40,143 nt of DNA. Source: Collimonas sp. OK242 (lineage in GTDB: Bacteria; Pseudomonadota; Gammaproteobacteria; Burkholderiales; Burkholderiaceae_D). This document shows, piece by piece, positions 1 to 40,143 of this stretch; positions within the stretch are counted from its first letter, which is position 1; the number at the start of each line of letters is the position of its first letter. The stretch covers positions 1-40,143 of the forward strand of contig NZ_FNOR01000027.1 of NCBI RefSeq assembly GCF_900107095.1, written 5' to 3'. Both the position numbers and the translations under genes were made by a program. Below the pieces are notes generated by a model that was given only the letters and a program-made list of their open reading frames with translations, did no database searches and was not told the DNA's origin.

Positions 1-1
1 A

Positions 2-376
2 ATGAACATGACGCCGTTGATCGACGTCATGCTGGTGCTGATCATCATGCTGATCATCACGATTCCGATCCAGAATCACGCCATCAAGCTGAACATGCCG
101 ACCGGTAATCCGCCGCCGCCACTGGCCTTGCCGGTGGTGGACACGGTGGATATCGATCCGGCTGGCACGGTGATGTGGAACGGTACGCCGATGGCCAGCC
201 GTGCGGAACTGGAAGACCGCTTGAAGACGGTGGTGGCAGGCGGCAATATCGATGAAGTGCATCTGCGGCCGAACAAGCTGGTGGAGTACAAGTCGGTCGC
301 TGCCGTGATGGCGTCGGCGCAGCGGTTGGGCGTCACCAAGATCGGCATCGTCGGCAATGAGCAATTCATGGAGTAA
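2..376 (+). CDS. exbD: ExbD/TolR-family biopolymer transport protein, 5' end cut off by the window
   Basis: This is the C-terminal 124 residues of an ExbD-type protein. ExbD sits in the inner membrane with ExbB and passes proton-motive force to TonB, which opens TonB-dependent outer-membrane receptors. The visible part starts inside the conserved TPLIDVMLVLIIMLI segment, which carries the membrane aspartate of ExbD/TolR. The rest is a periplasmic domain ending in a stop at 374-376. Full-length family members have about 15-20 more residues before this point, so the ATG at position 2 is probably internal and the true start lies upstream of the window. The gene is followed by a 200-bp gap and then the amino-sugar operon. 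Family assignment is firm. That it serves chitooligosaccharide uptake is inference from position. Confidence 0.9.
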   Translation: MNMTPLIDVMLVLIIMLIITIPIQNHAIKLNMPTGNPPPPLALPVVDTVDIDPAGTVMWNGTPMASRAELEDRLKTVVAGGNIDEVHLRPNKLVEYKSVAAVMASAQRLGVTKIGIVGNEQFME

Positions 377-463
377 TTACGGTAATCAGGATAGCGAATA
401 GATTTTTTAATCAGAAAACGTCAAGTAACGTCAGGTTCACGGGTGTTTGTAGCAGATATTGTG

Positions 464-511
464 AATACCACTTAAAGACCGGTTGACAGCCGCTTCCTGT
501 CCTCATACAGT
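464..511 (+). promoter_or_regulatory. Predicted promoter with operator-like block for the nag operon
   Basis: A TTGACA box at 483-488 and TACAGT at 506-511 are separated by exactly 17 nt, a good sigma-70 pair (6/6 and 4/6 matches). Just upstream are AATACCA at 464-470 and AGACCGGT at 476-483. The second resembles one arm of the GntR/DasR-type consensus (AGACCAGT), and ATACC/AGACC form half-sites 11 nt apart. The whole block matches the promoter of the chitinase at 9585-10844 (see 10957-11004) at 37 of 48 positions with no gap. Transcription would begin near 518, so the TTG at 521 is unlikely to start the first gene. The operator role is inferred. Confidence 0.65.
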
Positions 512-577
512 AAATCCAGTTTGTTTCCGCTAAAAAGAACAATGCCCGTGGCAGATGAAAGCGATGGATGCAACAAC

Positions 578-1501
578 ATGATTGAATACCTGATTGGTGT
601 CGATGGCGGTGGAACCGGAACTCGCGTGCGGGTTGCGCGCGCCGAACGTGCTGCCCACCACGATGGCGCCGTACTTGCGCTGGGCAAGGGTGGTCCGTCC
701 GGGCTGATGCATGGCGTGGAACTAGCCTGGTCTACCGTGCTGGAAACGCTCAACGCCGCATTTTCCAGCGCCGGCCTGGTGCGGCCCGCGCTAGAGAAAA
801 TGGCCATCGGCATAGGTCTGGCGGGCGTTAACAACAGGCAGTGGGCTGCAGATTTTTCTGCAAAAAATCCTGGCTTTGGCGACGCTGTGCTGGAAACCGA
901 TGCATTTACCACTTTGCTCGGCGCGCATCAGGGCCGTCCTGGCGTCATCATCGCCATCGGTACCGGCAGCGTCGGTGAAGTGCTGACTGCGGACGGCAAG
1001 CGGCGCGAAGTCGGCGGCTGGGGTTTTCCTGCCGGCGACGAAGCGGGCGGCGCCTGGCTGGGCATGCGTGCCATCACGCATGCCCAGCAGGTGCTGGATG
1101 GGCGGGCGCCGGGCAGCGATTTTGCGCGCGCGCTGTTTCATTTCTGCGAACGCGCCGGCACCGCGCATTTCGATAGCCATCGCGATAGCATGTTCGCCTG
1201 GCTGACAGGCGCCAGCCAGACCAGTTACGCGCAACTGGCGCCGATCGTGGTCGCCTACGCCGAGCGGGATCAGTCTGCGCGTCAGATCATGCTGGCCGCC
1301 GGCCAGGAAGTAGCCAAAATCGCCGCTGCGCTCGATCCTTCGGGGCAGCTGCCGATTGCATTGTGCGGCGGTCTCGCCGCGCACTTACAAGCGTACCTGC
1401 CCGCACCGTTGTTGGCGCTTGTCGTCCAGCCGCATGCAGATGCGGCAGCGGGCGCCTTGCGGCTGATCGATGAAAGATTAAAAGGAAAGCAAACATGCTA
1501 G
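578..1501 (+). CDS. nagK: N-acetylglucosamine kinase, BadF/BadG/BcrA/BcrD ATPase family
   Basis: A 307-residue ATP-dependent sugar kinase expected to phosphorylate cytoplasmic GlcNAc to GlcNAc-6-phosphate, the substrate of NagA two genes downstream. It has the ASKHA fold signatures: the first phosphate loop DGGGTGTR at residues 9-16, a probable catalytic Asp108 (LETDAF), a second phosphate loop GTGS at 128-131, and GGWGFPAGDEAGG at 147-158, typical of this GlcNAc kinase family. I chose ATG 578 because the protein then begins directly with the conserved first strand. ATG 542 is possible, and TTG 521 lies almost on the predicted transcription start. The stop overlaps the start of the regulator gene by 7 nt, so the two are translationally coupled. 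A kinase here fits entry of unphosphorylated sugar. No PTS gene is seen in the window. Confidence 0.85.
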   Translation: MIEYLIGVDGGGTGTRVRVARAERAAHHDGAVLALGKGGPSGLMHGVELAWSTVLETLNAAFSSAGLVRPALEKMAIGIGLAGVNNRQWAADFSAKNPGFGDAVLETDAFTTLLGAHQGRPGVIIAIGTGSVGEVLTADGKRREVGGWGFPAGDEAGGAWLGMRAITHAQQVLDGRAPGSDFARALFHFCERAGTAHFDSHRDSMFAWLTGASQTSYAQLAPIVVAYAERDQSARQIMLAAGQEVAKIAAALDPSGQLPIALCGGLAAHLQAYLPAPLLALVVQPHADAAAGALRLIDERLKGKQTC

Positions 1502-2229
1502 CTCAGATAGAAAAACTCAAGCCGGATGCCGCTAGCGACACGCCTTTGTACCTGCAACTGGTCAACCGGCTTTCAGAGCAGATCAATGGCGGCGTCTGGC
1601 AACCGGACGAGGCATTGCCATCCGAACGCATCCTGGCCGAATCGCTGGAAATCTCCCGGGTGACAGCACGTAAAGCGATCGACGTCTTGTGCGAGCGCGG
1701 CATGCTGATCAGGAAGCGCGGTTCCGGCACCTACATCACGCCCAAGCTTGAGCAGCCGCTGTCGCGCCTGACCAACTTCAGCGAAGAATTGCGCCAACGC
1801 GGTTTCCGCCCCGGCTCGCAATGGCTGTTGCGCGAAACCGGAATCGCGGTTGCCGAGGAAATCCTGGCGCTGGGATTGTCGCCGAATACAGTGGTGTCGC
1901 GCCTGAAACGCTTGCGTACCGCTGACGACGTGGTGATGGCGATCGAAACCACCACCATTCCAGCGCACTACCTGCCGGATCCGAAAGCAGTAACGGACTC
2001 TCTGTACGTCCATCTGGAGACGCTCGGCGTGGCGCCGGTGCGGGCGCTGCAGCATATCCGCGCCATCAACGCCAGCGCCGACCAGGCCAAGCTGGCCGAC
2101 ATCAAGACCGGTGCTGCGATGCTGCATATCACGCGCGTCGGTTATCTGGAAAACGGTACGGCGATCGAACTGTCGCATTCGTATTGCCGCAGCGACTACT
2201 ACGACTTCGTTGCGGAGTTGCGTCGATGA
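1495..2229 (+). CDS. GntR-family transcriptional regulator of amino-sugar genes (NagQ/DasR/NagR type)
   Basis: A 244-residue HutC-subfamily GntR regulator. Residues about 17-80 form the winged helix-turn-helix, with PLYLQLVNRLSEQI, the LPSERILAESL helix and the SRVTARKAIDVL recognition helix, ending in the wing RGSGTYI. Residues about 95-235 are a UTRA effector domain. Relatives in amino-sugar operons bind GlcNAc-6-P or GlcN-6-P and repress nag and chitinase genes. Here it lies between the kinase and nagA, overlapping the kinase stop by 7 nt and the nagA start by 4 nt (ATGA). It is the natural candidate for the paired operator-like blocks at 464-511 and 10957-11004. The effector and the sites are inferred, while the family is clear. 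Confidence 0.88.
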   Translation: MLAQIEKLKPDAASDTPLYLQLVNRLSEQINGGVWQPDEALPSERILAESLEISRVTARKAIDVLCERGMLIRKRGSGTYITPKLEQPLSRLTNFSEELRQRGFRPGSQWLLRETGIAVAEEILALGLSPNTVVSRLKRLRTADDVVMAIETTTIPAHYLPDPKAVTDSLYVHLETLGVAPVRALQHIRAINASADQAKLADIKTGAAMLHITRVGYLENGTAIELSHSYCRSDYYDFVAELRR

Positions 2230-3392
2230 CGAGTGAACGCCAGCCCGGCGACGACGCAGCTAGCAATTTCAAAGGTGAGGTCAAAGGTGAAGTCAGAGGC
2301 AACGTACTAACCCCGCAAGGCTGGGTCAACGGCATCCTGCATTTCGACGGCCGCATCAGCGCGATTGAAGGCGCAGCGGTCGATCCCGACGATAACCGCG
2401 ATCCTTACATCCTGCCTGGATTCATCGATTTGCACGTGCATGGCGGCGGCGGCAAAGACATCATGGATGGCGGCGACGCGGCCCATGTCATCTCTGCGAT
2501 CCATGCGCGGCACGGCACTACCAGCATGCTGGCCACCACCATGACGTCGCCGCTAAGCGACCTGGAGCAAGCGCTGGAAGCTTGCGGCCATGCCTGCCGC
2601 CAGCGCCGCGCCGGCAGCGCGCGCGTGCTCGGCGTGCATCTGGAAGGCCCCTATATCAATCCTGGAAAACTCGGCGCCCAGCCGGATTTTGCGCAGGAGG
2701 CAAGCTTGCAGAAAGTGGCGCGCCTGAGCGCGATGGCGCCGATAAAACTGATTACGGTCGCGCCTGAAATTGCCGGCCATCTGGATGTGGTGCGCACCCT
2801 CAGCGAATCCGGCATGCGGGTGCAGATCGGCCATACCTTGGGCAGTTATGAAGATGGGGTGCAAGCGTTGCAGCATGGCGCGACCGGATTTACCCATCTG
2901 TTCAACGCCATGACCGGATTCCAGGCACGCGCCCCCGGCATGGTGGGTGCAGCACTGGCGCATGCCCGCTATTCGGAACTGATTCCCGATCTGTTGCATG
3001 TGCATCCCGGCGCCATCAAGGCAGCCCTGCGCGCCATCCCCAGGTTGTACTGCGTGACCGACTCGACTGCCGCCACCGGCATGCCTGACGGCGAGTACAT
3101 GCTAGGGCGGCAGCGGGTCCACAAATGCATGGGCGGGGTCAGGCTGGCTGACGGCACGCTGGCAGGCAGCACGCTGACCATGGATCAGGCCTTGCGCAAT
3201 CTGGTCGGGCTTGGCCTGAGTCTGGCGGATGCGTCGCTGCGGGTATCGACCTATGCCGCAGATCACCTGGGCTTGCCGGAACGAGGTCGTCTGGCAAGCG
3301 GCTGCAGCGCCGATCTGGTGGTGCTGGACCGGCAGCTCAATTTAACCGCGGTTTATGTAGAAGGAGAACAGATTGACCTCGCAGAAGTTTAG
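2226..3392 (+). CDS. nagA: N-acetylglucosamine-6-phosphate deacetylase
   Basis: A 388-residue amidohydrolase that removes acetate from GlcNAc-6-phosphate to give glucosamine-6-phosphate. Metal and catalytic residues are in place: HVH (His70, His72) in LHVHGGGG, Glu140 in LEGPY, His203 in IGHT, His224 in THLFNAM and the catalytic Asp279 in TDST. ATG 2226 overlaps the regulator stop (ATGA). The core begins at GNVLTPQGWV near residue 25. The first ~24 residues are an extension containing a short repeat (FKGEVKGEVRGNV), encoded by three approximate 12-nt units at 2269-2304. A start further in is possible, but no better ATG is seen before the core. It overlaps the next gene by 20 nt. Confidence 0.95.
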   Translation: MTSERQPGDDAASNFKGEVKGEVRGNVLTPQGWVNGILHFDGRISAIEGAAVDPDDNRDPYILPGFIDLHVHGGGGKDIMDGGDAAHVISAIHARHGTTSMLATTMTSPLSDLEQALEACGHACRQRRAGSARVLGVHLEGPYINPGKLGAQPDFAQEASLQKVARLSAMAPIKLITVAPEIAGHLDVVRTLSESGMRVQIGHTLGSYEDGVQALQHGATGFTHLFNAMTGFQARAPGMVGAALAHARYSELIPDLLHVHPGAIKAALRAIPRLYCVTDSTAATGMPDGEYMLGRQRVHKCMGGVRLADGTLAGSTLTMDQALRNLVGLGLSLADASLRVSTYAADHLGLPERGRLASGCSADLVVLDRQLNLTAVYVEGEQIDLAEV

Positions 3393-4410
3393 TTCACAGA
3401 TGTTGCAGGAAGCCTGTTCCGCAGCTGAGCACGTAGCGTTGCAGCTGGGGCGCGACGGCGACCGCTATGCCGCGCTTGGCGCCGCCCTGCGCAGCGCGCA
3501 ACCGGCCAGCGTGCTGACGGTGGCGCGCGGCAGTTCCGATCATGCCGCCAACTATTGCGCTTACCTGATCATGGCGCGCCTTGGCCGCATCGTGGCGTCG
3601 CTGCCGATGTCGCTGGTTACCTTGTACAAGTCACCCTTGTTGACGCGCGATGCCTTGGCCATCGCGATTTCGCAATCGGGCCAGAGCCCGGATGTGATCG
3701 AACCTATCCGTTATTTCCGCGCAGGCGGCGCAACCACGGTAGCTTTGGTCAACGAGATTGCTTCACCGTTGGCGGCCAGTGCGGAGTGGGCTTTGCCTTT
3801 GCATGCCGGTCCTGAATTGAGTGTAGCTGCAACCAAAAGCTTCATCACCAGCCTGGTGGCTGCGGCACGACTGGTGGCGCATTGGCAGGACGATCCCGAG
3901 TTCCTGGCGCAGATCGACGCGTTGCCGGCCGCGTTGCAGCAGGCTACCGAGCTTGACTGGTCGGCCGCGATTGACGTATTGGCGCCTGCTTCCCGCATCA
4001 TGGTGGTTGGGCGCGGTGCCGGTTTTCCGGTGGCGTTGGAGGCAGCTCTCAAGTTCAAGGAAACCTCGGTGCTGCAGGCAGAGGCATTTAGCGGCGCCGA
4101 GATCAAGCACGGCCCGATGGCTTTGATTAACGAAGGCTATCCTTTATTGATTTTCGCTACGCGCGGGCCGACGCAAGCGAGCCTGATCAAGCTGGCCGAT
4201 GAAATGCGCGGCCGCGGCGCACGCGTGTTGCTGGCAGCGCCCGCCGATGTCAGCGAACGCGATTTGACCTTGCCGGTGGCGGCTACGCCGGATCTGGATC
4301 CTATCGTGGCAATTCAGGCGTTTTACGTGATGGCGGCAAATCTGTCCATCGCGCGCGGACTCGATCCGGACCGTCCGCGGCACCTGAGCAAAGTGACCAA
4401 GACCAATTAA
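3373..4410 (+). CDS. nagB-II: SIS-domain glucosamine-6-phosphate deaminase, NagB-II type
   Basis: A 345-residue protein of two sugar isomerase (SIS) domains, like the isomerase half of GlmS without the glutaminase half. It is predicted to convert glucosamine-6-phosphate to fructose-6-phosphate and ammonia, standing in for hexameric NagB. SIS1 (about 40-170) has ARGSSDHAANY and ISQSGQSPD for phosphate binding and AATKSF. SIS2 (about 205-335) has VGRGAGFPVALEAALKFKE and the EIKHGPMALI loop. The start is TTG 3373: a perfect AAGGAG at 3361-3366 lies 6 nt upstream and inside the end of nagA, whereas ATG 3400 has no ribosome site. AgaS-type isomerases are related, but the linkage to nagA and the kinase favours NagB-II. 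Confidence 0.88.
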   Translation: MTSQKFSSQMLQEACSAAEHVALQLGRDGDRYAALGAALRSAQPASVLTVARGSSDHAANYCAYLIMARLGRIVASLPMSLVTLYKSPLLTRDALAIAISQSGQSPDVIEPIRYFRAGGATTVALVNEIASPLAASAEWALPLHAGPELSVAATKSFITSLVAAARLVAHWQDDPEFLAQIDALPAALQQATELDWSAAIDVLAPASRIMVVGRGAGFPVALEAALKFKETSVLQAEAFSGAEIKHGPMALINEGYPLLIFATRGPTQASLIKLADEMRGRGARVLLAAPADVSERDLTLPVAATPDLDPIVAIQAFYVMAANLSIARGLDPDRPRHLSKVTKTN

Positions 4411-4462
4411 TCGATAGGCGCAGGCCGGCGCGGCTGTTGCGCCGGGCAGATGGAGCAGTGAT

Positions 4463-6019
4463 ATGAGTAGTAGCGTGAACCGCACCGATAGCAAATCCGA
4501 CCACCAAGGCAAACTGAGTGCGGCGCGCCGGATCGCCGGGCAACTGATCATGATCCGCATGCCGGGCACGGTGCTGGATGAGGACAGCGCGCAGTTTTTG
4601 CGCGACAACCATATCCGTGCGGTCTGCCTGTTCCGCCAGAACATGGTGAATGCCGAACAACTGAGCAAGCTGACCGCCGACCTGCGCGCCGTGATGGGCC
4701 CGAATGCATTGATCGGCATCGATCAGGAAGGCGGCGCCGTGGTGCGCGCGACATGGCTGCCGGCGCCACCCTCAGCCATGTCGCTCGGCGCCGCCGACGA
4801 TGTCGCGCTGGCGCGCGCAGTTGGCGCTGCCGTGGCGCGCGGCGTCAAATCGCTGGGCTTCAACTGGAATTTCGCGCCGGTGCTGGATCTCAACAACAAT
4901 CCGGCCAATCCTGTCATCGGCGAGCGCTCTTTCGGTGCCGATCCGCAGCGCGCTACCGAACTGGCGCTGGCGTGGATGGAAGGCAGCCTGGAACAGGGCG
5001 TGGCTTGCTGCGTCAAGCATTTCCCCGGCCATGGCGACACCCACGTCGATTCTCATCGCGACCTGCCGACGGTAGCCAAGTCGCGCGCCGCGCTTGATGC
5101 GCTGGAGCTGGCGCCGTTCAAAGCGGCGATGCGCGCGCCGGCCATGATGAGCGCGCATATCGTTTATCCTGCGCTCGACCCTGAACATCCGGCGACCCTG
5201 TCGCGCAAAATCCTCACCGATCTGCTGCGCAAAGAATGGGATTATCGCGGCGTCATCATTACCGACGGCATGGACATGCAAGCGATCGCCGGCCGTTACG
5301 GCGTCGGCAACGCGGCGGTGCGAGCCCTGGCCGCCGGCGCCGACATGGTCATGGCGCTGGGTAATCGCAATACGCAAGAAGAAACCCTGGTGTCCTTGAC
5401 GACGGCATTGGCTAGCGCCGCCGTCGACAGCGAACTGGGCAGTGCTGCGCTTGCGGCCCGGCTGGCGCGGCTGGATGGCTTGGCCGCCACCTATCCTTGT
5501 GCGGCAGGCGCCTACTCCTTCCTCACAGAAGCTGCCGATGAACGCCTGATGGCAGATGCATGGCGCCGCGGCCTGACGCTGGTCGGCAATCCTCAACCTT
5601 TAGCCGCGGCTACCAAAATCCGCCTGCTGGCCTGCGCCGATGCTGCCGGCGACGGCGTGGCCGAAGCGGGCTTGCCGGCCGCGGCGATCGCCGCGGTGCT
5701 GGCACGCCGCTACGATGTCGAACTGGTGACCTTCGAGGATGACGACAGTTTTGATTGGGCCAGCTTGCCGGACGATGGCAGGACAGTGATCCTGGCGTCC
5801 ACCACGCGCTTGCGCTATGGCGCAAAGGCCAGGCAAAGCTGGCGTCCCGATCTCCATCTGGCGCTGTGGAATCCGTTCCAGACGCTGGATATAGCGGCGC
5901 CGGCGCTGATTACCTACGGCTTTGCCGCCGCGGCGCTGGAGGCAGTCGCCGACTGGCTGGCGGGAAATCTCGAAGCCCGCGGCAAGATGCCGGTGGCGAC
6001 CGTGAATGCGCCGCAATAA
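4463..6019 (+). CDS. Cytoplasmic beta-N-acetylhexosaminidase, GH3 family (NagZ-like, two-domain)
   Basis: A 518-residue GH3 enzyme that should release terminal GlcNAc from chitobiose/chitooligosaccharides or from GlcNAc-anhydromuramyl muropeptides. Residues ~20-340 are the NagZ-like barrel. IDQEGGAVVR is at 86-95, and the loop KHFPGHGDTHVDSH at 185-198 supplies the Asp196/His198 acid-base dyad typical of GH3 hexosaminidases. TDGMDMQAI at 267-275 carries the nucleophile, probably Asp268. Some 170 further C-terminal residues make it longer than E. coli NagZ (about 340) and like the two-domain Bacillus form. No signal peptide or lipobox is visible, so it should act in the cytoplasm after import. 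ATG 4463 has TGGAG at 4451-4455. The gap after nagB-II is 52 nt. Confidence 0.88.
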   Translation: MSSSVNRTDSKSDHQGKLSAARRIAGQLIMIRMPGTVLDEDSAQFLRDNHIRAVCLFRQNMVNAEQLSKLTADLRAVMGPNALIGIDQEGGAVVRATWLPAPPSAMSLGAADDVALARAVGAAVARGVKSLGFNWNFAPVLDLNNNPANPVIGERSFGADPQRATELALAWMEGSLEQGVACCVKHFPGHGDTHVDSHRDLPTVAKSRAALDALELAPFKAAMRAPAMMSAHIVYPALDPEHPATLSRKILTDLLRKEWDYRGVIITDGMDMQAIAGRYGVGNAAVRALAAGADMVMALGNRNTQEETLVSLTTALASAAVDSELGSAALAARLARLDGLAATYPCAAGAYSFLTEAADERLMADAWRRGLTLVGNPQPLAAATKIRLLACADAAGDGVAEAGLPAAAIAAVLARRYDVELVTFEDDDSFDWASLPDDGRTVILASTTRLRYGAKARQSWRPDLHLALWNPFQTLDIAAPALITYGFAAAALEAVADWLAGNLEARGKMPVATVNAPQ

Positions 6020-6083
6020 TCATCCAATGCCGTATTCGTAACAAGCTGAACAACAAGCACTTTTACCCACGGTGGCCGCCGCT

Positions 6084-7394
6084 ATGAGCAATCAAGATAA
6101 ACCCGAACACCATCCCGCACTTTGGGTGCCGACGCTGTATTTTGCCGAGGGCCTGCCGTATTTTGTGGTGGCGACCATCGCCGGCCTGATGTACAAGAGC
6201 ATGGGCATGGCCAACGACCAGATCGCCCTGTGGACCGGGATGCTGGGGTTCGTCTGGGTCTTCAAGCCGCTCTGGAGTCCGTTCCTGGAAGCGGCGCGCA
6301 GCAAGAAATCGATTGTGCTGCTGTTCCAGTTTTTCGGCGGCGCCAGTCTCGGGCTGGTGGCGCTGGCGCTGCACCTGCCGAATTATTTTGCAGTCAGCAT
6401 CGCCTTGCTGGGATTGGTAGCGATTGCCTCGGCGACGCATGACATCGCCGCCGACGGCCTGTACATTGCCAGCCTGAGTTCGACTCAGCAGGCAAGCTAT
6501 GCCGGCTGGCAGGGCGGGTTTTACAATGTCGCCCGTTTCTTCTCGCTGGGCGGATTGGTGGTGCTGGCCGGCTATTTCGAGAAACGCATGGCGGTGGCGC
6601 AAGCCTGGAGTCTGATCTTCGGCATGCTCGCGGTCAGCATGCTGCTGCTGGCGATCTATCATTTCTGGGCCTTGCCGGCCGGCCGCAATGTGGCGCGGCC
6701 GGCGGGCGGCAAGGGTACGATGAGGGGCGTCTGGCTCACCTTGCGCGACGTGATCATCGATTTTTTCCAGAAACCAGGCATCTGGCTGGCGATCGCATTC
6801 ATCATCCTGTTTCGCGCCGGCGAAGGCCAGATCACCACCATCGGCCCGTTGTTCCTGCGTGCGGCGCGGGCTGAGGGCGGATTGGGTTTGGCGACGGCGG
6901 AAGTCGGCGCAGTGTACGGCACGCTGGCTACGGTAGCATTCATCTGCGGCAGCCTGCTGGGCGGCTATTTCACGGCCTGGCGCGGTTTGCGGCGCAGCAT
7001 GTTCTTCTTGATCCTGGCGATGAACTTGCCGAATCTCGCTTATTTTTTCCTGAGCACCGCCATGCCCAGCAGCCTCGGCGTCATCGCCGCCGCCTTGAGC
7101 CTGGAAATGTTCGGCTACGGTTTCGGTTTCGTCGGACTGATCCTGTTCATCATGCAGGAAGTCGCGGTTGGCAAATACCAGATGGCGCACTATGCGCTTG
7201 GCACCGGCATCATGCAGCTGGGCTACGTATTGTTCAAGATGCTCAGCGGAACCATCCAGGGCGCGCTCGGTTATCAGCATTTTTTCCTGTGGGTGCTGAT
7301 TTCCGCGATACCGGTTTTGCTGTTGTCACGCGTAGTACCGATCGGGCGGCACCAACAGCCGGCCGATGCGGCGGCGCAGCCTGCTGCGGTCTGA
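6084..7394 (+). CDS. AmpG-like major facilitator transporter, probable amino-sugar/oligosaccharide permease
   Basis: A 436-residue polytopic inner-membrane protein with about 12 hydrophobic segments. Its start (LWVPTLYFAEGLPYFVV), the LYFAEGLP motif and the KPLWSPFLEA stretch after the second segment are those of AmpG-like MFS permeases. AmpG proper imports GlcNAc-anhydromuramyl muropeptides. Here the location after a cytoplasmic GH3 hexosaminidase and before two secreted polysaccharide hydrolases suggests uptake of GlcNAc, chitobiose or short chitooligomers. The substrate is inferred. ATG 6084 was chosen over GTG 6072, and neither has a strong ribosome site. The downstream gene follows within 10 nt of the stop, so it belongs to the same operon. 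Confidence 0.8.
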   Translation: MSNQDKPEHHPALWVPTLYFAEGLPYFVVATIAGLMYKSMGMANDQIALWTGMLGFVWVFKPLWSPFLEAARSKKSIVLLFQFFGGASLGLVALALHLPNYFAVSIALLGLVAIASATHDIAADGLYIASLSSTQQASYAGWQGGFYNVARFFSLGGLVVLAGYFEKRMAVAQAWSLIFGMLAVSMLLLAIYHFWALPAGRNVARPAGGKGTMRGVWLTLRDVIIDFFQKPGIWLAIAFIILFRAGEGQITTIGPLFLRAARAEGGLGLATAEVGAVYGTLATVAFICGSLLGGYFTAWRGLRRSMFFLILAMNLPNLAYFFLSTAMPSSLGVIAAALSLEMFGYGFGFVGLILFIMQEVAVGKYQMAHYALGTGIMQLGYVLFKMLSGTIQGALGYQHFFLWVLISAIPVLLLSRVVPIGRHQQPADAAAQPAAV

Positions 7395-7401
7395 GCCGGT
7401 G

Positions 7402-8337
7402 ATGATGCATTTCTCTCGCCGCTTGCTGGCGCTGGTGTCGATGCTGGCTCCGGCCAGCGCCATGGCCGACGTTGCGGCCAATACTGTGACCAACGCTCCC
7501 GGCATATTTTTTGACGATTTTCACTACGCCGATACTGCAGCATTGGTAGCCGGCGGCTGGAAAATCCGCGATCAAGCAGGCCATCCGGGCATCGAGCATG
7601 GGAAGTGGGGGCCGTCCACCATCAGCCTGGTCGACGATCCGCAACACAGCGGCCAGCGGCTGTTGCGCCTGGATGCGCGCACCGACGGTACGGCTGAGGA
7701 CACGTACCAGGCGCAACTCTGTCATCAACGTAAATATTTCGAAGGCACCTACGCCGCGCGGGTGCGTTTCGCCGACGCGCCTGTGCAAGGACCTGGCGGC
7801 GATCTGGTGGTGGAATCTTTTTACACTTCCAGTCCGCTGAAACACGATTTTGATCCGCAATACAGCGAGCTGGATTGGGAATACCTGCCCAATGGCGGCT
7901 GGGGAAATCCGCATAGCAGACTGTATAGCGTGTCTTGGCAAACGGTGCAGATGGAACCCTGGAACGCGTTCAACCAGGTACATGAAGAACAGCGCGCGCT
8001 GGGCGGCTGGCATACCTTGCTGACGCAAGTGGCGGCCGGAAAAATTCGCTACTTCCTGGACGGCGTGCAGCTGGATGAACACGGCGGCCGTAATTATCCG
8101 GCACAGCCGATGTCGATCAATTTCAATTTGTGGTTCTCGCCCAGCGGCGTGCTGCCCGACACCAAGGCAGAGCGGCGCTACCAGCAAGACCTGGCCTGGG
8201 TGATGCATGCCAAAGATCTGGTGCTGTCGCCGGCGCAGGTCGATGCTGCGGTTCGTGCCTACCGGCGGACAGGGGTGCACCAGGTCGATACGGTAAAAGC
8301 CATGACGCCGCCATTGCCATCCAATTGCGATTTCTAA
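7402..8337 (+). CDS. Secreted GH16-like glycoside hydrolase, substrate unknown
   Basis: A 311-residue exported protein. Residues 1-22 form a Sec signal peptide with a probable cut after ASAMA. The remainder looks like a concanavalin-type GH16 fold: FFDDF near the N-terminus, RVRFADAP strands, and the catalytic-type motif SELDWEY at 155-161. Glu156, Asp158 and Glu160 there match the E-x-D-x-E form (lichenase/XTH/Crh type) rather than the bulged laminarinase form E-x-D-x-x-E. I cannot tell whether it cuts beta-glucan or another polymer. Co-transcription with the chitinase suggests fungal wall glucan. Adjacent ATGs at 7402 and 7405 are equally possible. It starts 7 nt after the transporter stop and ends 22 nt before the chitinase. 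Confidence 0.7.
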   Translation: MMHFSRRLLALVSMLAPASAMADVAANTVTNAPGIFFDDFHYADTAALVAGGWKIRDQAGHPGIEHGKWGPSTISLVDDPQHSGQRLLRLDARTDGTAEDTYQAQLCHQRKYFEGTYAARVRFADAPVQGPGGDLVVESFYTSSPLKHDFDPQYSELDWEYLPNGGWGNPHSRLYSVSWQTVQMEPWNAFNQVHEEQRALGGWHTLLTQVAAGKIRYFLDGVQLDEHGGRNYPAQPMSINFNLWFSPSGVLPDTKAERRYQQDLAWVMHAKDLVLSPAQVDAAVRAYRRTGVHQVDTVKAMTPPLPSNCDF

Positions 8338-8359
8338 CAGTCTTGATGAAGCGAGAACC

Positions 8360-9523
8360 ATGATGAAATTGATGCGACTATCGATGTTGTTCGCGGCGCT
8401 TGTGCCTGCCATGGCGATGGCAGCGCCTTACAAGGTGGTGGCTTACTATTTGCCATCGCAACAGCGTCAGTATTCCGCAGCAGATATCGACGCCGGCAAG
8501 CTGACCCATCTGAATTATGCGTTTGCCTTGATCAAGGATGGTGAAATCGTGGCCGACCAGTCCTCGGGCACCGACCAAAGTGCGCGCGATTTTATCGTGC
8601 TGCGCGGCTTGAAAAGCCGGAGTCCCAAGCTGAAAACTCTGATCTCGGTGGGCGGCTGGGCTGGCTCCAGGGAGTTTTCAGATATAGCGCTGACGCCGCA
8701 ATCGCGCAAGAAATTTGCCGACAGCGCCGTGGCGTTCCTGCATCAAAACGGCTTCGACGGCGTCGACATCGATTGGGAATTTCCGGTAGCCGGGGGCGAT
8801 GCCGCCAATATCGCGCGGCCGGTAGACAAGCAGAACTACACACTGTTGCTGCAAACGCTACGCGAACGGCTCGACGCAGCGGGAAAGCAGGAACATCGCA
8901 GCTATCTGCTGACAGCCGCGATCGGCAATAACCGGGGATTTTTCCAGAATACCGAAATGGCCAAGGTCGCGGCGATTCTCGATTGGGCCAATACCATGAC
9001 CTACGACTTTAGCGGGTCCTGGAGCAAGTTTGCCGGACACGTAGCGCCTTTGTACAATGACCCGGCGCTGGCGCGGCCAGATGCCGACCCGGCATTCAAT
9101 GTCAGCAGCACGGTCGAAATGGCGCTGGCGGCTGGCATTCCAGCGACCAAGCTGGTGCTGGGCATGCCGTTCTATGGCTACAGCTGGAAGCAATGCGGCG
9201 CGCTACAACACGGCCAGCATCAGGATTGCAACGGCAAAGGGCGCGGCGGCGTGGAGCCGGGCGAACTGGATTTCGCTGACATAAGCGGCACGCTGGTCAA
9301 TCGCAACGGCTTCACGCGCTACTGGAATGACGCCGCCAAAGTACCTTATCTGTTCAATCCCGATACAGGCGAATTTGTCAGCTATGACGATGTCGAATCG
9401 CTGGATTACAAAATCAAATACCTGAAACAGATGGGGCTGGCCGGCGCGATGTTCTGGCAGCTGTCTGCGGATCGCGATGCAGTGTTGCTCGATAAAGTGG
9501 CGAAGGATCTGTTGAAGCCATAG
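8360..9523 (+). CDS. Secreted GH18 chitinase, single catalytic domain
   Basis: A 387-residue exported chitinase. Residues 1-21 form a signal peptide (probable cut after AMAMA). The rest is a GH18 barrel with LKTLISVGGW (SxGG) near 91-100 and the full active-site motif FDGVDIDWE at 132-140, in which Glu140 is the proton donor and Asp138 the partner. It also has TMTYDFSG in the sixth strand region and AMFWQLS near the C-terminus for the substrate-binding Trp. There is no carbohydrate-binding module. Two adjacent ATGs (8360, 8363) could serve as start. It is the last gene of the nag operon and ends at the bidirectional terminator at 9533-9566. It should degrade chitin outside the cell and feed the uptake and GH3 steps encoded upstream. 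Confidence 0.92.
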   Translation: MMKLMRLSMLFAALVPAMAMAAPYKVVAYYLPSQQRQYSAADIDAGKLTHLNYAFALIKDGEIVADQSSGTDQSARDFIVLRGLKSRSPKLKTLISVGGWAGSREFSDIALTPQSRKKFADSAVAFLHQNGFDGVDIDWEFPVAGGDAANIARPVDKQNYTLLLQTLRERLDAAGKQEHRSYLLTAAIGNNRGFFQNTEMAKVAAILDWANTMTYDFSGSWSKFAGHVAPLYNDPALARPDADPAFNVSSTVEMALAAGIPATKLVLGMPFYGYSWKQCGALQHGQHQDCNGKGRGGVEPGELDFADISGTLVNRNGFTRYWNDAAKVPYLFNPDTGEFVSYDDVESLDYKIKYLKQMGLAGAMFWQLSADRDAVLLDKVAKDLLKP

Positions 9524-9532
9524 CAATCAGAG

Positions 9533-9566
9533 ACAAAAAACCGGTTCCCGAGAACCGGTTTTTTGT
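9533..9566. terminator. Bidirectional intrinsic terminator between the convergent chitinases
   Basis: A perfect 15-bp stem (9533-9547 with 9552-9566) closes a 4-nt CCGA loop. The GC core CCGGTTC/GAACCGG is flanked by A6 on the left and T6 on the right, so a U-run follows the hairpin on either strand. It lies 10 nt after the plus-strand chitinase stop and 19 nt before the minus-strand chitinase stop. Confidence 0.93.
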
Positions 9567-9584
9567 TTTGCGGCAGTGTTTTTC

Positions 9585-10844
9585 TTACAGTCCCAAGCTC
9601 GAAATAAAGGCATTGGTGAAGCCCAAAGTGCCGGCTGTGCCGTAGGTGTTGCAGGTCGGCGAAGCTGAGCCCGGCGCGCAATCCCGGTCACGGTCGAAGG
9701 ACCAGTAATGGATGCCGGCCAAGCCGTTCTGCTGCGCGAAATTCACCAGCGTCGCGAGATCGGCGATAGAGAATGTTTCGTTGGCAGAGTCGTTGCCGCC
9801 GATCATTGGCGTTACTTCGATCTGTTTGTAAGGCAGATTGTATTGCGTGTGCAGATCGATTGCCGATTGCACCGCCGATGCCCCCATGTCGCAGCTGCCG
9901 TCGCTCTTGGTCATGCAATTGCCGCCGGCCGGGCTGCCGTAGTCCATCGCCATCAGGTTGATGGTGTAGTTGCTCAGGCCGTAAGCCTGGATTGCCTGCA
10001 TCACTTCAACCCCGTAGTAACCCAGGCTAGGCGATACATTGCCGCCCAATGTCGCCAGCGTGAAGCTGAAACGCAGGTTTGGATAAGTCGCTTGCGCTGT
10101 TTTCACACGCAGCACCAGGTTATTGATATCCGCCTGGGTCTGGCCGGCTTCAATATCGAAATCTATGCCGACCAGGTTGGCCGAATAATAGGTCTGGATA
10201 AATTTCAGGAAGTCGGCATCGCTGGTGCAGGTAAACGAACCTGCCGCGCCGCCGGTGGAGACAATGTACTTCTTGCCGGCGTTGACGAAGGCTTGCACAT
10301 TGGCTGCCGCAAACGCCGAGGCCGATACGCCGCCCCAGTTTTCGCTACCGCAGGCGCCGGTCGCAAAAGCCCAGGTCAGGGTGGCGAGTTTGGCTGGCAT
10401 GGCGCTCAGTACGGTCTGCGTGCTGCCGGTGACGGCGGTGCTCATGGCGTAGGTATTCCAGTTCAGATTGATGTTGCCATCTTTGTACGGACTGAAAACG
10501 AAGCCGGCCGGTGTGGTGCCGCCGCCCGGAGGAGGCGGTGGTGGTGGCGGCGTTACTGTGCCGCCGCAGTTGGCGACGATGGTCCATGGCTGGCCCGAGC
10601 CGGAGCCGCCATTGTTGGTCGATGGATTGTTCCCCTGGGTCCACCAGTTGGCTTTGTAGTTGACGCCGTTGTAGCTGACGGTGGCGCCGCCGGTATAGGC
10701 CACGCTGGCGTCCCAGGCTGCATAACAAGTCACCGTCGTCGCTGCTTGCGCGCTCGCTATCAATGGGCTGGCATTGGCTCCAACGGTCACGATTGCGCTG
10801 CACGCAAGGCTGAGCATGAGGCCGTGTATGAGTTTCAGTTTCAA
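9585..10844 (-). CDS. Secreted GH18 chitinase with N-terminal chitin-binding module (CBM5/12)
   Basis: A 419-residue exported enzyme. Residues 1-34 form a signal peptide (cut after ASAQA). Residues 36-94 make a CBM5/12 module with aromatic residues (YAAWD, YKANWWTQGNNP, QPWTIV). A run of eight prolines plus Gly/Thr (about 99-112) is the linker, and residues 114-419 form a GH18 domain with the active-site motif VGIDFDIE at 225-232 (Glu232 acid). The first Asp of the usual DxxDxDxE motif is Val225. I chose the TTG start at 10844 because CAGGAG lies 6 nt upstream (10851-10856) and the protein then opens with a normal signal peptide. ATG 10817 would shorten it by nine residues. It faces the other chitinase and has its own nag-like promoter at 10957-11004. 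Confidence 0.92.
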   Translation of the reverse strand: MKLKLIHGLMLSLACSAIVTVGANASPLIASAQAATTVTCYAAWDASVAYTGGATVSYNGVNYKANWWTQGNNPSTNNGGSGSGQPWTIVANCGGTVTPPPPPPPPGGGTTPAGFVFSPYKDGNINLNWNTYAMSTAVTGSTQTVLSAMPAKLATLTWAFATGACGSENWGGVSASAFAAANVQAFVNAGKKYIVSTGGAAGSFTCTSDADFLKFIQTYYSANLVGIDFDIEAGQTQADINNLVLRVKTAQATYPNLRFSFTLATLGGNVSPSLGYYGVEVMQAIQAYGLSNYTINLMAMDYGSPAGGNCMTKSDGSCDMGASAVQSAIDLHTQYNLPYKQIEVTPMIGGNDSANETFSIADLATLVNFAQQNGLAGIHYWSFDRDRDCAPGSASPTCNTYGTAGTLGFTNAFISSLGL

Positions 10845-10920
10845 TTTTTTCTCCTGAGAAGGCTGGTCGGGCAGCGTGGGAAGGTCGGCTACCGAAAGCA
10901 GGCAACATCTGATCATCATC

Positions 10921-10948
10921 TTCGATATTTCCATACGGCAATATCGAA
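10921..10948 (-). promoter_or_regulatory. Inverted repeat at the 5' end of the chitinase leader
   Basis: TTCGATATT at 10921-10929 and AATATCGAA at 10940-10948 are perfect 9-bp arms around a 10-nt spacer. The predicted transcription start is near 10950, so the repeat would occupy about +2 to +30. It could be a 5' stem-loop that stabilises the mRNA or a downstream operator. The sequence alone cannot decide. Confidence 0.5.
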
Positions 10949-10956
10949 TTAAGGGC

Positions 10957-11004
10957 ACTGTAAGAGCGCAAAAAGTGGCTGTCAATCTGTATCTAACTGG
11001 TATT
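10957..11004 (-). promoter_or_regulatory. Predicted promoter with nag-type operator-like block for the chitinase
   Basis: Read on the minus strand, AATACCA (11004-10998), TTGACA (10985-10980) and TACAGT (10962-10957) occur with spacings of 12 and 17 nt, identical to the block before nagK. Of 48 aligned positions 37 are the same, including GCC right after TTGACA. The upstream half-sites ATACC and ATACA are 11 nt apart, as in the nag copy. Shared promoter and operator sequence at two separate chitin-related transcription units implies shared control, most likely by the GntR regulator at 1495-2229. Confidence 0.65.
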
Positions 11005-11236
11005 GCATCAATAAATTTGTGGTCTCATTCTGGTGTGATCGATATAGCTATAAGCAATTGTTTATATTGATTTTTATTGAAAATCGCCAGACTGTTTTTT
11101 TGATAAGTGGACTGGTTGCTTTTTTTCGATCCGGAGTGGATATGCAAGATGTGGAGTAGTTGCTTGGCGACGTCCCAATGCGGAATTCACGTCAAAAACC
11201 ACTTCAACGGCAACTTCGAACGCAGCACCAACGCCA

Positions 11237-11291
11237 AAAGAAAAAGCCGCCGCCGTGTTCGCAGATTTTATTGCGAACACGGCGGCGGCTT
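11237..11291 (-). terminator. Intrinsic terminator of the M16 protease gene
   Basis: A perfect 20-bp, GC-rich stem (11244-11263 with 11272-11291) surrounds an 8-nt loop. On the minus strand it is followed by a T-rich run (11237-11245, TTTTTCTTTT-like), and it begins 19 nt after the protease stop codon. Confidence 0.92.
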
Positions 11292-11309
11292 CTTTGGGGG
11301 GACCAGACT

Positions 11310-14057
11310 TTAGGGCTTCGCCACCATCGCAGTATTTGCTTTTGCCTTGGCTTCATCGCGCACAATCACCACGCTCAGTTGGGCGGGGGCTATGTGTTTG
11401 CGGAAGGCTTGGTTGACTTGTTCCACTGTCAGGGCGCTGATCTTGTCTTCGATCTGTTTGCTCCAGGCGAAGGTGCGGTTGAGGTCCAGCAGCCTGGCCC
11501 AGCCGGCGCTGAGGGCGCTGTCCTGGGCGCGGGCGCGCTGGTTTTCTTGCAGGATGCCGGATTTGGCGCGGGCTAGTTCGTCGGCGCTAAAACCTTCTTT
11601 GAGTGCGCGCGCCAGTTCTTCTTTGACGGCCGTATCGACCTTGCCCAGGTTTTGCGGCGCGGCGATGGCTTGTACCGAGAACCTGGCGGCGCGGCTGATG
11701 GCGCTGATCTCTACCGATGAACCGATGCCGTAGGAGAGGCCTTCTTTTTGGCGTACTCTGTCCATCAAGCGCGATTTCAGGCTGCCGCCGCCAAACAGGT
11801 AGTTGGCGACCATCATTGCCGGATAATCGGCATCGTCGTCACGCATGTCCAGGTTCTGGCGCGCCACGTAAAAGCCGTTTTCCTTGTCTGGGGAATTGAT
11901 GGTTTTCTGCAGCGGCGCCACGTCGAAGTTCTGCCGGATCACGCGCTGGTACGGCGCCGCGCTTTTCCAGGCGCCGAATTCGTCCTGGACGACCTTGGAG
12001 ACAGCTGCGACGTCGAAATCGCCGACGATAGCCAGTTCGCCTTGCGAGGCGCCATAGAAATCGTGATGAAAGGCGCTGACATCGGCCAGGGTGGCGGCCT
12101 GGATCGCGGCGATTTGCTGATCCACGCTTTGCGCCGCCAGCCAGTGGCCTTGCGGATATTTGTTGAAATGCTGGGCGATGGCTTCGGCCGCCAGCGTGTT
12201 CGGCTCGTTGCGCGATGCTTCCAGGCCGACCAGGGATTCTTTGCGCAGGCGATCGAATTCAGCCGGATCGAAGCGCGGCTGCTTGAGTACGCTGGCGACC
12301 AGTTTCAGGGCGGCGGGCAGATTGCTGCGCGTGGTCTGGAATTGCGTCAGGTTGCCGCTGATCTTGAGTTTGGAAAACTCGTCGGCCAGCTGTTCGCGCG
12401 TCAGCGTGCTGCTGCCGCGCATCAGCATGGCGTCGGCCAATTCGGATGCAGTCTTTTTACCGAACAGGGTTTTTTCGTCGCCCCATTGCAAGTTCAGTTT
12501 GACTGAGACGGTTTCGCCGCGCGTCTTTTTCGGCAGCAAGGCGAGTTTCAAACCGCCCACCTGCGAGCGCTGGGTACGGGCATCGACATTGGCTTGCGAC
12601 GGATCGAAAGCTTCACCGTCGGCGATCGCTTGCTGTGGCTCGTAGTCTTTGAGCAGTCCGGCCACGCTTGGCGCTGCCGGAACATCGGCGCGTTGCAATT
12701 GGTCTTCCGGCAAGAACATGCCGACCGTGCGGTTATCGCGGGTGAAGTAATGCGCAGCCGCCGTCGCCACCTGTGCCGAGGTCACCTTGTTGGAGCGGTC
12801 GCGGCCGAGGAATAGCAAACGCCAGTCGCCTAGCGCAATCGTGCTGGACATGGCGACGCCGACGCGTTGATGATCGTTCAGCAGTTTTTCAAAGCTGTTG
12901 GCATTGGCCAGGCGGACCCGTTCCATCTCTTCCGGCGTCGGCGGGGTTTTTGCAAATTGCTCGACACCGTCGATCAAGGCCTGCCGTACCGGCTCGATCG
13001 GCTCGCCTTTCTTGACTACCGCGGCAATGATTTCCAGGCCCGGCGCATAGCCGCTCATCTCGTAGTTGAACACGGCGGTAGCTTTGCCGGTTTCCACCAG
13101 CGATTTATGCAGGCGGCCGTTGGGGGTGTCCGCCAGAATCGTTCCGGCGTAGGACAGGGCGTCGCTGTCAGGATGCAATTCGCTTGGAATCTTGTAGGCT
13201 ACGGCGACGATCTGCACATCGCCCTGGCGCCGCACGGTCACGCTGCGTTCGCCGTCCTGGGTCGGTTCCACGGTCCAGAAGTCGCGCATCTTGCGAGTCG
13301 GCTTCGGCAATTTTCCGAAGGCCTGGCTGACCCATGCCAGAGTCTTGGCGGGGTCAAATTTACCAGCGATCAGCAGCACCGCATTATCCGGCTGGTAGTA
13401 GGTTTTATAGAAGGCTTGCAGGTTTTCTATCCTGACGTTTTCGATATCGCTGCGGTTGCCGATGGTCGGCTTGCCGTAGTTGTGCCAGTCGTAAGCCACG
13501 CCTTCCAAGCGCTTGATGAGGACGCCGAACGGCGAGTTCTCGCCCTGTTCGTATTCGTTGCGCACCACGGTCATTTCGCTGTCGAGGTCTTTCCTGGCGA
13601 TAAATGAATGCAGCATGCGATCGGCTTCCATGCCGATCGCCCATTTCAGGTTGTCGTCGCCGGCCTGGAAGATTTCGTAGTAATTGGTGCGGTCGACGTT
13701 AGTGGTTCCGTTGAACGACATGCCGCGCTGGCTGAAATCCTTCGGAATCGAAGGATGGGTCGGAGTACCCTTGAACATCAAATGCTCCAGCAAATGCGCC
13801 ATGCCGGTTTCGCCGTAATTCTCGAAGCGTGATCCGACCAGGTAAGTCATGTTGACCGTTACCGTAGGCTTGGAGGCATCGGGAAAGAGCAAGACTTTGA
13901 AGCCGTTGGCAAACTGGTATTCGGTGATGCCTTCAGCGGACGGACCCTGGGTCACGCCGGCCGGAAGTGCGGTTGCCGCTTCGGTGATGCCGATGAAACC
14001 GATGCCGCAGGCGGCTGCCAATAAGCAAGACAATAGGCGATTACGGAATAGATGCAT
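11310..14057 (-). CDS. Secreted M16-family zinc metalloprotease, two-domain (insulinase/pitrilysin type)
   Basis: A 915-residue exported protease. Residues 1-28 are a signal peptide (probable cut after ITEAA). The first M16 domain (about 45-260) carries the inverted zinc motif HLLEH at 88-92, with the usual downstream Glu in the VVRNEYEQGENSP segment. The second half (from about 510) is an M16-like domain without HxxEH, ending in the RMSxGLSYGIGSS-type substrate-clamping region (RQKEGLSYGIGSS). This is the active/inactive pairing typical of long PqqL-like periplasmic proteins. It would degrade peptides in the periplasm. The start ATG 14057 has GGAAA upstream. It is a single gene with its own terminator. 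The individual substrate is unknown. Confidence 0.9.
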   Translation of the reverse strand: MHLFRNRLLSCLLAAACGIGFIGITEAATALPAGVTQGPSAEGITEYQFANGFKVLLFPDASKPTVTVNMTYLVGSRFENYGETGMAHLLEHLMFKGTPTHPSIPKDFSQRGMSFNGTTNVDRTNYYEIFQAGDDNLKWAIGMEADRMLHSFIARKDLDSEMTVVRNEYEQGENSPFGVLIKRLEGVAYDWHNYGKPTIGNRSDIENVRIENLQAFYKTYYQPDNAVLLIAGKFDPAKTLAWVSQAFGKLPKPTRKMRDFWTVEPTQDGERSVTVRRQGDVQIVAVAYKIPSELHPDSDALSYAGTILADTPNGRLHKSLVETGKATAVFNYEMSGYAPGLEIIAAVVKKGEPIEPVRQALIDGVEQFAKTPPTPEEMERVRLANANSFEKLLNDHQRVGVAMSSTIALGDWRLLFLGRDRSNKVTSAQVATAAAHYFTRDNRTVGMFLPEDQLQRADVPAAPSVAGLLKDYEPQQAIADGEAFDPSQANVDARTQRSQVGGLKLALLPKKTRGETVSVKLNLQWGDEKTLFGKKTASELADAMLMRGSSTLTREQLADEFSKLKISGNLTQFQTTRSNLPAALKLVASVLKQPRFDPAEFDRLRKESLVGLEASRNEPNTLAAEAIAQHFNKYPQGHWLAAQSVDQQIAAIQAATLADVSAFHHDFYGASQGELAIVGDFDVAAVSKVVQDEFGAWKSAAPYQRVIRQNFDVAPLQKTINSPDKENGFYVARQNLDMRDDDADYPAMMVANYLFGGGSLKSRLMDRVRQKEGLSYGIGSSVEISAISRAARFSVQAIAAPQNLGKVDTAVKEELARALKEGFSADELARAKSGILQENQRARAQDSALSAGWARLLDLNRTFAWSKQIEDKISALTVEQVNQAFRKHIAPAQLSVVIVRDEAKAKANTAMVAKP

Positions 14058-14255
14058 GAAATTTCCGATCTGTGGGGAAGTGAATCGATAAATATACGCG
14101 TGTATCCGGTTAAGGATAAGTACTTGAATCTAGGTACCCGTCGGGCTCAGGTTGCGGCGCATTGGCCGGCAATGGGAAGCTACCTCCGGACAAAATAAAT
14201 ATTGCCTATTTTGCCACAAAGGTAGTTGGGAAGAGAGATATTCTGGGGCGACTGC

Positions 14256-14528
14256 TTATTCGGTCGGCGGCACGTAGCCGGTGGCGGCATCGGCGCCGTC
14301 GCCGAAGAAATGTTTTTCCATTTGCGCCGCCAGATATTTGCGGGCCCGCACATCGGCCAGGTTCAGGCGGTTTTCATTGACCAGCATGGTCTGGTGCTTG
14401 AGCCAGCCGGCCCAGGCTTCTTTCGACACGCTTTCATAGATGCGCTTGCCCAGTTCGCCCGGATACGGGGGGAAGTCCAGGCCTTCTGCCTCTTTGTCCA
14501 GTTTGATGCAATGAATGGTACGTGCCAT
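14256..14528 (-). CDS. yggX: YggX-type Fe(II)-trafficking / oxidative damage protection protein
   Basis: A 90-residue cytoplasmic protein that matches the YggX family over its whole length. It starts with the conserved [17 protein letters not shown] segment containing Cys7, and continues with the [14 protein letters not shown] and [20 protein letters not shown] motifs. Family members limit oxidative damage to iron-sulfur clusters and are thought to handle labile iron. ATG 14528 is preceded by AAGGAAAAACC, a good ribosome site. It lies 109 nt after argA on the same strand, with a GC hairpin (14549-14573) between the two, so co-transcription is possible. Confidence 0.95.
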
Positions 14529-14548
14529 GGTTTTTCCTTGTAGGTGTT

Positions 14549-14573
14549 GCGGGCCGCGGTGTCAGAGGCCCGC
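14549..14573 (-). promoter_or_regulatory. GC-rich hairpin between argA and yggX
   Basis: GCGGGCC (14549-14555) and GGCCCGC (14567-14573) are perfect 7-bp arms with an 11-nt loop. On the minus strand no T-run follows, so it is not a classical terminator. It lies about 20 nt before the start of yggX and could attenuate read-through or protect a processed end. Confidence 0.4.
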
Positions 14574-14637
14574 TTGTAAGATCAATTGAATAGGGGATAG
14601 TTCGACCGGTAGCGAGTCTTGATTCAAGGTCTTGGTT

Positions 14638-15948
14638 TTATAAGGTCTTGATCAGTACCAGCGATTTCCGTTGCCAGTTATACATGTGCTGGCGATCCTT
14701 CGGCAGGTCGTCGACGGTGGCGTGGACGAAGCCGCGCCTCAGGAACCAGTGCGAGGTGCGGGTAGTCAGCACGAACAGCTTGCTGAAGCCTGCCGCGCGC
14801 GCCCGGCTTTCCATGTGTTTCAGGATACGTTCGCCGTCGCCCTGCGCCTGGACCTCCGGATTGACCGTGAGACAAGCCATTTCCGCCATTTTTTCGGTCG
14901 GGAAAGGATAGAGCGCGGCGCAGCCGAAGATCACGCCGTCATGCTCGATGACCGAGAAGTAATGAATCTCGCGTTCGATCAGCTCACGGCCGCGCTTGAC
15001 CAGGGTGCCATCGTTTTCCAGCGGTTCGATCAGTTTCAGGATGCCGCCGACGTCTTCAATCGTGGCTTCGCGCAGGCTTTCCAGGTTTTCATAGGAAATC
15101 ATGGTGCCCACGCCATCGTGGGTAAACAATTCCAGCAAGACCGAACCGTCGGTAGCGAAAGGCACCACGTGGGCGCGCGGCACGCCGGCGTTACAGGCCT
15201 TGATCGCGTGCTGCAGATAGAAAGCCGAGTCAGCCGGCAGGCAGCCGCTGTCCAGCACCGCCTGCGCCTGGTGCGAGGACAACTCGCGGATTTCGGTCTC
15301 GCCGGCGTCTTTCATCAACGGCGTTTCGCTGATGAAAATCAGCTTTTCGGCGCGCAGCGAGATCGCCGCCGCGACCGCCACGTCTTCCATGGTCAGGTTG
15401 AACGCTTCGCCGGTCGGCGAAAAGCCCAGCGGCGACAGCAATACCAGGCCGCCGGCGTTGAGGATAGGATGGATGGTGTCGTAGTCGATCTTGCGCACCA
15501 CGCCGGTCAGCTGCAGGTCGGCGCCGTCGATCACACCGAGCGGACGAGCGGTGACAAAGTTGCCGGAAATGATACGAATCGCGGCATGCGCCATCGGCGT
15601 GTTGGGCAAGCCCTGGCTGAAGGCGGCTTCGATATCCAGGCGCAGTTCGCCGGCAGCTTCCTTGGCGCATTCCAGCGCAGCGGTATCGGTAATCCGCAAA
15701 CCGTTGTGAAAGCGCGCTTCTACGTTACGCAGCGCCAGCTGTTCTTCAACCTGCGGTCGGGAGCCGTGCACAATAACCACCTTGATGCCAAGCGCATGCA
15801 GCAGCGACAAGTCTTGCGCCAGCACCGGCAAGGCGCCGGCGGTGACCAGTTCGCCCGGAAAGGCGACGACAAAGGTCTTGCCGCGAAAGGCATGGATATA
15901 GGGCGCGACCGAGCGCAGCCATTGTACGAATTCATTAGGATTTTCCAT
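14638..15948 (-). CDS. argA: N-acetylglutamate synthase (amino-acid N-acetyltransferase)
   Basis: A 436-residue enzyme that makes N-acetylglutamate from glutamate and acetyl-CoA, the first step of arginine synthesis. Residues ~15-285 form an amino-acid-kinase-like domain (FRGKTFVVAFPGE, VVIVHGSRPQVEEQL), the seat of arginine feedback in the family. Residues ~295-436 form the GNAT domain (CLTVNPEVQAQGDGERIL acetyl-CoA loop, FVLTTRTSHWFLRRGF). ATG 15948 gives the usual MENPNEFVQWLRSV start. An earlier ATG at 15957 is possible, and TATAAT lies at 15962-15957, so a leaderless or very short leader cannot be excluded. Three near-copies of ATCAAGAC lie at and after the stop codon (14614-14650). It is divergent from the gene at 16089. 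Confidence 0.95.
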   Translation of the reverse strand: MENPNEFVQWLRSVAPYIHAFRGKTFVVAFPGELVTAGALPVLAQDLSLLHALGIKVVIVHGSRPQVEEQLALRNVEARFHNGLRITDTAALECAKEAAGELRLDIEAAFSQGLPNTPMAHAAIRIISGNFVTARPLGVIDGADLQLTGVVRKIDYDTIHPILNAGGLVLLSPLGFSPTGEAFNLTMEDVAVAAAISLRAEKLIFISETPLMKDAGETEIRELSSHQAQAVLDSGCLPADSAFYLQHAIKACNAGVPRAHVVPFATDGSVLLELFTHDGVGTMISYENLESLREATIEDVGGILKLIEPLENDGTLVKRGRELIEREIHYFSVIEHDGVIFGCAALYPFPTEKMAEMACLTVNPEVQAQGDGERILKHMESRARAAGFSKLFVLTTRTSHWFLRRGFVHATVDDLPKDRQHMYNWQRKSLVLIKTL

Positions 15949-16088
15949 GCCGCACATTATAAGGGGAAATGACGGCGGGCAGCGGGCCGGGTGGGCACGG
16001 ACGCCCACCCGGCGTTTCTGTTTGGCGACAAGTGTTGGACATTACCGCAAAGTGAGCGCCGCGCGATCCGCGATGCGATAATCCGGGC

Positions 16089-16604
16089 ATGACAAATATG
16101 CTTACACCGACAATTACAGTGGAGTTCGAACCCGGCGACGTGCAAAAACTGTTGCAGCACGCAGAAGCGGCGGCCGCACACTTGCCCTGCATGGGCGATC
16201 AATTTGTTGCCAAGTATTATGCCGGCGGTAAGGTGATCACCAAGAACGACTGGCCCGACGTCGGCCAGATCGACATCGCCAGGATTCCGCCGGCCTTGTT
16301 TCTGGTCAACGACTCATTTCTGATGAGCAACGGCATCGACCCGGCGCAAGCCATCGTCTGCGTTTATAAGAATGGCCACATCGCCTCGGAGCAGCAAAAC
16401 GAGAGCGATGCTTTCGCGCTGGGCTCGGAAGAGTTGCCCAACGTGACGCGGATACTGGTCCGCGATTTTGCAGGGATAGAGAGCGCGCAGAAAATCCGCA
16501 TCACGTTTCAGCACGATCCGCGCAAAGGGCCGCTAGTCTCGCTGGAAATGGTGCCGCAAAACGGCGAGCCGGCGGCGATCAGGATAGTCAACCGCCGTCA
16601 GTGA
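16089..16604 (+). CDS. Unrecognised 171-residue soluble protein
   Basis: I do not recognise a family. The frame has sound codon use for this genome. The protein is acidic to neutral with no signal peptide or membrane segment. Features include LPCMGDQFVAKYYAGGKVI near residues 32-50, alternating hydrophobic strands (IPPALFLVNDSFLM, AIVCVYKNGHI) and VTRILVRDFAGIE in the second half, suggesting a small alpha/beta or beta-rich domain. ATG 16089 lies 140 nt from the divergent argA start, and ATG 16101 (M5) is an alternative. An 8-bp GC hairpin (16592-16599 with 16606-16613) spans the stop codon and may help end transcription, but no T-run follows. The downstream gene is convergent. Confidence 0.7.
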   Translation: MTNMLTPTITVEFEPGDVQKLLQHAEAAAAHLPCMGDQFVAKYYAGGKVITKNDWPDVGQIDIARIPPALFLVNDSFLMSNGIDPAQAIVCVYKNGHIASEQQNESDAFALGSEELPNVTRILVRDFAGIESAQKIRITFQHDPRKGPLVSLEMVPQNGEPAAIRIVNRRQ

Positions 16605-16634
16605 CGACGGCGGCATCGTCGGCGGTTTCGTTGC

Positions 16635-16982
16635 TTAGCGGTCGGCCAATTCCAGGCTGACGATAGTCAGCGCGCCGTCGACCTTGTCGATGGCAAACTC
16701 GATCTTGTCGCCAGCCTTGAACTGTTCCAGCATGACCGGATCGCCAGCTTTGTACAACATGGTCATGGCCGGCATGCCGAAGTTGGGGATTTCCGCATGC
16801 TTGATGGTGATCTTGCCGGTGCCGCTATCTACCTTGCGTATTTCACCGGCCACCATCGGCAGCGCGGTCTGGTCTGCCGGCGTGGTTTGCATTTCGGTGT
16901 TGTCGCTATTGGCTGCCATGCTGCTCAGGGGCAGGCCGATGATGAATGTGGCGAGGATGACGATTATCTGCAGGTATTGCAT
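16635..16982 (-). CDS. Small periplasmic copper-binding protein, CusF-like
   Basis: A 115-residue exported protein. Residues 1-23 form a signal peptide (cut after SSMA). The mature part is a CusF-type OB-fold domain: GEIRKVDSGTGKITIKH, then IPNFGMPAMTMLY, and a C-terminal strand AIDKVDGALTIVSLEL. The metal-site residues are His62, Met73 and Met75. The Trp that caps Cu(I) in E. coli CusF corresponds to Met70, as in many CusF-like proteins of other operons. CusF hands Cu(I)/Ag(I) to a CusCBA efflux pump, but no pump gene is adjacent. ATG 16982 has AAAGGACT about 8 nt upstream. It probably forms a single-gene unit, so a copper role is by family only. Confidence 0.82.
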   Translation of the reverse strand: MQYLQIIVILATFIIGLPLSSMAANSDNTEMQTTPADQTALPMVAGEIRKVDSGTGKITIKHAEIPNFGMPAMTMLYKAGDPVMLEQFKAGDKIEFAIDKVDGALTIVSLELADR

Positions 16983-17242
16983 GGTCAGAGTCCTTTCAAA
17001 CTGGGTGAATCAATATCCGTTACTTGGATGGCATGGGGCTTTCCAGGATGATTTGATGAACATGGGGGCGATCGGTGGCATATCAAGCGTCGAAGCCTCG
17101 CCCGGAAAGTTCGATACTCCATGACTGCAGGCAAAAAGTACCGGCTTTTTACAGCTCGTTACGAAATGCCGGATTGATATTATTTTGGAATATTCGGCCT
17201 GTTCTTTGCATTCAAGCAAAGAGTCAGTGCGGGCCAGTCGAG

Positions 17243-17614
17243 TCAGATATTGCGATCGGTTACAACATAAAATTTGCTGGCGTTCTCAAGAATTTCAAAC
17301 ATGCCTTTGAAACCTGGCGGGATGATGCCGGTGTCGCCAGGGCCGAATGATTTGACTGCGCCGGTGCTGTCGCAGCTGATTTCTACCTTGCCGGTAAGTA
17401 TGTGAAAAAATTCATGTTTGGATGCCGCCATCGAAATCTTGTAGGCGCCGGTTTCTGCGCTCCAGATGCCGGAACTCAATCCGAATGAAGGGTCAACGAA
17501 ATAACTGCGTGTGGTTCTTTGCGGCGCGCCCTTGACGCGCATCTCCGGATCCGGCTGGCGAACGGAAATATCTGGTTGGATCTCGGCGTAGCTGATGATG
17601 GTTGCAGTTGTCAT
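17243..17614 (-). CDS. Cupin-domain protein (Cupin_3/DUF861 type)
   Basis: A 123-residue single-domain cupin resembling the EutQ/ureidoglycine-hydrolase-like Cupin_3 group: GIWSAETGAYKI, the first cupin box around SKHEFFHILTGKVEI, and the second box GPGDTGIIPPGFKGMFEI. Only some of the usual metal-binding histidines are present (His67, His71), so an enzymatic role is uncertain. It follows the AstE/AspA-like gene by 67 nt on the same strand and is the last gene of the minus-strand row headed by the TtuC-like dehydrogenase. A small hairpin (17203-17222) lies just downstream without a T-run. Confidence 0.8.
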   Translation of the reverse strand: MTTATIISYAEIQPDISVRQPDPEMRVKGAPQRTTRSYFVDPSFGLSSGIWSAETGAYKISMAASKHEFFHILTGKVEISCDSTGAVKSFGPGDTGIIPPGFKGMFEILENASKFYVVTDRNI

Positions 17615-17681
17615 GGTGAGTAGCGGATGCGGGCGTTAAAAAAATTGAGACAGTCGTAGTCGGCGTTGAAAATGTAGATGG

Positions 17682-18647
17682 CTAGTCCAGAATGCGTCCG
17701 AAACGGAGCACCGTGACACCGGGCCGCAACTGGCGCAAGGATGGCATCACCAATACGCAGTCAGGATAGGGAGTGGTGATCGGCTGGCCGCTGTCCCAGC
17801 CGATTACAGTGCCTTGTTCGGCAAAGGTTTCCAGGCCGGTATAGGCGCCGGCAAAGCGGAAGTTCATGCTGCTGGCAACCACCGGTTGCGTAACCTTGAT
17901 GACGATGCTGGCAGCCGACTGCTCCGGCCACCAATCGTGCGGCAAGTCGCTGCGTTCGATGACGCCGGCCAGCAACAGGAAGCGCGCAGTACTGTGCTTG
18001 GCAACCCTGACGCTGGCAGCTTCCCAGTGCTGGCCGCATTCGATCAACAACGCGTTTCTGGCGCTGGCGTTGTCGCCGAAGGCGCCATAGTCGCGCATGC
18101 GGCGACCCTCTGGATGGCCGGCATCGCTGATCACATGCTGAGGAATATTCAATTGCCGCGCCAGCGCTATGCCTTTGGGCAGCGGGCCGGAAACGATCAG
18201 CGGTGCGCTGCGTTCATGCATGGAATGGATGTCCAGCAGTAGATCCACCGTATCGATCACCGGCAACATGGCGCGCGCGCGGCGCAATTCGGACGAATCA
18301 CGCTCCCGATCGTCAAGCACTTCCCGGGTCCAGACGCGATTCAAATCCTGATCGATAAAACGCGATGCATCCGGGCGCAGCGGATCGAAGCGCTGGTACC
18401 CCTCGACGTTGGCGAAGGACAGCGTCAATTTGCCACGACGCGGTTTGAGGCCAAGATCCAGCAATGCCTTGACCACGATTGCGCCGCACACCTCGTTACC
18501 ATGTGTGAGGGCGTTGATCATGACGTGAGGGCCGTCGCCCTGCGAGGAAAAGCTATATACATACGGGATGCCGGTATTGCCGGCGCTGTAGGGCAGCAGA
18601 TCAGGGAAGGCGATTTCGATCGGATATTCAGGGAAGACGTTGCTCAT
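17682..18647 (-). CDS. AstE/AspA-family zinc hydrolase (succinylglutamate desuccinylase / aspartoacylase-like)
   Basis: A 321-residue cytoplasmic metalloenzyme of the M14-like AstE/AspA family, which removes acyl groups from N-acyl amino acids. Zinc ligands are His49 and Glu52 in THGNEVCG and His141 in DIHSM. The substrate-binding DQDLNRVW is at 99-106, and the catalytic-type Glu lies in LLIECGQHWE. It lacks the genes of the Ast arginine pathway around it, so the N-acyl substrate is unknown. Neighbours (a semialdehyde dehydrogenase upstream, a cupin downstream) suggest part of a catabolic route. A MITE-like element (18703-18969) lies 55 nt upstream, between it and the dehydrogenase gene, and may have altered its expression. 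No strong ribosome site precedes ATG 18647. Confidence 0.85.
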   Translation of the reverse strand: MSNVFPEYPIEIAFPDLLPYSAGNTGIPYVYSFSSQGDGPHVMINALTHGNEVCGAIVVKALLDLGLKPRRGKLTLSFANVEGYQRFDPLRPDASRFIDQDLNRVWTREVLDDRERDSSELRRARAMLPVIDTVDLLLDIHSMHERSAPLIVSGPLPKGIALARQLNIPQHVISDAGHPEGRRMRDYGAFGDNASARNALLIECGQHWEAASVRVAKHSTARFLLLAGVIERSDLPHDWWPEQSAASIVIKVTQPVVASSMNFRFAGAYTGLETFAEQGTVIGWDSGQPITTPYPDCVLVMPSLRQLRPGVTVLRFGRILD

Positions 18648-18702
18648 GGCTTCGATCTTGAAAATAGGATTAAGGTTGGCGAAAGACTGATGGCATTCAA
18701 GC

Positions 18703-18969
18703 TAGGGCCTGTTAACAATTAATTTGGGAGTGCGAACGCGCGGCAGGCGTTGCGTGCCTAGGCGCAGCGACGCGACGTAGCGGTGCTACGGCAAGAAGCT
18801 GCAACAACGGCATGCGACGCCTGCAGCCGTTCCCGGAGGGTTCAAACCAAAACGTGCGCTGGCCGCGTTGCATGGCTTGCTGGGGCACCAGCCCCAGCTG
18901 CGCCACGCGCCTTGCCAGCACACGTTTTGGTTTGAACGCATCTCCCGAATTAATTGTTAACAGGCCCTA
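18703..18969. mobile_element. 267-bp MITE-like element with 28-bp terminal inverted repeats and nested internal palindromes
   Basis: The ends 18703-18730 and 18942-18969 are inverted copies matching at 27 of 28 positions. Each begins TAGGGCCTGTTAAC and continues AATTAATT(T/C)GGGAG. The outer bases are TA on both sides, as expected for TA target duplication (IS630/Tc1-like transposition). Inside are a second inverted pair, 18840-18856 with 18921-18937 (17 bp perfect, extended by GCTGGC/GCCAGC after one mismatch), and a small CTGGGGC-ACCA-GCCCCAG hairpin at 18880-18897. There is no transposase frame. The right end runs into the semialdehyde dehydrogenase gene and supplies its stop codon at 18950-18952. 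Confidence 0.8.
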
Positions 18970-20467
18970 AGCCGCCCTGGCAAAGATATTTGGTGTGCAT
19001 GTAGTCATCCAGGCCGTAGCGCGAGCCTTCACGGCCATAGCCGGATTCCTTGACGCCGCCGAAAGGCGCCGCTTCGCTCGCCAGCGCGCCTTCGTTGATG
19101 CCGACAATGCCGCTTTCCAGATGGTTCGAGACGCGCCAGATGCGCGCTGCGTCGGCGGCGTAGAAATAGGCGGCCAGGCCGAACGGCGTGTCGTTAGCCA
19201 TCTGTATGGCTTGTTCTTCGCTGCTGAAGCGAAACAGCGGCACCACCGGCCCGAAGGTTTCTTCCTTGAATAACAGCATGTCCGTGGTGGCGTCGCCGAG
19301 TATGGTCGGCGCAAAATAAAACGGTCCGCTGGCGAGATCGTTCCGTATCGCAGATCCGCCCAACAGCAGGCTGGCGCCGTGGGCCAGCGCATCCTGCACA
19401 TGGAGCGAGATTTTTTCGATCGCACGGGCATTGATCATCGGCCCGATCTGGACTCCATCGGCATGGCCGGGGCCGACCTTGAGCGCAGCGACCCGCGCCA
19501 CCAGTTTGTCGGCAAAAGCCTGGTACACGGAATCTTGCACATACACCCGGTTGGGCGACACGCAGGTCTGGCCGCCATTGCGGAATTTGGCCGCCATCAA
19601 GCCGTTGACGGCAGCATCCAGAGCGGCGTCGTCGAAGACAATAAACGGCGCGTTGCCGCCCAGCTCAAGCGACAATTTTTTCAAGGTCGAGGCAGAGCCG
19701 CGCGCCAGATGTTTGCCCACCGGAGTGGAGCCGGTGAAGGTGATCTTGCGCACCCGGCTGTCTTGCAGCCAATCGTCGACCACAACCGGGGTTTGGGCGC
19801 GCGAGGCGCTGACGATATTGATGACGCCCGGCGGGAAGCCGGCTTGCTCGGCCAGCCAGACCAGCGCCAGTGCGGTCAGCGGCGTATCTTCGGCAGGCTT
19901 GGCCACCACTGTGCAGCCGGCGGCCAGCGCCGGTGCGATCTTGCGGGCAATCATCGCCAGCGGGAAATTCCACGGCGTGATTGCCGCCACGACGCCAACC
20001 GCTTCGCGCACTACGCTCATGCGTTTGCCGCGGACCTGGTCGGGAATCACGTCGCCGTAGGCGCGTACCGCTTCTTCGGCAAACCATTCGACATACGTGG
20101 CGCCATAGGCAACTTCGGCGCGTGCCTCTGCCAGCGGCTTGCCTTGTTCGCGGCAGATCAGCTTGGCGAGATCGTCGGTGTTGGCAAGAATCAGCGCGTG
20201 CCAGCGTTTGAGCAGACGGGCGCGATCGCGGGCGCAGGTTTGCCGCCAAGGTTCCAGCGCTGTCTGCGCGGCATCGCTGGCGGCGCGGGCGTCGGCGGCG
20301 CCGCCATCGGCGACTGCGGTGAAATCCTGGCCGCTGGCCGGATCGGCGACGGTAAAGCTGGCGCCGCTGTGGGCTGCGCGCCAGGTGCCGCCGATAAAAT
20401 GCTGCGAACGTAGCAATTCCGGATTACTTAACAAGAGAGGCATGGACGATTCCGATAAGAGACTCAT
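18950..20467 (-). CDS. gabD: NAD(P)-dependent aldehyde dehydrogenase, succinate-semialdehyde type
   Basis: A 505-residue aldehyde dehydrogenase close to GabD-type succinate-semialdehyde dehydrogenases, which oxidise succinate semialdehyde to succinate. Landmarks are TPWNFPLAMIARK and VAKPAEDTP for cofactor binding, FTGSTPVGKHLA, Glu268 in LELGG and the nucleophile Cys302 in NGGQTCVSPNR. The related EETFGPVVPLF and a KESGYGREG-type C-terminus follow. The usual end is KYLC-GGL followed by a stop. Here five residues (GPVNN) and the stop come from the terminal repeat of the MITE, so the element sits exactly at the gene's 3' end. The enzyme should still work. ATG 20467 has GAGG upstream and lies 8 nt after the TtuC-like gene. 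ATG 20443 is an alternative start. Confidence 0.88.
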   Translation of the reverse strand: MSLLSESSMPLLLSNPELLRSQHFIGGTWRAAHSGASFTVADPASGQDFTAVADGGAADARAASDAAQTALEPWRQTCARDRARLLKRWHALILANTDDLAKLICREQGKPLAEARAEVAYGATYVEWFAEEAVRAYGDVIPDQVRGKRMSVVREAVGVVAAITPWNFPLAMIARKIAPALAAGCTVVAKPAEDTPLTALALVWLAEQAGFPPGVINIVSASRAQTPVVVDDWLQDSRVRKITFTGSTPVGKHLARGSASTLKKLSLELGGNAPFIVFDDAALDAAVNGLMAAKFRNGGQTCVSPNRVYVQDSVYQAFADKLVARVAALKVGPGHADGVQIGPMINARAIEKISLHVQDALAHGASLLLGGSAIRNDLASGPFYFAPTILGDATTDMLLFKEETFGPVVPLFRFSSEEQAIQMANDTPFGLAAYFYAADAARIWRVSNHLESGIVGINEGALASEAAPFGGVKESGYGREGSRYGLDDYMHTKYLCQGGLGPVNN

Positions 20468-20475
20468 GGCGCACC

Positions 20476-21567
20476 TCAGGCAGCAGCGCTGATCAGGCGG
20501 GCGATAGCTTGCCCCATCTCCGTGGTGGAGGCGTTGCCACCCAGATCGGCGGTATGCGGTCCGCTCGCCAGCACCGACTTGATCGCGGCGACGATGGCGT
20601 CATGTGCCTGCCGGCCGGCGCCGCTGCCGTCGGTGAGGAAATCGAGCAGCATGGCGCCGGACCAGATCATCGCCACCGGATTGGCGATATTCTTGCCGTA
20701 GATGTCGGGCGCGGAACCGTGTACCGGTTCAAACAGCGATGGGAATTTGCGTTCCGGATTCAGGTTGGCCGATGGCGCCAGGCCGATGGTGCCGGTACAC
20801 GCCGGCCCCAGGTCGGACAGGATATCGCCGAACAGATTGGAGGCGACCACTACGTCGAAGCGTTGCGGCTGCAGTACGAAACGTGCGCACAGGATATCGA
20901 TGTGCTGCTTGTCCCAGGCTACATCCGGGTAGGCGCTGGCGACTTCCGCCGCCCTGGCGTCCCACCAAGGCATGGAAATCGAAATGCCGTTGCTCTTGGT
21001 GGCGACGGTGACGTGCTTGCGGGCGCGAGTCCGGGCCAGTTCGAAGGCATACTTGAGTACCCGTTCGGTGCCGCGGCGCGAAAACACCGCCTGCTGCATG
21101 ACGATCTCGTGCGGCGTACCTTCGTACATGATGCCGCCGACCGACGAGTATTCTCCTTCCGTGTTTTCACGCACGATCATCATGTCGATGTCGCCTGCGG
21201 CACGTCCCGCCAGCGGACTGCGCACGCCTTCGAAAGTCTGCGCCGGGCGCAGGTTGATGTATTGGTCGAATTCGCGACGGAATTTCAGCAACGATCCCCA
21301 TAAGGAAATGTGATCGGGAACGATGGCGGGCCAGCCGACCGCACCAAAATAAATAGCATCCATTCCTGATAGTTGTGCTTTCCAGTCTTCAGGCATCATG
21401 CTGCCGGTAGTTGCGTAGTAGTCGCAGCTGGCCCAATCGAATTGCGTCAATTCCAGCGTGATGCCGAAACGTTTGGCGGCTGCGCTGACTACGCGCAGGC
21501 CTTCCGGCATGACTTCTTTGCCGATGCCGTCACCGGCAAGCACGGCGATTTTGTAGACGGTATTCAT
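20476..21567 (-). CDS. Tartrate/D-malate dehydrogenase family protein (TtuC/DmlA type)
   Basis: A 363-residue NAD-dependent beta-decarboxylating dehydrogenase of the isopropylmalate/isocitrate fold. The N-terminus IAVLAGDGIGKEV, the loop LLKFRREFDQYINLRP, VRENTEGEYSSVGG, the metal-binding segment NLFGDILSDLGP and the cofactor site EPVHGSAPDIYGKNIANP are all typical of the TtuC/DmlA branch (tartrate dehydrogenase/decarboxylase, D-malate dehydrogenase) rather than LeuB. It lies divergent from a LysR gene, as dmlA lies next to dmlR in E. coli, and a clean LysR-type palindrome occupies the shared intergenic region. It is the first gene of the row with the semialdehyde dehydrogenase. The exact hydroxy acid is uncertain. 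Confidence 0.87.
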   Translation of the reverse strand: MNTVYKIAVLAGDGIGKEVMPEGLRVVSAAAKRFGITLELTQFDWASCDYYATTGSMMPEDWKAQLSGMDAIYFGAVGWPAIVPDHISLWGSLLKFRREFDQYINLRPAQTFEGVRSPLAGRAAGDIDMMIVRENTEGEYSSVGGIMYEGTPHEIVMQQAVFSRRGTERVLKYAFELARTRARKHVTVATKSNGISISMPWWDARAAEVASAYPDVAWDKQHIDILCARFVLQPQRFDVVVASNLFGDILSDLGPACTGTIGLAPSANLNPERKFPSLFEPVHGSAPDIYGKNIANPVAMIWSGAMLLDFLTDGSGAGRQAHDAIVAAIKSVLASGPHTADLGGNASTTEMGQAIARLISAAA

Positions 21568-21635
21568 GATGTCCTCTTTCTGTGGCGGTGTCGGCCGGGG
21601 GAAGGTGCAGCCAGATTCACAAGCTAGTGCAGAAC

Positions 21636-21664
21636 ATTATATTCACTCTGATTAGGAATATAAT
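21636..21664. promoter_or_regulatory. Palindromic LysR-type operator between the dehydrogenase and its divergent regulator
   Basis: ATTATATTC (21636-21644) and GAATATAAT (21656-21664) are perfect 9-bp arms around 11 nt. This gives TTC-N11-GAA, which contains the LysR-type T-N11-A box. It lies 69 nt from the start of the TtuC-like gene and 41 nt from the start of the LysR gene, the expected place for autoregulation and divergent activation. Confidence 0.8.
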
Positions 21665-21704
21665 TTGTGTTTTGTTGAATCATTGTGCACAGATCGTGAA
21701 TAAA

Positions 21705-22613
21705 ATGCCGACCCCGGAAGATTTGCGCGTATTTATCGCCGTGGTGCGTAAATCGAGCTTCTCGGCCGCCGCCGATGAACTGGGCAGCTCTCCTGCCTAT
21801 GTCAGCAAACGTATCCGGATTCTGGAAGAGGAGCTGGCAACCCGCCTATTCCAGCGCACCACGCGCAGCGTAGTGATCACCGAGGAAGGCGAACGCATTT
21901 ATCACTGGGCGCAGCGGATACTCGACGATATCGATCACTTGCTGCAGGAAGTGTCGATCACGCGCCAGGTGCCGCGCGGAGCGCTGCGCATCAGCAGCAG
22001 TTTCGGTTTCGGCCGCAATGTCGTCGGTCCGGCGATTTCGCTGTTGCTGGAGCGTTATCCGCTGTTGTCGGTGCGTTTCGAGGTATTCGACCGGCTGGTG
22101 GATATCGCCAGCGAAGGTTTTGATCTGGATGTCCGGGTCGGCGACGAGATTGCGCCGCACCTGATTGCACGCCGGCTGGCGTCGAACCATCGGATCTTGT
22201 GCGCGGCCCCGGCTTATCTGGAGAAGCGCGGCCAGCCACAGGCGCTGAGCGAACTGGCGCAGCACGATTGCCTGGTGATCAAGGAGCGCGACCATCCGTT
22301 CGGAGTGTGGAAGTTGCGTGCCAACGGCGAACAACAAACGGTCAAGGTCACCGGGCCGCTATCGACCAATCACGGCGAAGTGGCTGTGCAATGGGCCATC
22401 GACGGCCGCGGTGTGGTGCTGCGTTCAATCTGGGACGTCGGTCAATATCTGCAAAATGGCCAGTTGCTCAGGATATTGCCGGCGTACAGCCAGGAAGCCA
22501 ATGTCTGGGCGGTCTATCCATCGCGCCTGAGTAATTCGTCCAAGGTGCGGGTCTGCGTCGAGTTCCTGCAGGAGTATTTTTCCAACCTCGACGCTGCCGA
22601 CACGTCGAAATAA
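21705..22613 (+). CDS. LysR-family transcriptional regulator, DmlR-like
   Basis: A 302-residue LysR regulator. The N-terminal helix-turn-helix (about residues 3-62) reads PEDLRVFIAVVRKSSFSAAADELG followed by SPAYVSKRIRILEEELATRLF and the TRSVVITEEGE wing. A periplasmic-binding-like effector domain fills residues ~90-295. The frame extends upstream, but ATG 21705 is the family start. The nearby motif and the divergent TtuC/DmlA-like gene match the DmlR-dmlA pair, so it probably activates that gene in response to a hydroxy acid such as D-malate or tartrate. The effector is inferred. It converges with the Lrp gene downstream. Confidence 0.9.
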   Translation: MPTPEDLRVFIAVVRKSSFSAAADELGSSPAYVSKRIRILEEELATRLFQRTTRSVVITEEGERIYHWAQRILDDIDHLLQEVSITRQVPRGALRISSSFGFGRNVVGPAISLLLERYPLLSVRFEVFDRLVDIASEGFDLDVRVGDEIAPHLIARRLASNHRILCAAPAYLEKRGQPQALSELAQHDCLVIKERDHPFGVWKLRANGEQQTVKVTGPLSTNHGEVAVQWAIDGRGVVLRSIWDVGQYLQNGQLLRILPAYSQEANVWAVYPSRLSNSSKVRVCVEFLQEYFSNLDAADTSK

Positions 22614-22659
22614 GAATCGGCCCGGCGTCGCGCCTCGGCGGATATTCCGTTTTCAGTTT

Positions 22660-23160
22660 TTAATTCTGAGAGGTGATGAATTTTTCCAGCGGATACTGGC
22701 TTTTGATGAACGGCGACTTGATGACGATATAGCTGAAGTATTTTTCAATGTTGAGATGTTGTTCCAGCAGATTTTCGATGATGCTCTGGTAATGCACCAC
22801 GCCCTGGGTGACGAATTTCAGCAGATAGTCGTAACCGCCGCTGACCAGGTGGCATTCGACAATTTCGTCAATGCCGCGGATGCTGGCTTCGAACTTTGCA
22901 AAATCTTCGCGGCGATGATCAGACAAGGTGACTTCGGTAAATACGATCTGGACGTTGCTGAGTTTTTCCAGCTGAATATGGGCGCCGTAACCGGAGATGT
23001 AGCCGGCTTTTTCCAGACGTTTGACGCGGATCAGGCAGGGGCTTGGCGACAAGCCGACCAGATCGGCCAGGGCGACGTTAGTAATGCGGCTGTTTTGCTG
23101 CAAATGGCAAAGAATGCGCAAATCAATTCGATCAAGTTTCAAGGCAGCGCTGGTGTTCAT
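22660..23160 (-). CDS. Lrp/AsnC-family transcriptional regulator
   Basis: A 166-residue regulator with an N-terminal helix-turn-helix (LDRIDLRILCHLQQNSRI, ALADLVGLSPSPCLIRVKRLEKAGYI) and a C-terminal RAM (ACT-like) domain that binds amino acids and builds oligomers (VSGGYDYLLKFV is the family's dimer/ligand turn). I chose ATG 23160 since GGAG lies 6 nt before it. ATG 23163 and upstream ATG/TTG codons are possible. It lies beside a class III aminotransferase transcribed in the same direction but is separated from it by a strong terminator (23252-23299), so it has its own promoter. Such regulators usually control the adjacent amino-acid catabolic gene. The ligand is unknown. Confidence 0.92.
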   Translation of the reverse strand: MNTSAALKLDRIDLRILCHLQQNSRITNVALADLVGLSPSPCLIRVKRLEKAGYISGYGAHIQLEKLSNVQIVFTEVTLSDHRREDFAKFEASIRGIDEIVECHLVSGGYDYLLKFVTQGVVHYQSIIENLLEQHLNIEKYFSYIVIKSPFIKSQYPLEKFITSQN

Positions 23161-23251
23161 CATCGACTCCGTCATCAAGCATCTTGTCTAGGCGCATCCA
23201 TGGTATCACGCAGTATGCGCCTGCAAGCTGCCGCGATTTGTCAGTGCGAAC

Positions 23252-23299
23252 AAAAAAATCCGGGCGGGACTTCCAGCCGATGTGGCGTCGCGCCCGGAT
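23252..23299 (-). terminator. Intrinsic terminator of the aminotransferase gene
   Basis: On the minus strand the 9-bp GC-rich arms ATCCGGGCG (23258-23266 complement) and CGCCCGGAT (23291-23299 complement) enclose 24 nt and are followed by a T7 run (23252-23258 complement). The hairpin starts 14 nt after the aminotransferase stop. Confidence 0.82.
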
Positions 23300-23313
23300 C
23301 GCTTGTGTACGCT

Positions 23314-24693
23314 TCAAGCCAGTGTGCTGCGGACATCCGGCTGCTCAAGCACCTCGTCCAGGATTTTCCTGAGCCGGCTGAACAGCAGCTCGAATTCGCT
23401 GCCGGTATAGCTGAGCGCCGGAGCGAATCCAAGGATGTTGTCACCGAAGGCGCGGAAAATCAGGCCGCGCCGATAGGCCGCCGCCGCGATCCGTTCCGAT
23501 AATTTCAATGATGGCTCAAAGCGCCGCTTGCTTGCCTTGTCGGCCACTAGCTCCAGCGCGCCAAGCAAGCCGCGGCTGCGCGCATCGCCGACCAGGGGAT
23601 GCGTCAGCAGCTCACGCAAACCTTGTTCAAAATGCGGCGCCTGGGCCATGCCATTGGCTAGCAGGCCGCCTTCGTGATACAGACGCAAAACCTCCAGGCC
23701 GATGGCAGCGCTGACCGGATGGGCCGAATAGGTTTGTCCATGGCCGACCACCGCTTCTCGTGCGGCGCCGTCGGCGATCGTGTTGTACACCCGGTCCGAC
23801 ATCATCACCGCGCCCATAGGCGCATAACCGGCGGTTAATCCTTTTGCCATGGTCATCAGGTCCGGCTGCACGTTTTCCGCTTCGCAGGCGAACAGCGGGC
23901 CGGTGCGGCCGAAGCCGGTGATGACTTCATCCACGACAAACAGTATGTCCAGTTCGCGGCAGGCGCTTTCCATCGCCTTGAGCCAGCCGACCGGCGGCAC
24001 GATGACGCCGCCCGAACCCTGGATCGGCTCGCAAAAAAATGCTGCGACGTTGTCGGCGCCGAGCTGCGCCACCTTGTCGCGCAAGGCCTGCACGGACGCC
24101 TGGATTAGCGCCGCATTGTCATTGCCGAGCGGGTTGCGATATGGGTAGGGAGAGGCGATATAGTGCTGGTTCGGCAGCGGCAAGTCGAAGTTGAGATGGA
24201 AGTTGGACAAGGCAGTCAATCCGGCGCCGACCGATGACGAACCGTGATAACCGCGCTCCAGCGAGATGAATTGTTTTTTGAACGGCTGGCCCAGCGAGTT
24301 GTAATAGTGGATGATGTAGCGCACCGCAGCGTCCACCGCATCCGATCCGCCCAGCGTAAAGTAGACATGCTGCAGCGAAGCCGGAGTGAGTTCCACCAGC
24401 TTTGCCGCCAGTACGATGGCCGGCTCGGAACCATAGGAAAAATAGCCGGTGGCGTATGGCAGGCGCGTCATTTGCTCGGCGGCGACACGTACGATGCTGT
24501 CCTGGCCGTAGCCGGTATTGACGCACCACAGGCCGGAGAACGCATCCAGCAATTCGTGCCCGTGCTGATCGGTGAGATAGGCGCCGCGCGCCGATTGCAA
24601 GATGGTGACACCTTGCTGCTCGTGGCCGCGGAAACTGGTGACAGGATGGATCAGATGACTACGGTCAAGTGCGACAAGGGTAGAGTTTTGCAT
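23314..24693 (-). CDS. Class III (omega) aminotransferase, PLP-dependent
   Basis: A 459-residue fold-type I aminotransferase. Residues visible are FSYGSEPAIVLA and YFTLGGSDAVDAAVRY for the phosphate-binding region, YHGSSSVGAG, the PLP aspartate Asp255 in VVDEVITGFGRTG, and the Schiff-base Lys284 in MAKGLTAGY. It belongs to the group annotated broadly as beta-alanine, putrescine or diamine:pyruvate aminotransferases (SpuC-like), which move an omega-amino group to pyruvate. ATG 24693 has GGAAAA upstream and gives the normal start, and longer frames are not supported. Its neighbours (Lrp, GhrA-like, aldehyde dehydrogenase, amine oxidase) fit amine or amino-acid breakdown. The substrate is not readable. 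Confidence 0.88.
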   Translation of the reverse strand: MQNSTLVALDRSHLIHPVTSFRGHEQQGVTILQSARGAYLTDQHGHELLDAFSGLWCVNTGYGQDSIVRVAAEQMTRLPYATGYFSYGSEPAIVLAAKLVELTPASLQHVYFTLGGSDAVDAAVRYIIHYYNSLGQPFKKQFISLERGYHGSSSVGAGLTALSNFHLNFDLPLPNQHYIASPYPYRNPLGNDNAALIQASVQALRDKVAQLGADNVAAFFCEPIQGSGGVIVPPVGWLKAMESACRELDILFVVDEVITGFGRTGPLFACEAENVQPDLMTMAKGLTAGYAPMGAVMMSDRVYNTIADGAAREAVVGHGQTYSAHPVSAAIGLEVLRLYHEGGLLANGMAQAPHFEQGLRELLTHPLVGDARSRGLLGALELVADKASKRRFEPSLKLSERIAAAAYRRGLIFRAFGDNILGFAPALSYTGSEFELLFSRLRKILDEVLEQPDVRSTLA

Positions 24694-24872
24694 AGTGTTT
24701 TCCAAGGATGGCTGTGGCGTGTTCGGCGGCTGTTGCATCGAAAACTGTGCAACCATATTACGTCCGCCAGCTCAGCGTTAGCTTGCAATATGCATCTCTG
24801 AAAACGGCAAGAATTGGGTATTTCAAGTGCGACGCAACATTTTCTGCGGTCGCTGCTGGCGCCGCCATTTTT

Positions 24873-24902
24873 CTTGCAGGATATTTTTCAATATCCTGCA
24901 AG
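24873..24902. promoter_or_regulatory. 13-bp perfect hairpin/palindrome between ghrA-like and aminotransferase genes
   Basis: CTTGCAGGATATT (24873-24885) and AATATCCTGCAAG (24890-24902) flank a 4-nt loop. On neither strand does a T-run follow, so a terminator is unlikely in either direction. It lies 22 nt after the GhrA-like stop and 180 nt before the aminotransferase start. A long AT-centred palindrome in this position could be a site for the adjacent Lrp-type regulator or a 3' mRNA-stabilising hairpin. Next to it (24903-24930) are three near-repeats of ATCAATA/ATCAACA at about 10-nt spacing. Confidence 0.45.
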
Positions 24903-24924
24903 TATCAATAGGCATCAACAAGCA

Positions 24925-25851
24925 TCAATACCCCCGGCTCCTGTCGACCAGGCCGATTAATGGCTGACCAGCCTGATGGCGGCGGATATTGTCGAGCACG
25001 GCTTCGACTGCACCGGCTGGTTGCGTCATGCTGGCGATGTGGGGAGTAAGCACGATTTCGGGGCGGTCCCAGAATGGGTGGCCGGCTGGCAGCGGTTCTG
25101 TCTCGCAGACATCCAGCGTGGCCGACGACAATTGACCGCTGTCCAGCGCTTCCAGCAAATCCGCTTCGACCAGGTGGCCGCCGCGGCCGACGTTGATGAT
25201 AGCTGCGCCGAGCGGCAATGCAGAAAACAATTTTCGGTTAAGAATGCCGCGCGTACTCTCGGTCAGCGGCAGCAGGCAGATCAGGATATCGCTGCACGCC
25301 AGGAACGCCGCCAGGTCATCTTCACCGGCATAGCATTTGACGCCTTCCAGTGTGTGTGCCGAGCGGCTCCAGCCGGCGCAAGGAAAACCAAAGTCACGTA
25401 GCTTGGCCAGCACGGACTGCCCCAGTACGCCGAGTCCCAGCATGCCGATGCGGCAGCTTGCCGCAGGCTTGACCAAATGTTCCTGCCAGCGTCGTTCGCG
25501 TTGCTGCCGGGCGTACAGGTGGCTCTGCCGATGGATCGCCAGCACCGCATGCGTGACGTATTCGACCATGCCGTCGGCGATGCCCGGCTCGATCATGCGT
25601 ACCACCGGGATATGCGGCGGCAACAACGAAAAATCGAATTGATCGATGCCGGCTCCCACCGAAAACACTACTTCGACATTGGGAAACTGGCTTGCCATGT
25701 CTGCCGGCGGCAACCAGGCGGCGAGATAACGGACCTGCTCGGCCGCATCGTAATCCGGCCAGCAGTGAAATGGAATATCCGGCGCCTGTTCGGCGAACAA
25801 GCGCGCCCATTCCGCGCCCCGAACGGGGTCCGCCTTATATAAGAAACTCAT
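24925..25851 (-). CDS. D-2-hydroxyacid dehydrogenase, glyoxylate/hydroxypyruvate reductase A-like
   Basis: A 308-residue NAD(P)H-dependent dehydrogenase similar to GhrA, which reduces glyoxylate and hydroxypyruvate. Features are the N-terminal substrate domain with FSVGAGIDQFD, the Rossmann loop GMLGLGVLGQ, the catalytic Arg in INVGRGGHLVE, Glu in DVCETEPLP and His in LTPHIAS, in the usual order. ATG 25851 was chosen because the protein begins MSFLYKADP like its relatives, and the 19 residues upstream in the frame look non-coding. It is 66 nt downstream of the GNAT gene on the same strand, so the two may be co-transcribed. Its physiological substrate in this amino-compound region is unknown. 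Confidence 0.88.
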   Translation of the reverse strand: MSFLYKADPVRGAEWARLFAEQAPDIPFHCWPDYDAAEQVRYLAAWLPPADMASQFPNVEVVFSVGAGIDQFDFSLLPPHIPVVRMIEPGIADGMVEYVTHAVLAIHRQSHLYARQQRERRWQEHLVKPAASCRIGMLGLGVLGQSVLAKLRDFGFPCAGWSRSAHTLEGVKCYAGEDDLAAFLACSDILICLLPLTESTRGILNRKLFSALPLGAAIINVGRGGHLVEADLLEALDSGQLSSATLDVCETEPLPAGHPFWDRPEIVLTPHIASMTQPAGAVEAVLDNIRRHQAGQPLIGLVDRSRGY

Positions 25852-25917
25852 GTCGTTCTTCGAGGGTGAAAGTGCTGAGATTCGCGCCGCCTGTGCTGTG
25901 TGCGCCAAGCGCCGCGT

Positions 25918-26790
25918 TTAGCCGAGCGCCTGGTTGATCAGCGAATACAGTTGCAGGCCAGGATCTTTTGTTGCTGGAACGCCCTTGAGCATGGCGATCA
26001 CGGTATCGACCCGGGTTAATCCGATTTCGCTCAGCCATTCGCTCAGGCCGCTGGCGTCGGGCACGTCAATCCGAATGAAAGATCCTGCGTAGGTGTTGAT
26101 CCAGTGGCTGATAAGCGCTTTAGCATGGACCGCGTCCGGCGCGATGACCGGCCCGATAACGCGGCCATGGCCGAAGCGCCGCACCAGCGCAAAACCCAGC
26201 ATTTCGCCGTCGCGGTCGATGGCGACACCTTCCGCCACGTCGTTTAGCGCAGCCAGCAGTTGGCTGCGATCCATGCCGGTAGCGCGTGCATCCAGTGCCT
26301 GCAATCTGGCGATATCGTTGACGCCGAGCGGCCGGATCCGTTCGCCCGCAGGCAGCGGGATCAACGGCGACTGCATGGCCGAACCCTGATGCTGGTGCAG
26401 TTTGCCGGTGGCGGCAAAGCCCAGCTTTTCATATAGCGGCTGGCCGGCCGGGGTAGCGTGCAGCATGATGTTGCGCGAGCCGAGTTCCTGCAGCAGCTGC
26501 TCCATCAATTGACGTCCCAATCCAAGGCCCTGCTGGGCTGCCTGCACGATAACCATGCCGAGTGTGGCGTAGGCGTTTCCGTAACGCCAACACAAGGCGC
26601 TGCCGACCAGGGCCGGCGGCTGGCCATCGCTCCGCTGCTCCATAGCGAAGCCGTTGCCCAACTGATAAATGAATTGCCAGTCTTCCAGGCTGTGCGGCCA
26701 TTTCAGCGCCAGCGACAGACGATGACAAGCGGCGAGATCGGTCTCGCCAAGCGGGCGCAGCGTGAATTGGCTGGCAGTTTGTTCTTGCAT
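25918..26790 (-). CDS. Tandem GNAT-family N-acetyltransferase
   Basis: A 290-residue protein of two GNAT-like halves. The first half (about 8-140) has the acetyl-CoA loop region VIVQAAQQGLGLGRQLMEQL and LYEKLGFAATG, so it is probably the active domain. The second (about 155-285) begins IRPLGVNDIARLQALD and has a YitH-type GNAT-like region with RFGHGRVIGPVIA. Acetyl acceptors of this group are mostly small amines or amino acids and cannot be predicted. ATG 26790 has AAGGAG 6 nt upstream. The frame continues far upstream without support. It is divergent from the aldehyde dehydrogenase at 27063, across a 272-bp region. Confidence 0.85.
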   Translation of the reverse strand: MQEQTASQFTLRPLGETDLAACHRLSLALKWPHSLEDWQFIYQLGNGFAMEQRSDGQPPALVGSALCWRYGNAYATLGMVIVQAAQQGLGLGRQLMEQLLQELGSRNIMLHATPAGQPLYEKLGFAATGKLHQHQGSAMQSPLIPLPAGERIRPLGVNDIARLQALDARATGMDRSQLLAALNDVAEGVAIDRDGEMLGFALVRRFGHGRVIGPVIAPDAVHAKALISHWINTYAGSFIRIDVPDASGLSEWLSEIGLTRVDTVIAMLKGVPATKDPGLQLYSLINQALG

Positions 26791-27062
26791 GGCTTTCTCC
26801 TTGTCGATAACTCGCCGGACCATGCTGCTTGGGTAGGGCGCAGCAAGATTTTTGGTGATTTCTGATGATAGTGAATGATGCCTTGTTTCTTGCAGCAGGA
26901 TTGCTCCATCTGTTGCGGAATTACGCAATCTTGTTGCGAGCTGGACTATCGTCTCAGCACAAAATACGCCGTATTCCGGATTAGCATCGGCGTTATGAAC
27001 AAAACGCATTAGGCGCCGCATAAATCACTGCATTAAGCAGCAACAACTCTAAAGGATATTCC

Positions 27063-28541
27063 ATGCAAGATTTTGCCCCGGACCAGGTTGTGGTTAACAG
27101 CGCGCATTTCATCGGCGGCGTTTATGTCGATGGCGGCAGCAATCTGATTGACGTGCTACGCCCATCCGACGGCCATGTCTATGCCGGTTTGCCGGTGGCC
27201 GACGCAGCGCTGGTGGATCGCGCCGTGGAAAACGCCTGGCATGCATTCAAGACTAGCAACTGGGCCACTCAGGCGCCGCGCGACCGGGCGCGCATCCTGC
27301 GCCGCTGGGCCGACCTGATCGAGGCCGACGTTGCCGTGCTGGCGCCAATGGAGGCGTTGGGATCGACGCGCCCGATCCGCGATGCCGCCCAGTGGGACGT
27401 GCCGTTTACGGCTGAAGGCATCCGGTTTTTTGCAGAATTTGCGGATAAGCACGGCGGCGAAGTCGCAGCGACCCGCAGCGATCACCTGGGCATGACGATC
27501 AGCGAGCCCTATGGCGTGGTGGCGGCGATTGCGCCCTGGAATTTCCCGCTGGTCATGGCTTCGTGGAAAATCGGTCCGGCGCTGGCGGCCGGCAACGCAG
27601 TAGTCTTAAAACCCTCCGAAATGACGCCCTATAGCATCCTGCGCGTGGCCGAACTGGCTATCAAGGCCGGTATTCCAGCGGGCATTTTCAATGTAATACA
27701 GGGCGACGGCAGGATTACCGGCGACAGCTTGTGCCGTCATCCCAAGGTGTCGAAAGTCACTTTCACCGGTTCGACTCAGACCGGCGTCGCGATCATGCGG
27801 GCTTGCGCCGAAAGCGGCACCAAGCCGGTAACGCTGGAGCTGGGCGGCAAGAGCCCGCAAATCGTGTTTGCCGATGCCCCCGATCTGGACAAGGTGGCGC
27901 GCATGGTGGCTGCTGCGATTTCCGGCAATGCCGGCCAGGTTTGCGTTGCCGGCTCGCGCCTGATCGTGCAGCGCGGCGCGGCAGAGCAAGTGGTGGCCGG
28001 CATCATCCGCGCTTTCGATGCATTGCAGGCAGGGCCGACCTGGCGGCAGGCAACCACGCTGGCTCCTATCATCTCCAAGGGCCAGGCCGATCGCATCAAC
28101 GGCATCGTCAACCGCACCGTCGCCGCCGGCGCGCAACTGCTCACAGGCGGCGCGCTGGCGCCAAGCACCGGCAACGGCTCCTACTACTTGCCGACCATCC
28201 TGGCCGGCGTCAATAGCAGCATGGAAGCAGTCAACAGCGAAATCTTCGGCCCGGTGCTGACGGTGCAAGTATTCGACGACGACGCCGAAGCACTGGCGCT
28301 GGCGGCGCATCCGGATTACGGGCTAGCGGCAGGCGTACACACCAGCGACATCAGCCGGGCGCTACGCTTCGCACGTTCTCTGGAAGCAGGTACGGTGTGG
28401 ATCAACCGCTACGGCCGTACCTCAGATTTCGTGATTCCCACCGGCGGCTACAAGCGTTCCGGCATGGGCAAGGATCTGGGACGGCAGGCATTTGAAGCAA
28501 ATCGACGGGTCAAGAGCGTGCTGATCGATTTTGCCGAGTAG
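27063..28541 (+). CDS. Aldehyde dehydrogenase, PuuC/betaine-aldehyde dehydrogenase-like
   Basis: A 492-residue NAD(P)-dependent aldehyde dehydrogenase with APWNFPLVMASWK, LKPSEMTPYS, FTGSTQTGVAIM, Glu259 in LELGGKSPQIVF, and the nucleophile Cys294 in NAGQVCVAGSR. The C-terminal EIFGPVLTVQ and YKRSGMGKDLG are also typical. It resembles PuuC and related enzymes that oxidise amino-aldehydes from polyamine or amine breakdown. ATG 27063 has AAAGGA about 8 nt upstream. It is followed by a 302-bp gap before the type II HAD gene, so it may be transcribed alone. The PuuB-like oxidase at 29548 could supply its aldehyde. Confidence 0.88.
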   Translation: MQDFAPDQVVVNSAHFIGGVYVDGGSNLIDVLRPSDGHVYAGLPVADAALVDRAVENAWHAFKTSNWATQAPRDRARILRRWADLIEADVAVLAPMEALGSTRPIRDAAQWDVPFTAEGIRFFAEFADKHGGEVAATRSDHLGMTISEPYGVVAAIAPWNFPLVMASWKIGPALAAGNAVVLKPSEMTPYSILRVAELAIKAGIPAGIFNVIQGDGRITGDSLCRHPKVSKVTFTGSTQTGVAIMRACAESGTKPVTLELGGKSPQIVFADAPDLDKVARMVAAAISGNAGQVCVAGSRLIVQRGAAEQVVAGIIRAFDALQAGPTWRQATTLAPIISKGQADRINGIVNRTVAAGAQLLTGGALAPSTGNGSYYLPTILAGVNSSMEAVNSEIFGPVLTVQVFDDDAEALALAAHPDYGLAAGVHTSDISRALRFARSLEAGTVWINRYGRTSDFVIPTGGYKRSGMGKDLGRQAFEANRRVKSVLIDFAE

Positions 28542-28843
28542 TACAGGACGCAGGAATTGATAGATAGCCAATTTTTTTGCACCGCGATGGTGAATTTCCC
28601 CGAATTTTGCCTCGCCATAGAGCATTGCTGCACTGCTCGGCAAGCTATGCTGATTGTGCCGCCTAAAACAAATGTTTCTGTCTCGTGACAGCTTGAAAAC
28701 GGGAGATTCACGGTATTTTTGTATGGTGTAATCATCCCGTGAACAAGAGATCGGCGAACATCGGCGCCGACCGCATAAGTCTGTTTTCGCCGCCGCCGGG
28801 CGCTGTTCCGGAAGCTATTACAACCGTTAGAGGACTACCCTAA
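28542..28843. other. 302-bp gene-free region before the HAD/oxidase pair
   Basis: No gene is supported. It contains an inverted repeat TTCACGG (28707-28713) / CCGTGAA (28737-28743) around 23 nt. An extended -10-like TGGTGTAAT near 28724-28732 lies in its loop, which could mark a regulated promoter for the downstream pair, and GAGGAC just before 28844 gives the ribosome site. The rest shows nothing I can name. Confidence 0.45.
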
Positions 28844-29512
28844 ATGACCATCTTCAGGCCCAAATTCATTACCTTCGATTGCTACGGCACCTTGACCCGC
28901 TTCCGGATGGCGGACACGGCGAAAGAATTGTTCGCCGATCGCGTTTCCGCCGCCGATATGCCGATGTTCGTACGGCAATTCGCCGCCTATCGCCTCGACG
29001 AAGTGCTCGATCAATGGAAACCTTATGAGGATGTGGTAAAGAATGCCGTGAAACGCACCTGCGCCCGTTGGAATATACAAACCACCGACGAAGAAGCCGG
29101 CTTGTTCTACCAGGCAGTGCCGACCTGGGGGCCGCATGCAGATGTGCCGGAACCATTGGCGCGGGTAGCCAAGGAATTCCCATTGGTAATTTTCTCGAAC
29201 GCTGCCGACGATCAGATTCAACACAATGTCGACAAGCTCGGCGCGCCGTTCCACAAAGTGTTTACGGCACAGCAGGCGCAAGCCTACAAACCGCGTCTGC
29301 GCGCTTTTGAATACATGCTGGATAACCTGAACTGCAATCCGGAAGATGTGTTGCACGTTTCGTCCAGCCTGCGCTACGACTTGATGCCGGCCAGCGACAT
29401 GGGCATCAAGAACAAGGTATTCGTGGCGCGCGGCCATGAACCATCGACGCCGCACTACGGCTATACCGAAATTACCGACATCGGCGGCTTGCCTGGCGTA
29501 GTCGGCCTGTAA
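28844..29512 (+). CDS. Haloacid dehalogenase type II family hydrolase
   Basis: A 222-residue HAD hydrolase. Motif I is FDCYGTLTRF with nucleophile Asp12, the cap follows, motif II is PLVIFSNA, Lys is in QAYKPRLRAFEY (motif III), and the acidic end is in SSSLRYDLMPASDMG. The layout matches the L-2-haloacid dehalogenase branch, but many such proteins are not dehalogenases and act on other small acids. A Cys follows the nucleophile where dehalogenases usually have Ala. GAGGAC precedes the ATG. It is 35 nt before the PuuB-like oxidase and almost certainly shares its mRNA. A dehalogenase role is not shown by the sequence. Confidence 0.85.
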   Translation: MTIFRPKFITFDCYGTLTRFRMADTAKELFADRVSAADMPMFVRQFAAYRLDEVLDQWKPYEDVVKNAVKRTCARWNIQTTDEEAGLFYQAVPTWGPHADVPEPLARVAKEFPLVIFSNAADDQIQHNVDKLGAPFHKVFTAQQAQAYKPRLRAFEYMLDNLNCNPEDVLHVSSSLRYDLMPASDMGIKNKVFVARGHEPSTPHYGYTEITDIGGLPGVVGL

Positions 29513-29547
29513 GCCGCATCCAGGCCTGGCGTCCTCTCAGGAATCGC

Positions 29548-30825
29548 ATGAAACTCGCATCTTATTGGCTAGACACGGCGCCTCGGTTTTCTGCCGGGGC
29601 CGAAGGGGCGGTGCCGGCGAAAGCCGACGTGGTCATCGTCGGCGGCGGCTTTACCGGCTTGTCGGCGGCACTGGCGCTGAGCCGCAAGAATCTGTCGGTG
29701 GTGCTGCTGGAAGCGGGGCAGGTCGCCGGTGAGGCATCGGGCCGCAACGGCGGCCAGTGCAATGGCGGCCTGGCGCACGATTTTTCCGAGCTGGCTGCGC
29801 GCATCGGCAAGGACAAAGCCAAGGAGCTGTACCAGTCGTTTGTGAGTGCGGTCGACACGGTGGAAAAAATTGTCGTCGATGAAAAACTTGATTGCGATTT
29901 TAACCGCTGCGGCAAGTTGAAGGTAGCTGCCAAGCCGGAACACTATGCCAAATTACAGCAGGTCTACCGCGACCTGATCGACGACGTCGATCCGCAATTG
30001 GCCCTGGTGGCGCCGCAAGACATTGCACGGGAAGTAGCCGGTAATGGCTTTTATGGCGGTTTGTTGCAAAAGACCAGTGCGCAACTGCATGTCGGTAAGT
30101 TTGGCGTGGGTTTGGCGGATGCCGCAGCTCGCCGTGGCGCCCGCATTTTCGAATCGGCCGGGGTTACCCGGCTCGATCAATTATCCGGGCAGGCCTACCG
30201 CGTGCATAGCAGCAGAGGCACGGTGGAAGCCAAGCAGGTGTTGCTGGCTTGCGGCGGTTGCGGCACCGGGCCGTTTGCCTATTTTCGGCGGCGCCTGGTA
30301 CCGGTCGGCAGCTTCATCATCGTCACTGAAGTCTTGCCGCAGGCATTGCTGGACGTGATTGTACCGGGCCAGCGGAATTATGTGACGACCAGGAATATCG
30401 GTAATTATTTCCGCATTACGCCGGATCGCCGCTTGCTGTTCGGCGGCAGGGCGCGCTTTGCCATGTCCAATCCGCGCTCGGACCAGAAGAGCGGGGCGCT
30501 GCTGCAGGCGGCGATGGTCGAGATGTTTCCGGCATTGCGTGACACGCGCATCGATTATTGCTGGGGCGGCTCGGTGGATATGTCGGCCGACCGCCTGCCG
30601 CGCGCAGGTGTGCACAAAGACCTGTTCTACTCGCTCGGCTACAGCGGGCACGGAGTGCAGATGGCGGTTCACATGGGCCAGATCATGGCTGACGTGATGA
30701 TGGGAAACCCGCAATCCAATCCCTGGCGGGGAATGCGCTGGCCGCCAATTCCCGGCCACTTCGGCAAGCCGTGGTTCTTGCCGCTGGTCGGCGCCTACTA
30801 CCAGTTGCGCGACAAATTGAGTTGA
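29548..30825 (+). CDS. FAD-dependent amine/amino-acid oxidase, PuuB/DAO family
   Basis: A 425-residue flavoprotein of the DAO family, close in layout to gamma-glutamylputrescine oxidase (PuuB): the dinucleotide loop VVIVGGGFTGLSAAL at 29-43, LLEAGQVAGEASGRNGGQ, a mid-domain HVGKFGVGLADAAARRGA, and the C-terminal FAD/substrate motif SLGYSGHGVQMAVHMG. PuuB oxidises an amine to an aldehyde and ammonia with release of peroxide, and an aldehyde dehydrogenase of PuuC type lies one gene upstream. The gamma-glutamyl ligase PuuA and hydrolase PuuD are not in the window, so use of the gamma-glutamyl route is not established. It ends 204 nt before the ABC transporter operon. Confidence 0.87.
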   Translation: MKLASYWLDTAPRFSAGAEGAVPAKADVVIVGGGFTGLSAALALSRKNLSVVLLEAGQVAGEASGRNGGQCNGGLAHDFSELAARIGKDKAKELYQSFVSAVDTVEKIVVDEKLDCDFNRCGKLKVAAKPEHYAKLQQVYRDLIDDVDPQLALVAPQDIAREVAGNGFYGGLLQKTSAQLHVGKFGVGLADAAARRGARIFESAGVTRLDQLSGQAYRVHSSRGTVEAKQVLLACGGCGTGPFAYFRRRLVPVGSFIIVTEVLPQALLDVIVPGQRNYVTTRNIGNYFRITPDRRLLFGGRARFAMSNPRSDQKSGALLQAAMVEMFPALRDTRIDYCWGGSVDMSADRLPRAGVHKDLFYSLGYSGHGVQMAVHMGQIMADVMMGNPQSNPWRGMRWPPIPGHFGKPWFLPLVGAYYQLRDKLS

Positions 30826-31029
30826 GCGCCTGCTCTGCGCCAGTTTTAATAAAAAGCCGTTGGCAGCGGCATGTTAATTGCTAGTTTAGTTGTAAAGCGA
30901 TGTTGCAATCAGGCTCGGCCACCGCAGGTTGCTCATGTATCAATGAGCAGGGGGAGAGTGTAAAAAAAGCGCTGACCAAAGATGTGGCTGGTCATATTAT
31001 TTTTTTTGATTTTTTTGGGCGAGGCTATC

Positions 31030-32652
31030 ATGACAACGAATAAATTCGAGCAGGACAAGGCGAGCGGTCAATCCAGTACTGGGGAGAAACTGGAAAGCGC
31101 ACACGCCGGCTTTACGCGGCGCGACATGATGCGCACGGTATTGGCTGGCAGCATGATGGTGGGCACTGCCGGCAGCATGCTGGCGGTGGCCGGGAATGCC
31201 TATGCGCAGACGCCACGGCGCGGCGGCAAGATCAAGATCGCGACGCAGTCCAGCTCCACCGCCGATACCCTCGATCCGGCCAAGGCAGCGCTCTCCACCG
31301 ATTACACCCGGGTCAACATGTTCTATAACGGACTGACCACGCTGGATGCCAAACTGGCGCCGCAAATGGTGCTGGCGGAAGAAATCAATACCAGCGACGC
31401 CACGCTGTGGACTATCAAGCTGCGCAGCGGCGTCCGCTTCCATGACGGCAAGCCGCTGACTCCGGCCGACGTGGTGTATTCATTGATGCGCCACAAGGAT
31501 CCGGCCACGGCGTCGAAGGCCAAGGCGCTCGCCGATCAGTTCGAATCGATCAAAGCCAGCGGCCCCAACGAAGTGCAGATCAAGCTGACCGGCCCGAATG
31601 CCGATTTGCCGGTGATCCTGGCCACCGCGCAGTTCCTGATCATCAAGGACGGCACCACAACATTCACCACGGCCAACGGCACCGGCGCCTTCAAGTGCAA
31701 GGAATTCACCCCGGGCGTGCGCACCGTCGGCGTTCGCAACGAAGAATACTGGAAGTCCGGCAAACCGTATCTGGACGAAGTTGAACTGTTCGGCATTCCG
31801 GACGAAGCGGCGCGCATCAATGCGCTGCTGTCCGGCGACGTGCATTGGATCAATGAAGTTAATCCGCGCTCGACCCAACGCGTCAAGTCCAGCCCCGGTT
31901 ATACCGTATTGGAAACCAAATCCGGCCTCTACACCGATCTGGTTATCCGCCAGGATGTGGCGCCGGGCAAGAGCGACGATTTCACGCTCGGCATGAAATA
32001 CCTGATGGATCGCGAACAGATCAAGACTGCCGCCTTCCGCGGCTATGCCGTGATCGGCAACGATCAGCCTATCGATCCGACCAACCGCTTCCATTTCGCC
32101 GGCTTGCCGCAACGCCCTTACGATCCGGACAAGGCCAAGTTCCATTTGCAGAAGGCTGGCGTGATCGGCAGCACCATTCCGCTGGTGGCCACGGTTGCCG
32201 CCGCCGGTTCGGTCGACATTGCACTGCTGATGCAGCAATCAGCACAGAAGATCGGCCTGAAACTGGATGTCAAGCGCATGCCGGCCGACGGTTATTGGTC
32301 CAATCAATGGATGAAAGTGCCGCTCGGTTTCGGCAACATCAATCCGCGTCCCAGCGCCGACATTTTGTTTACGCAATTCTTCAAGTCGGATTCCGCATGG
32401 AACGAGTCTGGCTGGAAGAACGAGCAGTTCGATCAATTGCTGGTCGCGGCGCGGGCCCAGACCGATTTCGCCAAGCGCAAACAGATGTATGCAGACATGC
32501 AGGTACTGGTGCATGACAAATGCGGCATCGGGGTTCCGGTGTTCATCGTCAACCTGGAAGGCGTCAGCAGCAAGATCAAAGGTATCCAGCCGATTCCTTT
32601 GGGCGCGTTCATGAACTACACCGCCGCCGAATACGTCTGGCTGGAAGCCTGA
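31030..32652 (+). CDS. ABC transporter substrate-binding protein, peptide/opine family 5, Tat-exported
   Basis: A 540-residue periplasmic binding protein of SBP family 5 (Dpp/Opp/nickel type). The start ATG 31030 has GAGG 5 nt upstream. The N-terminus has a long polar region and the twin-arginine motif TRRDMMRTVLAG at 29-40, then a hydrophobic stretch with a probable cut after NAYA (residue 59), so folded export by Tat is likely. The mature protein shows the family order, from TADTLDPAKAALSTDY and LRSGVRFHDGKPLTPADVVYS to GTGAFKCKEF and VRNEEYWKSGKPYLDEVE, with DPTNRFHFAGLP near the ligand site. It leads the seven-gene operon through 39343. The ligand could be a short peptide, opine or amino-acid conjugate. 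Confidence 0.9.
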   Translation: MTTNKFEQDKASGQSSTGEKLESAHAGFTRRDMMRTVLAGSMMVGTAGSMLAVAGNAYAQTPRRGGKIKIATQSSSTADTLDPAKAALSTDYTRVNMFYNGLTTLDAKLAPQMVLAEEINTSDATLWTIKLRSGVRFHDGKPLTPADVVYSLMRHKDPATASKAKALADQFESIKASGPNEVQIKLTGPNADLPVILATAQFLIIKDGTTTFTTANGTGAFKCKEFTPGVRTVGVRNEEYWKSGKPYLDEVELFGIPDEAARINALLSGDVHWINEVNPRSTQRVKSSPGYTVLETKSGLYTDLVIRQDVAPGKSDDFTLGMKYLMDREQIKTAAFRGYAVIGNDQPIDPTNRFHFAGLPQRPYDPDKAKFHLQKAGVIGSTIPLVATVAAAGSVDIALLMQQSAQKIGLKLDVKRMPADGYWSNQWMKVPLGFGNINPRPSADILFTQFFKSDSAWNESGWKNEQFDQLLVAARAQTDFAKRKQMYADMQVLVHDKCGIGVPVFIVNLEGVSSKIKGIQPIPLGAFMNYTAAEYVWLEA

Positions 32653-32791
32653 GGTTCTGCTTCAAAAAAGCGCAAGGCGTGTCTGTGCTTGCATGCCTGC
32701 CGCACATTATGCGTGAGAACAACATCCGCCCGGTTGCAGCTGCGTGGCAGTCTGGCGCTGCGGCCGGGCGGATGTCAGAAAGGAAGATGTA

Positions 32792-33748
32792 ATGAACGGC
32801 ACGGTCGGACGTCTTATTATCAACCGGCTCGGCCTCGGAATATTGACATTGCTGCAGGTGTCGATCGGGGTCTTTCTGATTACCAACCTGTTGCCCGGCG
32901 ATGCGGCGCAAGCGGCGCTCGGCCAGTCGGCAACGCCGGAAACCGTGGCCGCACTGCGCTTGCAGTTCGGTCTGGATCAGCCGGCGCCAGTGCGCTATTT
33001 CTACTGGCTGAGCGGCTTATTGTCCGGTAATCCGGGGATTTCGCTGGTCAACAACGTGCCGGTAGCGCAGCTGATTGCCGGCCGCCTGCCCAGTTCGCTG
33101 CTGTTGGCGGCAGTGACTGCCGCAGTGTCGGTGCCGATTGCGCTGACTCTGGGGATTACTTCCGCCATGTATCGCGGCTCTCTCTTCGATCGCGTGATCA
33201 GCGTCGGTTCGGTGTCGATGGTGTCGGTGCCGGAATTTCTGGTGGCAACCATCGCCGTGATGATATTTGCGGTCAAGCTGCGCTGGCTGTCGGCGCTTTC
33301 CCATACCGCCGATATCGCCTCCATGGGCCAGTTCCTGAAGGCTTATGCGATGCCGGTGCTGACCTTGTGCTGCGTGATCGTGGCGCAGATGTCGCGCATG
33401 ACGCGGGCCGCAGTCATTGATCAGTTGAGTTCCTCTTATGTCGAGATGGCCGCACTCAAAGGCGCGCGTCCGACCCGCATCGTGCTGACCCATGCCTTGC
33501 CGAATGCGATCGGGCCGATTGCCAATGCGGTGGCGCTGAGCCTGTCTTACCTGCTGGGCGGGGTGATCATCGTCGAATCCATTTTCAACTATCCCGGCAT
33601 CGCCAGCCTGATGATCGATGCTGTCACGACCCGCGACATGCCGCTGGTGCAAGCCTGCGCGATGATTTTCTGTTGCGCCTATCTGCTGCTGGTGCTGGCT
33701 GCAGACATCTGCGCGATCGTCTCCAATCCAAGGTTGAGAAACCGGTGA
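32792..33748 (+). CDS. ABC transporter permease, DppB type
   Basis: A 318-residue inner-membrane permease with six predicted membrane segments. It begins LIINRLGLGILTLLQVSIGVF as DppB/OppB proteins do, has DAAQAALGQSATPETVAALR in the first periplasmic loop, and carries the EAA loop that contacts the ATPase (EMAALKGARPTRIVLTHAL, near residue 230). ATG 32792 has AGGAAG upstream. Its stop overlaps or nearly touches the DppC start. It forms the translocation pore with the next gene for the substrate caught by the binding protein at 31030. Confidence 0.92.
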   Translation: MNGTVGRLIINRLGLGILTLLQVSIGVFLITNLLPGDAAQAALGQSATPETVAALRLQFGLDQPAPVRYFYWLSGLLSGNPGISLVNNVPVAQLIAGRLPSSLLLAAVTAAVSVPIALTLGITSAMYRGSLFDRVISVGSVSMVSVPEFLVATIAVMIFAVKLRWLSALSHTADIASMGQFLKAYAMPVLTLCCVIVAQMSRMTRAAVIDQLSSSYVEMAALKGARPTRIVLTHALPNAIGPIANAVALSLSYLLGGVIIVESIFNYPGIASLMIDAVTTRDMPLVQACAMIFCCAYLLLVLAADICAIVSNPRLRNR

Positions 33749-33753
33749 ATACC

Positions 33754-34620
33754 ATGCCTAACTCCAATGCCGTCGTCGCCGACAAATTGCCGCCGCCGGC
33801 CGCAAAGCCGCGTCGTTTTTCGATGTCCATCCTCGGCCTGACCGGCCTGTGCATCGTGGTTTTCTGGCTGCTGATGGCCGTGATCGGGCCCACCATCTCG
33901 CCTTACGACGCCGGGCAGATTGTGGATGCCGACGTGTTCGGGGGGCTCAGCGGAAAATTATTGCTGGGCAGCGATTACCTCGGCCGCGATATGCTCAGCC
34001 GGATTCTGTTCGGCACCCGTTACACCATCGGCCTGGCGCTGGCGGCGACGCTCCTGGCTTGCTCGATCGGCACCGGACTGGCGCTGTGCGCGGCCCTGGC
34101 CGGCGGTTGGGTCGACGCCGTCATGAGCCGTACGCTGGATGCGCTGATCTCGATTCCCAGCAAGATGTTTGCATTGATGATGGTGGCGTCCTTCGGTTCT
34201 TCGCCTGAGTTGCTGATCGTTACGGCAGCCATCACTTACATGCCGGGTTCTTACCGGATTTCGCGCGCGCTGGCGGTGAATGTGCAAACCATGGAATACG
34301 TGCAGGCGGCCCGCGCTCGCGGCGAGGGCGCACTGTATATCACTTGCGTCGAGATGCTGCCGAACATGATCCGTCCGGTGCTGGCCGACGCCGGCTTGCG
34401 CTTCGTGTTCGTGGTGCTGCTGCTGAGCGGCCTGAGCTTCCTCAGCTTGGGGGTGCAGCCGCCGGATGCCGACTGGGGCTCGCTGGTGCGCGAAAACATT
34501 GCCGGCCTGGGCGAGGGCGCTCCTGCCGTCATCATGCCGGCGCTGGCGATTGCGACGCTGACCATAGGCGTCAACCTGTTGATCGATAATTTGCGTGGCA
34601 AGCGCTCCAGGAAGGACTGA
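33754..34620 (+). CDS. ABC transporter permease, DppC type
   Basis: A 288-residue inner-membrane permease and partner of the DppB-type protein. Typical elements are GSDYLGRDMLSRILFGTRY (the hallmark of DppC/OppC after the first membrane segment), the EAA loop around EYVQAARARGEGALYITCVEMLPN, and LSFLSLGVQPPDADWGSL near the end. ATG 33754 has GGTGA 5 nt upstream. GTG 33745, overlapping the DppB stop as GTGA, would add three residues and is equally possible. One nucleotide separates its stop from the ATPase start. Confidence 0.9.
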   Translation: MPNSNAVVADKLPPPAAKPRRFSMSILGLTGLCIVVFWLLMAVIGPTISPYDAGQIVDADVFGGLSGKLLLGSDYLGRDMLSRILFGTRYTIGLALAATLLACSIGTGLALCAALAGGWVDAVMSRTLDALISIPSKMFALMMVASFGSSPELLIVTAAITYMPGSYRISRALAVNVQTMEYVQAARARGEGALYITCVEMLPNMIRPVLADAGLRFVFVVLLLSGLSFLSLGVQPPDADWGSLVRENIAGLGEGAPAVIMPALAIATLTIGVNLLIDNLRGKRSRKD

Positions 34621-34621
34621 T

Positions 34622-36496
34622 ATGAACAAGAACGCCAAAGCCAGCGACAGTGATCTGGTCAGGGTTTCCGGCTTGCGGGTAGTCGCAAGCAAGGACAGCG
34701 GCGACGATGTGGTGATCGTCAAGGATGTGGATTTTTCGGTTGCGCGCGGCGAAGTGCTGGCGCTGATCGGCGAGTCCGGTTCCGGCAAGACCACCATCGC
34801 GCTGTCGCTGCTGGGTTATGCCCGCGCCGGTTGCCGCATTGTCGGCGGCAGCATCCGGGTCGGCCAGCGTGAGCTGTTGAGCATGACTCGGGCCGAATTG
34901 TCGCACATGCGCGGCCGCGACGTCGCCTATATCGCCCAGAGCGCAGCAGCCGCTTTCAATCCGTCGAAAACGCTGATGGATCAGGTCATCGAGAGTGCGC
35001 TGATCCACAAGACCATGACACGCACCCAGGCCGAAACCAAGGCAGTCGGCCTGTTCCGTTCGCTGGCCTTGCCGGATCCTGAAAACATTGGCAAGCGTTA
35101 TCCGCATCAGGTTTCTGGCGGCCAGCTGCAGCGCCTGATGGCGGCGATGGCGCTGATTACCGATCCCGAGCTGGTGATACTGGATGAACCGACCACGGCG
35201 CTTGATGTGACGACGCAAATCGAAGTGCTGCGCGCCTTCAAGAACGTGGTCAAGGAGCTCGGCACCACCGCCGTCTATGTTTCGCATGACCTGGCAGTGG
35301 TGGCGCAGATGGCAGATCGCATCGTGGTGCTGCGCGACGGCCAGATCCGTGAGGTCGGCCGTACCGGCCAGATTTTGACGGCACCAGGGAATACCTATAC
35401 CCAGAGCCTGCTGGCGGCCGCCGCACCGGCAGCGCGCGAGCAACTGCCGCTGGCGCCAGAGCGGGAACAGGATGTGCCGCTGTTGCGCATACGCGGCCTG
35501 ATTGCCGGCTATGGGCGGCCGGACAACAAGGGATTGCCGTCGGTACGGATTCTGGACGACATCAATCTGACGATACGGCGCGGCACTACCATCGGCATCA
35601 TCGGCGAATCCGGCTCCGGCAAGACCACGTTGGCGCGCGCCGTGGCAGGCCTGGTGGCGCCGGCGCGCGGCAGCATCACGCTTGACGGCGAGCCGCTGTC
35701 GCCAACCCTGCAAGGCCGCAGCCGCGAGCAGTTCCGGCGGGTACAGATAGTGTTCCAGAATGCCGATACCGCGCTCAATCCTGCGCATACCATAGGCCGC
35801 ATGCTGGCGCGGCCGCTGACTTTTTATCATGGGCTTGACAGCAATGCGAAACGCAGGCGCATCGCCCAGTTGCTGGATCTGGTGCAGCTGCCGAGCAGTG
35901 TCATCGACCGCTTGCCGGGCGAACTTTCTGGGGGACAGAAGCAGCGTGCCAACCTGGCGCGGGCGCTGGCGGCCAATCCCGATCTGATCCTGTGCGATGA
36001 GGTGACCTCGGCGCTGGATACGGTGGTCGGCGCGGCGATCCTGGATTTGCTGGCCGAACTGCGGCGCGAGTTGAACGTGTCCTATATGTTTATCAGCCAC
36101 GACATCAGCACCGTGCGCGCGATTTGCGACGACATCGTGGTGCTGTATGCCGGCCGCATGGTCGCCAAGCGGCCGCGTGAGGCGATGATGGCGCCGCCGT
36201 ACCATCCGTATTCGCATCTGTTGCTGTCGTCCGTGCCGGCGCTCAAGCAGGGCTGGCTGGAGCAGGTATGCGGCCGCGTGCCGCAGGATCTGCCGGCCAT
36301 CGGCGAGGTGGCGTCTTCGCCCGATATCTGTGCTTTCCTGCACCGTTGTTCGCTGCGCGTCGACGGCATTTGCAATGTAGTGCCGCCGCTGCGGCGCTCG
36401 CTGGAGCACGGCGGCGAGATTCTTTGCCATCGTTCCGACACCGATTTACAACATTTGCAGCAACCGCTGATTGCAGTCGAGGGCGTGACGGTATGA
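34622..36496 (+). CDS. Double ATP-binding ABC transporter ATPase (DppD-DppF fusion, GsiA-like)
   Basis: A 624-residue protein with two complete ABC ATPase domains, so a single gene replaces separate dppD and dppF. First domain: Walker A GESGSGKTT near 50-58, signature SGGQLQR near 163, Walker B LVILDEP near 183. Second domain: Walker A GESGSGKTT near 327-335, signature LSGGQKQR near 435, Walker B LILCDEVTSALD near 456. The extension after the second domain (APPYHPYSHLLLSSVP, Cys-containing end) is the oligopeptide family one. It overlaps the ferredoxin-like gene by 4 nt (ATGA). ATG 34622 has AAGGA upstream. It energises import of the operon's substrate. Confidence 0.93.
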   Translation: MNKNAKASDSDLVRVSGLRVVASKDSGDDVVIVKDVDFSVARGEVLALIGESGSGKTTIALSLLGYARAGCRIVGGSIRVGQRELLSMTRAELSHMRGRDVAYIAQSAAAAFNPSKTLMDQVIESALIHKTMTRTQAETKAVGLFRSLALPDPENIGKRYPHQVSGGQLQRLMAAMALITDPELVILDEPTTALDVTTQIEVLRAFKNVVKELGTTAVYVSHDLAVVAQMADRIVVLRDGQIREVGRTGQILTAPGNTYTQSLLAAAAPAAREQLPLAPEREQDVPLLRIRGLIAGYGRPDNKGLPSVRILDDINLTIRRGTTIGIIGESGSGKTTLARAVAGLVAPARGSITLDGEPLSPTLQGRSREQFRRVQIVFQNADTALNPAHTIGRMLARPLTFYHGLDSNAKRRRIAQLLDLVQLPSSVIDRLPGELSGGQKQRANLARALAANPDLILCDEVTSALDTVVGAAILDLLAELRRELNVSYMFISHDISTVRAICDDIVVLYAGRMVAKRPREAMMAPPYHPYSHLLLSSVPALKQGWLEQVCGRVPQDLPAIGEVASSPDICAFLHRCSLRVDGICNVVPPLRRSLEHGGEILCHRSDTDLQHLQQPLIAVEGVTV

Positions 36497-36810
36497 ACAG
36501 CAGCAACAGACGTTTTGTCAGGCTCGGCGAAACCGAGCGCGAAAAGGTCGGATTTCTGATCAACGATAAACCTGCCGAGGCCTTGCTGGGCGATACGCTG
36601 ATGGTGGCGATCTTGAACAATATCGATCATCTGCGCCAGTCTGAATTCGGCGATGGCAAGCGTTCCGGCTTTTGCCTGATGGGAGCATGCCAGGATTGCT
36701 GGGTCTGGACTTCTGCCGGTGGTCGCCTGCGCGCCTGTTCGACGCTGGTCAGCGAAGGAATGGAAATATCAACCCGACAACCGGAGCTGACATGGCCCAA
36801 CCTCGCGTAG
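36493..36810 (+). CDS. Small (2Fe-2S)-binding subunit of a three-component dehydrogenase (HcnA / opine oxidase type)
   Basis: A 105-residue protein with a Fer2_4-type plant ferredoxin fold. The cluster ligands are Cys61, Cys66, Cys69 and Cys82 in GFCLMGACQDCWV and LRACSTLV. This size and cysteine spacing match the small subunits of hydrogen cyanide synthase, opine oxidases and hydroxyproline dehydrogenase, where it passes electrons between two flavoprotein subunits. It starts inside the ATPase stop (ATGA, 36493-36496) and overlaps the next subunit by 19 nt, so the three genes are translationally coupled to the ABC importer. The longer frame upstream is not real. Confidence 0.87.
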   Translation: MNSSNRRFVRLGETEREKVGFLINDKPAEALLGDTLMVAILNNIDHLRQSEFGDGKRSGFCLMGACQDCWVWTSAGGRLRACSTLVSEGMEISTRQPELTWPNLA

Positions 36811-38168
36811 TGATTGTCGGCGCCGGCCCGGCTGGGGTACGCTGCGCCGAACAGTTCGTCAAGGCAGGCTTGCGGCCCACCGTGATCGATGAGGGCCGCC
36901 GCGACGGCGGCCAGATCTATCGCCGCCAGCCGGAAAATTTCAAACGCCCGTACAGCGCCTTGTACGGAACTGAGGCCGGTCGCGCCGAGTCGCTGCATCG
37001 CAGCTTCGACGCCATGCGTGGTGCGATTGACTACCTGCCGGAGACGCTGGCCTGGAATATCAGCGAGGGCCGGATACACCTGGTCAGCAATGGCCATGCC
37101 AGTAGCCTGGCGTATGAAATCCTGGTGCTGTGTACAGGCGCCACCGATCGCCTGATGCCGCTCAAGGGCTGGCACTTCGCCGGCACCTACAGCCTCGGCG
37201 CGGCCCAGGTAGCGCTGAAATCGCAAGCTTGCTCGGTCGGCCGCGAAGTCGTGTTTCTCGGCAGCGGACCGTTGCTGTATCTGGTAGCGAGCCAATATGT
37301 CAAAGCCGGCGCCAAGGTGGCGGCAGTGCTGGATACCTCGAGTTTCAGGCAGCGGTTGAGCGCAATGCCAAAATTGCTGGCGCGGCCTTCACTGCTGAAA
37401 AAAGGCATGTTGCTGATTGCGGCGATCAAGCGCGCCGGCGTACCGGTGCTGAACGGTGTGACGCCGCTGGAAATTATCGGCGATGCCGATAGTGGCGTGC
37501 AGGCGGTCAGTTATCGTCAAGCCGGTGGAGAGACCGCCAGCATATCTTGCGACGCGGTGGCGATGGGCTATCACCTGCGGGCTGAAACCCAGCTGGCCGA
37601 TCTCGCGCGTTGCGAATTTGCTTTTGATCACGCTTCGCGGCAGTGGCTGCCGAAAACAGGGGAGGACGGTCGTAGTTCCGTACCTGGCGTGTATCTGGCC
37701 GGCGACGGCGTACGCATTCTCGGTGCCGACGGCGCCGAAAATGCCGGCCGCCTGGCAGCGCTGGCAGCGCTTGTCGATTGCGGCCACACGGTGGCCCAGC
37801 CGGAGTTCGCGGCGTTGCGTAAGCAGCAGCTGGCGATGGAACGTTTCCGCCAGGGCTTGCTACAGGCATTTCCCTGGCCGGCGCAACAGGCGGCCAGTTT
37901 GCCCGATGAGGCAATCGTCTGCCGCTGCGAATGCATCACCGCCGGCGAGTTGCGACACGTGGTGTGTGACATGGGGGCCGTCGAAGCAAATCGCGCCAAG
38001 GCTTTCAGCCGGGTCGGCATGGGCCGCTGCCAGGGACGTTATTGCGGTCATGCCGGCGCCGAGGTGATTGCGGCGGCGGCTGGCGTTCCGATTGCAGAGG
38101 TCGGCCGTTTGCGGGCGCAAGCGCCGGTCAAACCGTTGACGTTCAACGTTATCGAGGACGCATCATGA
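36792..38168 (+). CDS. FAD/NAD(P)-binding subunit with C-terminal BFD-like iron-sulfur domain (HcnB / OoxA type)
   Basis: A 458-residue pyridine nucleotide-disulfide-type flavoprotein: FAD loop VVIVGAGPAGVRCAEQ at 7-21, YRRQPENF-type early region, a second dinucleotide loop VVFLGSGPLLYLVA, and GVYLAGDGVRILGADGAENAG near residue 300, which closes the flavin site. The C-terminus has a bacterioferritin-associated-ferredoxin-like site, CRCEC near 377 and CQGRYC near 412-417, for a second [2Fe-2S] cluster. This is the middle subunit in opine oxidase, HcnABC and D-hydroxyproline dehydrogenase complexes. ATG 36792 has GGAG 6 nt upstream within the preceding gene. Its stop overlaps the next start (ATGA). 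Confidence 0.9.
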   Translation: MAQPRVVIVGAGPAGVRCAEQFVKAGLRPTVIDEGRRDGGQIYRRQPENFKRPYSALYGTEAGRAESLHRSFDAMRGAIDYLPETLAWNISEGRIHLVSNGHASSLAYEILVLCTGATDRLMPLKGWHFAGTYSLGAAQVALKSQACSVGREVVFLGSGPLLYLVASQYVKAGAKVAAVLDTSSFRQRLSAMPKLLARPSLLKKGMLLIAAIKRAGVPVLNGVTPLEIIGDADSGVQAVSYRQAGGETASISCDAVAMGYHLRAETQLADLARCEFAFDHASRQWLPKTGEDGRSSVPGVYLAGDGVRILGADGAENAGRLAALAALVDCGHTVAQPEFAALRKQQLAMERFRQGLLQAFPWPAQQAASLPDEAIVCRCECITAGELRHVVCDMGAVEANRAKAFSRVGMGRCQGRYCGHAGAEVIAAAAGVPIAEVGRLRAQAPVKPLTFNVIEDAS

Positions 38169-39343
38169 CGACCCGACAGGCGGATGTGATTATCGTAGGC
38201 GGCGGCATCATGGGCAGCGCCACTGCATTTTTCCTGCGCCAGCGCGGACGCTCGGTGATATTGCTGGAACGCGGGCTGTTGGGGCAACAGGCCAGCGGCA
38301 CCAATTTCGGCAATGTGCGGCGGCAAGGGCGCTTCTTGCCGCAGTTGCCGCTGGCTAATCGCTCGCTGGATATCTGGCGGCGGCTACCGCAGCTGATCGG
38401 TGAAGATGTGGAGTTTTTAGCGTCCGGCCATATCCGCGTCTGCTATGGCCAGGATCGGGTCGGCATGCTGGAGGAGTATGCACTTGCTGCGCGTACTTAC
38501 GGTCTCGACCTGGAAATGTTCGCCGGCGAGCGGATGCGCGCGCGTTTCCCGTTCCTGGGACCGGAGGTCGGCGCTGCGTCGTATTCACCGCTCGACGGCC
38601 ATGCCAATCCGCGCCTGGCGGCGCCTGCGTTCGGCCGTGCCGCTGCCAAAAACGGTGCGCAGATTTTCGAGAATACCGAAGTTGAAGCGATAAGCAAGCA
38701 GGGCGACGATTTTCTTGTCAGCGCCACCGACGGCCGCCTGTTTAAGGCGCCGGCGATGCTGGTGGCGGCAGGAGCCTGGGCCGACAAGCTGTGCCTGCAA
38801 TTCGACGAACCGGTCGACCTGGTCGCGCGTGGTCCGCAAATGGGCGTTACCGAACCGGTGCCGTATGGTTTGAAGACGGTGGTGGGAGTGTCGTCGCCGC
38901 GTGATGAAGAGATTTTGTACTTCCGCCAAATCCCGCGCGGCAACATTATCTTCGGCGGCGGCGGCCGTGGCCCGGCTTACCCGGATCTGCGGCGTGCCTA
39001 CGTGATGCCGAAGAATACCTTGAATCAGTTAAGGCAGTTGCGGCGGCTGGCGCCGGCGCTGGCGAATTTGAATGTCATCCGGGTCTGGAGCGGCATCGAA
39101 AGTTATATGCCGGACGATCTGCCGGTAATGGGGCCGAGCGCCCGGGTCAGCGGCCTGCATTATGCGTTCGGCTTTTGCGGACACGGCTTCCAGCTGGGCC
39201 CGGGGGTTGGCGATGTGATGGCGGAACTGATTGATACCGGACTTACCACGACACCTATAGAACCGTTTTCGATTAGCCGCTTTTCAAAGCAGAAGGCTGT
39301 TCAGGCTGAATCGGTCTTGGATAGATTCGCGGAGCAGGAGTGA
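38165..39343 (+). CDS. FAD-dependent DAO-family catalytic subunit (HcnC / OoxB type)
   Basis: A 392-residue DAO flavoprotein, the substrate-oxidising member of the three-component dehydrogenase. It has VIIVGGGIMGSATAFFL at 9-25, LLERGLLGQQASGTNFGNVRRQGR, the SPLDGHANPRLAAPAF region and the C-terminal FAD motif YAFGFCGHGFQLGPGVGD, with ENTEVEAISKQGDDF in the middle. Family members oxidise secondary or primary amino acids (proline, hydroxyproline, opines, glycine), passing electrons to the Fe-S partner subunits rather than to oxygen. ATG 38165 overlaps the previous stop (ATGA). It closes the operon. The substrate is unassigned, but import by the co-encoded peptide/opine transporter is a strong clue. 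Confidence 0.87.
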   Translation: MTTRQADVIIVGGGIMGSATAFFLRQRGRSVILLERGLLGQQASGTNFGNVRRQGRFLPQLPLANRSLDIWRRLPQLIGEDVEFLASGHIRVCYGQDRVGMLEEYALAARTYGLDLEMFAGERMRARFPFLGPEVGAASYSPLDGHANPRLAAPAFGRAAAKNGAQIFENTEVEAISKQGDDFLVSATDGRLFKAPAMLVAAGAWADKLCLQFDEPVDLVARGPQMGVTEPVPYGLKTVVGVSSPRDEEILYFRQIPRGNIIFGGGGRGPAYPDLRRAYVMPKNTLNQLRQLRRLAPALANLNVIRVWSGIESYMPDDLPVMGPSARVSGLHYAFGFCGHGFQLGPGVGDVMAELIDTGLTTTPIEPFSISRFSKQKAVQAESVLDRFAEQE

Positions 39344-39685
39344 GCGCTCTGTATTTTTCGCTTGCCTTGGAAACTGGACATTCCGATCGTAATGCAGAGC
39401 GATTGACAGTTTCTCGCACTCTCGTGGTGAATTTCAACAGAATCCGCACCGTTTCCACTCAGCGGTGACCTCGGCAGCAAGCCATGCTGACGCCAGCGTT
39501 CAAAACAATGGATTGTGTTCCGCGAGATTGATAAAACAAGATATTTGTGCATTCTCGACATGGTGTAATCCATTTCAGAAGAAGCTGTTTTCGACGGACA
39601 GCAATCTGCTTCATCGCATTTGTGAAATTACCGATCTCAGCGGCCTGGCCGTTGGGAGCGGACTTTGATAGTCAAGGAGGCAGGT
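39344..39685. other. 342-bp gene-free region before tonB
   Basis: No gene or strong terminator is seen. CGCTCTG (39345-39351) and CAGAGCG (39395-39401) are complementary but 43 nt apart. A TTGACA box at 39403-39408 has no good -10 partner at 17 nt, so a promoter there is weak, and no clear Fur box is visible. AAGGAGG precedes the tonB start. Confidence 0.4.
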
Positions 39686-40143
39686 ATGAATTTCGCGCAG
39701 GATGGGAAGAGTCCTCCCAGAAATCTAGTGGGCATCAGCGTGGTTGTTCTTCTGCACGTAGCTCTAATTTATGCGTTGATTACAGGGCTAGCCCGTAAAG
39801 TTGTTGAAGTGATTCAGCAACCGGTAGAGACCAAGCTCATCGAAGAGATCAAGCCGCCGCCACCGCCGCCGCCGGACAAACCAGTGCCGCCACCGCCAAA
39901 AACGGTCGCCCCGCCGCCGCCATTCGTGCCTCCACCAGAGGTAAAAGTAGCGCCGCCGCCGCAAGAGAACGTGATTGCAGCTGTAACCAACGTCAAACCA
40001 CCGACCAATGACTTGCCTACTTCTGTGGCGCAACCATCGGCTACCGGCGAAGCCGGACCATCGCATACCAGTGCAAAAATTGCCGGCAATTGCGAGAAGC
40101 CGGAATACCCGAGATCTTCCTTGCGTAATGAGGAAGAGGGCAT
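39686..40143 (+). CDS. tonB: TonB energy-transducing protein, 3' end cut off by the window
   Basis: The frame begins with ATG 39686 after a near-perfect AAGGAGG and continues open to the window edge, giving 152 residues. It has a short cytoplasmic start, one membrane helix (about 14-36, containing Ser18 and His24, like the S...H signature of TonB), and a proline-rich periplasmic spacer (about 55-95, runs of PPPP with Lys and Val). It ends with the beginning of the C-terminal domain (CEKPEYPRSSLRNEEEG), which binds receptor TonB boxes. It works with ExbB/ExbD to power outer-membrane receptors. The exbD at the other end of the window is about 39 kb away, so this is probably the tonB of a separate system. 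The stop lies outside. Confidence 0.88.
   Translation, partial: MNFAQDGKSPPRNLVGISVVVLLHVALIYALITGLARKVVEVIQQPVETKLIEEIKPPPPPPPDKPVPPPPKTVAPPPPFVPPPEVKVAPPPQENVIAAVTNVKPPTNDLPTSVAQPSATGEAGPSHTSAKIAGNCEKPEYPRSSLRNEEEG

Follow-up and report, generated by a model that had tools for sequence, protein, structure and literature searches.

Two matching promoter blocks in the soil bacterium Collimonas sp. OK242, which belongs to a genus of bacteria feeding on living fungi, most probably (probability roughly 0.87) represent operator–promoter units of one chitin/N-acetylglucosamine (GlcNAc) regulon, which a NagQ-type repressor of the GntR/HutC family would bind and silence, and which GlcNAc-6-P or GlcN-6-P would relieve. 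The blocks precede the nag operon and a convergent chitinase gene, and both lie within the window, the whole analysed stretch of 40,143 nucleotides. Their elements are the following:

464..470, + strand: half-site 1 AATACCA, nag operon operator (sequence, pattern scan, site alignment)
475..481, + strand: half-site 2 AAGACCG, nag operon operator, 11 nt downstream from half-site 1
483..488, + strand: -35 box TTGACA, nag operon (sequence and promoter scan)
506..511, + strand: -10 box TACAGT, nag operon, 17-nt spacing (sequence and promoter scan)
10998..11004, - strand: half-site 1 AATACCA, chitinase operator (sequence, pattern scan)
10987..10993, - strand: half-site 2 GATACAG, chitinase operator
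10980..10985, - strand: -35 box TTGACA, chitinase (sequence and promoter scan)
10957..10962, - strand: -10 box TACAGT, chitinase (sequence and promoter scan)

The gapless match reported in the preliminary description was borne out: 464-511 (+) and 11004-10957 (-), both found verbatim in the sequence, are identical at 37 of 48 bases, and at 25 of 36 once both promoter hexamers are removed. Dinucleotide shuffles of both upstream regions gave a best 48-base match of 30, with 37 or more reached in 0 of 400. The blocks have TTGACA-17-TACAGT in common and received the top two scores among seven promoter-like matches in a scan of 300-11400. A 48-mer pattern derived from the pair occurred, at up to three mismatches, only at these two places in the 4.98 Mb genome (reversed-pattern control, 0). 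The overall site architecture is a direct repeat, AATACCA-N4-RATACCN, adjoining TTGACA-17-TAnAGT. The 11-nt spacing of the half-sites had likewise been described correctly; their designation as ATACC-type does not hold in full, the second unit being imperfect in either block (AAGACCG in the nag operon, GATACAG at the chitinase).

The operon runs in the order nagK-gntR-nagA-nagB-GH3-transporter-GH16-GH18, with a HutC/UTRA-type GntR gene inside it. The genes and neighbouring features are:

2..376, + strand: ExbD-like frame, truncated by the contig start (profile search)
542..1501, + strand: BadF-type N-acetylglucosamine kinase, nagK-like (NF046058 NagK_SO3507, 1.5e-46, under the curated cut-off)
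1495..2229, + strand: GntR/HutC (UTRA) regulator, NagQ-like (PF07702 5.3e-37, PF00392 1.4e-16)
2226..3392, + strand: nagA, GlcNAc-6-P deacetylase (TIGR00221, above cut-off)
3373..4410, + strand: SIS-domain GlcN-6-P deaminase, NagB-II-like (NF046059 4.5e-82, below cut-off)
4463..6019, + strand: GH3 beta-N-acetylhexosaminidase (NF003740, above cut-off)
6072..7394, + strand: AmpG-like MFS transporter (under the NCBIfam cut-off)
7366..8337, + strand: GH16-like protein, start uncertain (PF00722 22.5 bits, cut-off 22)
8360..9523, + strand: GH18 chitinase, closing the operon (PF00704 1.3e-81)
9535..9564, no strand: inverted repeat with A and T runs at its flanks, between the convergent units (read from the sequence)
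9585..10844, - strand: GH18 chitinase with CBM5/12, convergent to the nag operon (PF02839, above cut-off)

Start codons were assigned provisionally for two genes, a TTG for the convergent chitinase and an ATG for nagA, whose longest open frame starts at 2184; the nagK-like gene has an alternative ATG start at 578. The convergent chitinase, with a PF00704 score of 28.8 bits just under the cut-off of 29.6, is probably secreted. The inverted repeat, absent from the listing of the promoter-element scan, is likely a bidirectional terminator. The ExbD-like frame is probably the tail of a receptor-tonB-exbB-exbD unit with a third block in its promoter, a gene order that was read in the relative Collimonas G007 rather than across the contig gap of the OK242 genome.

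Searching the OK242 genome with AATACCANYTNRADACNNRTTGACA at up to three mismatches returned three matches, upstream of nagK, the chitinase and a TonB-dependent receptor (control, 0). The third block lies outside the window on another contig (C25:3796-3820, minus strand), so the two-promoter regulon originally proposed becomes a set of at least three promoters. All three sites stand before nag, chitinase or TonB-receptor genes, the receptor's substrate being presumed; the preliminary description had asked whether genes of these classes carry the block, and no other match in the genome was found at this threshold. The two-half-site pattern AATACCANNNNDATACCA proved non-specific, with 660 genome-wide matches at up to three mismatches against 419 in the reversed control. 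Its two-mismatch matches that were followed comprised three carrying the -35 box and the two best in this genome, L003 (within a long open frame) and L004 (between two frames on the minus strand, pointing away from the next gene), which were dropped because both fail the pattern that includes the -35 box.

The closest solved relative of the operon's GntR is NagR/YvoA of Bacillus subtilis (1.7e-41). The Collimonas protein keeps Arg38, Arg48 and Gly69, which read bases in B. subtilis NagR, and matches NagR at 10 of the 15 residues that contact the effector; within the pocket, T90S, I166L and A224S are conservative, while S88N and Y228C differ. These residues would be compatible with binding to the repeats and release by a phosphosugar derived from GlcNAc. 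NagR/YvoA and DasR of Streptomyces resemble the Collimonas protein in HutC/UTRA sequence over nearly the full length and in having nag targets, and NagR also in its base-reading arginines and most effector residues. The dre sites of NagR and DasR are palindromic (inverted TGGT...ACCA), whereas the sites here, collected with a direct-repeat pattern, are direct repeats; inverted, dre-type sites were rejected for the window blocks and for the sites collected from relatives. A repeat near the GntR gene in other genera, considered as a mark of autoregulation, was also dropped, as it lies beyond the 3' end of the gene.

As far as the accessible text of the sources goes, the NagQ motif consists of direct repeats of TGGTATT (PMC4494728), and NagQ sites are termed 'tandem' (PMC5343134). 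TGGTATT is the reverse complement of AATACCA, and the window motif equals the published one; the direct orientation, previously regarded as unusual, is therefore the expected one. NagQ regulons appear in the accessible parts of these papers as comparative-genomic reconstructions from alpha-, beta- and some gammaproteobacteria (PMC5343134, PMC4494728). They share with the present system a GntR/HutC regulator with nagA and nagB (here the nagB-like gene encodes a SIS-domain deaminase below the curated cut-off), the TGGTATT direct repeats, and a reach that, in the same accessible text, extends to chitinase genes (Reinekea chiA, cdxA). Set against the published regulons in general rather than one by one, the Collimonas system begins with a nagK-like kinase, includes a TonB receptor and GH3, GH16 and GH18 enzymes, and has its operator adjoining the -35 box at a fixed distance. 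The control looks like an already described kind of system, and we infer that GntR is orthologous to NagQ, likening the two by domain, gene neighbours and motif rather than by a reference NagQ sequence.

Further comparisons concern NanR of E. coli, whose GntR subfamily (FadR-type) is other than the one here, and the gammaproteobacterial regulators NagR (LacI) and NagC (ROK), whose motifs are palindromic. NanR, according to the part of the source available (PMC8012715), resembles the present system in its tandem GGTAT-type direct repeats, with a (GGTATA)3 operator, and in a sugar regulon of three target operons; it differs in its effector, sialic acid, and in a repeat spacing of under half a helical turn, compared with one turn here. 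The chitin/GlcNAc regulons of NagR and NagC follow the same pathway logic, so far as the consulted portion of the source describes it (PMC5343134), with unrelated regulators. We found no literature joining Collimonas, chitin and GntR, and subscription papers may hold some; the accessible part of one Collimonas paper (PMC4690342) yielded no mention of a NagQ-type chitin regulon.

Among 195 family genomes, a stricter form of the block was present in all 85 that encode GntR at E<=1e-75 and in 2 of the 110 that do not, an association inflated by shared ancestry and by the frequent location of block and gntR in one operon. The reversed-pattern control gave 0 matches, and both exceptions have weaker GntR homologues (1e-63, 1e-58). 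Three Collimonas genomes without GntR at E<=1e-20 (G001, G010, G014) yielded no block; G010 has a single three-mismatch match, which lacks the -35 box. The block was present at 79 of 80 loci of named relatives. In relatives it also lies upstream of additional genes for chitinases, receptors and GH3 enzymes, of DUF5009/HGSNAT-like genes, and of some genes not obviously chitin-related (an alginate-lyase-family protein, a CBM6/GH99-like protein, a cupin and a HAD phosphatase). A looser pattern gave 63 matches in 18 relatives (50 at up to two mismatches) versus 7 in the reversed control, so some three-mismatch matches there are due to chance. The co-occurrence and the published NagQ motif support the earlier proposal of a single operator, and one read by the operon's own GntR is the best-supported reading.

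Under the proposed mechanism, GntR (1495-2229) would bind the tandem AATACCA half-sites, which are 11 nt, or one helical turn, apart and stand directly upstream of the near-consensus -35 box, perhaps extending into it. Bound GntR would block RNA polymerase at the nag operon, the convergent chitinase and the TonB-dependent receptor unit and, being encoded in the nag operon, would repress its own synthesis. GlcNAc-6-P or GlcN-6-P, derived from imported GlcNAc, would release GntR, so that chitin hydrolysis, uptake and catabolism would rise together. The effector is uncertain because B. subtilis NagR was not seen to leave its DNA in response to phosphosugar, according to the accessible part of the report (PMC4333415).

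Across 55 representative sites chosen by pattern, positions 2-6 of half-site 1 are invariant, the -35 box reads TTGAC in 55/55 (partly a consequence of the pattern choice), and the -10 box is near consensus in most. These promoter boxes favour repression and speak against an activator site, at which GntR or another factor beside the -35 box would recruit polymerase given GlcNAc or chitin. In favour of activation, the -35 box follows closely after the two strong half-sites, and activators also bind in such a position. A NagR of Bacillus thuringiensis is called a dual regulator in the title of a report (PMC6141813). Activation is nevertheless unlikely, since near-consensus -35 and -10 boxes imply that polymerase needs little help; moreover, the literature treats NagR, DasR and NanR as repressors.

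It is distinctly unlikely that the block is recognised by a different protein, whether LacI, ROK or a second GntR paralogue, and that the operon's GntR has its target elsewhere. Several family genomes do encode a second GntR, mostly of 55-62 percent identity, and readers may overlap there; OK242, however, has a single match to the operon's GntR at E<=1e-30, and the block tracks this protein in the family and is missing from the three Collimonas genomes without it. Recent promoter duplication without operator function could account for the likeness of the nag, receptor and chitinase spacers within Collimonas. This is very improbable, as the two AATACC units are nearly invariant across the sampled genera while most of the spacer diverges, which argues for selection on the repeats; the units are part of the search pattern, yet genomes without GntR give almost no matches. 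Accidental likeness between two ordinary sigma-70 promoters, to which the near-consensus hexamers in both might be ascribed, has virtually no likelihood given the shuffles and the genome-wide specificity, and conservation in relatives already refutes it.

Returning to the GntR operator, the spacer common to both promoters may be due to a weak third half-site in 11-nt phase that overlaps the -35 box:

486..492, + strand: putative third half-site ACAGCCG, weak, in phase and overlapping the nag -35 box
10976..10982, - strand: putative in-phase third half-site ACAGCCA, chitinase

After greedy spacer clustering at two thresholds, the in-phase register was the best of 12 offsets (z 10.9 with 55 representatives, 4.7 with 27), against a shuffle null that ignores the ordinary positional bias of promoters. 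This clustering replaced an earlier one that placed 151/160 sites in one cluster (p = 0.09). Scores were also elevated at the neighbouring offset +1 (z 4.5 and 3.3) and for a half-site in inverted orientation at offset 0 (z 5.5 and 3.4; mean highest at offset -1), and for this reason we keep the third half-site as putative. A fuller model is tentative, and we lean against it: an operator of three in-phase 11-nt repeats, the third running over the -35 box into the spacer, would form a fused 48-bp operator–promoter cassette before unrelated chitin genes family-wide, with one repressor copy stacked per helical turn on one DNA face, across the -35 box.

Regulatory repeats through the -35 box may explain why two promoters have spacer sequence in common. 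Collimonas G007, in which the nag operator half-sites were lost at a small repeat element and the core promoter was kept, is an exception that weighs against the proposed regulon; it also offers a natural test of repression by GntR. Overall, these results provide a regulatory scheme for chitin use by Collimonas that can be put to the test, and the same NagQ-type control is indicated in 87 of the 195 sampled family genomes.

The blocks lie, as the preliminary description placed them, exactly at 464–511 on the plus strand, before the nag operon, and at 11004–10957 on the minus strand, before the convergent chitinase, and their ungapped match is borne out at 37 of 48 identical bases. Outside the promoter hexamers, identity is 25/36; the best 48-base match in 400 dinucleotide-preserving shuffles of both upstream regions was 30. 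TTGACA-17-TACAGT in both promoters ranks as the top two of seven promoter-like matches in 300–11400 (a shuffle mean of 4.7), and searching the own genome (4.98 Mb) at ≤3 mismatches with a pattern derived from the pair returned both blocks and no other site. The similarity is real.

Genes of the plus-strand unit and other features
Gene 1, plus strand: BadF-type GlcNAc kinase (name below the NCBIfam curated cut-off)
Gene 2, plus strand: GntR/UTRA regulator
Gene 3, plus strand: NagA (above the NCBIfam curated cut-off)
Gene 4, plus strand: SIS-domain deaminase, NagB-II-like (name below the NCBIfam curated cut-off)
Gene 5, plus strand: GH3 beta-N-acetylhexosaminidase (above the NCBIfam curated cut-off)
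Gene 6, plus strand: AmpG-like transporter (name below the NCBIfam curated cut-off)
Gene 7, plus strand: GH16-like protein
Gene 8, plus strand: GH18 chitinase
9535–9564: inverted repeat between the plus-strand unit and the convergent GH18-CBM5/12 chitinase, whose GH18 score is slightly below the Pfam cut-off
C25:3796–3820, minus strand: third block, AATACCAGTTGAATGCCTATTGACAGCCACTTTTACGCTCCATAGAGT, on another contig of the own genome

A terminator-like hairpin with a very long stem (20 pairs counted) and T-rich sequence behind it was seen at 11244–11291 of the window, 3' of an M16 peptidase gene.

A search of the own genome with AATACCANYTNRADACNNRTTGACA at ≤3 mismatches returned three matches (control, 0), the third being the C25 block; 374 nt beyond its first base starts a TonB-dependent receptor (TIGR01782, 1e-174, above the cut-off). 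Of the proposed two-promoter regulon, the block shared by the nag operon and the chitinase stands, while the restriction to two promoters does not: nag, chitinase and TonB-receptor genes all carry the block. In the Collimonas relative G007, a receptor of this type stands ahead of tonB, exbB and two exbD genes, with the nag operon coming next; the ExbD frame at 2–376 of the window fits the tail of such a receptor-tonB-exbB-exbD unit.

GntR was found at E ≤ 1e-30 in 12 of 15 Collimonas genomes, own included, and is 100% identical between the own genome and Collimonas sp. OK307. The block precedes the chitinase orthologue in 12/12 of these, nagK in 11/12 (the exception is G007) and the receptor in 11/12, with the receptor start read in eight (G000, G002, G005, G006, G007, G009, G012 and G013) and the receptor block of G003, G004 and G008 assigned from the same 25-base block; a pattern search of G011 revealed no receptor block. 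No block was found in the three Collimonas lacking GntR even at E ≤ 1e-20, G010 having a single three-mismatch match without a -35 box. Because the chitinase was not found at E ≤ 1e-40 in these three either, whole-cluster loss describes them equally well. Across 18 relatives, the pattern gave 63 matches, 50 of them at ≤2 mismatches (reversed control, 7). Paralogous chitinases at other loci (58–61% identity; L075–L080, L083) also have the block; no clear block was seen at other chitinase matches of 58–73% (L074, L081, L082, L084–L087, L089), L081 having a two-mismatch match on the opposite strand. Collimonas chitinase loci A and B have already been described (PMC4690342).

In a sample of 195 family genomes, GntR (E ≤ 1e-75) occurred in 85 and the stricter block RATACCANTTRRATACCNRTTGACA (≤2 mismatches) in 87, with a control of 0 in all. 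Both were present in 85, supporting in outline the earlier reading of one operator served by the operon's GntR; two had the block only (G032 and G149, with weaker GntR homologues at 1.2e-63 and 1.6e-58), and 108 had neither at these cut-offs (Fisher p 6e-54, treating genomes as independent though they are related). GntR and block lie within one operon in many family genomes. In others the listed GntR is encoded far from the kinase block: in G102, for instance, 3.8 Mb of a 5.03 Mb contig separate them (1.2 Mb if circular), and they occupy different contigs in G017, G025, G033, G081, G087, G106, G119, G126 and G150; GntR in these genomes is only 55–60% identical. The block was present at ≤3 mismatches in 79 of 80 named loci kept from 238 found; the single miss is L301, where 183 bases separate the start of GntR from the end of the contig. 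L052 (2273–2287) and L053 (1427–1441), from two genera with a GntR of 57–58% identity encoded apart from nagK, contain a further repeat of 11-nt spacing, ACCAGTGTAATACCA, ~60 nt past the GntR gene 3' end on the opposite strand.

Besides nagK, chitinases and TonB receptors, GH3 enzymes (L194, L195, L198) and DUF5009/HGSNAT-like proteins (L193, L196) lie downstream of the block in relatives, together with a protein of the alginate-lyase family (L128, with L131 and L132 having similar reading frames), CBM6 and GH99-like proteins (L130, L133; GH99 below the cut-off), a HAD phosphatase (L190) and, ~9 kb from the chitinase, a cupin/JmjC-like gene (L127 of G009, 1540–2673; one-mismatch block at 1494). 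Those encoding the alginate-lyase-family, CBM6, cupin and HAD proteins may represent either a wider regulon or noise. Fifteen proteins were analyzed with Pfam; one of them, an OprD porin (L135), was rejected, its three-mismatch site without TTGACA being taken as chance.

Site anatomy was derived from 55 representatives of 163 distinct 48-mers, with spacers differing at >5 of 17 places. Unit 1 has ATACC without exception, unit 2 has ATAC with hardly any, and the -35 box is TTGAC in 55/55, conservation that is partly by construction, as the search patterns contained the units and the -35 box; the spacer and the TAnAGT-like -10 box were not in the patterns. At its start the spacer is similar to the repeat unit in the same 11-nt phase: ACCASTT scores a mean of 3.85/7 at offset 0, the highest among 12 offsets, with z 10.9 relative to shuffled spacers, and in 27 more divergent representatives the mean is 3.15 (z 4.7). 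The GCC noticed earlier after TTGACA in both window blocks fits such a unit (ACAGCCG, ACAGCCA). Offset +1 and an inverted form in the spacer likewise score high, and p was 0.09 when the sites were first clustered in another way, so the third in-phase half-site at the spacer start is putative. NanR, three dimers of which bind three tandem repeats, is a precedent (PMC8012715). Some promoters in Undibacterium (L281, L283 and other loci), before frames starting like TonB receptors, carry TTGGTATT immediately downstream of the -35 box, which adds an inverted copy of the AATACCA half-site to the two direct ones.

Of the relatives of GntR with a solved structure, B. subtilis NagR/YvoA comes nearest (E 1.7e-41), and there is a match to DasR as well (about 1e-21). 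NagR is reported to read guanine through Arg38 and Arg48, with Gly69 in the wing (PMC4333415); all three are conserved in GntR, and of 15 effector-contact residues taken from that source, 10 are identical, three conservative and two different. Because these residues are conserved, the reading head, like that of NagR, could recognize TGGT half-sites; this recognition could be common to both proteins, whereas the half-site arrangement differs. Direct repeats, previously called unusual, do depart from the general rule for GntR proteins, but they are normal for NagQ: its published motif is TGGTATT repeated in direct orientation, which is exceptional for a HutC regulator (PMC4494728), and is called tandem (PMC5343134). 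NagQ is described from alpha-, beta- and some gammaproteobacteria, with the chitin genes chiA and cdxA in Reinekea (PMC5343134).

NagQ-type repression with autoregulation and phosphosugar release is most likely: GntR would occlude the -35 region of near-consensus promoters, including that of its own operon, until GlcNAc-6-P or GlcN-6-P releases it; its binding to the block, the sign of control and the effector are all inferred. Activation instead of repression is the main rival. A control system of the NagQ kind is already known, and the three-promoter layout in the own genome is tidy and testable. The G007 nag promoter no longer has half-site 1 and its half-site 2 is degraded, with the -35 box, spacer and -10 box remaining. 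A 73-bp palindromic repeat (L136, 8823–8895; G007:C1:1741822–1741894; ends GGGGACAGAG...CTCTGTCCC) ends exactly where half-site 1 should start; it is multi-copy in three Collimonas, with 8 (G007, query included), 8 (G000) and 13 (G005) matching rows, some overlapping on both strands. This disrupted operator with a spared core promoter is a natural test of the mechanism.
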